Source: Candidatus Polarisedimenticolia bacterium
GTDB taxonomy: Bacteria > Acidobacteriota > Polarisedimenticolia > Gp22-AA2
Length of the DNA: 40,328 bases
Direction: 5' to 3'
Assembly: GCA_036001465.1 (NCBI GenBank)
Contig: DASYUH010000075.1
Coordinates: 1 to 40,328 of the forward strand
Position numbers and translations under genes: made by a program. This document shows positions 1-40,328 of this stretch, one piece after another. Below the pieces are notes generated by a model. That model was not told the origin of the DNA. It worked only from the letters and a program-made list of their open reading frames with translations, and searched no databases. Positions within the stretch are counted from its first letter, which is position 1, and every line of letters starts with the position of its first letter.

Positions 1-210
1 CGCGAAGCTCTGCTGGGAGAAGGTGCGACCGCACCAGAGGCAGCGGAACCGGGGCACGACCCGACCGTCGCATCGCCGCCGGTAGGAGCCGTGGGGAAGA
101 TGGCGCAAGACCCCGGTACGTCGCCGGTGCTCAGCGCACTCGGGCCACGGGCAGAAGGCGGGGAGGAAGGATCCCGGGCGCACCAACTCGACGATGACGG
201 CGCGGTCCAT
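1..210 (-). CDS. Transposase, N-terminal part (runs off the left edge)
   Basis: Reading the minus strand from ATG at 208-210 gives an open frame of 70 codons that leaves the window at base 1. The protein begins MDRAVIVELVRPG and carries a zinc-ribbon: CPWPEC near residue 20, then a basic stretch (HGSYRRRCDGR) and CLWCGRTFS near residue 58. A paired-cysteine ribbon followed by an R/K-rich linker and CGRTFS is typical of the N-terminal DNA-binding part of IS1-like and related DDE transposases. The catalytic domain lies outside the window, so the exact IS family cannot be fixed. A terminal inverted repeat lies 135 bp upstream at 345-368, which fits an IS end. Part of the family assignment is inference. 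Confidence 0.75.
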   Translation of the reverse strand, partial: MDRAVIVELVRPGSFLPAFCPWPECAEHRRRTGVLRHLPHGSYRRRCDGRVVPRFRCLWCGRTFSQQSFA

Positions 211-344
211 GACCGGCATATATCAAGATGCGGGCCAGAATGCAGATCACGCCGAGATTCGGAGTCGTGCCTCAGTCTAGCCGTCGCGCCGTTCGCGGGT
301 GAACCCTTGAGCCAGGACAGTTCCCGCCCGTGAACGCCTCTCTT

Positions 345-368
345 CTCCACACTCTCGGCGCCACTATG
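345..368 (-). repeat. IS terminal inverted repeat
   Basis: The minus-strand reading starts CATAGTGGCGCCGAGAGTGT. All 24 bases match the left end of the element at 13655-13884; its right end matches at 21 of 24. The outward end is CATAG and faces the interrupted lipoprotein gene. Confidence 0.75.
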
Positions 369-457
369 TCGACCGAGGGGGCCCGGGGGGCGCTGCAGGC
401 GAGCGCCAGGCAGGTCAGGGGCAGGAGCGCGATTCCCTCGAGCCACGTCGTGGACAT
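369..457 (-). pseudogene. Lipoprotein gene, 5' fragment cut by the IS
   Basis: Minus-strand ATG at 455-457 is preceded by a perfect Shine-Dalgarno AGGAGG (465-470) with 7-nt spacing. The product starts MSTTWLEGIALLPLTCLALA, then C-SAPRAPSVD: a short N-region, hydrophobic core and a lipobox (ALAC) expected of a signal-peptidase II lipoprotein. After about 29 codons the frame enters the IS terminal repeat at 368 and becomes meaningless sequence. The remainder of the gene must lie beyond the IS, left of the window. No function can be given from the signal peptide alone. Confidence 0.6.
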
Positions 458-569
458 CGGCAGGCCTCCTCTATGGCCGGTGAGCCGGACGGCCGGTTCC
501 GCAGCCGACTGTACGCCCCGCTCCGCAGGGCGGTTCCCGCGGGGGGCGGTCGGGCGACCCGCTTTCCGC

Positions 570-575
570 TATGAT
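570..575 (+). promoter_or_regulatory. Possible -10 element for the pirin/DedA operon
   Basis: TATGAT matches the sigma-70 -10 consensus at 5 of 6 positions, about 67 bp before the pirin ATG. No good -35 is visible at 17 bp upstream, so this is weak. It does explain an ATG at 571 better as promoter sequence than as the gene start. Confidence 0.3.
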
Positions 576-642
576 GAAGCCCCCGCCACCGCGACGGCCC
601 TACCGCGACGCTGCGACGGAGCGCTGCGAAAGGAGACGGCTC

Positions 643-1335
643 ATGATCAAGGCGAGATCCCGGAACGACCGCGGCAGGACGCAGTTCGACTGGCTCGACA
701 GCCGCCACACGTTTTCCTTCGGCGACTATCGCGACCCCGACCACATGGGGTTCAGGGCGCTGCGCGTGATCAACGACGACATCGTCCAGCCGGGAAAGGG
801 GTTCGCCACCCATTCCCATCGCGACATGGAGATCGTGACCCTCGTGCTCGAAGGGGGGCTGGAGCACAAGGACAGCACCGGCACCTCCTCGGTGATCCTT
901 CCCGGCGACGTCCAGCGCATGAGCGCCGGCACCGGCATCACGCACAGCGAGTGGAACCACGCGAAGGACGAGACCGTCCACTTCCTGCAGATCTGGATCA
1001 TCCCCGAGACGAGCGGCATCACGCCCGGATACGAGCAGAAGAGCATCCCGGAGGAGGAGCGGCGCGGCCGGCTGGTCCTGCTGGCGTCCCGGGACGGGCG
1101 GGACGGCTCGGTCAAAATCCACCAGGACGCGTCGCTCTACGGCGCGCGCCTGCACCGCGGCGATTCGGTCACCCACGCCGTGTCGCCCGGGCGCCACGCC
1201 TTCGTGCACGTGGCGAGAGGAGCCGCGACCTTGAACGGCCGGCCGCTCGTCGCGGGGGACGGCGCCGCCGTCAGCGACGAGCCTCGGATCGCCCTGGAGG
1301 GGACCGGCGACCTGCTGGTCTTCGATCTCGGATGA
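643..1335 (+). CDS. Pirin family protein
   Basis: A 230-aa bicupin protein. The ATG at 643 is chosen because AAGGAG sits just upstream (629-634) and the product starts MIKARSRNDRG, the usual pirin N-terminus. The N-terminal cupin holds the metal ligands H57 and H59 (HSHRDMEIVT), H101 and E103 (GITHSE), followed by the family's LEGGLEHKDSTG and WNHAKDETVHFLQIWI stretches. Pirins are cytosolic iron proteins; some act as quercetin 2,3-dioxygenases, others as redox-sensing regulators, and the sequence does not say which applies here. The stop overlaps the next gene's start by 4 nt (ATGA), so the two are probably translated together. Confidence 0.93.
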   Translation: MIKARSRNDRGRTQFDWLDSRHTFSFGDYRDPDHMGFRALRVINDDIVQPGKGFATHSHRDMEIVTLVLEGGLEHKDSTGTSSVILPGDVQRMSAGTGITHSEWNHAKDETVHFLQIWIIPETSGITPGYEQKSIPEEERRGRLVLLASRDGRDGSVKIHQDASLYGARLHRGDSVTHAVSPGRHAFVHVARGAATLNGRPLVAGDGAAVSDEPRIALEGTGDLLVFDLG

Positions 1336-2318
1336 GCGAGACCCTTGAGTTCGTCGTCCGCCACGGCTACGTGGTCCTCTTCGCCTGGATGGTGGCGGAG
1401 CAGCTCGGCCTGCCTATCCCGGCGATTCCGTTTCTCCTGGCGGCCGGCGCGCTCGCCGGATCGGGGCGGCTGAGCCTGACGATGGTCCTCCTGGTGTCGG
1501 TGGTCGCCTCCCTCCTGGCCGACACGCTGTGGTACGAGATCGGCCGGCGGAAGGGGGTGCGGGTCCTGAACTTCCTCTGCCGCGTGTCGCTCGAGCCGGA
1601 CTCCTGCGTCAGGCAGACGGAGCAGATCTTCGGCCGCTACGGGGTCCGATCCCTCCTCGTCTCGAAGTTCGTTCCGGGGCTGAGCACCGCGGCGCCGCCG
1701 CTCGCCGGCATCTTCGGCATGCGGCTGCCGCGATTCCTGTGGTTCGCCGGCCTCGGGGCGCTCCTGTACGCCGCCGCGTTCGCCGGCCTCGGCTACCTGT
1801 TCAGCTCCCAGCTCGAGAGGATGGCCGCCGGCGCGCTCGTCCTGGGGGAATGGCTCGTGTTGCTGCTCCTGGGGGCGCTCGCCCTCTTCGTCCTGGGGAA
1901 GGTCTGGCAGCGCCGGCGCTTCCTGCACAACCTGCGCGTGGCGCGCATCACGCCCGAGGAGCTGAAGGAACGCCTGGACCGGGGCGAGCCGATCGTCGTC
2001 GTCGATCTGAGGCATGCGCTCGATCTCGATGCCGAGCCGCACCACATCCCGGGCGCCCTGCATCTGACGCCCGACGACATCGAGAACCGCCACGAGGAGA
2101 TCCCGCGCGACCGGGACGTGGTCCTCTACTGCACCTGACCGAACGAGGCGACGAGCGCCCGGGCGGCGCTCCTTCTGCACCGGCGGGGAATCACGCGCGT
2201 CCGCCCGCTCCTGGGGGGGCTCGCGGCCTGGCGCGAGCGGGAGTATCCGCTGCAGCCGCGCGCCCTGCCGCCGCCGGCCGCGCCGGCGATGGACGCGGCG
2301 ACGGGCGCGGCGTCCTGA
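1332..2318 (+). CDS. DedA membrane protein fused to rhodanese; predicted selenoprotein (Sec269)
   Basis: Residues 1-200 form a DedA/SNARE-associated membrane domain: several hydrophobic segments, the LGLPIPAIPFLLAAGALAG and SKFVPGLSTAAPPLAGIFGM motifs. Residues 205-310 form a rhodanese domain (VARITPEELKERL, VVVDLRHALD, HHIPGALHLTPDDI, DVVLYCT). An in-frame TGA at 2136-2138 falls two residues after the rhodanese catalytic-loop cysteine. The same frame then continues with clear rhodanese sequence, PNEATSARAALLLHRRGITR and later LLGGLAAWREREYPL, to TGA at 2316-2318. From memory of the family, Cys-containing relatives read YC-S/A-CPNEATSA, so the TGA replaces a cysteine. A SECIS-like hairpin follows at 2153-2171. 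Read through, the product is 328 aa. A truncated gene or sequencing error is the alternative, but the intact downstream frame argues against old decay. DedA-rhodanese fusions are thought to act at the inner membrane; substrate unknown. Confidence 0.8.
2136..2171 (+). promoter_or_regulatory. UGA codon plus SECIS-like hairpin
   Basis: After the in-frame TGA (2136-2138) comes a perfect 7-bp stem, GAGCGCC (2153-2159) and GGCGCTC (2165-2171), closing a 5-nt loop CGGGC. The loop starts 21 nt after the UGA and has G at its second position. Bacterial SECIS elements are hairpins lying directly 3' of the UGA with a G among the first two loop bases, roughly 16-37 nt away, so the geometry fits. Confidence 0.65.
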
Positions 2319-2339
2319 CGGGACGTTCGGACGGAGGAC

Positions 2340-3029
2340 TTAGTCTCCGGCGCCCCCGGGATGGAGTGCGTAGCCGACGCCGCTGACCGTGACCAGGTAG
2401 CGCGGGCTGGCGGGATCGACCTCGAGCTTCCGGCGCAGGCGGTGGACAAGCTGCTTGAGGAGCTGGCGGTCGCCCAGGCCGCGATAGCCCCAGACGTGCG
2501 AGGTCAGGCGCTCCAGAGGCAGCGTGTGGCCGCCGTTCGCCAGAAGGAGCTGCAGCAGCCGGACCTCGAGGTTGGTCAGCCGCACCGGCGATCCCCCCTT
2601 GACTCGCACCGCCTGCGTCTCGAGATCGAGAACGAAGTCTCCGGACGTCAGGGGGGCCGGCTTGTCGACGCCGGCCCGGCGCAGCAGCGCGCGCACCCGC
2701 GCCAGCAGGGTGCGGGGGCTGAACGGCTTGCCGAGATAGTCGTCCGCGCCCAGGTCGAGGCCGCGGACCTGGTCCTCCTCCCCCGTGCGCACGGTCAGCA
2801 TCATGACCGGCAGCCCCTCCGAGGCGGCGCGGATCTTCTTCAGGACCTCGAAGCCGTTCAGCCGCGGCAGGTTCACGTCGAGGACCACGAGGTCCGGACG
2901 CTCGCGCTCGAAGACCGCCAGCGCCTGCGGTCCGTCCTGGGCCTCGAGGACCATGTAGCCGGCCTGGCGGAGCGCGAAGGCGATGAGGCGCAGGAGCTCG
3001 AGGTCGTCGTCCACCACCAGGATCTTCAT
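2340..3029 (-). CDS. OmpR/PhoB-family response regulator
   Basis: A 229-aa cytosolic DNA-binding regulator. The receiver domain (1-120) has the acidic pocket D7-D8, phospho-acceptor D51 (VVLDVNLP), T79 and K101 (GKPFS). The C-terminal half is a winged-helix output domain (LTNLEVRLLQLLLANGG, HVWGYRGLGDRQLLKQLVHR, YLVTVSGVGYAL), typical of OmpR/PhoB proteins. The start at 3029 overlaps the kinase stop by 4 nt, so kinase and regulator are translationally coupled and form a cognate pair. The pair sits at the end of a sulfate-type transport operon on the same strand, but the signal is not evident from the sequence. Confidence 0.95.
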   Translation of the reverse strand: MKILVVDDDLELLRLIAFALRQAGYMVLEAQDGPQALAVFERERPDLVVLDVNLPRLNGFEVLKKIRAASEGLPVMMLTVRTGEEDQVRGLDLGADDYLGKPFSPRTLLARVRALLRRAGVDKPAPLTSGDFVLDLETQAVRVKGGSPVRLTNLEVRLLQLLLANGGHTLPLERLTSHVWGYRGLGDRQLLKQLVHRLRRKLEVDPASPRYLVTVSGVGYALHPGGAGD

Positions 3030-5128
3030 GCGGTGCGCTCCACCGGCAGGATAACGCACATGCGGGTGCCGGTGTGGCCTTCCCGATCGCGCGCCTCGAC
3101 GCGCCCGCCGTGGCGCTCGACGATCGACTTCACGATGAACAGGCCGAGCCCCATGCCGCTCTCGCGCGGCTCCTCCCCCGGCGAGCGCATGAACCGCTCG
3201 AACAGCCGGTCGCCGGAGTCGGGGGGGAGCCCCGGCCCCTCGTCCTCGACCCACAGGGCGACCGTGGCGGCGCGCGTCTCGCCGCCGACGGTGATGCGCG
3301 AGCCGGAGGGAGCGAACTTGCTGGCGTTGGCCAGGAGGTTCACGAAGACCTGCACCAGCCGCGGCGCGTCCCCGCGGACCTGGGGGAGCGGATACGGCAG
3401 CTCGACGTCGAGCGTCTGCTCGCGCAGCGCCAGGAGCGGCGAGGCCAGGTCGACCGCCTCGTCGACCACCTCCTCCAGGGCCACCGACTGGCGCCTGATC
3501 GAATCGTGCCCCGCGTCGATGCGCACGCTCTCGAGCAGGTTGTCGATGAGCTGCGTCAGGCGCAGCGTGCCGCGCTCCAGCGACAGGACCAGGTCGAGCG
3601 CCTCCTGGGTCTTCAGCTCCCCCAGGCGGTCGCGCAGAAGCTCGATCGAGGCGAGCTGGGCGGTGAGCGGAGTCCGGAACTCGTGCGTGATGTTGGCGAG
3701 CACCGTGTCGCGCAGGCGCCGGGTCGACTCCACCTCGGTCTCGTCGCGCATCACCTGGACCTGCGGCGGGCCCCCCCGCCAGGCCCCCGCCGTGCCGGGG
3801 TCGCCGCCCGGGTTCTCGTCCGCCGGGGCGCTGGTGATCACGACGCTCCGGCGCTCGCCGGATCGCAGGAGCAGATCCTCGTGCGCGCGGGCGCTGCCGC
3901 GAAATCGGGCGTGCAGGATCGGGCAGCGGTCCTCGCACGGCCTGACCCCCTCCGGTCCCTGGGGATTCAGGACGTCGCCGCAGAACCGGCCGATCGCCTC
4001 GTCGGGCTTGATCCCGAGAAGCGCCGCGGCCTGCGGGTTCAGGTAGTGGATGCGTCTCTGGCGATCGACCGAGAAGACTCCCTCGACGATGCCGGTGAGG
4101 ATCGCCTCCGCCTCCGCCTGGCGGCCGTGCAGCTCGGCGGTCAGGTGGAGCAGGCGGCCCCGCATCTCCTCCATCGCCGCCTGGAGCGTGCCGATCTCGG
4201 AGCCCGGGACGCGCGGCACCGGGGTCTGGAGATCCCCCCGGCCGATGCGCGCCGACGCCTCGGTGAGCGCCTCGAGCGGCCGCACGAGCCGCCGCCCGAC
4301 GAGGACGCTGAGAAGGGCCGCCAGCCCCCCCACGATCAGGGCGATGAGCAGGAGGGAGCGCAGGAAGCGCCGCTGCGTGGATTTCAGGCCGACGATCGGC
4401 AGCCCGGTCTCGACCAGTCCGATCACCTCGCCATTCGGCGCGCGCAGCGGCTGGACCGACAGATAGACCCCGGCCTCGTCGAGGCGCTCGGAGATCGCCT
4501 CCTCGGCGTCGAGCGCCCTCCCGCGCAGGTACTCCTCCGGCCCTTCGGCCATCGCCTTATGGCGATCGAGAATGGCCACCGGGAGGCCGACCATCCGGCC
4601 GATGCCGCGGGCGAAGTCCTCGTCCAGGACGAGCGTCACCGCCACCGAGGCATCGGGCCGCGCCGGAACCTGTGCGCGGGCCCCCAGGATCAGGAGCCCG
4701 CCGGCGCGCGTGCGGAGCACGAACGGCTTGTCCGCGACGCGCGGGGCCCGGGCGATCTCCTCCCAGGGGATCGCGCCGTCGCGGGCGAACAGCCGGTCGG
4801 AGAGGAAGACGGCGCAGCCCGACAGCCGGCTGGTCTTGCGGAAGCGGGCCAGGAAATCCTGGAGCCCGCGGAAGTCCCCCGCGGCCAGCCGCGCCTCCAG
4901 GGTGGGGCGCTCCGCCAGGAGGCGCGCGGAGGTCAGGAGATCCGTCCCCGCGTCTTCGATCGATCGCACGGCCCCGGCCCCGGCCAGGCCGACGCGGGCG
5001 AGCGCCTGATCGTCGGCGAGCCGCCTCAGGAGGCCGGCTGCGGCGAGGGCGACGGAGGCCACCACCGCGGCGACCAGGCCGACGTTCAGGGCGGTCAGGA
5101 GGGTGCCGAGGCTCCAGCGGCGAGTCAT
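3026..5128 (-). CDS. Membrane sensor histidine kinase (periplasmic sensor, HAMP, PAS)
   Basis: 700 aa. A first membrane segment (about residues 9-35) is followed by a periplasmic sensor region of roughly 220 residues and a second segment near 260-285 (LLLIALIVGGLAALLSVLVG). HAMP follows (RRLVRPLEALTEASARIGRG), then a PAS domain (ILTGIVEGVFSVDRQRRIHY), the phospho-acceptor H482 in NITHEFRTPL, and a HATPase domain with an N-box (VFVNLLANASKFAPSG) and G-boxes (VEDEGPGLPPD, GMGLGLFIVKS). The PAS region contains a cysteine cluster (RFCGDVLN, RPCEDRCPIL), which could bind metal or sense redox; that is inference. The gene lies 52 bp after cysW on the same strand and is coupled to the response regulator. 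Confidence 0.94.
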   Translation of the reverse strand: MTRRWSLGTLLTALNVGLVAAVVASVALAAAGLLRRLADDQALARVGLAGAGAVRSIEDAGTDLLTSARLLAERPTLEARLAAGDFRGLQDFLARFRKTSRLSGCAVFLSDRLFARDGAIPWEEIARAPRVADKPFVLRTRAGGLLILGARAQVPARPDASVAVTLVLDEDFARGIGRMVGLPVAILDRHKAMAEGPEEYLRGRALDAEEAISERLDEAGVYLSVQPLRAPNGEVIGLVETGLPIVGLKSTQRRFLRSLLLIALIVGGLAALLSVLVGRRLVRPLEALTEASARIGRGDLQTPVPRVPGSEIGTLQAAMEEMRGRLLHLTAELHGRQAEAEAILTGIVEGVFSVDRQRRIHYLNPQAAALLGIKPDEAIGRFCGDVLNPQGPEGVRPCEDRCPILHARFRGSARAHEDLLLRSGERRSVVITSAPADENPGGDPGTAGAWRGGPPQVQVMRDETEVESTRRLRDTVLANITHEFRTPLTAQLASIELLRDRLGELKTQEALDLVLSLERGTLRLTQLIDNLLESVRIDAGHDSIRRQSVALEEVVDEAVDLASPLLALREQTLDVELPYPLPQVRGDAPRLVQVFVNLLANASKFAPSGSRITVGGETRAATVALWVEDEGPGLPPDSGDRLFERFMRSPGEEPRESGMGLGLFIVKSIVERHGGRVEARDREGHTGTRMCVILPVERTA

Positions 5129-5180
5129 GTCAGCGTCCCGGGCGCCCGGAAATGGAGCGGCGCGGCCGTCATTATAGGCG

Positions 5181-6023
5181 TCAGGCGCGCGCGCTGCCCC
5201 GCCTCGACCGCCATTCCATGAGCCCCTTGACCAGAAGCGTGAGCAGCGCCATCAGGGTCAGGAGCGACGCCACGGCGAACGCGGCCGAGAACTGGTACTC
5301 GTTGTAGAGGATCTCGACGTGCAGCGGCAGGGTGTTGGTGACCCCCCTCACGTGCCCCGAGACGACCGACACGGCGCCGAACTCCCCCATGGCCCGGGCG
5401 GCGCACAGGACGATGCCGTACAGGAGCCCCCACCTGATCTTCGGCAGGCTGATGCGGAAGAAGGTCTGCCAGCCGCCGGCCCCCAGGGTCAGGGCCGCCT
5501 CCTCCTCGTCGTTCCCCTGCGACTGCATGAGCGGGATCAGCTCGCGGGCGACGAGCGGAAAGGTCACGAAGGTCGTCGCCAGGACGATCCCGGGCAGCGC
5601 GAAGATCACCCGGATGTCGCGCGCCAGCAGGTACGGCCCCACCAGGCCGTGGGCCCCGAACAGGAGCACGAAGACCATCCCGGCGATCACCGGCGAGACG
5701 CTGAACGGCAGGTCGATCAGCGTCGTGAGGAGGTTCTTCCCCCGGAAATCGAACTTGGCGATCGCCCAGGCCGCGGCCACGCCGAAGATCGCGTTCAGCG
5801 GAACGACGACGGCGGCGGTGAACAGGGTCAGCCGGATCGCCGAGAGGGCGACCGGGTCGGCGAGGGCCGCGACGTAGGCGCCGATCCCCTTCCTGAACGC
5901 CTCCGTGAACACCACGACCAGGGGGAGGAACAGGAAGAGGAGCAGGAACGACAGGGCCAGCCCGGTCAGGAGCCAGCGGACGGCGCGCGGCTCGGTCAGG
6001 TAGCGCGGGCGCAGCGCGTCCAC
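5181..6023 (-). CDS. cysW: Sulfate/thiosulfate ABC transporter permease, CysW type
   Basis: 280-aa inner-membrane permease with about six hydrophobic segments and the binding-protein-dependent transport loop ([21 protein letters not shown]) that docks on the ATPase. [21 protein letters not shown] and [20 protein letters not shown] are characteristic of CysW. The GTG start at 6021-6023 abuts the cysT stop with no gap; a G-rich GGGGG lies about 7 nt upstream. Family members import sulfate or thiosulfate, and some related systems carry molybdate, tungstate or selenate; specificity rests on the linked Sbp-like protein. Confidence 0.93.
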
Positions 6024-6866
6024 TCAGATACCCCCGGCCTGCGCGACGGTGCGGCGCAGGACCACCATGTTGATGAGGAACAGCAGGGAGAAGGACGCCA
6101 GCAGGAAGACCAGGGCGATCGCCGTCGCCCCGGCGTAGTCGAACTGCTCCAGCTTGATCATGATGAGCAGGGGGGTGATCTCCGAACGCATCGGCAGGTT
6201 GCCGGCGATGAAGATGACCGACCCGTACTCCCCCAGCGCCCGGGCGAACGCCAGGGTGGACCCGGTCAGGGTCGCCGGCAGGATCTGCGGCAGGACGACG
6301 CGCCGGAACGTCTGGAGGCGCGAGGCGCCGAGGCTCGCGGCCGCCCCCTCGACCTGGATGTCGAGGTCCCTGAGCACCGGCTGCACCGTGCGCACGACGA
6401 ACGGCAGGCCCACGAAGGTCAGGGCGACCACGATCCCCAGAGGGGTGTAGGCGACCTTGATCCCGTGCGGCTCGAGGTACCGGCCGACCCAGCCGTTCCC
6501 CGCGTAGAACGTGGTGAGGACGATCCCCGCCACCGCGGTCGGCAGGGCGAACGGCAGATCGACGAGACCGTCGACGAACCGTTTCATCGGGAAGTCGTAG
6601 CGCTCGAGCACCCATGCGACCAGGAGCCCGAACACGGCGTTGATCAGCGCCGCGACGAACGAGGCGAGAAAGCTCAGCCGGCAGGCGTAAAGCGTCCGGG
6701 GGTCCGAGACGGTGTCCCAGAACTGTCCCCAGGTCATGGTCGCCGTCTTGAGCAGGATGGTCGAGAGCGGGATCAGGACGATGAGGCCGAGGTACGACAG
6801 CGCGAACCCCATCGCCAGGCCGAACCCCGGCAGGACGCTCCCGCGCCTCCGCGCCCCGGACGGCAC
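6024..6866 (-). CDS. cysT: Sulfate/thiosulfate ABC transporter permease, CysT (CysU) type
   Basis: 280 aa, six predicted membrane segments. FVDGLVDLPFALPTAVAGIV and the EAA-type loop EGAAASLGASRLQTFRRVVL identify the CysT partner of CysW; GEYGSVIFIAGNLPMRSEI is another family stretch. A GTG start at 6864-6866 is supported by GGGGAGG ending 7 nt upstream, inside the 3' end of the binding-protein gene region. It forms a heterodimeric channel with CysW and is transcribed between the binding protein and CysW. Confidence 0.93.
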   Translation of the reverse strand: MPSGARRRGSVLPGFGLAMGFALSYLGLIVLIPLSTILLKTATMTWGQFWDTVSDPRTLYACRLSFLASFVAALINAVFGLLVAWVLERYDFPMKRFVDGLVDLPFALPTAVAGIVLTTFYAGNGWVGRYLEPHGIKVAYTPLGIVVALTFVGLPFVVRTVQPVLRDLDIQVEGAAASLGASRLQTFRRVVLPQILPATLTGSTLAFARALGEYGSVIFIAGNLPMRSEITPLLIMIKLEQFDYAGATAIALVFLLASFSLLFLINMVVLRRTVAQAGGI

Positions 6867-6870
6867 CGTC

Positions 6871-7875
6871 CTACCTCCCCGACTTCATGATCTGATCGAA
6901 CACGCCGCCGTCGGCGAAGTGGGCCCTCTGCGCCCTGGCCCAGCCGCCGAACATCTCGTCGATGGTGAACAGCGTCACCTTCGGGAACTGGCCGGCGTAT
7001 TTCTCCGCCACCGCCTTGAGGCGCGGGCGGTAGTAGTGTCGCGCGGCGATCTCCTGCCCTTCCGGGGTGTACAGGAAATTCAGGTAGGCCTGGGCAACCG
7101 CCTTGGTGTTGTGCTTGGCGGCCATGCGGTCGACCAGGGCGACCGGCGGCTCGGCCAGGATGCTCGTGGACGGCGCGACGATCTCGAACTTCCCCTTCCC
7201 CAGCTCCTTCTCCGCCAGGATCGCCTCGTTCTCCCAGGCGATCAGGACGTCGCCGATGCCGCGCTCGACGAAGGTGACCGTCGCGCCGCGCGCCCCGGTG
7301 TCGAGGATCGGGACGTTGTTGTACAGACGGGTGACGAAGCCCTTGGTCTTCTCCACGTCGCCGCCGAACGTCTTGAGGCCGTAGCCCCAGGCGGCCAGGT
7401 AATTCCAGCGCGCCCCTCCCGACGTCTTGGGGTTCGGGGTCACGACCGCGAGGCCCGGTTTCGCCAGGTCTTCCCAGTCCTTGATCCCCTTGGGGTTTCC
7501 CTTGCGCACCAGGAAGACGATCGTCGAGGTGTAGGGGGCGCTGTGGTCCGGCAGACGCGCCTGCCAGCCGCGCGGCAGGAGGCCGGCCTGGGCGATGGCG
7601 TCGATGTCGTACGCCAGCGCCAGCGTGACCACGTCCGCCTCCAGCCCGTCGATGACGGCGCGGGCCTGCTTGCCGGATCCGCCGTGCGACTGGTTGACGG
7701 TGACGTCGGCCCCCGAAGTGGCCTTCCACTGCCTGGCGAACGCGGCGTTGACCTCCTGGTAGAGCTCGCGCGTCGGATCGTAGGAGACGTTCAGGAGCGT
7801 CACGCCGGCGGCCCGCGCGGGCCGCGGCAGGAACAGCGCGGCCGCGATCGACAGGACCGCGAGGGTGCGCCTCAT
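6871..7875 (-). CDS. sbp: Sulfate-binding periplasmic protein
   Basis: 334 aa with an N-terminal signal peptide ([20 protein letters not shown], cleavage near ARA-AGV). The mature protein starts [19 protein letters not shown] and contains [56 protein letters not shown] and [10 protein letters not shown], all hallmark stretches of Sbp/CysP periplasmic sulfate or thiosulfate receptors. Its ATG overlaps the ATPase stop by 4 nt. It delivers ligand to the CysT/CysW channel. Selenate use by such receptors is known in other bacteria and would matter here because of the two predicted selenoproteins, but that is speculation. Confidence 0.94.
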
Positions 7876-9752
7876 GGCCGCCACGCCTCTTCCATGTGCG
7901 GCCGCACGATCAACACGGGGTGGTCCTTGACCGCGTCGAGGAGGCTGCCGATCACGCCGGCCAGGCTGACGCGGCCACGGCGATCGAGAAGCGGCGCCCC
8001 CAGGATCATGAAGTCGTGCTTCCCTTCCTGCATCTCCGCCAGAATCTGCTGGGGTATCGGGCCGTAGCGCACGCGGCTCTTCGCCACGACTCCCATGAGC
8101 GACAGGGTGCGCGCTCCGGCCGCCAGGAAACGCTCGGCCTGGAGAAGGGCCCGGGCGTCCCCCGCCGCCGGCAGCACGGTCAGGATGGTCGCCTCGGCCC
8201 CCAGGTGGCGGACGAGGCGGCCGGCGAACAGGACGTCGGCCTTGGCGGGCTCCCCGACGGAGACTCCAATGAGGGCCCGCGCCGGGACCGGGCCGGGGGC
8301 CGGCACCAGGAGCAGATTGTGATCGCCCGCCTGCAGCGTCCGCTCGGCGAACTCGACCCGCCCCTTCGCCGGCATGGCGCGCACCACCAGATCGTAGTGC
8401 TGGCGCGTCTCCTCCCGGGCGATCGCCACGGACGGCGGATCGGCCGTCGGCAGGGTCTCGACGGCGGCCAGGCCGCTGCCGATCCACTCTCGCGCCTGAC
8501 GCAGCCTTTCGTCCGTCTGTGCCGCGGTCGCCCCGTGTCCCAGGACCGTGACCCGGGCGTGCGCCAGCCGCGCCACCTGCGCCCCCATTTCGATCGCCCC
8601 GCGCGATCCCGGCGATCCGTCCGCGACCATGAGGAAATGCAGCCCGGGATGCGTCAGGGCGTGCACGCGCCGCACGCCGACCCAGGCGGGGTCTCCCTCC
8701 CGCAGCGGGAAGCGGCGCGCCTGGTGCTGCGATCGCCAGGCCTCGACCAGGACGAAGTCGCCCCCGAACGGGGCCGGAGGGGCGATTGGCCGGACGCCGC
8801 TGAGCCTCGGAAGGCGCAGGCGCAGGCGCTCGAACGATCCGTTGAAGCCGCTCTCCTCCACCACCGCCTCGCCGAGCAGGGGCCAGCCGAGCGCGTCGGG
8901 GGTCGTCTTGACGGCGACGTCCTCCGGGCGGAACAGGACCTGGACGCGGCGCGTCTCGCCGACCGCCGCCGGGCGGGTGCTCAGCGGGAATCGAACGGGG
9001 CCGAGCCGCACCCCGTCGCGCGTCACCTCGCCGACCATCAGGTTGGCCGTCCCGAGGAAGGTCGCCACGAACTCGGTCTGCGGGCGGAGGTACAGCTCAC
9101 GCGGCTGGTCGACTTCGAGGAGGCGACCGAAGTTCATGACGCCCATGCGGTCCGCCAGCTCGAACGCCTCCTCCTGATCGTGGGTGACGAAGATCGTGGT
9201 GATCTTCAGCTCGCGCTGGATGCCGTGGACCGTGCGGCGGAGCTCGGTGCGGATGCGCGCGTCGAGGGCCCCGAAGGGCTCGTCGAGCAGGAGCACCTCC
9301 GGCTGGTGCGCCAGGGCCCGGGCCAGGGCGACGCGCTGCTGCTGGCCGCCCGAGAGCTGCGCCGGGAACCGCTTCCCCAGCCCCGCCAGCCCCACGAGCT
9401 CGAGCAGCTCGTCCGAGCGTCGCCTTCTGTCGGCCGCGGGGATCCGTCGGACCCGAAGCGGGAACTCGATGTTCTCCACCACCGACATGTGACGGAAGAG
9501 GGCGTAGTTCTGGAACACCAGGCCGATCCCCCGGCGCTGCGGCGGCAGGTGCGTCACGTCCCGGCCGTGCAACAGGACCCGCCCGCCATCCACCTCGGCC
9601 AGGCCGGCGACCATGCGCAGGAGCGTGCTCTTGCCGCTGCCGCTCGGCCCGAGGAGGACGAAGAACTCCCCGTCGGCCACCTCGAGCGAGACGTTGTTCA
9701 CGACCGGGTGGCCTTCGTAGCGCTTCATGAACTGGTCGATCTCGATCGACAT
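7872..9752 (-). CDS. CysA-like ABC ATPase fused to tandem universal stress (UspA) domains
   Basis: 626 aa, nearly twice a usual CysA. Residues 1-240 are the nucleotide-binding domain: Walker [10 protein letters not shown] (35-43), Q-loop VFQNYALF, signature LSGGQQQR (133-140), Walker B LLLDEP (154-159), H-loop [14 protein letters not shown]. Residues about 250-375 look like the TOBE-type regulatory region of CysA. From about 380 the sequence changes to two UspA-like repeats: [20 protein letters not shown] and [20 protein letters not shown], the second ending [24 protein letters not shown], which resembles the UspA ATP-binding G-2X-G-9X-G(S/T) pattern. ATG at 9752 is preferred over an upstream TTG because AGAGG lies just upstream. 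First gene of the operon ATPase, sbp, cysT, cysW, kinase, regulator. Confidence 0.9.
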
Positions 9753-9767
9753 GGACCCTCTTAAGCG

Positions 9768-9786
9768 CGGTGACAAAACGGTGACA
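9768..9786 (-). promoter_or_regulatory. Paired direct repeats ahead of the sulfate operon
   Basis: CGGTGACA occurs twice, at 9768-9775 and 9779-9786, exactly 11 bp apart (about one helical turn) and 15-34 bp upstream of the ATPase ATG. Two further related words lie at 9962-9968 (CGGTGAC) and 9984-9991 (GGGTGACA), nearer the divergent MFS gene. This could be an operator for a regulator of either transcript; no regulator family is identified. Confidence 0.35.
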
Positions 9787-10027
9787 GAATATCGCGACGG
9801 AGCGACCGGCCCGCCCCGGGGGCCGGGATCGAAGAGCCTCTCCGATTCTCGGGCCCCCCCGGGCGAGGGGCTCCTGCCTCACTGTCGCCGACTGTGCCGC
9901 GATGGCGTTTCGGCGGCCCCTTCCGGGGCTCGCCGCTCGCATGGGGGAAGGTACGTCGGAGCGGTGACGGCGTCGGTCGAGACGGGGTGACAGGCCGGGG
10001 CGGGACTGCTGATAGCATAACGGTGCG

Positions 10028-11623
10028 ATGAGCCTGAAAGACACGCCGGCCGCCGCGTGGTCGCCGCTGGGACAGCCGCTCTTCCGGGCCCTCTGGATCG
10101 CCGCGATCCTGTCCAACGTCGGGACCTGGATGCAGGACGTCGGCGCGACATGGCTGATGACCTCGCTGACGACCTCGCCGATCCTGATCGCGCTGGTGCC
10201 GGCCGCCACGACGCTGCCGATCTTCCTGTTCGCGCTTCCGGCCGGAGCGCTGGCGGACGTGGTGGACCGGCGGCGGCTGCTGCTCGTGACGCAGGGGTTC
10301 ATGCTCCTTGCCAGCGCCGCGCTCGGAGCCCTGACTCTTCTCGGGACGATCTCCGCGTCGAGCCTTCTCCTGTTCACGTTTTTCATCGGCCTGGGGACGG
10401 CGCTCAACGCCCCCGCCTGGCAGGCGATCTTCCCGGAGCTCGTCGGCCGCCGGGACCTCCCGGCCGCTCTGGCGCTCAACGGCATCGCCATCAACCTGGC
10501 GCGCGCCGCCGGGCCGGCGCTCGGCGGGCTCCTGGTCGCCGCGGCCGGTCCCGGCGCCACTTTCCTGCTGAACGCCGTGTCGTTCCTCGGGGTGCTCGTG
10601 GTCCTGTACCGCTGGCGGCGGCCGCCGCGGCAGAGCCTCCTGCCGGCGGAGAGCCTGGTGGGGGCGCTCCTCGCCGGGCTCCGCTACGCGCGCCACGCCC
10701 CCGACCTGCACGCCGTCCTGGCGCGATCGACCGCTTTCATCGTCTCCGGCAGCGCCCTGTTCGCACTCCTTCCCCTGATCGTGCGCTTCGAGCTCCTGCA
10801 GGGGCCGACCGGGTACGGCCTGGCGCTCGGCTGCTTCGGCGCCGGAGCGGTCACGGGGGCTCTCGCTCTGCCGCGCCTCCGCCGGGCGCTTCAGCCGGAC
10901 GGCCTGGTGCGCGCCGCGAGCGCCGTCTTCGCCCTGGTCCTCCTGACGCTCGGCCTCGTCCGGAGCTTCCCGCTTCTGTGCGGCGTGCTGTTCCTGGCGG
11001 GCGGGGCCTGGATCTCCCTTCTGACCACGTTCCACGCCGCCGCCCAGGCGGCGCTCGCCCCCTGGGTGCGCGGCCGCGGCCTGGCGGTCTATCTTCTTGT
11101 ATTCTTCGGAGGGATGGCGGCCGGCAGCGCCCTGTGGGGCGGCGTGGCGACGCACGCCGGCCTGCGCGTGGCGCTGGGGGTCGCCGGCAGCGGCATTCTC
11201 GCGGGGATCGCCGCGACCTGGCGTTTCCGGCTGAGGGCCGGCGACGGGCCGGACCTGGCGCCGTCGCGGCACTGGCCGGCGCCTATCGTGGCGGGGGAGC
11301 CGGACGGAGACCGCGGCCCGGTCCTGATCACCGTCGAGTACCGCATCGATCCCGCCGCGGCCGACGAGTTCGCGCGGGCGATGCGTGACGTCAGGCGAAC
11401 GCGTCTGCGGGACGGCGCCTTCCTCTGGGACCTTTTGAGCGACCCGGCCGACGCCGGCCGCTACGTGGAGTCGTTCCTGGTCGAGTCGTGGATCGAGCAC
11501 ATGCGGCAGCACGAGCGGATCACCCTCGCGGACCGCGAGATCGAGGAGCGCGCCCGACGCCACCACAAGGGGCCGGGGCCGCCCGTCGTGTCCCACTTCA
11601 TCGCCCGGGAGCTGCCGCGATGA
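10028..11623 (+). CDS. MFS transporter, enterobactin-exporter-like (MFS_3) with C-terminal soluble domain
   Basis: 531 aa. About 11-12 hydrophobic segments fill residues 20-400. MSLKDTPAAAWSPLGQPLFR, WIAAILSNVGTWMQDVGATW and LPAGALADVVDRRRLLL are characteristic of the MFS_3 (transmembrane secretion effector, EntS-like) family. The last 110 residues form a soluble antibiotic-monooxygenase-like tail (VLITVEYRIDPAAADEFARA, FLVESWIEHMRQHER) common in this family. Substrate cannot be predicted. It is transcribed divergently from the sulfate operon, with a 275-bp shared intergenic region. The stop overlaps the next start by 4 nt. Confidence 0.92.
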   Translation: MSLKDTPAAAWSPLGQPLFRALWIAAILSNVGTWMQDVGATWLMTSLTTSPILIALVPAATTLPIFLFALPAGALADVVDRRRLLLVTQGFMLLASAALGALTLLGTISASSLLLFTFFIGLGTALNAPAWQAIFPELVGRRDLPAALALNGIAINLARAAGPALGGLLVAAAGPGATFLLNAVSFLGVLVVLYRWRRPPRQSLLPAESLVGALLAGLRYARHAPDLHAVLARSTAFIVSGSALFALLPLIVRFELLQGPTGYGLALGCFGAGAVTGALALPRLRRALQPDGLVRAASAVFALVLLTLGLVRSFPLLCGVLFLAGGAWISLLTTFHAAAQAALAPWVRGRGLAVYLLVFFGGMAAGSALWGGVATHAGLRVALGVAGSGILAGIAATWRFRLRAGDGPDLAPSRHWPAPIVAGEPDGDRGPVLITVEYRIDPAAADEFARAMRDVRRTRLRDGAFLWDLLSDPADAGRYVESFLVESWIEHMRQHERITLADREIEERARRHHKGPGPPVVSHFIARELPR

Positions 11624-12240
11624 CGCGCGCCGTCCCTCCGGGAGGCGGGGACCTGATCGCCTCGCTGCGCGAGCGCCTGCCGCGCCGCGCGCGGCGCCGG
11701 CTCGAAAGACCGCAGCGCGCCGCCGTGCTCGCGGCGATCGTGGACGACGGCGGTCCCCTGCGGCTGCTCCTGACCCGGCGCACCGAGGACCTGCCGACGC
11801 ACGCCGGCCAGGTCGCCTTTCCGGGGGGGCTGGTCGAGCCGGGGGACGACGATCCGATCCGGACCGCCCTGCGCGAGGCGGAGGAGGAGATCGGCCTCCC
11901 CCCCGGGGCGGTCGACGTCCTCGGCCTGCTCGACGATTTCCCGACCCTGTCCGACACGGTGGCCGTGACGCCGGTCGCCGGCGTTCTGCGCCTCGTCCCG
12001 CCGCTCGTGGCGCGGGAGGCGGAGGTGGCGCGCATCTTCACCATCCCGGTCGAAAGCCTGCTTCAAGTCGATCGCTGGACGTCGCGCGACGAGCCGCGCG
12101 CCGAACGGACGCGCCGGGTCCATTATTTCCTGCACGAGGGGGAGACCCTCTGGGGGCTCTCCGCCTGCATCGTTCTTCACCTGCTGGACGTCAGCGCGCT
12201 CGGGTCCCCTGTGCCGCTGCCGCCGGCCGAGCCGCTCTGA
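11620..12240 (+). CDS. Nudix hydrolase, CoA pyrophosphatase family
   Basis: 206 aa. LLLTRRTEDLPTHAGQVAFP followed by GGLVEPGDDDPIRTALREAEEEIGL contains the Nudix box (GX5EX7REUXEEXGU) together with the upstream UPF0035 signature that marks NudL-type coenzyme A pyrophosphatases, which cleave CoA to 4'-phosphopantetheine and 3',5'-ADP. It is cytosolic. ATG at 11620 overlaps the MFS stop. Substrate is inferred from the signature only. Confidence 0.9.
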   Translation: MTRAVPPGGGDLIASLRERLPRRARRRLERPQRAAVLAAIVDDGGPLRLLLTRRTEDLPTHAGQVAFPGGLVEPGDDDPIRTALREAEEEIGLPPGAVDVLGLLDDFPTLSDTVAVTPVAGVLRLVPPLVAREAEVARIFTIPVESLLQVDRWTSRDEPRAERTRRVHYFLHEGETLWGLSACIVLHLLDVSALGSPVPLPPAEPL

Positions 12241-12249
12241 GGTGACATC

Positions 12250-12756
12250 GTGAGACACCCCCTGCCCGCCCTGGCCGCGCTTCTTCTCATGGCAGCCTGC
12301 ACGCCGTCACCCGAGACCCAGAAGCCGGAGTCGCACGGCGCCGGCGCCCAGGATCTGGCGGCGATCTCGAGGCTTCACGAGGCCTACGTCCTGGCGCACA
12401 ACGACGCCGACGTCTCGCGCATGACCGCCCTGTTCACCGAGGACGCCGTCCTCATGCCGACCGACGAGCCGTCGATCACCGGCCGGCCGGCGATCGGCGA
12501 GCACTACCAGGAGTTCTTCGACCAGACCCCTTCGAAGATCCTGCTGCGTCCCGTCGAGACCCGCGTAGCCGGCGACTGGGCGTTCGAGCGGATCGAGATG
12601 ACCGTGACCCTGCCGGGCGGCGGCGAGAACGTCATGGAGGCGAAGGTCAAGTACCTGTGGATCCTGGAGAAGCAGAAGGACGGCTCGTGGAAGATCGCGC
12701 GGGCGATCTACAACCTGGACGAGGACTTCACGGAATCGGACGGCCAGAACGCCTGA
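12250..12756 (+). CDS. Lipoprotein with SnoaL/DUF4440-like domain
   Basis: 168 aa. GTG start at 12250 follows GAGGTGA with good spacing. The N-terminus RHPLPALAALLLMAAC ends in a lipobox (LMAAC), so it is a predicted lipoprotein. The rest is an NTF2-like fold: AISRLHEAYVLAHNDADVSR, MTALFTEDAVLMP, GRPAIGEHYQEFF, WKIARAIYNLDE. Such proteins (SgcJ/EcaC or DUF4440) are mostly uncharacterised binding domains. It follows the Nudix gene by 9 nt and probably shares its transcript. Confidence 0.87.
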   Translation: MRHPLPALAALLLMAACTPSPETQKPESHGAGAQDLAAISRLHEAYVLAHNDADVSRMTALFTEDAVLMPTDEPSITGRPAIGEHYQEFFDQTPSKILLRPVETRVAGDWAFERIEMTVTLPGGGENVMEAKVKYLWILEKQKDGSWKIARAIYNLDEDFTESDGQNA

Positions 12757-12782
12757 GCCGGCCCCGGGCGGCCGCCCGGCTC
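12755..12782. terminator. Possible terminator between convergent genes
   Basis: GAGCC/GGCTC outer arms enclose the palindrome GGGCGGCCGCCC in the 43-bp gap between two converging genes. There is no T-run on either side, so this is a hairpin with probable but unproven terminator activity. Confidence 0.4.
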
Positions 12783-12799
12783 CGGAGTCGGGCGGGCGC

Positions 12800-13543
12800 C
12801 TAGCCGAACAGACCGCCGGCCGCGCCGGTCGTGTAGGCCAGGGCGAGGCCGGCCGCGACGCTCCCCAGCCCCGCCGCGGCGCGAAGGGCGAGAGTCACCC
12901 CGACCGCGCTGCGCCGCGCCAGGACCAGCGGCACGCCGAGGAGGATGCTCATCACGGCCATCCCCATGGTCGTGCCGGTGCCGAAGAAAAGAAGATACAG
13001 GCAACCGCCGAGGACCGTCGGCACCGTCGCGAGGACCAGGAGCGCCAGCGCCGCGCTGCCGGCCAGCCCGTGGACGCAGCCGACGAGAAACGGGCGAAGG
13101 GCAATGCGCGCGGGATGCGGGTGCCGGTGCGGCGCCGGGACGGCCGCCCCCGCCCCCTGCGGATGGCCGGCATCCGTTACGTGCCGTGCTGCGTGGAAGT
13201 GGAGATGGGCGTGGGTCACGCCGTCGTGCCGGTGCTCGTGCACGTGCAGCCGATCGCGCAGCGCGCCACGCAGCGCCAGCACGCCCAGGCCGACGAGCAT
13301 GACCGCCGCCGCGAGCTCGAACAGCATGGCGAGACGGTTCGGGACCGCGGAGCGAAGCGCGAGCGCCACACCGCCGGCTGCGCCGATGGCCAGGGCGTGA
13401 CCGATTCCCCAGGACAACCCGTTCGCGAGGGCGCGCCTGAGCCCGTCCTTCGATGCGCCCAGGGCGGCGACTGCCGCGAGGTGATCGGCGTCGAGAGCGT
13501 GCCTGAGACCGAGGATGAACCCGAGTGCGAGAGTTGCGGTCAT
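12800..13543 (-). CDS. Nickel/cobalt transporter (NiCoT/UreH-type), His-rich loop
   Basis: 247-aa inner-membrane protein with about six hydrophobic segments. GLRHALDADHLAAVAALGAS contains the HX4DH signature of nickel/cobalt permeases in the first segment. A His-rich cytoplasmic loop follows (HVHEHRHDGVTHAHLHFHAA, then HRHPHP), likely metal-binding. VGCVHGLAGSAALALLVLAT is a second conserved stretch shared with UreH/HupE-like transporters. ATG at 13543 is chosen because the signature begins 10 residues later; an upstream extension is non-conserved. No nickel enzyme is present in the window. Confidence 0.86.
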   Translation of the reverse strand: MTATLALGFILGLRHALDADHLAAVAALGASKDGLRRALANGLSWGIGHALAIGAAGGVALALRSAVPNRLAMLFELAAAVMLVGLGVLALRGALRDRLHVHEHRHDGVTHAHLHFHAARHVTDAGHPQGAGAAVPAPHRHPHPARIALRPFLVGCVHGLAGSAALALLVLATVPTVLGGCLYLLFFGTGTTMGMAVMSILLGVPLVLARRSAVGVTLALRAAAGLGSVAAGLALAYTTGAAGGLFG

Positions 13544-13654
13544 CGAAACGCTCAAGAGGTCCCCCTGGCTCCGCGCTCGCGTCAATGTAGCATCTGTTCC
13601 TCCCGTTTGCACGCCTCCGGGGGGTACGCCGCCATGAACCTCCCGTCCAGCGCT

Positions 13655-13884
13655 CATAGTGGCGCCGAGAGTGTGGAGAGCCGAAGCCGCCCGGATCGCG
13701 TTCAGGGACAGGAAGTGTCCGCGGTCAACCGTCCGCCCGTGAACTGTGGGAGGCGGCCTTCTGGCGTCATTCCCGGATTCAGGGGCAGACGGTTCCTGGC
13801 CCGCGCTTTGACAGGGGGAGCCATGGACCGGGAGGTCGTCCCCTGGGCGGTGCCCGTCGCTTCCACACTCTGAGCGCCACTATG
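13655..13884. mobile_element. MITE-like non-autonomous element with IS ends and 9-bp target duplication
   Basis: 230 bp bounded by inverted repeats: left end CATAGTGGCGCCGAGAGTGT, right end (complement) CATAGTGGCGCTCAGAGTGT; 21 of 24 bases match. The left end equals the IS end at 345-368 over all 24 bases. Flanking 9-mers are TCCAGCGCT (13646-13654) and TTCAGCGCT (13885-13893), a target-site duplication with one mismatch. It holds no recognisable gene; an internal word CCGCCCGTGAAC also occurs near the IS end (322-335). A 9-bp duplication fits IS1-like elements. The insertion lies at the dps stop codon. Confidence 0.75.
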
Positions 13885-13885
13885 T

Positions 13886-14368
13886 TCAGCGCTCCGAGTG
13901 CGCGTGCGCCTCGACGAACCAGAGGTCCTTGTCGAGGCTGCGTGAGATCTCCGTGAAAATGTCGGCGGTGTCCTTGTCTCCCACCTCGTCGGCCTGATTG
14001 ATCCCTTTGCGGATCTCCTCGCCGAAGTAGGCCAGGCTGCGCGACAGGGCCTCGACATGCTCCTTGCCGCCGGCGATCGCGAGCGGGTATTCGGGGAGAT
14101 GTGACCGCTTTGCCACGGCGCGGACCGTTCCCTCCGCGATGCCGCCGAGCTGGACGATGCGCTCGGCGATCAGGTCGACGTGCCCGCCGGCGTGCTCGTA
14201 GACCTGGTCGAAGAGCTCATGCAGCGCGATGAAGGTCGGCCCCTTAATGTTCCAGTGGGCCTGCTTGGCGTGCGTGACGAGATCCACGGCCTCCGCCAGC
14301 CGCTCCTGGAGCAGGGCCGCGATCTGCGTGCGGACCTTCTCGGACAAGTCGTTCTTCGTCTTGTACAT
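13886..14368 (-). CDS. dps: Dps-family ferritin-like DNA-protection protein
   Basis: 160 aa, the usual Dps length. The interfacial ferroxidase ligands are present: H38 in AKQAHWNIKGPTFIALHELF, H50, D54, and D65 and E69 in HVDLIAERI. Dps forms cytosolic dodecamers that oxidise and store iron and protect DNA from peroxide. The N-terminal MYKTKNDLSEKVRTQIAALL is short and only mildly basic. The RBS AGGGAG is 7 nt upstream. The stop TGA (13886-13888) lies inside the right target duplication of the MITE. Confidence 0.95.
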   Translation of the reverse strand: MYKTKNDLSEKVRTQIAALLQERLAEAVDLVTHAKQAHWNIKGPTFIALHELFDQVYEHAGGHVDLIAERIVQLGGIAEGTVRAVAKRSHLPEYPLAIAGGKEHVEALSRSLAYFGEEIRKGINQADEVGDKDTADIFTEISRSLDKDLWFVEAHAHSER

Positions 14369-14470
14369 GGTGTCGCTCCCTTTCGCCGGTCACCCAGGGT
14401 TTCAGAACCGCGTTCGCGGGGCGATGTGCGGCGAAGCCATTATCCTCCGAAATCTCCTGAAGGCACGAGG

Positions 14471-14501
14471 TTGACGGAACGGCCCCCGCCGCGCCTACAA
14501 T
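14471..14501 (+). promoter_or_regulatory. Possible sigma-70 promoter of the cNMP/flavoprotein gene
   Basis: TTGACG (14471-14476) and TACAAT (14496-14501) each match the consensus at 5 of 6, though the 19-bp spacer is long. Transcription would start near 14508, leaving a leader of about 29 nt. Confidence 0.45.
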
Positions 14502-14536
14502 CACACCTTCCATTTCGTGGACAGGATGACGGACGC

Positions 14537-16183
14537 ATGGCCCAGATGACCCCCGCCGAAGAGGAAGCCTTCCCCACGCTGACCGCGCAGCAGATCGCGC
14601 GGATCGCCGCCTTCGCCCGTGAGCGCGACCTCGCCGACGGTGAAAGCCTGTGGGAGGCGGGCGATCGCAACCGGCCGCTCTACGTGATCCTCCAGGGCGA
14701 GGTCGAGATCCTGTCGGGCGCCTCTCACGTGGTGACGGTGCACAGGGCCGGCGCATTCACGGGTGACGTCGATCTGCTCTCCGGCCGGCCGGTGGTCGTC
14801 CGCGCGCTCGCTCGAGGCCCCGTGCGCCTCCTCGAGCTGCCTTCGGCCCGCCTGCGGTCCCTGGTCCAGACCGACGCGGAGCTGAGCGAGATCTTCCTCC
14901 GGGCGTTCATGCTGCGCCGCTCGGCGCTGGTGGCGCAGGGCGGGACCAATGTCGTCCTCATCGGCTCGCGCCAGTCTCCGGGCACGCTGGCGCTTCAGGA
15001 GTTCCTGACCCGCAACAGCCAGCCGTACGGGTACATCGACGTCGAGCGGGACGAGGCGGTCCAGGATACGCTCGACAAGTTCGGGGTCGGGGTCGAAGAC
15101 GTGCCGGTCCTCATCTGCCGGGGCACGCGTCTGCTGCGCAAGCCGACGATCGAGGAGGTGGCCGACTGCCTCGGGTTGAACGACGTCAACGCGACGGTCG
15201 TGCGCGACCTCGTGGTCGTCGGCGCGGGGCCGGCGGGCCTGTCGACCGCCGTCTACGCGGCCTCCGAGGGACTCGACGTGCTGGTGATCGAGGCCGGCTC
15301 GCCCGGCGGGCAGGCCGGCTCGAGCTCGCGGATCGAGAACTACCTGGGTTTTCCGACCGGGATCTCGGGCCAGGATCTCGCCAGCAAGGCCCTCGTCCAG
15401 GCCGAGAAGTTCGGAGCGGAGCTCGCGGTGGCCCGCACGGCGTTGCGGCTCGGGTGCGAGCGTCCCTACCGCGTGGAGCTCGGTGCGGGGGCCGGCGTCC
15501 AGGCTCGCGCCGTCGTCATCGCGACCGGAGTCCAGTATCGCAAGCCGGATCTGCCGAACCTGGCGCGGTACGAGGGGGTCGGCGTCTACTACGGCGCGAC
15601 GCAGGTCGAGGCGCGCCTCTGCGGCCGCGAGGACGTGATCGTCGTCGGAGGCGGCAACTCCGCGGGCCAGGCCGCGGTGTTCCTCTCGGCGGTGGGGCGC
15701 AAGGTCACCATGCTGGTCCGCGCTCGAGGGCTCGCCGAGAGCATGTCGCGCTATCTCATCCGCCGAATCCAGGAGACGCCCAACATCACGCTGCTGACGG
15801 ACACCCGCATCGTCGAGCTTCAGGGGGGCTCGCGGCTGGAGCGCGTCACATGGTGCGACGGGCACGGGGCCACGACCACGGCCGACATCCGGCACGTCTT
15901 CCTGATGACCGGCGCCAACCCGAACACGACCTGGTTGCGGGACTGCGTCGCCCTGGACGAGAAGGGATTCGTGAGGACCGGGTCCGACCTCGACGCGGCC
16001 GCCCTGGCGGCCGCGCGCTGGCCCTTCGCTCGCCTGCCGCTGCTCTTCGAGACCAGCCGGCCCGGCGTGTTCGCGATCGGCGACGTCCGGGCCAACAGCG
16101 TCAAGCGCGTCGCCGCCGCGGTGGGCGAGGGCTCAGTCTGCATCCAGCTCGTGCACAGGGTGCTCGCCGAATCGACGGCATAG
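14537..16183 (+). CDS. cNMP-binding / thioredoxin-like / thioredoxin-reductase-like fusion flavoprotein
   Basis: 548 aa in three parts. Residues 15-125 are a cyclic-nucleotide-binding-type domain (GESLWEAGDRNRPLYVILQG, FTGDVDLLSGRPVVV). Residues 137-215 look like a thioredoxin/glutaredoxin fold, but where a CxxC would be the sequence is IGSRQSPGT. Residues 224-548 are a two-dinucleotide-fold flavoprotein: FAD motif VVGAGPAGLSTAVYAASEGL (from 227), NAD(P)H motif VVGGGNSAGQAAVFLSAVGR, FAD C-terminal GVFAIGDVRANSVKRVAAAV. The CxxC between them that defines true thioredoxin reductases is missing (YYGATQVEA). So it is a ligand-controlled NAD(P)H oxidoreductase of unknown acceptor, cytosolic. ATG at 14537 is preferred; the upstream frame is non-coding in character. 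Confidence 0.9.
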   Translation: MAQMTPAEEEAFPTLTAQQIARIAAFARERDLADGESLWEAGDRNRPLYVILQGEVEILSGASHVVTVHRAGAFTGDVDLLSGRPVVVRALARGPVRLLELPSARLRSLVQTDAELSEIFLRAFMLRRSALVAQGGTNVVLIGSRQSPGTLALQEFLTRNSQPYGYIDVERDEAVQDTLDKFGVGVEDVPVLICRGTRLLRKPTIEEVADCLGLNDVNATVVRDLVVVGAGPAGLSTAVYAASEGLDVLVIEAGSPGGQAGSSSRIENYLGFPTGISGQDLASKALVQAEKFGAELAVARTALRLGCERPYRVELGAGAGVQARAVVIATGVQYRKPDLPNLARYEGVGVYYGATQVEARLCGREDVIVVGGGNSAGQAAVFLSAVGRKVTMLVRARGLAESMSRYLIRRIQETPNITLLTDTRIVELQGGSRLERVTWCDGHGATTTADIRHVFLMTGANPNTTWLRDCVALDEKGFVRTGSDLDAAALAAARWPFARLPLLFETSRPGVFAIGDVRANSVKRVAAAVGEGSVCIQLVHRVLAESTA

Positions 16184-16232
16184 GCGGCGACCTCGAGGCG
16201 TGCTATCTTTTGGTGGAACAAGGACGGACTCG

Positions 16233-16514
16233 ATGCCGAAACGCTGCACCCACCTGGATCAGGTTCAGTACGTGGCCCCACGGACCCCCGACGGCTGCGA
16301 GGAGTGCCTGGCGACGGGCAGTGACTGGGTTCACCTGCGCCTGTGCCTGTCGTGCGGCCACGTCGGCTGCTGCGACGACTCCCCCAACAGGCACGCCACC
16401 AAGCACTTCAGGAAGGTCCATCATCCGATCGTCCGCAGCTTCGAGCCGGGGGAGGATTGGGGCTGGTGCTTCGTCGATGAGCTGGTGATGGAGCCGGCCC
16501 CCGGCGGGCGGTAG
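16233..16514 (+). CDS. UBP-type zinc-finger protein
   Basis: 93 aa. CTHLDQVQYV, GCEECLATG, LRLCLSCGHVGCCDDSPNRH and HHPIVRSFEPGEDWGWCFVD form the complete zf-UBP domain with its Cys/His ligands. In bacteria these small stand-alone proteins are often found next to cNMP/thioredoxin-reductase fusions like the preceding gene, 49 bp upstream, so a joint role is likely though undefined. AAGGA lies upstream of the ATG. Confidence 0.9.
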   Translation: MPKRCTHLDQVQYVAPRTPDGCEECLATGSDWVHLRLCLSCGHVGCCDDSPNRHATKHFRKVHHPIVRSFEPGEDWGWCFVDELVMEPAPGGR

Positions 16515-16545
16515 AGCGGGCGGTGCACTCGTCCGGACCTAGGGT

Positions 16546-17520
16546 ATGACGGCCGACACCGTACGGTCAGGATCCTCCGAAGCGTGGCCTCCACTCCCGC
16601 TGGATCAGTGGGAGGAGACCTGCAACACCCTGCAGCTTTGGACGCAGATCGTCGGCAAGACGCGGCTGGCGCTCGCGCCGATGCAGAACCACTGGTGGCA
16701 GGTCGCGCTGTACGTCACGGCGCGCGGGCTCGGGACCTCTCCCATCCCTCACGGTGGGCGCAGCTTCGAGGTCGACTTCGATTTCGTCGATCATCGGCTG
16801 CTCGTCCGCACCAGCGACGGCAAGACGGAAACGCTCCCGCTCGAGCCGCGCACGGTGGCGGACTTCTACCGTCGCTATCTGGATGTGCTGCGGTCACTCG
16901 GCATCTCACCCAGGATTCGCCCGGTTCCGAACGAAGTCCCGAACCCCCTGCCGTTCCAGAAAGACGAGGTGCACCGTTCCTACGATCCCGACGCGGCCCG
17001 GCGGTTCTGGCGGGCTCTCATCCAGGCCGATCGGGTGCTGAAGGAATTCCGCGGACGGTTCCTGGGCAAGTGCAGTCCGGTTCACTTCTGGTGGGGAAGC
17101 TTCGATCTGTCGTGCACCCGGTTCTCCGGGCGGGCGGCCCCCCCGCATCCCGGGGGCCTGCCGGGCCTGGCGGACTGGGTGACGCGGGAGGCGTACTCGC
17201 ACGAGTGCATCAGCGCCGGCTTCTGGCCGGGAAACGGCGGCGGGCCGGTGCGCGAGCCGGCGTTCTACTCGTACGCCTACCCGGAGCCTCCGGGCTGCTC
17301 CCAGGCCCCGATCCGGCCGGCGGAGGCGTCCTACCATCCTGTCCTGCACGAGTGGATTCTTCCCTACGCCGCGGTGCTCCGGGCGCCCTCCCCCGACGCG
17401 CTCCTGCTCGACTTCCTCGGCAGCACCTACGGGACCGCGGCACGGCTGGGCGGCTGGGACCAGGCCGCCCTCGAGAGACGCGCGCCGCCGGGCGAGGCGC
17501 CGGGGCGCGCCGGTTCCTAG
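16546..17520 (+). CDS. DUF5996 family protein
   Basis: 324 aa, no signal peptide or membrane segment. WPPLPLDQWEETCNTLQLWT, IVGKTRLALAPMQNHWWQVA, HRLLVRTSDGKTETLPLEPR, SPVHFWWGSFDLSCTRFSGR, YSHECISAGFWPGN and EASYHPVLHEWILPY are the conserved blocks of DUF5996. Function is unknown. The 3' end overlaps the egtD stop on the other strand by 4 bp. Confidence 0.87.
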   Translation: MTADTVRSGSSEAWPPLPLDQWEETCNTLQLWTQIVGKTRLALAPMQNHWWQVALYVTARGLGTSPIPHGGRSFEVDFDFVDHRLLVRTSDGKTETLPLEPRTVADFYRRYLDVLRSLGISPRIRPVPNEVPNPLPFQKDEVHRSYDPDAARRFWRALIQADRVLKEFRGRFLGKCSPVHFWWGSFDLSCTRFSGRAAPPHPGGLPGLADWVTREAYSHECISAGFWPGNGGGPVREPAFYSYAYPEPPGCSQAPIRPAEASYHPVLHEWILPYAAVLRAPSPDALLLDFLGSTYGTAARLGGWDQAALERRAPPGEAPGRAGS

Positions 17521-18497
17521 ACGGCTTCGGCCTGGGTGAGCGCGAACCGATCGAGGGCGTCGATCCATTGCGCCCGGACGCGGAAGCCGGCGCGCTCGAG
17601 CATCGAGACGACCTCGGGCGGATCGTACTTGTAGGAGCTCTCCGTCCAGATCGTCTCCCCCTCCGCCATGGCGAAGTCCAGATCGGCCCCGCGGATCTCG
17701 ATGCGCTGCCCTCGAGCGCTGCGCAGGTGCATCTCGATGCGCGAGCGCGATTCATTCCACAGCGCGCGATGGGTGAAGCCATCGAGGTCGAAGCGACCCT
17801 GCAGCTCGCGGTTGATCCGCGACAACAGATTGAGATTGAACGCCGCGGTGACGCCGAGGGGATCGTCGTACGCCAGGAGCATGCGCCTCTCGGGCTTGAC
17901 CAGGTCGCCTCCGAGGAGGAAGCCGTCGCCGGCGTCGAGCGCCTTCCGCACGGACGCGAGGAATGTGTCGCGTCCCGGTGGATCGAAATTGCCGATGTTC
18001 GATCCGAGGAACAGCGCCAGCCTGCGACCCGGGAGGGGCCTCGCGAGGACGGACGCCTCGAGCCCGACCTCATACGTCGTCTCGTGGGTCAGGATGCGGA
18101 CGCCTTCGAAGCCTTCCAGCGCATGCCGGGCCTGGGCGAGGGCGCTTCCCGACACGTCGACCAGATGCACATCCAGCCGACCGCGGCCGGATCCGGCCGC
18201 CGCAATCAGCGCGGACAGCTTGGCGCCGCTCCCGGAACCCAGCTCGATGACCGTCGTGACGCCGGCGTTCAGGATGTCGCGACCGTGCGCTTCGAGCAGG
18301 CGCAGCTCGGCGCGCGTCAGGGGGTACCACGGCAGCCGGCAGATGGCCTCGAAGAGCGCCGAGCCCAGCTCATCGTAGAGGTAACGCGACGGGAGCTGTC
18401 GCGGATGCCGCGTCAGGTAGTCGCCCACGTCGATTGCGAACCGATCGGTCGCCCCGGGCGGGGCCATCGCGTGTCCCGGCCGCACCATCGAGCTCAT
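17517..18497 (-). CDS. egtD: L-histidine N-alpha-methyltransferase EgtD
   Basis: 326 aa. EgtD trimethylates histidine with SAM to form hercynine, the first step of ergothioneine synthesis. RQLPSRYLYDELGSALFEAI, LTRAELRLLEAHG, VIELGSGSGAKLSALIAAAG (SAM site), LFLGSNIGNFDP, DPLGVTAAFNLNLLSRINRE and IWTESSYKYDP are all family motifs. ATG at 18497 overlaps the egtB stop by 4 nt, so egtB and egtD are translated as a pair. The protein is cytosolic and of standard length. Confidence 0.96.
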   Translation of the reverse strand: MSSMVRPGHAMAPPGATDRFAIDVGDYLTRHPRQLPSRYLYDELGSALFEAICRLPWYPLTRAELRLLEAHGRDILNAGVTTVIELGSGSGAKLSALIAAAGSGRGRLDVHLVDVSGSALAQARHALEGFEGVRILTHETTYEVGLEASVLARPLPGRRLALFLGSNIGNFDPPGRDTFLASVRKALDAGDGFLLGGDLVKPERRMLLAYDDPLGVTAAFNLNLLSRINRELQGRFDLDGFTHRALWNESRSRIEMHLRSARGQRIEIRGADLDFAMAEGETIWTESSYKYDPPEVVSMLERAGFRVRAQWIDALDRFALTQAEAV

Positions 18498-19876
18498 GCG
18501 AGATCCTTCACGCATCGGAAGGCGGAATAGACGTACGGATACCGCGCCCGGAACCAGTTGCGGAACGTGGGGCGCAGCAGCTCCCGCGCCGTCGCCGAGG
18601 AGCCGCCCTTCAGGACGAAGTGGTCGCCGTCGAAGAAGTCGGCCGAGTACTCCGGATACGAGGCCCGCGGCCGGAATCCAGGAAACGGGCCGAAGGGGGT
18701 CTTCGTCCATTCCCATCCATTGCCCACGAGGTCCTCGACCCCCCAGGCGCTGCGTCCGTCGGGATGGCTGCCGACGGGCGCCGGATCCCAGGTCGTGAAG
18801 TCGAAGACGCCGTGGCGGACGTCCGGCGACGAGTCGCCCCACGGAAACGCGCGCTCGTCCCCGCCGGGTGCGCCGTACGCTGCGCGCTGGAACTCCGCCT
18901 CGGTCGGAAGCCTCGCGCCGCACCAGCGCGCATAAGCCTCCGCCTCCGCGTGCGTGACATAGACCGGCCAGGCGGGCGGAAGAGGGATCGGCTCGAACAT
19001 GCCGCGCCAGGACCAGTCTCCCGCGTGACGCTCCCAGAACAGCGGGTGCGCCACCCCCTCCCGCTGCACCCAGTTCCAGTCGTCCGGAAGCCAGAAGCGC
19101 CGCTCCCGATAGCCGCCGGCGTCGATGAATTCCATGAACGCCGCGTTGGTCACGTTGTGGCGTTCCATCGCGAAGGCGGGGACGCGCTCCACATGGTGCG
19201 GGCACTCGTTGTCCCAGGCGAAGCGCGCCGAGCGGCGATCGACTCCCAGCGTGGCGCGGCCGGGAGCGATCTCGATCCAGGTGGAAGACGGCGCCGCCCC
19301 TTCGATGAGGGGCCGATAGCCGGCAGGGGGTCGCTTCTGATCCCACGGCAGGCGATGCAGCATGTAGTGCAGCGTTTCCTGGTGCATGGCTTCGTGCTCG
19401 AGGATCACGAAGGCGGCGTCGGCTCCATCGAGCAGCGGATGACCGGGCCGGTCCAGGTCGTCATGAGTCAGGGCCTCGATCACCCGCGCGTCGGCTGCCC
19501 GCGCGAACTGCTGGACGACGGGCCGGCTCGGCCATCGCTCGCGGTCGCGCTCCGGCTCGATCGCCGGCGAGGTGTCCGTGGGAGGGTCGATGCCGCGCGC
19601 GAAGAGCGCCTCGAGCTCCGGGTCGATGCTGGCCGCTCCGAGGGCGGTCTTCGCCAGCGTGTTGAAGCTGAACGCCGGCACGTGGCCTTCGTAGAAGACG
19701 ACGGGGTGCCGGAGCGGGATCGGGTGGCTGTAGTAGGCACGCTCGTCGATCAGGAGGTCGAACAGGGCGCGGGATCGCTCTCGATTGCGGCGGTACCATG
19801 CGATGAGAGCCCCACGGTCGATGGGGCTCGAGACCTCCGGCCGGAGCGCGCGCACAGGTTGCTCACGACGCAGCAT
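18494..19876 (-). CDS. egtB: Ergothioneine synthase EgtB (hercynine C-S lyase/sulfoxide synthase step)
   Basis: 460 aa. The N-terminal DinB-like domain supplies iron ligands H51 (YYSHPIPLRHP) and H161, H165 with E167 (EHEAMHQETLHY); the C-terminal formylglycine-generating/sulfatase-modifying fold includes ARWCGARLPTEAEFQRAAYG, DLVGNGWEWTKTPFGPFPGF and RNWFRARYPYVYSAFRCVKD. It joins a thiol donor to hercynine using O2. No egtA or egtC is nearby, which suits an enzyme that takes free cysteine as in acidobacterial EgtB, but that is inference. ATG at 19876 has GGAGGG upstream. 135 bp separate it from the transporter gene upstream. Confidence 0.95.
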   Translation of the reverse strand: MLRREQPVRALRPEVSSPIDRGALIAWYRRNRERSRALFDLLIDERAYYSHPIPLRHPVVFYEGHVPAFSFNTLAKTALGAASIDPELEALFARGIDPPTDTSPAIEPERDRERWPSRPVVQQFARAADARVIEALTHDDLDRPGHPLLDGADAAFVILEHEAMHQETLHYMLHRLPWDQKRPPAGYRPLIEGAAPSSTWIEIAPGRATLGVDRRSARFAWDNECPHHVERVPAFAMERHNVTNAAFMEFIDAGGYRERRFWLPDDWNWVQREGVAHPLFWERHAGDWSWRGMFEPIPLPPAWPVYVTHAEAEAYARWCGARLPTEAEFQRAAYGAPGGDERAFPWGDSSPDVRHGVFDFTTWDPAPVGSHPDGRSAWGVEDLVGNGWEWTKTPFGPFPGFRPRASYPEYSADFFDGDHFVLKGGSSATARELLRPTFRNWFRARYPYVYSAFRCVKDLA

Positions 19877-20011
19877 CGGGCAAACCCTCCCGCCGGCGGT
19901 TCGTGGATCATGCCAACACGTCGCTGGGTGACGTCAGAAGAGTACCATCGAGTGGACGGGGAGGAAAGGACGAACTTTCGGCCGGCCGGGCCTTCCGGGC
20001 CTCTCCGGGCG

Positions 20012-21520
20012 TCACGAATCGGGCCGAAGGCGAAGCCCCTTGGGAATCAGCACCCTGCCCAGAAGCTCGAACAGCGCCTGGACCATGAGGGCCAGGAGCG
20101 CCGCGGGGATGGCGCCTTCGAGGATCAGGCTCAGGTCGTCGAGGCGGATGCCGGTCAGGATCGGCTGACCCAGCCCTCCCGCGCCAATCAGGGCGCCGAG
20201 GGTGGCGGTGCCGACGTTGATCACGGCCGAGGTCTGGATGCCGGCGAGGATCGAGGGCGCCGCGAGCGGAAGCTCCACTTTCCACAATCGCGCGGTGGAC
20301 GAGAGCCCCAGGACGTCCGCCGATTCGAGCAGCGACGCGGGGATGCCGGTCAGGCCGGACACGGTGTTCCTGACGATCGGAAGAACGCTGTAGAGAAACA
20401 GCGCGGCCACCGCCGGGGCGGTGCCGATGCCGAGCAGCGGAATCATGAAGACGAGGAGCGCCAGGGAGGGAATGGTCTGGACGATGCCGGCCAGGGCCAG
20501 GATGGCCGCGCCCAGGCGCCGGCGGCGCGCCGCCGCGATCCCGAGAGGTATCGCGACGACGATGGCGGCGCTCAAGGACGCCAGCACCAGAGCCAGGTGC
20601 TCGACGACGTACCGGCCGACTCTCCGGCCCCGCCTCTCCGAGACCCTTTCCCCTTCGATGCGGAGCGTCGTGGCCAGGAAGTCGGACGCCGCGGCGCGCT
20701 CGGAGACGTGTTCCAGCTTGACGCGCGCATTGAGCCTTTGCATCTCGTCCACCGCGATGCGCCCCTGGAGAGCGCGGAGAGCGGCCACGGTCGACGGCAC
20801 GCGCCGCAGGAGGTCGGATCGATAGAGCAGCACGGCGCGATAGTTGGGGAAATGCCCCAGGTCGTCCGCGAGGACCTCGAGCCGGTAATACGGGATTTCG
20901 GCGTCCGTCGTATACAGGTCCGTGGCGTCGATGTCGCCGGCCGCCAGCGCGCGGTAGGCCACGTCGTGATCGAGCTGTCTCACGTCGGTCTGGGGAAGGC
21001 GGTACCGCGTCTTGAGCCTCGGCCAGCCGTCGCCGCGATGCAGAAATTCCTCGCTGAAGCCGAGCCGGAGCCCCGGGTGGGCGCGCAGGTCGGAGATCCG
21101 CGTCACGTTCAACCGGACGGCGTCCGCCTTCCTCATCCCCAGGGCGTAGCTGTCCTCGAACCCCAGGGAGCCGGTCATTCCAACGCCCAGGCGGGCGAGC
21201 GCGGCGCGCAGGGAGTCGTCGCTTCCGTCCCCCGGCATGTTCTTCACGATGTCTTCGCGGATCGTCCCGGTGTACTCCGGATACAGATCGATCTCCCCCG
21301 CCAGGAGCGCGTGCCAGAGGACCTGGGTGCCGCCGAGCTGCGCGCGATGCTCGGCAGGCGCGCCGGTGCTGCGCACCAGCTGGGTGACGATCTCGCCGAG
21401 CACGACCGATTCGGTGAACTTCTTGGACCCCACTCGCACCTGATCCGGCGCCGTGCGGCAGGACACGCCCGTCGCCCCCGCGAGCAGCACCAGGAGCACA
21501 ACGCGGCGCCGGACCCTCAT
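20012..21520 (-). CDS. ABC importer: lipoprotein substrate-binding domain fused to permease (OpuB/EgtU-like)
   Basis: 502 aa. The N-terminus VLLVLLAGATGVSCR is a signal sequence with a lipobox-like cysteine. Residues 28-290 form an OpuAC/ProX-type substrate-binding domain (VRVGSKKFTESVVLGEIVTQ, LGGTQVLWHALLAGEIDLYP, EYTGTI, DLYTTDAEIPYY). Residues 300-495 are a permease with about six segments (LALVLASLSAAIVVAIPLGI, GIVQTIPSLALLVFMIPLLG, IGAGGLGQPILTGI). This fused design occurs in betaine/choline transporters and in EgtU ergothioneine importers, though EgtU has the permease first. Here it lies next to egtB/egtD on the same strand. Substrate could be betaine, choline, or ergothioneine/hercynine. 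Coupled to the ATPase by a 4-nt overlap. Confidence 0.9.
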   Translation of the reverse strand: MRVRRRVVLLVLLAGATGVSCRTAPDQVRVGSKKFTESVVLGEIVTQLVRSTGAPAEHRAQLGGTQVLWHALLAGEIDLYPEYTGTIREDIVKNMPGDGSDDSLRAALARLGVGMTGSLGFEDSYALGMRKADAVRLNVTRISDLRAHPGLRLGFSEEFLHRGDGWPRLKTRYRLPQTDVRQLDHDVAYRALAAGDIDATDLYTTDAEIPYYRLEVLADDLGHFPNYRAVLLYRSDLLRRVPSTVAALRALQGRIAVDEMQRLNARVKLEHVSERAAASDFLATTLRIEGERVSERRGRRVGRYVVEHLALVLASLSAAIVVAIPLGIAAARRRRLGAAILALAGIVQTIPSLALLVFMIPLLGIGTAPAVAALFLYSVLPIVRNTVSGLTGIPASLLESADVLGLSSTARLWKVELPLAAPSILAGIQTSAVINVGTATLGALIGAGGLGQPILTGIRLDDLSLILEGAIPAALLALMVQALFELLGRVLIPKGLRLRPDS

Positions 21521-22275
21521 CCGCGTGCCCCGGGCCGGCTCTGGGCGCTGATGAACCGGGTGACGAACGGGTCGGCGGGCCGCTCGACGAGATCGCGCAG
21601 GCGACCCTGCTGGACGACGCGTCCGTCCCGCAGGAGAACGATCCGGTCGGCGAAGAACTCGGCCTCGGCGAGATCGTGCGTGACGAGCACGACCGTCTGT
21701 CCCAGCGCCTTGAAGATCTCCCGGAGGTCCGCCCTCAGCTCGGCTCGAATCATGGGGTCGAGCGCGCCGAGCGGCTCGTCGAGGAGGAGCAGCTCGGGCC
21801 CGAGCATCAGCGCCCGCATGAGGCTGACACGCTGGCGCTGCCCGCCCGAGAGCTGCACGGGAAAGCGGGCCATCCCGTCGCGCGGAAAGTGCGTCAGGGC
21901 GCACAACGCCTCGATCCGATCCTCGATGCTCCGCGCGTCCCAGCCGAAGTACCGGGCGGCGAGCGTCACGTTGGCGCCCGCCGTCAGGTGCGGAAAGAGC
22001 CCGCCCTCCTGGATCACGTATCCCAGGCGCCGCCGCAGAGGTCCTATCGTCAGCGGAGAGAGGGCCCGGCCCCACAGCAGCACCTCGCCCGCGCTCGGCC
22101 GGGAGAGGCCGGTCAGAAGGCGCAGCAGCGTCGACTTACCGGAGCCGCTGGGACCGAGCAGGACATGGACGCCGACACCCAGCGCCAGGGTCGTCGGCTT
22201 CAGGGCCTCGAGGGGACCGAAGCGCTTCGCGACATCGCGCAGCTCGATGATCGGGGAGTCGAAGGGCGAAGTCAC
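21517..22275 (-). CDS. ABC transporter ATPase of the OpuB/EgtV-like importer
   Basis: About 252 aa. Walker [11 protein letters not shown]-loop YVIQEGGLFPHLT, signature LSGGQRQR, Walker B LLLDEPLGALDP and H-loop VTHDLAEAEFFADR identify the ATPase, which energises the fused binding-protein/permease. It resembles ProV/OpuBA but lacks the C-terminal CBS domains. The start is uncertain: GTG at 22273-22275 is used here, since the conserved region IIELRDVAKRFGPLEALKPT begins about 7 residues later; a further GTG near 22309 is possible. Confidence 0.88.
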   Translation of the reverse strand: MTSPFDSPIIELRDVAKRFGPLEALKPTTLALGVGVHVLLGPSGSGKSTLLRLLTGLSRPSAGEVLLWGRALSPLTIGPLRRRLGYVIQEGGLFPHLTAGANVTLAARYFGWDARSIEDRIEALCALTHFPRDGMARFPVQLSGGQRQRVSLMRALMLGPELLLLDEPLGALDPMIRAELRADLREIFKALGQTVVLVTHDLAEAEFFADRIVLLRDGRVVQQGRLRDLVERPADPFVTRFISAQSRPGARG

Positions 22276-22404
22276 ATGCCTCTGATCCGTGACGAGGTCA
22301 CCTCTCACACAAAGAGCCGCGGTCCGCTTCCTGCCGACGCTGAGATCAGAAGTCTCACGATACCATAAGGAAACTGCGTCCTGGGAGCGCCCGACCTCGG
22401 CGCG

Positions 22405-22433
22405 TTGACAGGTCCCGGCGGATGCAATAGCAT
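22405..22433 (+). promoter_or_regulatory. Promoter of the SRP RNA (and perhaps dnaX)
   Basis: TTGACA (22405-22410), a perfect -35, is followed after exactly 17 bp by TAGCAT (22428-22433), a 4-of-6 -10. Transcription would start near 22440, about 35 nt before the first SRP RNA stem base. Confidence 0.65.
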
Positions 22434-22475
22434 CGGCCCGCATCGGCGATAGCTTGCTGACGCGGAGCGGTGCAC

Positions 22476-22610
22476 GAGGCCGGCGTGACGGCCGGTTCGA
22501 GCCCCGCGCGATGCGAACCGCCAAACCCGGTCAGGCCCGGAAGGGAGCAGCCGTCAGGAGGACCTCGCAGGCGCCGCGGGTCCGCTTGAACCGGCCCTCA
22601 GGCCGGCCTC
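22476..22610 (+). ncRNA. ffs: Signal recognition particle RNA, small bacterial type (4.5S)
   Basis: The universally conserved domain IV core is present, GGTCAGGCCCGGAAGGGAGC then AGCC, which binds Ffh. The long helix is closed by complementary ends: GAGGCCGGC (22476-22484) with GCCGGCCTC (22602-22610) and GGCCGGTTC with GAACCGGCC, with a few mismatches. Helix ends place the RNA at about 135 nt; the mature 5' end could be a little downstream. SRP RNA targets membrane proteins to the translocon. It lies just before dnaX-ybaB-recR, a conserved arrangement. Confidence 0.92.
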
Positions 22611-22629
22611 CTTTCGACCAGAGACCCCA

Positions 22630-24330
22630 TTGAGCTACCAGGTCCTCGCCCGGAAATACCGGCCCCAGACGTTCGAGGAGGTGGTCGGCCAGAAGCCGAT
22701 CGTCACCACCCTCCAGAACGCCGTGTCGAACCGGCGCATCCATCACGCCTACCTGTTCTCGGGACTGCGGGGCGTCGGCAAGACCACGGTCGCCCGCCTG
22801 CTCGCCAAGGCGCTGAACTGCGCCGAGGGCCCGACTCCGACCCCCTGCAACGCCTGCGCCTCGTGCCGGGAGATCGCCGAGTGCCGCGCCATGGACGTCC
22901 TGGAGATCGACGGCGCCAGCAACCGGGGCATCGACGCGGTGCGCGAGCTGCGCGAGACGGTGCGCTACGCGCCGGCCCGCGACCGCTACAAGATCTACAT
23001 CATCGACGAAGTGCACATGCTGACGACGGAGGCGTGGAACGCCCTCTTGAAGACGCTGGAGGAGCCGCCGCCGCACGTCCTGTTCGTCTTCGCCACCACC
23101 GACTATCGCAAGCTCCCGCTGACCATCCTGTCCCGCTGCCAGCACTTCGAGTTCAAGAAGATCGGAACGGCGGAGATGGCGGCGCACCTGGCGCGCATGG
23201 CCGAGGGGGAGAAGGTGTCGGTGCCGCAGGGCGTGCTCGACCTGGTGGCGCGCCTGGCGGAGGGCTCGCTGCGCGACGCGCAGAGCGCCCTCGACCAGGT
23301 CATCGCCTTCTCGGGGGCGACGGTCACCGACGAACAGGCGCGGACGATCCTCGGCGTGATCGATCACGACCTGATCACCGGCTTCTACCAGGCGGTGCGG
23401 GCGCGGGACTACTCCCGCCTGGTGGGCCTCGTCGAGACGGTGTTCGAGAAGGGGTACCTCCCCACGCAGTTCCTCGAGGACCTGATGGCGCACGGCCGGG
23501 ACCTCCTGCTCGTGAGCGTGGTCCCCGACGCGGAGCGCCACGTCCAGGGGGGGGCCGACGAGGTGAAGAGGCTCAGGACGGAGGCCGCCGCGTGGAGCGA
23601 GGACGAGCTCCTGCGCCTGCTCGAGCTGATGACCCGCGAGGAGTACCGCGTCAAGAACTCGGGCCACCCCCGCTTCCTCCTGGAGGCGCTGGCGATCAAG
23701 CTGGCGCGCCTGGCCGACCTGACTCCGATCGAGGACCTCATCGCGCGGACCGGCAGCACGCCGGACGGCCCGGACAAGGACGAGGCCGGCGAGCCGGCGC
23801 GGCCGCCGCGCGCGACGCCTCACGGCGGGGCGCACAAGACCGGCGCGGCGGCGGAACCGGGAACGGTGACCGCGTTCGCCACGCTGCCGGCGCCGGCGAC
23901 CGACGTGATCGCCCCGACGCGCCCGGAGGCCGGGGGGCGCGACCAGGCGACGGTGGAGTCGATCCTGAAGCGTGTGCACCAGGAGCGCGGCGCTTTAGGG
24001 GGATTTCTCGAGGAGGCCTCCTGGATCGAGATCGAGGGGGACCGGCTGGTCATCGCCTTCAACGAGAAGCACGCCTTCTTCCGGGAGAAGGTCGAGGCCC
24101 GGGAGAGCCTCGACTGCCTGCGGCGCGTGGCGCGCGAGGTCTCCGGCAGCGACCTGGCGATCCGGGTGACCGTGGCCGCGCCCGGCACGGGCGCCGGTAG
24201 GGCCCCGACGCCCGCCGAGACGGCGGAGGCGCAGAAGCAGCGGCTGCGCGAGGCGGCCGAGAGGACGCCTCTGGTGCGGACGCTCCTCGACGCCTTCAGC
24301 GGCCAGATCGTGGACGTGGAGCAGGCCTGA
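22630..24330 (+). CDS. dnaX: DNA polymerase III subunit gamma/tau
   Basis: 566 aa. MSYQVLARKYRPQTFEEVVG is the standard DnaX N-terminus, so TTG at 22630 is taken as start. Walker A is GLRGVGKTT (45-53), zinc ligands are C64, C73, C76, C79, Walker B/DEAD-like box is IIDEVHMLTTEAWNALLKTL, and sensor 1 is FATTDYRKLPLTILSRCQHF. DnaX is the clamp-loader ATPase of the replisome. The region after about 375 is a low-complexity linker rich in A, G and T, leading to a tau-like C-terminal domain. No frameshift signal (A-rich slippery run) was noticed for making gamma. Confidence 0.96.
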   Translation: MSYQVLARKYRPQTFEEVVGQKPIVTTLQNAVSNRRIHHAYLFSGLRGVGKTTVARLLAKALNCAEGPTPTPCNACASCREIAECRAMDVLEIDGASNRGIDAVRELRETVRYAPARDRYKIYIIDEVHMLTTEAWNALLKTLEEPPPHVLFVFATTDYRKLPLTILSRCQHFEFKKIGTAEMAAHLARMAEGEKVSVPQGVLDLVARLAEGSLRDAQSALDQVIAFSGATVTDEQARTILGVIDHDLITGFYQAVRARDYSRLVGLVETVFEKGYLPTQFLEDLMAHGRDLLLVSVVPDAERHVQGGADEVKRLRTEAAAWSEDELLRLLELMTREEYRVKNSGHPRFLLEALAIKLARLADLTPIEDLIARTGSTPDGPDKDEAGEPARPPRATPHGGAHKTGAAAEPGTVTAFATLPAPATDVIAPTRPEAGGRDQATVESILKRVHQERGALGGFLEEASWIEIEGDRLVIAFNEKHAFFREKVEARESLDCLRRVAREVSGSDLAIRVTVAAPGTGAGRAPTPAETAEAQKQRLREAAERTPLVRTLLDAFSGQIVDVEQA

Positions 24331-24336
24331 GACGAC

Positions 24337-24621
24337 ATGGACATCAAGGCCCTGATGAAGCAGGCGCAGCAGATGCAGGCGAAGCTCCAGAAGGAGGTCG
24401 CCGAGCTGAAGGTCGAGGCCTCGGCGGGGGGCGGCATGGTCACCGTGAGCATGGCGGGGAACCACGAGCTGCTCTCCGTGCGGATCGCCCCCGAGGTCGT
24501 CAAGTCCCAGGACGCGGAGATGCTCGAGGACCTGGTGCGCGCCGCGATCAACGAGGCCAACCGGAAGATCGAAGCGGCGATGGCCGAGAAGGTCGGCTCC
24601 CTCCGCGTGCCCGGGTTCTGA
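24337..24621 (+). CDS. ybaB: Nucleoid-associated protein, YbaB/EbfC family
   Basis: 94 aa. [20 protein letters not shown] and [38 protein letters not shown] are the conserved YbaB/EbfC stretches. The dimer binds DNA non-specifically. It sits 6 nt after dnaX and 4 nt before recR, in the widely conserved dnaX-ybaB-recR operon. Confidence 0.96.
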
Positions 24622-24625
24622 GGCG

Positions 24626-25219
24626 ATGCGGTTCGCCCCGCCCCTCGAGCGCCTGATCGAGGCCTTCCGCAAGCTCCCGGGGATCGGCGCCAAGTCGGCG
24701 CAGCGCCTCGCCTTCCACGTCCTGCGCGGCAGCCGTCAGGAGGCCCAGGCGCTCGCGACCGCCCTGCTCGAGGTCAAGGACACGATCCGGCTCTGCGCCA
24801 CCTGCTTCAACATCACCGACACCGACCCCTGCGCGATCTGCGCCGATGACGACCGGGACAGGAGCCAGATCTGCGTGGTCGAGGAGCCGCATAACCTGGT
24901 CACCATCGAGAAGTCGGGCTTCCGCGGCCTGTACCACGTGCTGCACGGATCGATCGCCCCTCTGCGGGGGATCGGCCCCGACGATCTCAAGATCGCCCCG
25001 CTTCTCGAGCGCCTGCGCGACGGCAGGGTGAAGGAGGTCATCCTCGCGACCAACCCGAACGTCGAGGGGGAGGCGACGGCGGTCTACCTGTCGCGCCTTC
25101 TCAAGCCCCTGGGGGTGCGCGCCACGCGCATCGCGCTGGGGCTGCCGGTCGGCAGCGAGCTCGAGTACGCCGACGAGGTCACGGTCGGCAAGGCGCTCGA
25201 AGGCCGGCGGGAGATCTGA
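24626..25219 (+). CDS. recR: Recombination mediator RecR
   Basis: 197 aa. Helix-hairpin-helix [17 protein letters not shown], a zinc finger with C57, C60, C69 and C72, the TOPRIM domain ([38 protein letters not shown]) and the Walker-like C-terminal block ([20 protein letters not shown]) are all present. RecR acts with RecF/RecO to load RecA at gaps. Its stop overlaps the next ATG. Confidence 0.97.
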
Positions 25220-27837
25220 TGGCCGGGGGCAAGCAGGGCCTGTTCCTGCGCATCGAGGAGCTGGCGCGCCGGCGCTACCGCCTGGTCTTCCTGGTCACCA
25301 TCGCCCTCTGCCTGTTCTCTCTCTTCCTGGGCCGGCACCTGACGCTCGACGGCGACGTGCTGAACCTGGTGCCGAAGAACAACCGGGTCATCAGCACCTT
25401 CCGCGAGGCGCTCAAGGACTTCGGCAGCCTCGACTACCTGCTGCTCCTGGCGGAGGCGCGCAAGGGGCAGACGGTCGACGAGCTGCAGGAGTTCGCCGAT
25501 CTCCTCGCCGCACGCCTGCAGACCATCCCGGACATCGAGTACGTGGAGCATCGGATCGACACCACGGGGCCGTTCTTCTCGTTCTTCCGGACGAACCAGA
25601 TCCTGTTCCTGCCGCCGGCGAAGCTCGACGAGCTGCGCGCCCGGTTCACCGATCCCGCCATCCGCGCGCAGGTGAAGGAGAACTTCCGGCAGCTGACCGG
25701 GCCGTCGTCGTTCCTCGTCAAGCAGCTGCTGGAGGACGACCCCTTCCAGGTCTCCTCGCTCGTCTTCAAGGAGGTGCTGCGCAGCAAGGGACCGCTCAAG
25801 GTGGACCTGTCGAGCGGCTATTTCCTGTCGAAGGACGGCGGCTCGCTCCTGATCATCGCCAAGCCGGTCAAGCCCGCCCAGGACACCGCCTTCGACAAGC
25901 GGCTGATGGTGCAGGTGCGCCTTGCGGTCGAGGAGGTGTCGAAGCAGTTCGAGCGGGACCTGAAGGAGCAGGCGGCGGACGGCGCGACGCTCGGCGCGGA
26001 CGCGCCCGGGCCCGGGCCCGAGGCGCTGCGTGCCCCCGGGGTCGATTACGGCGGCGGCTACATCATCGCGCTCGACGACAGCGATCTCATCATGCAGGAC
26101 ATGCTGCGCAACGGCACGCTGTCGTTCGTCGTCATCCTGGCGCTCTATTACTTCTGCTACCGGCGCTTCGGCGCCATCCTCTACTCGTCGGTGCCGCTCC
26201 TGGTCGGGCAGATCCTGACCCTGGCGGCGGCCTATGTCTGCCTGCGCCACCTGAACTCGGCGACGACCGGCTTCACGGCGATGCTGATGGGGCTGGGGAC
26301 CGACTTCACCATCGTGATGTACGCCCGCTACGTCGAGGAGCGCACCCGCGGGCGCAGCCTCGAGGAGGCGTTGCGCCTGATGATGGGGGTGTCCGCCTTC
26401 GGCGTCTTCACCGGGGCGATCACCTCGGCTGGCACCTTCTACGCGATGTGCGTCACCGAGTACAAGGGGCTCCGCGACTTCGGCTTCCTGGTCGGCACCG
26501 GCATCCTGTTCTGCCTGGTGGCGATCCTGTTCCTCCTGCCGGCGATGATCTCCTGGAACGAGGGGCGGGCGCGCCGGAAGGACGTCACGAAGAAGCTCTA
26601 CCTGCACTCGTTCGGCATCGAGCGGGTCATGGCCTGGAGCACGCGGCACACGGGGCCGGTCCTCGTCGCGTCGGCGCTCCTCACGATCGGCCTCGGCTGG
26701 TACGCCTGGAACGTCGAGTTCACGAGCAGCGTGCAGGACCTCCGCTCGCCGAAGAACCGCGGCATCATGATGCAGGAGACCATCGGCCGGAAGTTCGAGG
26801 CCTCCTTCACGCCGATGATGGTCCTGTCCCGGGGGCCCGACCTGGACGGCGTGCTCGAGACCAACCGCGAGGCCAACCGCCTGCTCGATCAGTTCGTGGC
26901 GGACGGCACCCTGCGGGGCTACGAGTCGATCTTCAACTACCTGCCGCCGCGCCAGGACCAGGAGCAGGTGATCGAGGCCCTGCGCGCCGGACGGGACGAC
27001 GCCTTCGACGTGGCGCGCATTGAGCGCACCTTCCGCGAGGCGCTGCGCGAGACTGGTTTCCGCGCGGAGACCTACGCCGGCTACCTGAAGGCCCTGCCGG
27101 CGATCCTGCGCCCCGAGCGACCGCTCGCCGTCGCCGACCTGAAGGCGGCCGGCCTGGGGCATTTCATCGACCGCTACGTCCGGGAGGACGAGGGGGGCGG
27201 CGTCAAGTCGGTGACCTACCTCTTCCCCAGCGCCCCCGACGCGAAGCGCGTGGCGCCGCCCGCCCTGGTGAAGGCGCTCGACCGGCCGTCCCGGGGGATC
27301 GAGATCACCGGCGTCAACATCGCCTCGTCCGAGCTGAAGCAGATCTTCAGCCGCGATGCCTGGCGGGCCGTCATCCTCGGCATGATCCTGGTGACCGTCC
27401 TGCTGTGGATGGATTTCAAGAGCCTGTGGCTGACCGCCCTGGCCAACGTGCAGCTCCTGCTGGGCGTTGTCTGGATGCTGGGCTGCATGCGCCTCCTGGG
27501 GATCAAGATGAACTTCGTCAACGCCTTCGTCACCAGCATGATCCTGGGCGTCGGCATCGACTACGGCATCCACATCATCCACCGCATCTCGCAGGAGGGG
27601 CTGAGCAACTTCGAGGGGCTGATGGAGACCGGCAAGGCGGTCGTCATGGCCGCCCTGACGAACGTCGCCGGCTTCGGCACGATCGGCCTGTCGAACTACC
27701 CCGGCCTGCGATCGATGGGGATCGTCGCCGCCATCGGCTCGGTCACCTGCCTGGTCACCGCCCTGACGACGCTCCCCGCCCTCTTGATCCTGACGAAGAC
27801 GCGCGTGGCGCGTCACGTGGACGAGGGGCGGGCCTGA
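25219..27837 (+). CDS. RND-superfamily (MMPL/HpnN-like) lipid exporter
   Basis: 872 aa. A membrane segment near residue 22-40 is followed by a large periplasmic region, then six clustered segments (about 300-455), a second periplasmic region and a second cluster near 720-865. LMGLGTDFTIVMYARYVEER and MILGVGIDYGIHIIHRISQE are the paired GxxxDY-type motifs in segments 4 and 10 expected of RND/MMPL proteins. HpnN-type members move hopanoids to the outer membrane; no hopanoid gene is visible here, so the substrate is not assigned. It overlaps recR by 1 nt and probably ends the operon. Confidence 0.9.
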   Translation: MAGGKQGLFLRIEELARRRYRLVFLVTIALCLFSLFLGRHLTLDGDVLNLVPKNNRVISTFREALKDFGSLDYLLLLAEARKGQTVDELQEFADLLAARLQTIPDIEYVEHRIDTTGPFFSFFRTNQILFLPPAKLDELRARFTDPAIRAQVKENFRQLTGPSSFLVKQLLEDDPFQVSSLVFKEVLRSKGPLKVDLSSGYFLSKDGGSLLIIAKPVKPAQDTAFDKRLMVQVRLAVEEVSKQFERDLKEQAADGATLGADAPGPGPEALRAPGVDYGGGYIIALDDSDLIMQDMLRNGTLSFVVILALYYFCYRRFGAILYSSVPLLVGQILTLAAAYVCLRHLNSATTGFTAMLMGLGTDFTIVMYARYVEERTRGRSLEEALRLMMGVSAFGVFTGAITSAGTFYAMCVTEYKGLRDFGFLVGTGILFCLVAILFLLPAMISWNEGRARRKDVTKKLYLHSFGIERVMAWSTRHTGPVLVASALLTIGLGWYAWNVEFTSSVQDLRSPKNRGIMMQETIGRKFEASFTPMMVLSRGPDLDGVLETNREANRLLDQFVADGTLRGYESIFNYLPPRQDQEQVIEALRAGRDDAFDVARIERTFREALRETGFRAETYAGYLKALPAILRPERPLAVADLKAAGLGHFIDRYVREDEGGGVKSVTYLFPSAPDAKRVAPPALVKALDRPSRGIEITGVNIASSELKQIFSRDAWRAVILGMILVTVLLWMDFKSLWLTALANVQLLLGVVWMLGCMRLLGIKMNFVNAFVTSMILGVGIDYGIHIIHRISQEGLSNFEGLMETGKAVVMAALTNVAGFGTIGLSNYPGLRSMGIVAAIGSVTCLVTALTTLPALLILTKTRVARHVDEGRA

Positions 27838-27850
27838 CGCCCCGCCGGCC

Positions 27851-29047
27851 TCAGGGTCGGACCGGCTCCTGCGACTCCCCTGCCGCGAACGCCGCCTCGA
27901 TCGGCGGGCCGGCCTTGGGATTGAACCGGGCGGCATCGAGGCCGAAGAAGCGCAGAAGGGTGGCCGCGATGTCGGCCTGGTGCACCGTGGGGTGCGGGGC
28001 GACCTCGCCTCGGTCGGGCGTGTCGGGGCCGATGACGGCGACCCAGATGTCCTCCGACCCCTTGATCCCCTCTTCGTGGTCGACCCAGTCCTTGCCGGTC
28101 ACCCCCCGGCCGTGGTCGGTCGTCACGATGAGCGTGGTCTGTCCCCGGTAGGCCTCGTCCGACTCGACCGTCTCCCAGAGCGTCTTCAGATAACCGTCGG
28201 CCACGTGGATGTAGTCCATGAGGCGGTCGTAGCGGCGCGCGTGGGCCCAGTCGTCCGACTCGCCGAGGGCGATGTAGAGCAAGCGGGGCTTCTGGGTCTT
28301 CAGGTATTCGAGCGCCAGGTTGAAGGTGATGGCGTCGCTCCGCCCCTCCTCCCACAGCGACATGACCTGGTTCTGCAGCTCGTCGAGGAAGGCCATCCGC
28401 GGCGTGGCGATCTCCCGGGGGATCCTCTCGTGGCCGGCATAGGTGAAGAAGGCGTCCGGCTTGGACGAGGCCAGCATCTTGAACGGCTCCCACCCGCCGA
28501 TCATCGCGACCTCCCGCGGGGCGAGCCTCAGCTCGTCTTTCACGAACTCCAGCACGGTCTTGTGCGCGTAGCGCTTGACGTCGTTGGTCGTCACGTCCGG
28601 CTGGTACTGGCCGGTCAGGATCTCGGCATAGCCCGGGGCCGAGAACAGGTGCGGATTGCGCGGCATGACGCGGCTTCCCTTCTCCTTGTTGCCGAGCACG
28701 ATTCCGTGCGCCGCGAGCCGGTCCCAGAAGAATGGCAGGAGGGTCCGGCGGCGCTCGTCGGGTGTCTCCCGCCAGTAGAGCCGCCGCGCCCTGTCCTCGT
28801 CGTAGATGCCGGACAGGTCCTTCTTCTCGGACACGATCGGGTCCATGCCGGCGAACATCTCCTGGATGCGCAGGCCGTCGAGCGTGACCAGGATGACGTT
28901 GCGGGTGCGCAGGGACGCGTCCGCCTCGATCGGTGCGGAGGGGGTGGCCCGCGCGCCGGCCAGGAGCGGTCCGCCGGCCGCGAGCGGAAGGCAGGCCGCG
29001 GCCAGAAGCGCCAAGGCGGCCGCGGCGACGAGGGGGCGCCGGCTCAT
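27851..29047 (-). CDS. Alkaline phosphatase/sulfatase-superfamily lipoprotein
   Basis: 398 aa. Signal peptide with a candidate lipoprotein cysteine (ALALLAAAC). RNVILVTLDGLRIQEMFAGM contains the first metal-binding Asp and the nucleophile region; GYAEILTGQYQPDVTTNDVK, LGESDDWAHARRYDRLMDYI and LIVTTDHGRGVTGKDWVDHE supply the remaining metal ligands of the alkaline phosphatase/phosphodiesterase fold. It is expected outside the cytoplasm. Substrate is unknown. ATG at 29047 overlaps the aminotransferase stop by 4 nt. Confidence 0.87.
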   Translation of the reverse strand: MSRRPLVAAAALALLAAACLPLAAGGPLLAGARATPSAPIEADASLRTRNVILVTLDGLRIQEMFAGMDPIVSEKKDLSGIYDEDRARRLYWRETPDERRRTLLPFFWDRLAAHGIVLGNKEKGSRVMPRNPHLFSAPGYAEILTGQYQPDVTTNDVKRYAHKTVLEFVKDELRLAPREVAMIGGWEPFKMLASSKPDAFFTYAGHERIPREIATPRMAFLDELQNQVMSLWEEGRSDAITFNLALEYLKTQKPRLLYIALGESDDWAHARRYDRLMDYIHVADGYLKTLWETVESDEAYRGQTTLIVTTDHGRGVTGKDWVDHEEGIKGSEDIWVAVIGPDTPDRGEVAPHPTVHQADIAATLLRFFGLDAARFNPKAGPPIEAAFAAGESQEPVRP

Positions 29048-30312
29048 CGGCCCGCCGTCGCGCGCGGTCCGCGCCTCGTCGCGGGGCCTCGCTTCACGCC
29101 GGCCCGCTTCGCGGCGATCCTCTTCACGGCCACCCTCATGGGGGGGATCCCTTTCAGAGGGACCGAAAGCCGATCCCGGCCGCGCTCCAGGTCCGCGAGC
29201 GTCGCGTCGATCCGCTCCAGGCCGCGCCCCAGATGGTCGGCGTCGTAGCCGTAGCCGATCCGGATGTAGCGGCCGATCCCGAAGTGGCTTCCGGGTGTGA
29301 TCAGGACCGACTGCTCGCGGCGGAGCTTCGTGAACAGCGCCTCGGAGCCAATCGGCAGCCGGTAGCCGACCAGGGCAATCGCCCCCGCGACCGGACGGAT
29401 GTAGGTGAGCGTGTCGCCGTGCGCGCCGATCCACCTCTCCAGCACCGGGATGTTCTTGCGGATCAGGCCGCGCGTGCGCGCCAGGATGGCCTCGCGCCGC
29501 CGGGGCTCCATGACGATCTCCGCCAGTCGATCCGACAGGAAGGTCGGCGTGAGCGTCAGGTAGTCGTGGTAGCGGCAGAGATGCGCCAGGGTCCTCGCCG
29601 GCCCCAGGATCCAGCCGGTGCGCAGGCCCGGCAGGCCGAACGCCTTGGAGAGCCCGGCGGTGACCAGGACCTTGTCGTAACGGCCCCAGAAGGTCGGCGA
29701 GATCTCCCCTTCCACCTCGGCGCCGCGGTACACCTCGTCCGACACGATCCAGGCGCCGACCCGCCGGGCGGCGCGCACGACGGCTTCCATCTCGTCCTCG
29801 TCGAGGACAGCGCCGGTCGGGTTGTTCGGGTTCGTGACCAGGATGATCTTCGTCCGGCGGGTGACGGCCCGGTCGAGCCCCTGCACGTCGAGCGCCCAGC
29901 GCCTTCGCCCGTTCGTGCGCCGCTCGATCAGGCGGAAGGGATCGGCGCGCCCCCCGTAGGCACGCGCCAGCCCCCAGGCCTGCAGGTAGTTCGGAATCAT
30001 CACGGCGGCGCGGTCCCCCTGATCGAGCAGTCCCCAGAAGACGACGTAGTTCGCCTCCGAGCCGCCGTTCGTGACCATGACGTTGTCGCGCGTCGCATCG
30101 CCGTAGAACCCGGCAATCCGGTCGCGCAGCGTCTCCGAGCCGCGCGAGGCCGGATACTTCAGCCGGAGGTCGTGGAGCGCGCGGGTGTCCGTCTCGGGGC
30201 CGAGAATCTCGCCGACGGTCATCGGCAGGACACCGCTCTCCGAGAGGTTGAACTCCACCTCGTTTTCGTACAGGCACTGCGTCCGTTCCATCCTGAACAG
30301 GTCGATGCGCAT
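29044..30312 (-). CDS. PLP-dependent class I/II aminotransferase with basic tail
   Basis: 422 aa. NPNNPTG (161-167), D192-E-V-Y195 (SDEVY) and the PLP lysine K223 (TAGLSKAFGLPGLRTGWILG) mark a fold-type I aminotransferase; GSEANYVVFW and SVLITPGSHFGIGRYIRIGY are further conserved blocks. Substrate is not evident. The C-terminal 30-40 residues are unusually basic (KRIAAKRAGVKRGPATRRGP), with repeated KR/AKR units, not part of the catalytic fold. ATG at 30312 gives the usual N-terminus. It is the first gene of a two-gene operon with the phosphatase. Confidence 0.9.
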   Translation of the reverse strand: MRIDLFRMERTQCLYENEVEFNLSESGVLPMTVGEILGPETDTRALHDLRLKYPASRGSETLRDRIAGFYGDATRDNVMVTNGGSEANYVVFWGLLDQGDRAAVMIPNYLQAWGLARAYGGRADPFRLIERRTNGRRRWALDVQGLDRAVTRRTKIILVTNPNNPTGAVLDEDEMEAVVRAARRVGAWIVSDEVYRGAEVEGEISPTFWGRYDKVLVTAGLSKAFGLPGLRTGWILGPARTLAHLCRYHDYLTLTPTFLSDRLAEIVMEPRRREAILARTRGLIRKNIPVLERWIGAHGDTLTYIRPVAGAIALVGYRLPIGSEALFTKLRREQSVLITPGSHFGIGRYIRIGYGYDADHLGRGLERIDATLADLERGRDRLSVPLKGIPPMRVAVKRIAAKRAGVKRGPATRRGPRATAGR

Positions 30313-30390
30313 CGGTTCTCCCGGCGGAGGGGACAGGGCCCTAGGATAGCAGAGGACGGCCGGGGCGCCTCGATGGTACCCTTCGTGCCA

Positions 30391-30690
30391 ATGGACGAAA
30401 CGGGACCGATCGACCCGCCGATCGACGGCACGCTCGACCTGCACACCTTCGACCCGCGCGAGGTGAACCACCTCGTCCCCGACTACCTGGCGGAGTGCCG
30501 GGCCAGGGGGATCCTCAGCGTCCGCATCATCCACGGCAAAGGGACGGGGGCGCTGCGCCGCGCGGTTCTGTCCGTGCTCGGCCGCCTGCCGGAGGTGGCG
30601 GCCTTCCGGACCGCCTCGGAGGACGCCGGCGGGTGGGGCGCGACCCTGGTCGAGCTCAGGCCTGCTTCCGGGCGTACCGGGAGTCGATGA
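30391..30690 (+). CDS. Smr-domain protein
   Basis: 99 aa. LDLHTFDPREVNHLVPDYL and VRIIHGKGTGALRRAVLSVL are the Smr-domain signatures (LDLH and HGKGxG). Smr domains are nicking endonuclease-like folds found with MutS2 and as free proteins. ATG at 30391 is chosen; another ATG lies 18 nt upstream. The gene is divergent from the aminotransferase and its 3' end overlaps the DUF1579 gene on the other strand by 35 bp. Confidence 0.88.
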   Translation: MDETGPIDPPIDGTLDLHTFDPREVNHLVPDYLAECRARGILSVRIIHGKGTGALRRAVLSVLGRLPEVAAFRTASEDAGGWGATLVELRPASGRTGSR

Positions 30691-31129
30691 AGACCGCCCA
30701 GGTCTTGCCGTCCCTGGAGTGTTCGATGCGGAAGGAGTACCGGTCCGCCCCCTCGAACGCGTAGATGTAGCGGCTGTGCCCCATCGGGTTTTCTCCCTCG
30801 AACGTCAGGCGGTCGGCCTCCCAGCGTCCACGCACAGGCTCCGGGGTTCCCGACCCCATCGAGTCGAACCAGTGCATGGTGTAGCCCTTCTGCTGCGGAT
30901 CGTACCCGTAGACCCCGTGCCCGCGGTAGGTGATCTGGCCGCTGCGCTCCTGGACGTAGTCGGCGACCAGGAAGAACCCATTGAGATCGAGATGCGCCTG
31001 GAAGCGTCCGGCGCCGGTGCCCCCCTTCGGATCCCACGGCGACGGGTGAATCGTCTCCTCCCCGACCCAGTCGCCCGCCAGGGCCTTCAGCCTGCGATGC
31101 TCGTCCAGTAGCCTCGGCACGTCCATCAT
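30656..31129 (-). CDS. DUF1579 family protein
   Basis: 157 aa. LKALAGDWVGEETIHPSPWD, GRFQAHLDLNGFFLVADYVQ, RGHGVYGYDPQQKGYTMHWF and GKTWAVFIDSRYAR are DUF1579-type blocks (a calycin-like beta-rich fold). No signal peptide. GGGGAGG is 7 nt before ATG 31129. Function unknown. Confidence 0.86.
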   Translation of the reverse strand: MMDVPRLLDEHRRLKALAGDWVGEETIHPSPWDPKGGTGAGRFQAHLDLNGFFLVADYVQERSGQITYRGHGVYGYDPQQKGYTMHWFDSMGSGTPEPVRGRWEADRLTFEGENPMGHSRYIYAFEGADRYSFRIEHSRDGKTWAVFIDSRYARKQA

Positions 31130-31213
31130 CGGTGGTCCTCCCCTCGTGGTGGTGCGAAACTCGCGCTGTTCGGATGCATGAATTGTCACGCCGTTCGTCC
31201 AGAACGTCAACCC

Positions 31214-31252
31214 CTCGTCCCGCCCCCTCGTCCCGGCTGCTCGTCCCGCCTG
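31214..31252. repeat. Three 13-bp direct repeats
   Basis: CTCGTCCCG begins at 31214, 31227 and 31240, giving a strict 13-bp period, with a degenerate fourth unit CTTGACG at 31253. It lies between the divergent DUF1579 and PhzF genes, directly upstream of a TTGACG (31254-31259) that could be a -35 for PhzF. A regulatory role is possible; a simple tandem duplication is the alternative. Confidence 0.5.
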
Positions 31253-31301
31253 CTTGACGTACCCCTCCGAAGGGCGCTACTCTCCAGGCCTCGAACCAGC
31301 C

Positions 31302-32213
31302 ATGCGCTTCCGTTTCGCGACAGCCGACGTATTCACCGACCGGATCTTCGGCGGGAACCAGCTCGCCGTGTTCCCGGACGGCCGGGGGCTGCGCACGGAG
31401 CAGATGCAGCAGGTGGCGCGCGAATTCAATTTCTCCGAGACGGTCTTCGTGCTGCCTCCGGACCTTCCGGCCCACACCCGCCGCCTGCGGATCTTCACGC
31501 CCGGGGGGGAGATCCCCTTCGCCGGCCACCCGACGATTGGCACCGCCTGCGTCCTGGCGTCCCTGGGAGAAATCCCCAACGGCGACGAGTGGACGCGGAT
31601 CGTCTTCGAGGAGGGGGCGGGGCCGGTGCCGGTCTGCATCCAGACGATCGACGGCCGGGCGCGATACGCCCGGCTGACCTCGCCGCGGCTTCCGGAGATC
31701 GGCCCGCCCGCGCCCCCCGCCGCCGATCTGGCCGCCATGCTGTCCCTCGAGCCGTCGGACCTGCTCGAGGAGCCCTGGACCCCCCAGGGGGTGTCCTGCG
31801 GGCTGCCCTTCCTGCTGGTTCCGCTGCGCGATCGGGGGGCCGTCGGACGCGCCCGGCTGCGTCCCGACGTCTGGGAGCGGGTGCTGTCCCGGTACTGGTC
31901 GCCGCACGTCTACCTCTTCGCGCTCGACCCCGAGCTCGCGGGGCGGCAGGCGCGCGCCCGCATGTTCGGCCCCGCCGCGGGCGTGACCGAGGACCCCGCC
32001 ACCGGCAGCGCCGCGACGGCGCTCGCCGGCTACCTGGGGGCGCGCGACCCGAGGCGGGACGGCCGGCTGCGATGGGTCATCGAGCAGGGGTTCGAGATGG
32101 GCCGCCCGAGCCTCCTCGAGGCCGAGGCGGACAAGCGCGAGGGGACGATCACCGAGATCCGCGTCGGCGGCGCCACCGCCCTCGTCAGCGAAGGCACGAT
32201 GGAGATCCCTTGA
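31302..32213 (+). CDS. PhzF-family isomerase
   Basis: 303 aa, diaminopimelate-epimerase-like fold. FRFATADVFTDRIFGGNQLA, FNFSETVFVLPP with catalytic-type E46, IFTPGGEIPFAGHPTIGTAC, and MFGPAAGVTEDPATGSAATA are the family motifs. PhzF proteins include the phenazine isomerase and many of unknown substrate; no phenazine genes are nearby. ATG at 31302. Confidence 0.93.
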   Translation: MRFRFATADVFTDRIFGGNQLAVFPDGRGLRTEQMQQVAREFNFSETVFVLPPDLPAHTRRLRIFTPGGEIPFAGHPTIGTACVLASLGEIPNGDEWTRIVFEEGAGPVPVCIQTIDGRARYARLTSPRLPEIGPPAPPAADLAAMLSLEPSDLLEEPWTPQGVSCGLPFLLVPLRDRGAVGRARLRPDVWERVLSRYWSPHVYLFALDPELAGRQARARMFGPAAGVTEDPATGSAATALAGYLGARDPRRDGRLRWVIEQGFEMGRPSLLEAEADKREGTITEIRVGGATALVSEGTMEIP

Positions 32214-32226
32214 CGGACGCGCTCCG

Positions 32227-34173
32227 ATGAGCCGGCCCGCCCCGTCGGTCCGCTGGTCCGCCGTTCCCGTCCTGCTCGCCCTGCTCGCCGCCTGCGCCCA
32301 CTCCGGCGGGCCGCCCCGGATCGCCGCCTCCCCCGAGGCGTCGCTCGCCGCGGCGCCCGAGTACTCCATCGAGGAGTTCCTGGGAACGACCCGGATCCTG
32401 GGCGCCTCGTTCTCGCCCGACGGCCGCACGATTCTGTACAGCTCCGATCAAACCGGCGTGTTCAACGCCTTCGCCGTCGCCGCCGCCGGCGGCCAGCCGG
32501 TGCAGCTCACCCGCTCGACGGAGGATGCGATCAGGGCGGAGTCCTATTTTCCGGCGGACGAGCGCTTCCTGTACACCAGCGACAAGGGGGGGAACGAGCT
32601 GACGCACCTCTACGTGCGCGAGCGGGACGGGTCGGTGCGCGACCTGACGCCGGGCGACGGGGTCAAGGCGGAGTTCCTCGGCTGGGCGCGCGACGACCGG
32701 ACCTTCTTCGTCAGCACCAACGAGCGCGACCCGAAGTTCTTCGACCTGTACGAGTACCAGACGGACGGCTACGCCCGGAGCCTGCTCTTCAAGAACGACG
32801 CGGGCTACAAGTACGGCGACGTCTCCCCCGACCGGACGACCCTGGCCCTCTCCAAGTCGCGCACCACCAACGACAGCGACGCCTTCCTGCATGTCCTGAA
32901 GACCGGGGAGACCAGGAACATCACCCCCCACAAGGGGGACGCGCTGAACCGGCCGGCGCGGTTCACCCCGGACGGCCTGGGGCTCTACCTGATCAGCGAC
33001 GAGGGGAGCGAGTTCGCCGGCCTGGCCCTCTACGATCTGAAGACCGGCGCGCGCCGCCCCCTGGTCAGGCCTTCCTGGGAGGTGACCGAGGCCGAGATCT
33101 CGAAGAGCGGCCGGTACCTGGCGGTCTCCATTAATAATGATGCGCGGACCGAGCTCCGGCTGTTCGAGGCCGCCTCGATGCGCCCGGTCGCCCTGCCGGA
33201 CCTGCCCCGGGGGGCGATCAGGACGGTCACCTTCTCGCGCGACGAGGAACACCTGGCGTTCCATGCGAGCGACAGCCTGACGCCGCGGGACCTCTACGCC
33301 ATGGACCTGGGAGGAGGGGCGCCGCGCCGGCTGACCCGCTCGCTCAATCCGCGGATTGACCCCAGGAACCTGGCCGAGGTCGAGGTCGTGCGCTTCCCGT
33401 CCTACGACGGACTCGAGATCCCCGGCCTCCTCTACCGGCCGCACGGCGCCTCGTCGCGCCATCCCGTGCCCGCCATCGTCAAGGTCCACGGCGGTCCGGG
33501 GGGCCAGGCGCAGATCGAGTACAGCGGCCTGACCCAGTACCTCGTCAACCACGGCTACGCGGTGTTCGACATCAACAACCGTGGCAGCAGCGGCTACGGG
33601 AAGACCTTCTTCGCCCTGGACGATCGCCGGCACGGCGAGGCCGACCTGGGAGACGTCGTGGCGTGCCGCACGATGCTCGCCGAAAGCGGCTGGGTCGATG
33701 CGAAGCGGATCGGCATTCTCGGGGGGAGCTACGGCGGCTACATGGTCCTGGCGGCCCTCGCGTTCAAGCCGGGCACGTTCGCGGTCGGCGTCGACCTGTT
33801 CGGCGTCGCCAACTGGGTGCGCACCCTGGAGAGCATCCCTCCGTACTGGGAGTCCTTCCGCGAGGCGCTGTTCGCCGAGCTGGGGGATCCGAAGGCGGAC
33901 GCCGAGCGGCTCCGCCGCATCTCCCCGCTGTTCCACGCGACGAACATCAAGACGCCGCTCATCGTCCTGCAGGGAGCCAACGACCCGCGCGTCCTGAAGC
34001 CGGAATCGGACGACATCGTGAAGGCGGTGCGGGCCAACGGCGTGCCGGTCGAGTACGTCGTCTTTCCGGACGAGGGGCACGGATTCCAGAAGAAGGAGAA
34101 CGAGCTGGTCGGCTACCGGGCGATCCTGGCGTTCCTGGACCAGCACCTCAAGGGCGCCGCCGCGGGTGGGTGA
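32227..34173 (+). CDS. Prolyl oligopeptidase-family (S9) lipoprotein peptidase
   Basis: 648 aa. The N-terminus SVRWSAVPVLLALLAACAHS has a lipobox (LLAAC), so it is a predicted lipoprotein. A beta-propeller region (WD40/TolB-like repeats: FSPDGRTILYSSDQTGVFNA, RFLYTSDKGGNELTHLYV) occupies residues 50-390. The C-terminal alpha/beta-hydrolase has the triad S501 (GGSYGGYM), D586 (GANDPRV) and H618 (DEGHGF). It should be an aminoacyl/dipeptidyl-type peptidase acting outside the cytoplasm. The gene end overlaps the next start by 8 nt. Confidence 0.95.
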   Translation: MSRPAPSVRWSAVPVLLALLAACAHSGGPPRIAASPEASLAAAPEYSIEEFLGTTRILGASFSPDGRTILYSSDQTGVFNAFAVAAAGGQPVQLTRSTEDAIRAESYFPADERFLYTSDKGGNELTHLYVRERDGSVRDLTPGDGVKAEFLGWARDDRTFFVSTNERDPKFFDLYEYQTDGYARSLLFKNDAGYKYGDVSPDRTTLALSKSRTTNDSDAFLHVLKTGETRNITPHKGDALNRPARFTPDGLGLYLISDEGSEFAGLALYDLKTGARRPLVRPSWEVTEAEISKSGRYLAVSINNDARTELRLFEAASMRPVALPDLPRGAIRTVTFSRDEEHLAFHASDSLTPRDLYAMDLGGGAPRRLTRSLNPRIDPRNLAEVEVVRFPSYDGLEIPGLLYRPHGASSRHPVPAIVKVHGGPGGQAQIEYSGLTQYLVNHGYAVFDINNRGSSGYGKTFFALDDRRHGEADLGDVVACRTMLAESGWVDAKRIGILGGSYGGYMVLAALAFKPGTFAVGVDLFGVANWVRTLESIPPYWESFREALFAELGDPKADAERLRRISPLFHATNIKTPLIVLQGANDPRVLKPESDDIVKAVRANGVPVEYVVFPDEGHGFQKKENELVGYRAILAFLDQHLKGAAAGG

Positions 34174-34936
34174 CCTGGGCGAGTTCTCGCCGGCGACCCG
34201 CCTGTTCCTGAAAGCCTACCCCTGGCGCCGGATCGACCCCGTCCCGTGGACCCCGCTGCGAAAGCCCCTGGCCGTTTGCCGGCTGGCGCTGGTCTCGAGC
34301 GCCGGGTTCGTGCTTCCCGGCCAGGAGCCGTTCGAGGCGTCGATCCGCGGAGGGGACGTGTCGTTCCGCGACATCCCCTCCGACGCGCGGGCCGCGGCGC
34401 TCATCGACACGCATCGGAGCCGGTCGTTCGATCACGAGGGCATGCGGCTCGACCCGAACCTCGCCCTGCCGCTCGACCGGGCGCGCGAGCTGGCCGCCGC
34501 CGGCCGCGTCGGCTCGGTGAACCGCCGCCACCTGTCGTTCATGGGCTCGATCACCGCCCCGGGAAGGCTGGTGCGCGACTCGGCCCCGCAGGCGGCGCGC
34601 CGGCTCTCGGAGGACGGCGTCGACGTCGCCCTGCTCATCCCGGTCTGACCAATGTGCACCCAGGCGGTCGGCCTGGCTGCGGCCGAGCTGGAGCGGCAGG
34701 GGATCGCGACCGTGGCGATCCAGCTCCTGCGCCACGTCGCCGAGCGGGTCCGCCCGCCACGCGCCCTGTGCGTCCCCTTCCGGCACGGCTACCCGTTGGA
34801 TGCCCCCGGCGATCCGGCGCGGCAGATGGCGGTCATCGAGGCGGCGCTCCGGCTTCTCGAAGAGACGGAGGCCCGTCCGCCGGTCCTGCGTGACTTTCGG
34901 GCGAACTCCACCGACCGGCCGGACCCGCACGCGTAA
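34166..34936 (+). CDS. GrdB-like (glycine/betaine/sarcosine reductase family) protein; predicted selenoprotein (Sec161)
   Basis: 256 aa when the in-frame TGA at 34646-34648 is read as selenocysteine. Upstream: PWTPLRKPLAVCRLALVSSA, GGDVSFRDIPSD, PLDRARELAAAGRVGSVNRR, SEDGVDVALLIPV. Downstream in the same frame: PMCTQAVGLAAAELERQGIA. Together they form the GrdB-like signature LLIPV-U-PMC, i.e. a UxxC redox motif, where relatives (from knowledge of the family) have Sec or Cys. A SECIS-like hairpin follows. The GTG start at 34166 overlaps the peptidase stop. Gene callers will split it into a 160-aa protein and a 94-aa one starting at ATG 34652. These small cytosolic relatives lack the full reductase complex, and their substrate is unknown. 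Confidence 0.85.
34646..34676 (+). promoter_or_regulatory. UGA codon plus SECIS-like hairpin
   Basis: The TGA at 34646-34648 is followed by a 6-bp perfect stem CCAGGC (34660-34665) and GCCTGG (34671-34676) with loop GGTCG. The loop starts 17 nt after the UGA and opens with G, as required of a bacterial SECIS. Confidence 0.7.
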
Positions 34937-35002
34937 CCCCGGGTTTCCTGTACCATGCCCGCTCGCGGCCGTCCCCCGTTCGGCCGCGGCCCCGGAGGCC
35001 TC

Positions 35003-35410
35003 GTGAGCGATTCGGCCCGATGTGTCGTCGCGGTGGCGGTCGTGGTCCGGCGCGGCGATCGCGTCCTGGCGATGCGGCGCTCGCCCCGGAAGGACGCCGG
35101 CGCCGGGGCATGGGAGGCGCTCTCCGGGCGGGTGAAGCCGGGGGAACAGCCGCTGGCGGCGGCGCGGCGCGAGGCGCGCGAGGAATGCGGACTCGAGGTC
35201 GCGATCGACCCGCACCCGGTCGCCGCGTATCAGACCCAGCGCAACCGGGAGGACATGGTCGTGGTGGTCTACCGCGGAGCGTCCGAGTCCGGAGACATCG
35301 TCCTGTCGGATGAGCACGACGCCTTCGCCTGGATGACCCTCGAGGAGTTCTCCCGCGCCTGCACCTTTCCCCTTCTCGTCGAAGCGGTCCGGCTGGCCGG
35401 AGAGGCGTGA
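35003..35410 (+). CDS. Nudix hydrolase
   Basis: 135 aa. WEALSGRVKPGEQPLAAARR and EAREECGLEV give the Nudix box. GTG at 35003 is preferred over ATG at 34955 because GGAGG precedes it by 4 nt and the fold starts at ARCVVAVAVVVRRGDRVLAM. Substrate unknown. It lies between the GrdB-like and SelW-like genes, one nucleotide before the latter. Confidence 0.85.
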   Translation: MSDSARCVVAVAVVVRRGDRVLAMRRSPRKDAGAGAWEALSGRVKPGEQPLAAARREAREECGLEVAIDPHPVAAYQTQRNREDMVVVVYRGASESGDIVLSDEHDAFAWMTLEEFSRACTFPLLVEAVRLAGEA

Positions 35411-35411
35411 G

Positions 35412-35774
35412 ATGCCGAAGCCGCGTCTCGAGATCGCCTACTGCACCCAGTGCCGCTGGCTGCTGCGCGCCGCCTGGATGGCGCAGGAGCTCCTGACCAC
35501 GTTCGAGGCGGAGCTGGGCGAAGTTGCGCTGCGCCCCGCGACGGGGGGCGTGTTCGACGTGATCCTGGACGGCGAGACCCTCTGGTCGCGGTCGAAGCGC
35601 CGGCGCTTTCCGGACATCAAGGAGCTGAAGCAGCTGGTGCGCGACCGCGTCGCGCCCGGGAGGAATCTCGGTCACTCGGACAGGAAGCCGGTCCGTCGTC
35701 ATGCTTCGGGCCCCGCGCCGGGGGGTCGCAGGCGGCGGACAGTCAGGTCTGGACGCCAAACCGTGGCAGGATGA
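35412..35774 (+). CDS. SelW/Rdx-family thiol-redox protein (Cys form)
   Basis: 120 aa. IAYCTQCRWLLRAAWMAQEL places C11 and C14 in the CxxC position where SelW family members carry CxxC or CxxU; LRPATGGVFDVILDGETLWS and ELKQLVRDRVAPGRNLGHSD complete the Rdx fold, which usually ends near residue 95. Here a basic tail rich in Arg and Gly continues to 35774; it overlaps a possible small gene on the other strand. No UGA is needed. Following a GrdB-like selenoprotein it extends a short selenium/redox cluster. Confidence 0.9.
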   Translation: MPKPRLEIAYCTQCRWLLRAAWMAQELLTTFEAELGEVALRPATGGVFDVILDGETLWSRSKRRRFPDIKELKQLVRDRVAPGRNLGHSDRKPVRRHASGPAPGGRRRRTVRSGRQTVAG

Positions 35775-35837
35775 AGCGGTTCAGGACGAACCAGCCGCCG
35801 AAAAGCAGGGCCAGGGGGAGCGGTCGTTCCAGGTCAT
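35743..35837 (-). pseudogene. Small membrane-protein ORF with an apparent frame change
   Basis: Minus-strand ATG at 35837 starts MTWNDRSP. At the run CCCCC in that ORF (minus reading CGCTCCCCCTGG) a -1 change leads into ALLFGGWFVLNRFILPRFGV-QT and a stop at 35743, which looks like a hydrophobic segment with strong third-position GC. In the zero frame it stops after 18 residues. This may be a sequencing indel, a frameshifted gene or programmed slippage. A family is not identified. Confidence 0.35.
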
Positions 35838-35867
35838 GGCCCCACCGCCTTCCAGGTTCAAGCGGGA

Positions 35868-36011
35868 TCAGAATGACTCGATCGCCCGGGAGAGTCTCCG
35901 GGCCACCTCGGCCCCGACCTCGTCGACGCCGGCATCCGGGAACAGGCCCATCGGGGTGTGCGGGTTGATCGCCTCGACTCGCGTCGCCCCCGGGCCGACA
36001 TCGGGGCGTTC
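35868..36011 (-). pseudogene. 3' fragment of an unrecognised gene
   Basis: An open frame without a start until M at 35951 encodes INPHTPMGLFPDAGVDEVGA and EVARRLSRAIESF with almost every codon ending in G or C, and then stops at 35868. It ends upstream at a TGA (36012-36014) beyond which codon use is not coding-like. It resembles the C-terminal end of a truncated protein whose family I do not recognise. Its stop lies 30 bp before the small ORF at 35837. Confidence 0.45.
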
Positions 36012-36055
36012 TCAGGAGCTTTCATACGCGTTAGAATCGCCATGAGGAAACCTCC

Positions 36056-36292
36056 ATGTCACTCCACTACAGCAAGGACGGGGACACCTTCAACGCACAT
36101 GCCGGCAGCCTGACCATCGAGCCCCGACCGAGGCCGACGCCACTAAACCCGGGTGAGCGTATGAAACCGGGAGGCAGGATGCGCGACGAGTGCCAGATGC
36201 CGCTAACCTGCGGACAGCGGTCCCACGGTGTCATCGACGGCATTCTGGCGGCCGAGACGCTCACTCGGTGTGGCGGATGGGAGGAGATCTGA
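36056..36292 (+). CDS. Hypothetical protein
   Basis: 78 aa, starting MSLHYSKDGDTFNAHAGSLT, with GAGGA upstream of the ATG. The first ~27 codons show the local third-position GC bias, the remainder less so. No family is recognised and no signal or membrane segment is visible. The stretch 36000-36400 otherwise shows nothing identifiable. Confidence 0.35.
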   Translation: MSLHYSKDGDTFNAHAGSLTIEPRPRPTPLNPGERMKPGGRMRDECQMPLTCGQRSHGVIDGILAAETLTRCGGWEEI

Positions 36293-36397
36293 ATGGCCGG
36301 TGACCTCAGGCGGGTGATGACGGAGCCATCGGTCCCGGACCGCGGGCGAGTTGACGGCAGGGTGGTCAACGCGCTGATTGCCATCCGTTTCAATTAG
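36293..36397 (+). CDS. Short hypothetical ORF
   Basis: 34 codons (MAGDLRRVMTEPSVPDRG...), ATG immediately after the previous stop, with GGGAGGAGA as a good Shine-Dalgarno 7-8 nt upstream. No similarity recognised; could be a remnant. Confidence 0.3.
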   Translation: MAGDLRRVMTEPSVPDRGRVDGRVVNALIAIRFN

Positions 36398-36404
36398 GCG
36401 CGGC

Positions 36405-38345
36405 GTGCCTTCCAAGCAGGGAGTTCATCGGGTCGAGGCCATGGCACTCGCGGCGCTCGCTTTCCTTACGTTGGCTGTCGACATATGCCCCATAACGGCT
36501 AACGACACTTTCCTTCACCTACGAACTGGCGCAAGCGTGCTCGTAACCGGCCACGTCCCTCGCGTCGACGACTATTCGGCCCTGGCCCGCGGGCGGCCGT
36601 TCATCGCTCACGAGTGGCTGGCAGGTGTGGTCTTCCGCTTGGTGGAAATCGGCGCTGGCCTGGATGGCCTCACCGTCTTGAAAACCGTCATCGCTCTACT
36701 ATGCGCCGCCGCCCTGTACGCCACTGCCCGGACGCTCGGAGCATCACCAGCTGTGGCCGTCCCGACACTCGCCTTCGTGATCATTCTGGCGGCCCAGCAA
36801 ATGGTGGTGCGACCTCAAATTTTCTCGTACCTCTTTACGGCGATCTTCCTGCTCCTCCTGGCGCGGCGCCGGGCGGGGGCAAGAGCGCCGCTCTGGTGGT
36901 TTCTGCCAATCCAGGTGGCCTGGGTGAACCTTCACGGCGGGTTTCTCCTCGGGCCGGTGATCGTGTCGCTGGCGTGCACCGCCGAAACGCTCGAGGGCCT
37001 CTTCATCGCTCTACGTTCCAGGGCGACGACGCGCGGGGGTAGTGAGACGGCCCGGCGACGGTTGAGGGAGGCGGCCCACCTTGCGGGCCTGGTGGCCGCT
37101 CTGATCGCCGCTTGCCTTCTCAATCCTTACGGTTCGACGTTGCTCAAGTTCCCATTCCAGCTCATGAGCAGCCCCTTTATGGGCAAGATTTACGAGTGGC
37201 GATCACCGTTCTCAATCGAATACGTACACACGTACATGCTGCGCGAGTATGTGGCCTGGGGTCTCTTTGGTCTGGGTGTCCTGCTCCTGACGGTTGTGGC
37301 GGTGGCCCGACGCCAGTCCGCTCCGCGTGGCGGCATCTTCCCGGCGCTCCTGTTCGTCGCCCTCCTGGTCCTGTCCTTGCGCAGCCTGCGGTTTGTCACC
37401 GATTTCGGCCTCTACACCTGTCCTGGCGTCGCAGCGATGGCGACTTGGGTGTTCCCGGTCCCACCGAAGCGGACCACCAAGAGCATAGGGCTTGTGTTGA
37501 TCGTCCCGATTCTCCTGGGGCTTGGCGTCTGGTTTGCTTGGAATGGCTACGCCTTCGACGTTACGAGCCGGCGGACGTTCGGATTCGGTGTGGGGCAGAT
37601 CGTGTCGGTCGCTGGGGCCGATTATCTTCGCGACAATGGGGTGCGCGGCAACGCATTCAACACGTACACGGCCGGGGCCTACCTCCTCTACCGCTTCTAT
37701 CCGCAGGTGCGCGTGGCGATCGATTCACGCAATGACGTCTACGGCCCCGATCTCTACCGGGAGTACACTCGCGCCCGCACGCACCCCGACGCCCTGGCGG
37801 CCCTCCTGAAGCGAATCGAGGCGTCCTTCGCGTTTCTGGAGCTGCAGAGGGGGGAGCCAATCGAGAAGACGCTCGAGGCTTTCCAGAAAATCGGCGGGTG
37901 GCGTATTGTCTACTTCGACGACTTCACCGTCATCCTGGTGCCTCAGGATGGCCAGTGGGCGCCTCTCGCGGCCCGCGACGGTTACAGCGTGATCGATCCC
38001 GCGCGCTACCGCCCCGGGTCGATCCCGCTCCAGGAGGCCGCCATCTTTCTCGATGAGGCGACGCGCGCCGTACGTCAGAGCCACGGTGCCTTCATCGCGC
38101 GCCTCATCCGTGTGGAAGCGCTGCTCGTATTGGGAAGGCGCGGCGAGGCACTCGAGGAGGAAGCCCGGATCGTCGGAGCCAAACCGTTGTACTACCACTC
38201 TAAAATTTTCACCTACCTCGGGATCTTGCGGTATTGGGCTGGCGACCTTCCCGAAGCGGCATCTCACTTCCGCCGTGCGCTAGCGCTCGACCCTCTGGAT
38301 CGCACAGCGGCGCTTGGACTGCAGAAGATCTCGGGGCCGCGATGA
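36405..38345 (+). CDS. Multi-pass membrane protein (GT-C glycosyltransferase-like) with C-terminal soluble region
   Basis: About 646 aa (GTG 36405; ATG 36441 is also possible). Eleven or so hydrophobic segments cover residues 12-410. TANDTFLHLRTGASVLVTGH resembles the first-loop D-x-x-x-HL-x-x-G motif of GT-C-like and related integral membrane proteins, and VNLHGGFLLGPVIV and LLNPYG are seen in the same group. The C-terminal part (from ~430) is soluble, with FNTYTAGAYLLYRFYPQVRV and a final TPR-like helix pair (LGILRYWAGDLPEAASHFRR). Codon use is less GC-rich at third positions than in neighbouring genes. The activity is inferred only from the general architecture. Confidence 0.7.
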   Translation: MPSKQGVHRVEAMALAALAFLTLAVDICPITANDTFLHLRTGASVLVTGHVPRVDDYSALARGRPFIAHEWLAGVVFRLVEIGAGLDGLTVLKTVIALLCAAALYATARTLGASPAVAVPTLAFVIILAAQQMVVRPQIFSYLFTAIFLLLLARRRAGARAPLWWFLPIQVAWVNLHGGFLLGPVIVSLACTAETLEGLFIALRSRATTRGGSETARRRLREAAHLAGLVAALIAACLLNPYGSTLLKFPFQLMSSPFMGKIYEWRSPFSIEYVHTYMLREYVAWGLFGLGVLLLTVVAVARRQSAPRGGIFPALLFVALLVLSLRSLRFVTDFGLYTCPGVAAMATWVFPVPPKRTTKSIGLVLIVPILLGLGVWFAWNGYAFDVTSRRTFGFGVGQIVSVAGADYLRDNGVRGNAFNTYTAGAYLLYRFYPQVRVAIDSRNDVYGPDLYREYTRARTHPDALAALLKRIEASFAFLELQRGEPIEKTLEAFQKIGGWRIVYFDDFTVILVPQDGQWAPLAARDGYSVIDPARYRPGSIPLQEAAIFLDEATRAVRQSHGAFIARLIRVEALLVLGRRGEALEEEARIVGAKPLYYHSKIFTYLGILRYWAGDLPEAASHFRRALALDPLDRTAALGLQKISGPR

Positions 38346-38372
38346 TTGGCCCGTGTCCCCGACGTCGGATTC

Positions 38373-38498
38373 CTACGCGCGCTTGGCCGCGGTGTGGCAC
38401 ATCGAGCAGGTGTCGGTGCCGATTCCCGGCAGGTCGGAGACCAGCGAGTCTGCGGCCGGCGGGCTATCCAGCGCCCGCCGGCCGCAGAGAACCGTCAT
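38373..38498 (-). CDS. Mini-ORF with a CXXCH haem-binding motif
   Basis: 41 aa, starting MTVLCGRRALDSPPAADSLV and ending with PGIGTDTCSMCHTAAKRA. CSMCH is a c-type haem attachment motif, and nearly all codons end in G or C, so this stretch looks coding. It begins at the base after the stop of the Ig-like fragment. It is too short for a complete cytochrome, has no signal peptide, and may be the end of a decayed gene. Confidence 0.4.
   Translation of the reverse strand: MTVLCGRRALDSPPAADSLVSDLPGIGTDTCSMCHTAAKRA
38449..38488. terminator. Strong hairpin between converging genes
   Basis: A perfect 15-bp inverted repeat, TCTGCGGCCGGCGGG (38449-38463) and CCCGCCGGCCGCAGA (38474-38488), with a 10-nt loop, lies between the membrane-protein gene and the minus-strand genes. 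No T-run follows on either strand. It overlaps the CXXCH mini-ORF, so if that ORF is real the two functions compete. Confidence 0.55.
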
Positions 38499-38822
38499 TC
38501 AGTTGCAGGTCGGCGTTGAGTCCGTAGTCTCGAGGTTCGACGCCGGGTCATAGAAATTGGGAGACAGGGTGACGCCGGTGACGGTGAAGGTGAAGACGCT
38601 TCCTGGATTCGCCTGGTTCGAGGTGAAGGTCGCCGTCCCCGTGCCGTCGGTGACCGCGGTCACCCCGTTCTGCGTCGTCGCCCCGCTCCAGTTGCCGGTG
38701 ACGGTCGCACCGACGACGTTCGCGCTGCTGTCACGACTGACGATGGTCACCGCGGCCCGCCCCTGCCGTTTGCTCCCGGCCGTGACGCAGACCAGGTTGC
38801 CCGGCGCAGAGGAGGTTCCGAC
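38499..38822 (-). pseudogene. Ig-like C-terminal domain of a secreted protein, separated by a TAG codon
   Basis: In the same frame as the beta-helix gene, right after its TAG (38823-38825), the sequence continues VGTSSAPGNLVCVTAGSKRQ, then VTIVSRDSSANVVGATVTG, GVTAVTDGTGTATFTSNQAN, FTFTVTGVTLSPNFYDPASN and stops at 38499. It resembles the Ig-like (invasin/BIG-type) tail of secreted proteases and similar enzymes. There is no credible start codon directly after the TAG, and codon use looks coding throughout. It may be the tail of the beta-helix protein cut by a nonsense mutation or read through; an ATA/GTG internal start is the alternative. Confidence 0.5.
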
Positions 38823-40142
38823 CTACGAGACCTTCATGAACAGCCCGCCGCCCACGCACCGCTGTTCCCCTCCCGATCGGTAACAGAGGCGGTCCGAGGA
38901 TCCGATGAACAGGCGGCCGTTGGCATTGGCGGTCGGGTTGCTCAGAGGGATCGTCAGGTCGGCTGAGTACTGTCCCTGGCGGAAGTCGAGAGTGGTGATG
39001 CCGCTGGCTCCCGAGCCGGTCACCGTCGAATACTGGACTCCAGCGAGGGTCACGGGCGCGCCGTCGCTTTCGCGGCGGACGTCGGCGCGCGTGCCGCCGG
39101 AGCCAATCGATCGAATGACCGAGTTGCGCAGGACGACCGGATACAACGTGAGCGATTCGGCATTGATCCCGTAGAACTGCCCGCTCGTGGCTCCGCTGAC
39201 CGACTCGTAGATGAGGGTGCTCTCTTCGATGACAAAGGGTCCACCGTCACCGACCGGCCAGACCGGCGCGACATCGTAGTTCGGTGCCGAGCTGGTCGAT
39301 CGAGCGTGGATCACAGAGTTGACGATGCGCGCTTCTCCCGGCACATTACCGGTCACCAGGAGCGGGTAGATGTCGCCCACGTTGGCCGTCGTGCCTGTCG
39401 ATTCGAGCACGGAACCGATGATCGTGGTCGTTCCCGGGAATGATCCTGAACCGGTCCTCACGAACCCGTAGCCCGGATCGCCTGGATTGCTGACCGTAGT
39501 GTGGATCCACGAGTTCGTGATCAGCCAGTCCCCGCCCTGGTCTGCCACCGTGCCCAGATCGCAGTTACGCACGATGACGCTCCCCGCGGTGGTGCAGGTC
39601 GGACTACCGCTATAGTTGTTGCCCGAGTTGATCGTGAAATTCGGGTCGACCGTGACATAGGTCACATCGGTAAAGGTGATGTGCGCCCCGCACACGCCCA
39701 TCCCCCCGGACACGTACTGGAGCGTATCGAGGAACTGCTGAGAGCCATCCAGTGTGATATTGCTGATCTCGACGCCCTGCGTCATCGTCGCATCGATGAG
39801 CGGGATGGCGTCGAACTGCGCCGGGTGCGTCCCCCGGATAATCGTCGAGTAGCGATCGACGCCCCGAAGCGACACGTAGCTTTTCCAGGGAAGAAAGGTG
39901 TTCAGTGATCCGGTGTAGATGCCTGGATAGACCAGGATCACGTACGGGTTGCTTGCGCTGGCGGTCGTGATCGAGTCGATGGCGTTGCGGAGGTTCGAGA
40001 AATTCGCGCCGGTGCCGTCCGGTGAGACCGTCACGACACGGGGACTGGTGACCGCCTGCGCGCGCGCTGCCGGTGTCGAAACGAGGATCAGACCAAGAGA
40101 GACCAACAGGCATGTGAGAAGCGGACCTGGAGCGTACTTCAT
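38823..40142 (-). CDS. Secreted right-handed beta-helix (pectate-lyase-like) protein
   Basis: 439 aa from ATG 40142, which has GGAGG 5 nt upstream; an in-frame GTG at 40154 is less likely. Signal peptide: LLTCLLVSLGLILVSTPAAR, cleavage near ARA-QA. The body has repeated beta-helix strands (VSPDGTGANFSNLRNAIDSI, PYVILVYPGIYTGSL, YVSLRGVDRYSTIIRG, ISNITLDGS, SVIVRNCDLGTV, TIIGSVLESTG, ARIVNSVIHARS), the pattern of pectin-lyase-like folds. Enzymatic residues cannot be assigned, so it may be an adhesin or a polysaccharide-binding protein. The frame stops at TAG, and Ig-like sequence follows in frame. Confidence 0.85.
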   Translation of the reverse strand: MKYAPGPLLTCLLVSLGLILVSTPAARAQAVTSPRVVTVSPDGTGANFSNLRNAIDSITTASASNPYVILVYPGIYTGSLNTFLPWKSYVSLRGVDRYSTIIRGTHPAQFDAIPLIDATMTQGVEISNITLDGSQQFLDTLQYVSGGMGVCGAHITFTDVTYVTVDPNFTINSGNNYSGSPTCTTAGSVIVRNCDLGTVADQGGDWLITNSWIHTTVSNPGDPGYGFVRTGSGSFPGTTTIIGSVLESTGTTANVGDIYPLLVTGNVPGEARIVNSVIHARSTSSAPNYDVAPVWPVGDGGPFVIEESTLIYESVSGATSGQFYGINAESLTLYPVVLRNSVIRSIGSGGTRADVRRESDGAPVTLAGVQYSTVTGSGASGITTLDFRQGQYSADLTIPLSNPTANANGRLFIGSSDRLCYRSGGEQRCVGGGLFMKVS

Positions 40143-40177
40143 GCGCACCTCCACGGGAATTGACTCGGCGTTGAGGG

Positions 40178-40209
40178 TATCTCGGGTCGGCCGAGTCTCA
40201 CCCGAGATA
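40178..40209 (-). promoter_or_regulatory. Inverted repeat upstream of the beta-helix gene
   Basis: TATCTCGGGT (40178-40187) and ACCCGAGATA (40200-40209) form a perfect 10-bp inverted repeat with a 12-nt gap, 36 bp before the ATG on the minus strand. It could be an operator or a leader hairpin; no known riboswitch consensus was recognised in the upstream 120 bp. Confidence 0.35.
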
Positions 40210-40328
40210 GGCCATCCAGATGGTTCGACGAAGGTCTCCTATCTACCGTCAGCCCCGCCGCGGGGCAACCACAAAGTGAGCGGCGGCAGATTCGCTGGAA
40301 TGGCCTGTGTGGATGGCTCTTCCGTGGA

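Follow-up and report, generated by a model that had tools for sequence, protein, structure and literature searches.

The window, i.e., the whole stretch of 40,328 nucleotides that was analyzed, harbors a short element of 230 bp lying between a gene coding for a Dps/ferritin-like protein (dps) and one coding for a NicO-type transporter; at its beginning it also carries part of an IS copy of the same family (Table 1). Only 73 codons of the transposase gene of this copy fall inside the window, the rest being located beyond the contig end.

Table 1. Features of the 230-bp element, of its surroundings and of the partial IS copy (coordinates of the window)
Feature	Position	Strand	Remarks
IS copy, left part	1..368	-	Broken off at the contig boundary; positions 1-219 correspond to transposase codons 1-73
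Terminal inverted repeat of the partial IS copy	346..368	-	From the end-pattern search
NicO-type transporter gene	12800..13543	-	Weak Pfam match below the cut-off; start codon chosen by us
Target-site duplication, copy 1	13646..13654	.	TCCAGCGCT; from comparison of the flanking 9-mers
MITE, 230 bp	13655..13884	+	Contig C75; left ~190 bp of the IS fused to its right ~25 bp
Left terminal inverted repeat, 23 bp	13655..13677	+	CCGAGAG form, like IS left ends
Subterminal block with palindrome	13699..13746	+	Common to the IS left end
Transposase-start remnant	13823..13873	+	ATG plus 15 codons, into a TGA within the right repeat
Right terminal inverted repeat, 23 bp	13862..13884	-	TCAGAG form, like the IS right ends on C38 and C72
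Target-site duplication, copy 2	13885..13893	.	TTCAGCGCT; includes the dps stop codon (minus strand)
Dps/ferritin-like protein gene (dps)	13886..14368	-	MITE directly behind

The element is short, lacks a transposase gene, is delimited by inverted repeats in common with the IS and exists in several copies, which bears out its preliminary description as a 230-bp MITE. Its two arms are complementary at 21 of 23 positions (91%), and the left one matches the IS end at 344-368 without a mismatch (25/25), as anticipated when the two elements were proposed to share their ends; within the window, three occurrences of the end pattern were counted. The 9-mers on either side of the element coincide at eight positions out of nine. 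The insertion left dps intact, because the copy of the duplication on the dps side contains the TGA of this gene; a single base distinguishes the other copy. Among the matches listed, seven relatives of dps terminate with a TGA no more than about a codon away from the same point, without the element. A search for the empty site in relatives gave no clean one, dps being conserved and its downstream neighbor not. The search of positions 13000-14500 against Rfam returned no family, no promoter-like or terminator-like site was found at 13600-13950, and the RNA folding of the 230-bp element (z of -1.62 and +0.86) was not exceptional.

The search for these ends was extended, as had been suggested, to the whole genome (G000, 4.58 Mb in 114 contigs), counting ends with up to three mismatches. 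It yielded 20 ends, 12 of which delimit six short elements, two a complete IS (on contig C40) and six IS copies broken by contig ends (on C38, C44, C71, C72, C75 and C94). The lack of further copies, or of a full IS with matching ends, had been set in advance against the reading as a MITE; neither holds, since further short copies and one such IS do exist. In 99 other genomes, the 23-bp end pattern was nearly absent, with only three isolated matches that contained three mismatches apiece.

The short elements measure 230 bp on C75, 229 bp on C10, 217 bp on each of C20, C32 and C109, and 98 bp on C44. Alignment with the IS shows that all five of 217-230 bp follow its left end for ~190 bp, past the start-codon region and into the first few transposase codons, and then jump to its final ~25 bp; read from this arrangement of their sequences, they are deletion derivatives of the IS which, being devoid of a transposase gene, would depend on the IS for a transposase supplied in trans. 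The two positions at which the left end differs from the right one are the same in all five, and the start codon of the transposase is ATG in three, GTG in C109 and ACG in C32. When four MITEs were compared (C32 was excluded as a near copy of C20, and the four sequences are not independent), identity was 98-100% in the end repeats, 74% in the palindrome block, 71% in the start-codon block and 51-57% in the spacers. The more distant MITEs diverge from each other by about one third, suggesting that some of them are old. The coexistence of conserved ends and drifting interiors would be expected if only copies with good ends had been mobilized. It is also worth recording that the MITEs hold an open frame of 15-16 codons ending with STL and a stop, similar in C10 and C20 and deprived of its ATG start in C32; since C32 has ACG and C109 has GTG at the start, no gene is claimed for it. 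Furthermore, most element ends read outward as CACTATG, so that insertion brings an outward ATG at the extreme edge of the element; in the window, this ATG (13655-13657) is in frame with the NicO-like gene, the frame being open from 13657 to 12800.

The 9-bp target duplication claimed for the window element was evaluated on 22 elements of the wider family (16 IS and the six short ones), whose tips were located by means of the inverted repeats, taking CA as the first two bases; eight of the 24 scanned IS loci (L048, L062, L075, L078, L082, L086, L087 and L091) were dropped, having no consistent tip or reaching a contig end. The 9-mers flanking the elements were identical in six cases and agreed at seven or more positions in 10, to be compared with one in 462 mismatched pairings at the latter threshold; exact duplications of 4-8 or 10-13 bp were found in none of the 22. 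Together with the eight positions out of nine in the window, this supports the claim. The duplication is perfect (9/9) in the short elements on C10 and C20; no duplication was found at C109 (2/9), at the 98-bp element on C44 (1/9) or at the complete IS on C40 (3/9). The row of contig C66 is not independent, because its tip was shifted by one base since this gave a 9-bp duplication. The locus concerned (L042; G000:C66:26855-27853) belongs to the same genome but is more distantly related, with one TGA in the matched stretch, ends reading GAAAATGCCC and an exact 9-bp duplication.

The complete IS is 1375 bp long, has imperfect repeats of ~23 bp beginning with CATAGTGGCGC and carries one uninterrupted transposase frame of 386 aa, with no stops; throughout the family, lengths range over ~1.25-1.58 kb, with a single frame of ~386 aa. 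The transposase comprises a zinc ribbon, a helix-turn-helix and an RNase H-like core, the latter containing D142, D228 and D275. The zinc ribbon recognized in the preliminary description is thus present, and its cysteines are invariant in 25 sequences (with one gap at C23), as are D142 and D228 (25/25). The position that aligns with the catalytic E of IS1 is occupied by D in 19 of the 25 sequences and by N in the other six, and is followed seven residues later by an invariant R. An RNase H-like core can be recognized, by its strands and helices, in the AlphaFold2 model of the relative L077 (mean pLDDT 80.9, pTM 0.75). The solved chains that VIA-align superimposed best on this model were the ISCth4 transposase (Z 12.2, rmsd 6.0 over 234 residues) and retroviral integrases (Z ~10), matches that may be taken to support the presence of such a core only. 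The Foldseek search against the PDB gave no match at E <=0.001, the top rows being mostly ribosomal proteins, and the sequence search of solved structures returned only two chance-level rows.

Relatives of the transposase were found in 29 of the 199 genomes searched (its own genome included), and 28 of these 29 belong to the same class or closer. The scan of named contigs, performed with a profile of nine closer transposases (the 17-sequence alignment being too diverse for this purpose), revealed 19 loci: 14 in Acidobacteria, two in contigs assigned to an unclassified bacterium and one each in Eisenbacteria, Myxococcota and Bacteriovoracaceae. Relatives were also sought among plasmids and viral contigs, and none was found in either. 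In the genome G038, a MITE-like element of 273 bp (L189 100-372, contig C134) matches, in its ends and palindrome, the IS of the same genome at L080; its flanks hold no clear duplication. A remnant of 46 bp, made up of two inverted end sequences two bases apart, was observed in another genome (L190, G034:C145:84046-84091).

Different explanations have to be considered for the short elements and for the family to which they belong. The idea that the former represent chance repeats or assembly artefacts might draw on the several IS copies that stop at contig ends, as is typical of a draft assembly; however, all six short elements are internal to their contigs and differ from each other in their flanks, and neither the reversed pattern (in the genome) nor the end pattern itself (in 100 shuffles of the window) gave any match, so that the probability of this idea is practically negligible. 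As to the family, published accounts (jointly, PMC3985635, PMC10969869, PMC8101967 and PMC12428005) describe the E. coli IS1 as 768 bp long with two frames and repressed by InsA, which has the same DNA-binding domain as the transposase; they also report that duplications of IS1595 members are usually of 8 bp and, in a review, that autonomous elements mobilize MITEs in trans. One possibility is full membership of the element in the established IS1 family. Indeed, the NCBIfam IS1 model matches 15 of 17 homologues (E threshold of 1, lowest value 7.2e-11), and when the profile is aligned with that of 11 IS1-like proteins, the 277 columns covered (probability 99.1 and E 4e-19, versus a probability of 0.1 for a reversed control) span the zinc ribbon, the helix-turn-helix, the catalytic core and the C-terminal tail. 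The 9-bp duplication, which is typical of IS1, points in the same direction. On the other hand, the score of the complete IS against the NCBIfam IS1 model is 28.9 bits, well under the curated cut-off of 100 (26.7 bits for ISL3, cut-off 180), no Pfam transposase model is above cut-off, DDE_Tnp_IS1 is absent from the families listed for the 17 members even when E values as high as 1 are admitted, and D or N stands where IS1 has E. The length of 1375 bp and the one frame also contrast with E. coli IS1; the two-frame organization of the latter is not decisive, since single-frame IS1 members exist. The IS1 set used for the profile derives from 11 of 15 loci with a frame of suitable length (6 of 10 for ISL3, 17 of 18 for IS1595); the two members checked are both above the Pfam DDE_Tnp_IS1 cut-off, and one of them reaches 93.8 bits against the NCBIfam cut-off of 100. 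On balance, full membership seems improbable to us; what stands of the "IS1-like" label in the preliminary description is the distant relationship, not the membership. Affiliation with IS1595 or ISL3 is still harder to sustain and very improbable: weak N-terminal matches to the IS1_IS1595_Zn and ISL3 models do exist, and the profile match with IS1595 has a probability of 93.6, but the latter is confined to 88 N-terminal columns, the genome contains no DDE_Tnp_IS1595 match, none of the 22 elements shows an exact 8-bp duplication, and the profile comparison with ISL3 gives only 1.6. Among the DDE transposases, the one described here is best placed with IS1, as a distant relative, in a family that looks undescribed: it has no name in the Pfam and NCBIfam models, i.e., the libraries compared, and the listings of the literature search contained no description of it. 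A separate IS1-like transposase (L107, G000:C40:113620-114180) exists in the same genome; it scores 78.9 bits with the IS1 model and is above the Pfam DDE_Tnp_IS1 cut-off.

A further question concerns the 16-base palindrome near TGTCCRCSGGCGGACA, which is matched at 13 or more positions within the left 150 bp in eight of 16 IS copies (0.7% of shuffles); its consensus was drawn from the same elements on which it was scored, so that the fair comparison is with right ends and gene interiors, where it was found in none of 16 in either case. The complete IS matches it at only 12 of 16 positions, and the best matches in the six short elements, from 10 to 14, indicate that it is partly kept. It might be that the palindrome only regulates the expression of the transposase and persists in the MITEs as a leftover with no role in their movement, a reading to which we give an even chance. 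Its location in the IS copies, inward of the left end and ahead of the transposase start, as well as the repression of IS1 itself by InsA, fits with regulation; nevertheless, the MITEs make no transposase, yet their palindrome block is more conserved than the spacers in the (non-independent) sequences compared above. More tentatively, and with considerable doubt, one could speculate that this IS typifies a family not yet described, sister to IS1 and centered on one class of Acidobacteriota, with a D-D-D/D-D-N site and requiring the left-only palindrome as an assembly or enhancer site in addition to the repeats; if this were true, such a requirement would explain why the whole left end is kept in the MITEs.

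The element of the window shares its ends with the IS and has the structure of a deletion derivative, and the family presents 9-bp duplications, several copies, and ends that are kept while the interiors drift. Very probably, it is a non-autonomous deletion derivative (MITE) of a local IS family distantly related to IS1, presumably mobilized by the IS transposase. According to the mechanism that we propose, an intact IS copy would produce the transposase, which might bind the repeats of the MITE and then cut it out or copy it, both cut-and-paste and replicative modes being conceivable; the MITE would have been inserted through a 9-bp staggered cut generating the duplication. The insertion point coincides with the stop codon of dps, which was restored by the duplication. 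Binding, cutting and mobilization in trans are steps that we infer, the last of them from the shared ends. As a MITE, the element is ordinary and its interest consists mainly in the addition to the catalogue of such elements. Nonetheless, it exposes an IS family unnamed by Pfam and NCBIfam with clear ends, a target length and an altered third catalytic residue, so that copies of this family in draft Acidobacteriota genomes can be annotated, and the D/N variation raises the question of how IS1-type transposases tolerate the loss of the usual glutamate.

In comparison with known systems, the family resembles IS1 in the order of the zinc ribbon, the helix-turn-helix and the RNase H-like core, in the 9-bp duplication and in the C-terminal blocks, which align (TPAMRLGLT..PWSW here, TPAM.AGIT..VW in IS1); it differs from IS1 in its greater length with a single frame, in the D/N replacing E and in scores far under the model cut-offs. 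With IS1595 it has in common an N-terminal zinc-binding region and a single transposase gene, but not the DDE_Tnp_IS1595 domain, and its duplications are of 9 bp; with ISL3, it shares weak N-terminal similarity, whereas the catalytic part fails to align. Like the bacterial MITEs, the element is short, has no transposase gene, bears the ends of a resident IS and is associated with a target duplication; there is no difference in kind from them, and the element described here retains one IS end in full, as far as the start-codon region.

Follow-up and report, generated by a model that had tools for sequence, protein, structure and literature searches.

The stretch of DNA analysed here (termed the window; 40,328 nt of a Candidatus Polarisedimenticolia genome) carries on its forward strand, at 34166-34936, two open reading frames, 34166-34648 and 34652-34936, that share a common frame and are divided by the TGA at 34646-34648. 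Translation of this TGA as selenocysteine (Sec, U) joins them into a single product of 256 residues, ...GVDVALLIPV-U-PMCTQAVGLAAAELERQG..., reading ...DVALLIPV-U-PMCTQAVG... around the UGA. The joined gene begins with GTG, in an 8-nt overlap with the stop of the S9-type peptidase gene that precedes it, and ends with TAA at 34934-34936; the model is drawn from the ORF pair, a match to the Pfam family GRDB and the start region MGDL/MGEF...RLFLKxYPWRR, which is homologous in relatives. The UGA, assigned as Sec161 (34646-34648, forward strand) from column conservation in homologues, opens a UxxC motif, UPMC, whose Cys164 (34655-34657, forward strand), the presumed resolving cysteine, fills a nearly invariant column of a 38-sequence alignment. 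Downstream of the motif, at 34660-34676, lies a hairpin. The sequence-only reading of this DNA had placed both ORFs in one frame across LLIPV-U-PMC and had noted a 6-bp hairpin with loop GGTCG 11 nt past the UGA; both observations agree with the gene model given here.

Beyond this gene comes a NUDIX-type gene and then, 0.5 kb downstream (35412-35774), a gene for an Rdx protein of the SelW/SelT/SelH family, whose motif CTQC has Cys in place of the Sec found in the CxxU of selenoprotein members. Elsewhere in the window, a bacterial small SRP RNA gene (RF00169, 67.7 bits) occupies 22495-22594, just upstream of a dnaX-like gene. Another in-frame TGA, at 2136-2138, marks the first candidate selenoprotein of the window, in a gene running from about 1479 or earlier to 2318 whose read-through product, ...VVLYCT-U-PNEATSARAALLLHRRGITRVRPLLGG..., would combine a DedA-like membrane protein with a rhodanese domain. 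NF041203, a model for rhodanese (seleno)proteins, spans this UGA at 87 bits (cut-off 115), and a candidate hairpin, GAGCGCC-CGGGC-GGCGCTC, is found at 2153-2171, where the MFE fold favours other pairs.

Conservation of the UGA

Homologues were collected from 396 genomes of the phylum at E <= 1e-10; 101/396 genomes had one, and UGA-containing homologues were present in 64/396. The residue aligned with Sec161, taken over 75 sequences that include the window, is UGA in 55, Ser in 9, Cys in 7, Asp in 2, Glu in 2 and Trp in none. With the window set aside, UGA occurs in 54 of the 74 homologues inspected and Cys, Ser, Asp or Glu in the other 20; these counts come from homologues that are not fully independent, the UGA clade being mostly from one phylum. 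In a quick tree (SH-aLRT support), all 37 members of the window's branch (37/37) have UGA (support 95; 35 with support 97), and sequences with Ser, Cys, Asp or Glu lie on other branches. Several branches of the tree are long, which leaves the fine placement unsure. All residue states together require 6 changes on this tree, as against 19.3 when shuffled.

Cys at the Sec site is seen in named aerobes (CPVC in Roseomonas, CPIC in Haematobacter), and the PrdB of Peptoclostridium acidaminophilum has UGA, in the motif UGTC. This is a pattern used to recognize bacterial selenoproteins, with UGA kept across homologues and Cys in others. The Sec/Cys alternation that the sequence-only reading had stated for this family is borne out by the alignment, yet Cys is not the sole substitute, Ser, Asp and Glu occurring as well. 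The Ser sequences (L077-L085) keep Cys164 (SRLC); both redox residues are gone from those with Asp or Glu (L089-L091 and L096; DALS, EVLS). Most hosts of the Ser, Asp and Glu forms retain SelA, so these forms do not reflect a simple loss of the Sec pathway. One homologue (L065, genome G221) has two in-frame UGAs, UPIU, possibly with Sec at both ends of the UxxC.

The part of the gene on each side of the UGA was compared with that of the nearest relative (86% identical). Values of dN/dS of ~0.25 before the UGA (0.073/0.287) and ~0.19 after it (0.073/0.378) indicate that both halves are under purifying selection, and by this comparison the part downstream of the UGA is shown to be translated.

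The SECIS hairpin

The hairpin, CCAGGC-GGUCG-GCCUGG, has a stem of 6 bp (34660-34665/34671-34676) and the loop GGUCG (34666-34670); its spacer from the UGA is 11 nt, and the loop begins 17 nt past the UGA. A bacterial SECIS is modelled as a stem of 4-16 bp with a loop of 3-9 nt, G within the first two loop positions, a spacing of 16-37 nt from the UGA and an MFE <= -7.5 (PMC13188914); the hairpin at 34660-34676 falls within all these limits, with an MFE of -17.1 kcal/mol. In one sequence alone, such a hairpin would not have been evidence. Taken singly, the sequence from the window folded with an energy no better than that of shuffled sequence (z = -0.17), an unremarkable value that is expected in GC-rich DNA, and covariation was therefore tested instead.

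Across 42 distinct UGA homologues, 99.6% of the stem cells are paired, and 4/6 pairs vary at both of their positions. The covariation score is 0.470, compared with 0.184 +/- 0.019 when shuffled, where 0/500 shuffles scored as high, and with at most 0.114 in slid registers. The most telling pair joins the first base of codon 167 (the sixth codon after Sec) to the third base of codon 169 (the eighth): codon 169 is mostly Gly, and the UGA homologues combine ACN with GGT, GCN with GGC and TCN with GGA. In non-Sec homologues (12 Ser/Cys sequences with equal spacing and 8 others) pairing is at chance level, and the structure is therefore selected only where a UGA needs recoding. On covariation and model fit we annotate 34660-34676, on the forward strand, as a bacterial SECIS upper stem-loop. 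SelB carrying Sec-tRNA-Sec would bind this hairpin just past the UGA, and selenocysteine would then be inserted at position 161 in place of termination.

Selenocysteine machinery of the host

The host genome, a draft assembly of 114 contigs rated 100% complete, encodes SelA (541 bits), SelB (347 bits) and SelD (364 bits), along with a tRNA-Sec (SelC) that scores 73.9 bits, above the Rfam cut-off, and that ARAGORN also reports, with anticodon TCA. The full set SelA/SelB/SelC/SelD used to recognize bacteria that make selenoproteins is thus encoded. The host SelD gene has an in-frame UGA of its own, in GGUAAK, the usual Sec site of SelD. Across the sampled genomes, SelA was found in 62 of the 64 with a UGA homologue and in 190 of the 332 others (Fisher p = 1.7e-11, a value that ignores the relatedness of genomes); the two UGA-bearing genomes where SelA was not found, G114 and G228, are 91% and 77% complete. 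TGA is an ordinary stop in 11/11 nearby genes checked, and recoding is therefore local. A change of code to TGA=Trp was rejected on the same 11/11 genes ending in TGA and on the occurrence of Trp in no homologue.

Explanations other than recoding fare poorly. That a recent nonsense UGA arose in a dead or mis-assembled gene, or by sequencing error, might be suggested by a lone UGA dividing an otherwise intact frame of a draft assembly, but it has a negligible chance of being right, given the identical UGA in dozens of independent assemblies, among them relatives of 86% and 79% identity, and purifying selection on both sides of the UGA, and a pseudogene was already refuted by the UGA standing at a common alignment column. 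Only slightly less improbable are two separate proteins, the first stopping at the UGA and the second restarting at the ATG at 34652, with halves that may reassociate. Coupled reinitiation is physically possible, the ATG lying 4 nt past the UGA (UGACCAAUG), but at the restart site ATG is the codon in only 28/50 UGA homologues, the rest having ACC, TTC, CTC, AAC, GAG, AGG and others. The restart codon is thus unconserved whereas the UGA and the hairpin are conserved, and the non-Sec homologues are continuous single ORFs across the site.

We regard it as near certain, from these comparisons, that 34166-34936 is one gene whose in-frame UGA is decoded as selenocysteine. The sequence-only reading had proposed as much and had named the checks that the proposal should face: its call of Sec has held up against the same UGA column in 54 other homologues, stem covariation in a hairpin that also fits the bacterial SECIS model, and a complete set of sel genes (tRNA-Sec, SelA, SelB and SelD). 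Neither of the outcomes that it said would count against Sec, homologues ending before the UGA or an absent selenium pathway, was encountered.

Family assignment and partner subunits

The joined protein matches Pfam GRDB (PF07355) at 31 bits, passing the gathering cut-off of 22, although of the 347 model positions just 202-344, towards the C-terminus, are covered. The best of the curated NCBI models is that of PrdB, TIGR04483, whose score of 117 bits falls far below its cut-off of 300, and models of the GrdB type come next, likewise under their cut-offs; the N-terminal ORF contributes 86 bits by itself and the C-terminal ORF 16 bits, and the joined match is continuous through the UGA. GrdB (TIGR01918) scores 37 bits against a cut-off of 65.45, over the C-terminal part only rather than the full length (~430 aa), where canonical full-length GrdBs of a genome from the same phylum (G376) score 454-476. 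The label 'GrdB-like' that had been given to this protein is therefore confirmed at the Pfam level by alignment with the GRDB family, while its best curated match is PrdB.

Canonical GrdB acts together with GrdE, and canonical PrdB with PrdA, as its partner subunit; glycine reductase also needs GrdA. No PrdA (TIGR04480) match was found in the host genome, rated complete as above, nor any protein of the GrdE/PrdA type (PF09338), which occurs in only 2/396 genomes of the phylum, G140 and G376. These two, the sole sampled genomes of the phylum with canonical Grd operons, carry glycine/sarcosine-reductase-type clusters with GrdA-like and full-length GrdB proteins; their PF09338 proteins were recovered by the search, for which they serve as positive control; the G376 cluster (L117) comprises a thioredoxin-like gene, GrdA, two GrdB and two GrdE-type genes, and that of G140 is represented by L118 and L119. 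The GrdA model PF04723 matched nothing in the host genome, but it matched no control genome either, the GrdA of G376 being recognized by NF040748, so that the missing GrdA counts for less than the missing PF09338. Over 23 related loci, leaving aside the gene and its antisense frames, the flanking genes are conserved only with a same-genus relative, and a few frames are common to L024 and L025; the neighbourhood therefore gives no operon clue. Since the protein lacks the N-terminal half of GrdB and no partner subunit of either enzyme was found in its genome, neither enzyme name should be transferred to it.

GrdB has a homologous C-terminal domain with Sec at the equivalent place, but it is ~430 aa long, with an extra N-terminal half, and adjoins GrdA and GrdE. 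Clostridia PrdB (TIGR04483) shares with the window protein a short form (about 240-256 aa), the Sec position in UxxC and a PP/APR...G motif in the C-terminal part; the window protein differs in scoring less than half the curated cut-off and in having no PrdA or PrdABC operon, and its motif UPMC differs from the UGTC of P. acidaminophilum PrdB, to which it is ~32% identical. Proteins of Roseomonas and Haematobacter annotated as 'glycine/sarcosine/betaine reductase selenoprotein B family protein' have the same domain and, like the window protein, are not accompanied by a reductase operon in the few kb examined, but they have Cys rather than Sec (CPVC/CPIC), a longer C-terminus (about 300 aa) and 30-35% identity. 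A further related group comprises the UxxC pfam07355 selenoproteins of the Sargasso Sea and GOS surveys, labelled proline reductase PrdB (PMC1088965, PMC2398784). These marine metagenome proteins resemble that of the window in family, in Sec within UxxC, in a SECIS after the UGA and in having Cys homologues; the window genome, however, has no PrdA/GrdE-type subunit, and the enzyme name is therefore not carried over.

A true PrdB, the D-proline reductase subunit of Stickland metabolism, is accordingly an improbable identity for this protein. It would account for TIGR04483 being the best curated match, for the agreement in size (256 aa and 238 model positions) and for the placing of the marine UxxC proteins in PrdB by the surveys cited above. 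It is opposed by the shortfall of that match (117 bits against 300), by a genome without PrdA or a PF09338 protein while the G376/G140 control matched, and by an identity of only 32% to the annotated P. acidaminophilum PrdB with its UGTC motif. A 2026 review counts both GrdB and D-proline reductase among verified selenoprotein families (PMC13188914), and what is new here is one more Sec protein of an already known selenoprotein family.

Proposed chemistry

The best explanation of the locus, to which we assign a probability of roughly 85%, is a single 256-residue selenoprotein with Sec161 inserted by SelB and the SECIS, a partnerless oxidoreductase of the GRDB superfamily whose chemistry is inferred from its sequence. 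Reductive cleavage has been proposed for GrdB and PrdB. By analogy, Sec161 would act as the nucleophile that attacks either a small substrate (reductive cleavage) or a disulfide, Cys164 would resolve the adduct to give a selenenylsulfide, and a thioredoxin-like dithiol would recycle the enzyme. The product would be a soluble oxidoreductase that works without a pyruvoyl-type partner (GrdE/PrdA) and without GrdA, and for that reason it is probably neither a Stickland proline reductase nor a glycine reductase. The residues D64, R68, D96, N98, R199 and G208, near-invariant in the 38-sequence alignment, suggest a pocket for a polar small molecule.

Structural searches were of little help. AlphaFold2, given 4 sequences, returned a model too poor for use (mean pLDDT 41.6, pTM 0.49). 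A PDB search with the single protein sequence gave no match, and one with the 38-sequence profile gave only marginal matches of E 0.02 or worse (diphthine synthase and designed proteins), which we judged to be chance. With a poor model and no solved homologue found, the mechanism is thus drawn solely from the motif and from family analogy.

The strongest competitor, less probable but deserving of consideration, is an ordinary oxidoreductase acting on thiol-disulfides or peroxides, with UxxC serving as a thioredoxin-type motif and with no reductive cleavage of amino acids or comparable substrates. The motif itself, the lack of a partner and the wide spread of these proteins favour it, as does the commonness of thiol oxidoreductase activity among UxxC selenoproteins (PMC13188914). 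The family sequence, however, is not thioredoxin-like, and the invariant D64, R68, D96 and R199 persist in Ser/Asp/Glu members without the redox pair, a pattern more in keeping with a site that binds a small polar substrate.

Significance

Partnerless UPxC GRDB proteins may constitute their own class of selenoenzyme, widespread in the phylum, with no pyruvoyl subunit and with a substrate that is neither proline nor glycine, and much of what surveys call 'PrdB' may belong there; for this wider proposal we see about even odds. No paper on a partnerless PrdB or GrdB was found in the searchable literature, which leaves most subscription journals outside it. As far as those papers show, two points are little appreciated: nearly all such proteins in the phylum are without a partner subunit, and in side branches the Sec site is occupied by Ser, Asp or Glu. 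Were the class to be real, these Ser/Asp/Glu sister lineages would mean that the scaffold has a non-redox job too. The coupling of codons 167 and 169 is a clean example of RNA structure constraining protein-coding sequence. For annotation the consequences are direct: standard gene callers turn the selenoprotein gene at 34166-34936 into two false genes, and its relatives are named proline or glycine reductase though the subunits are missing, so that correct annotation removes a false claim about energy metabolism.
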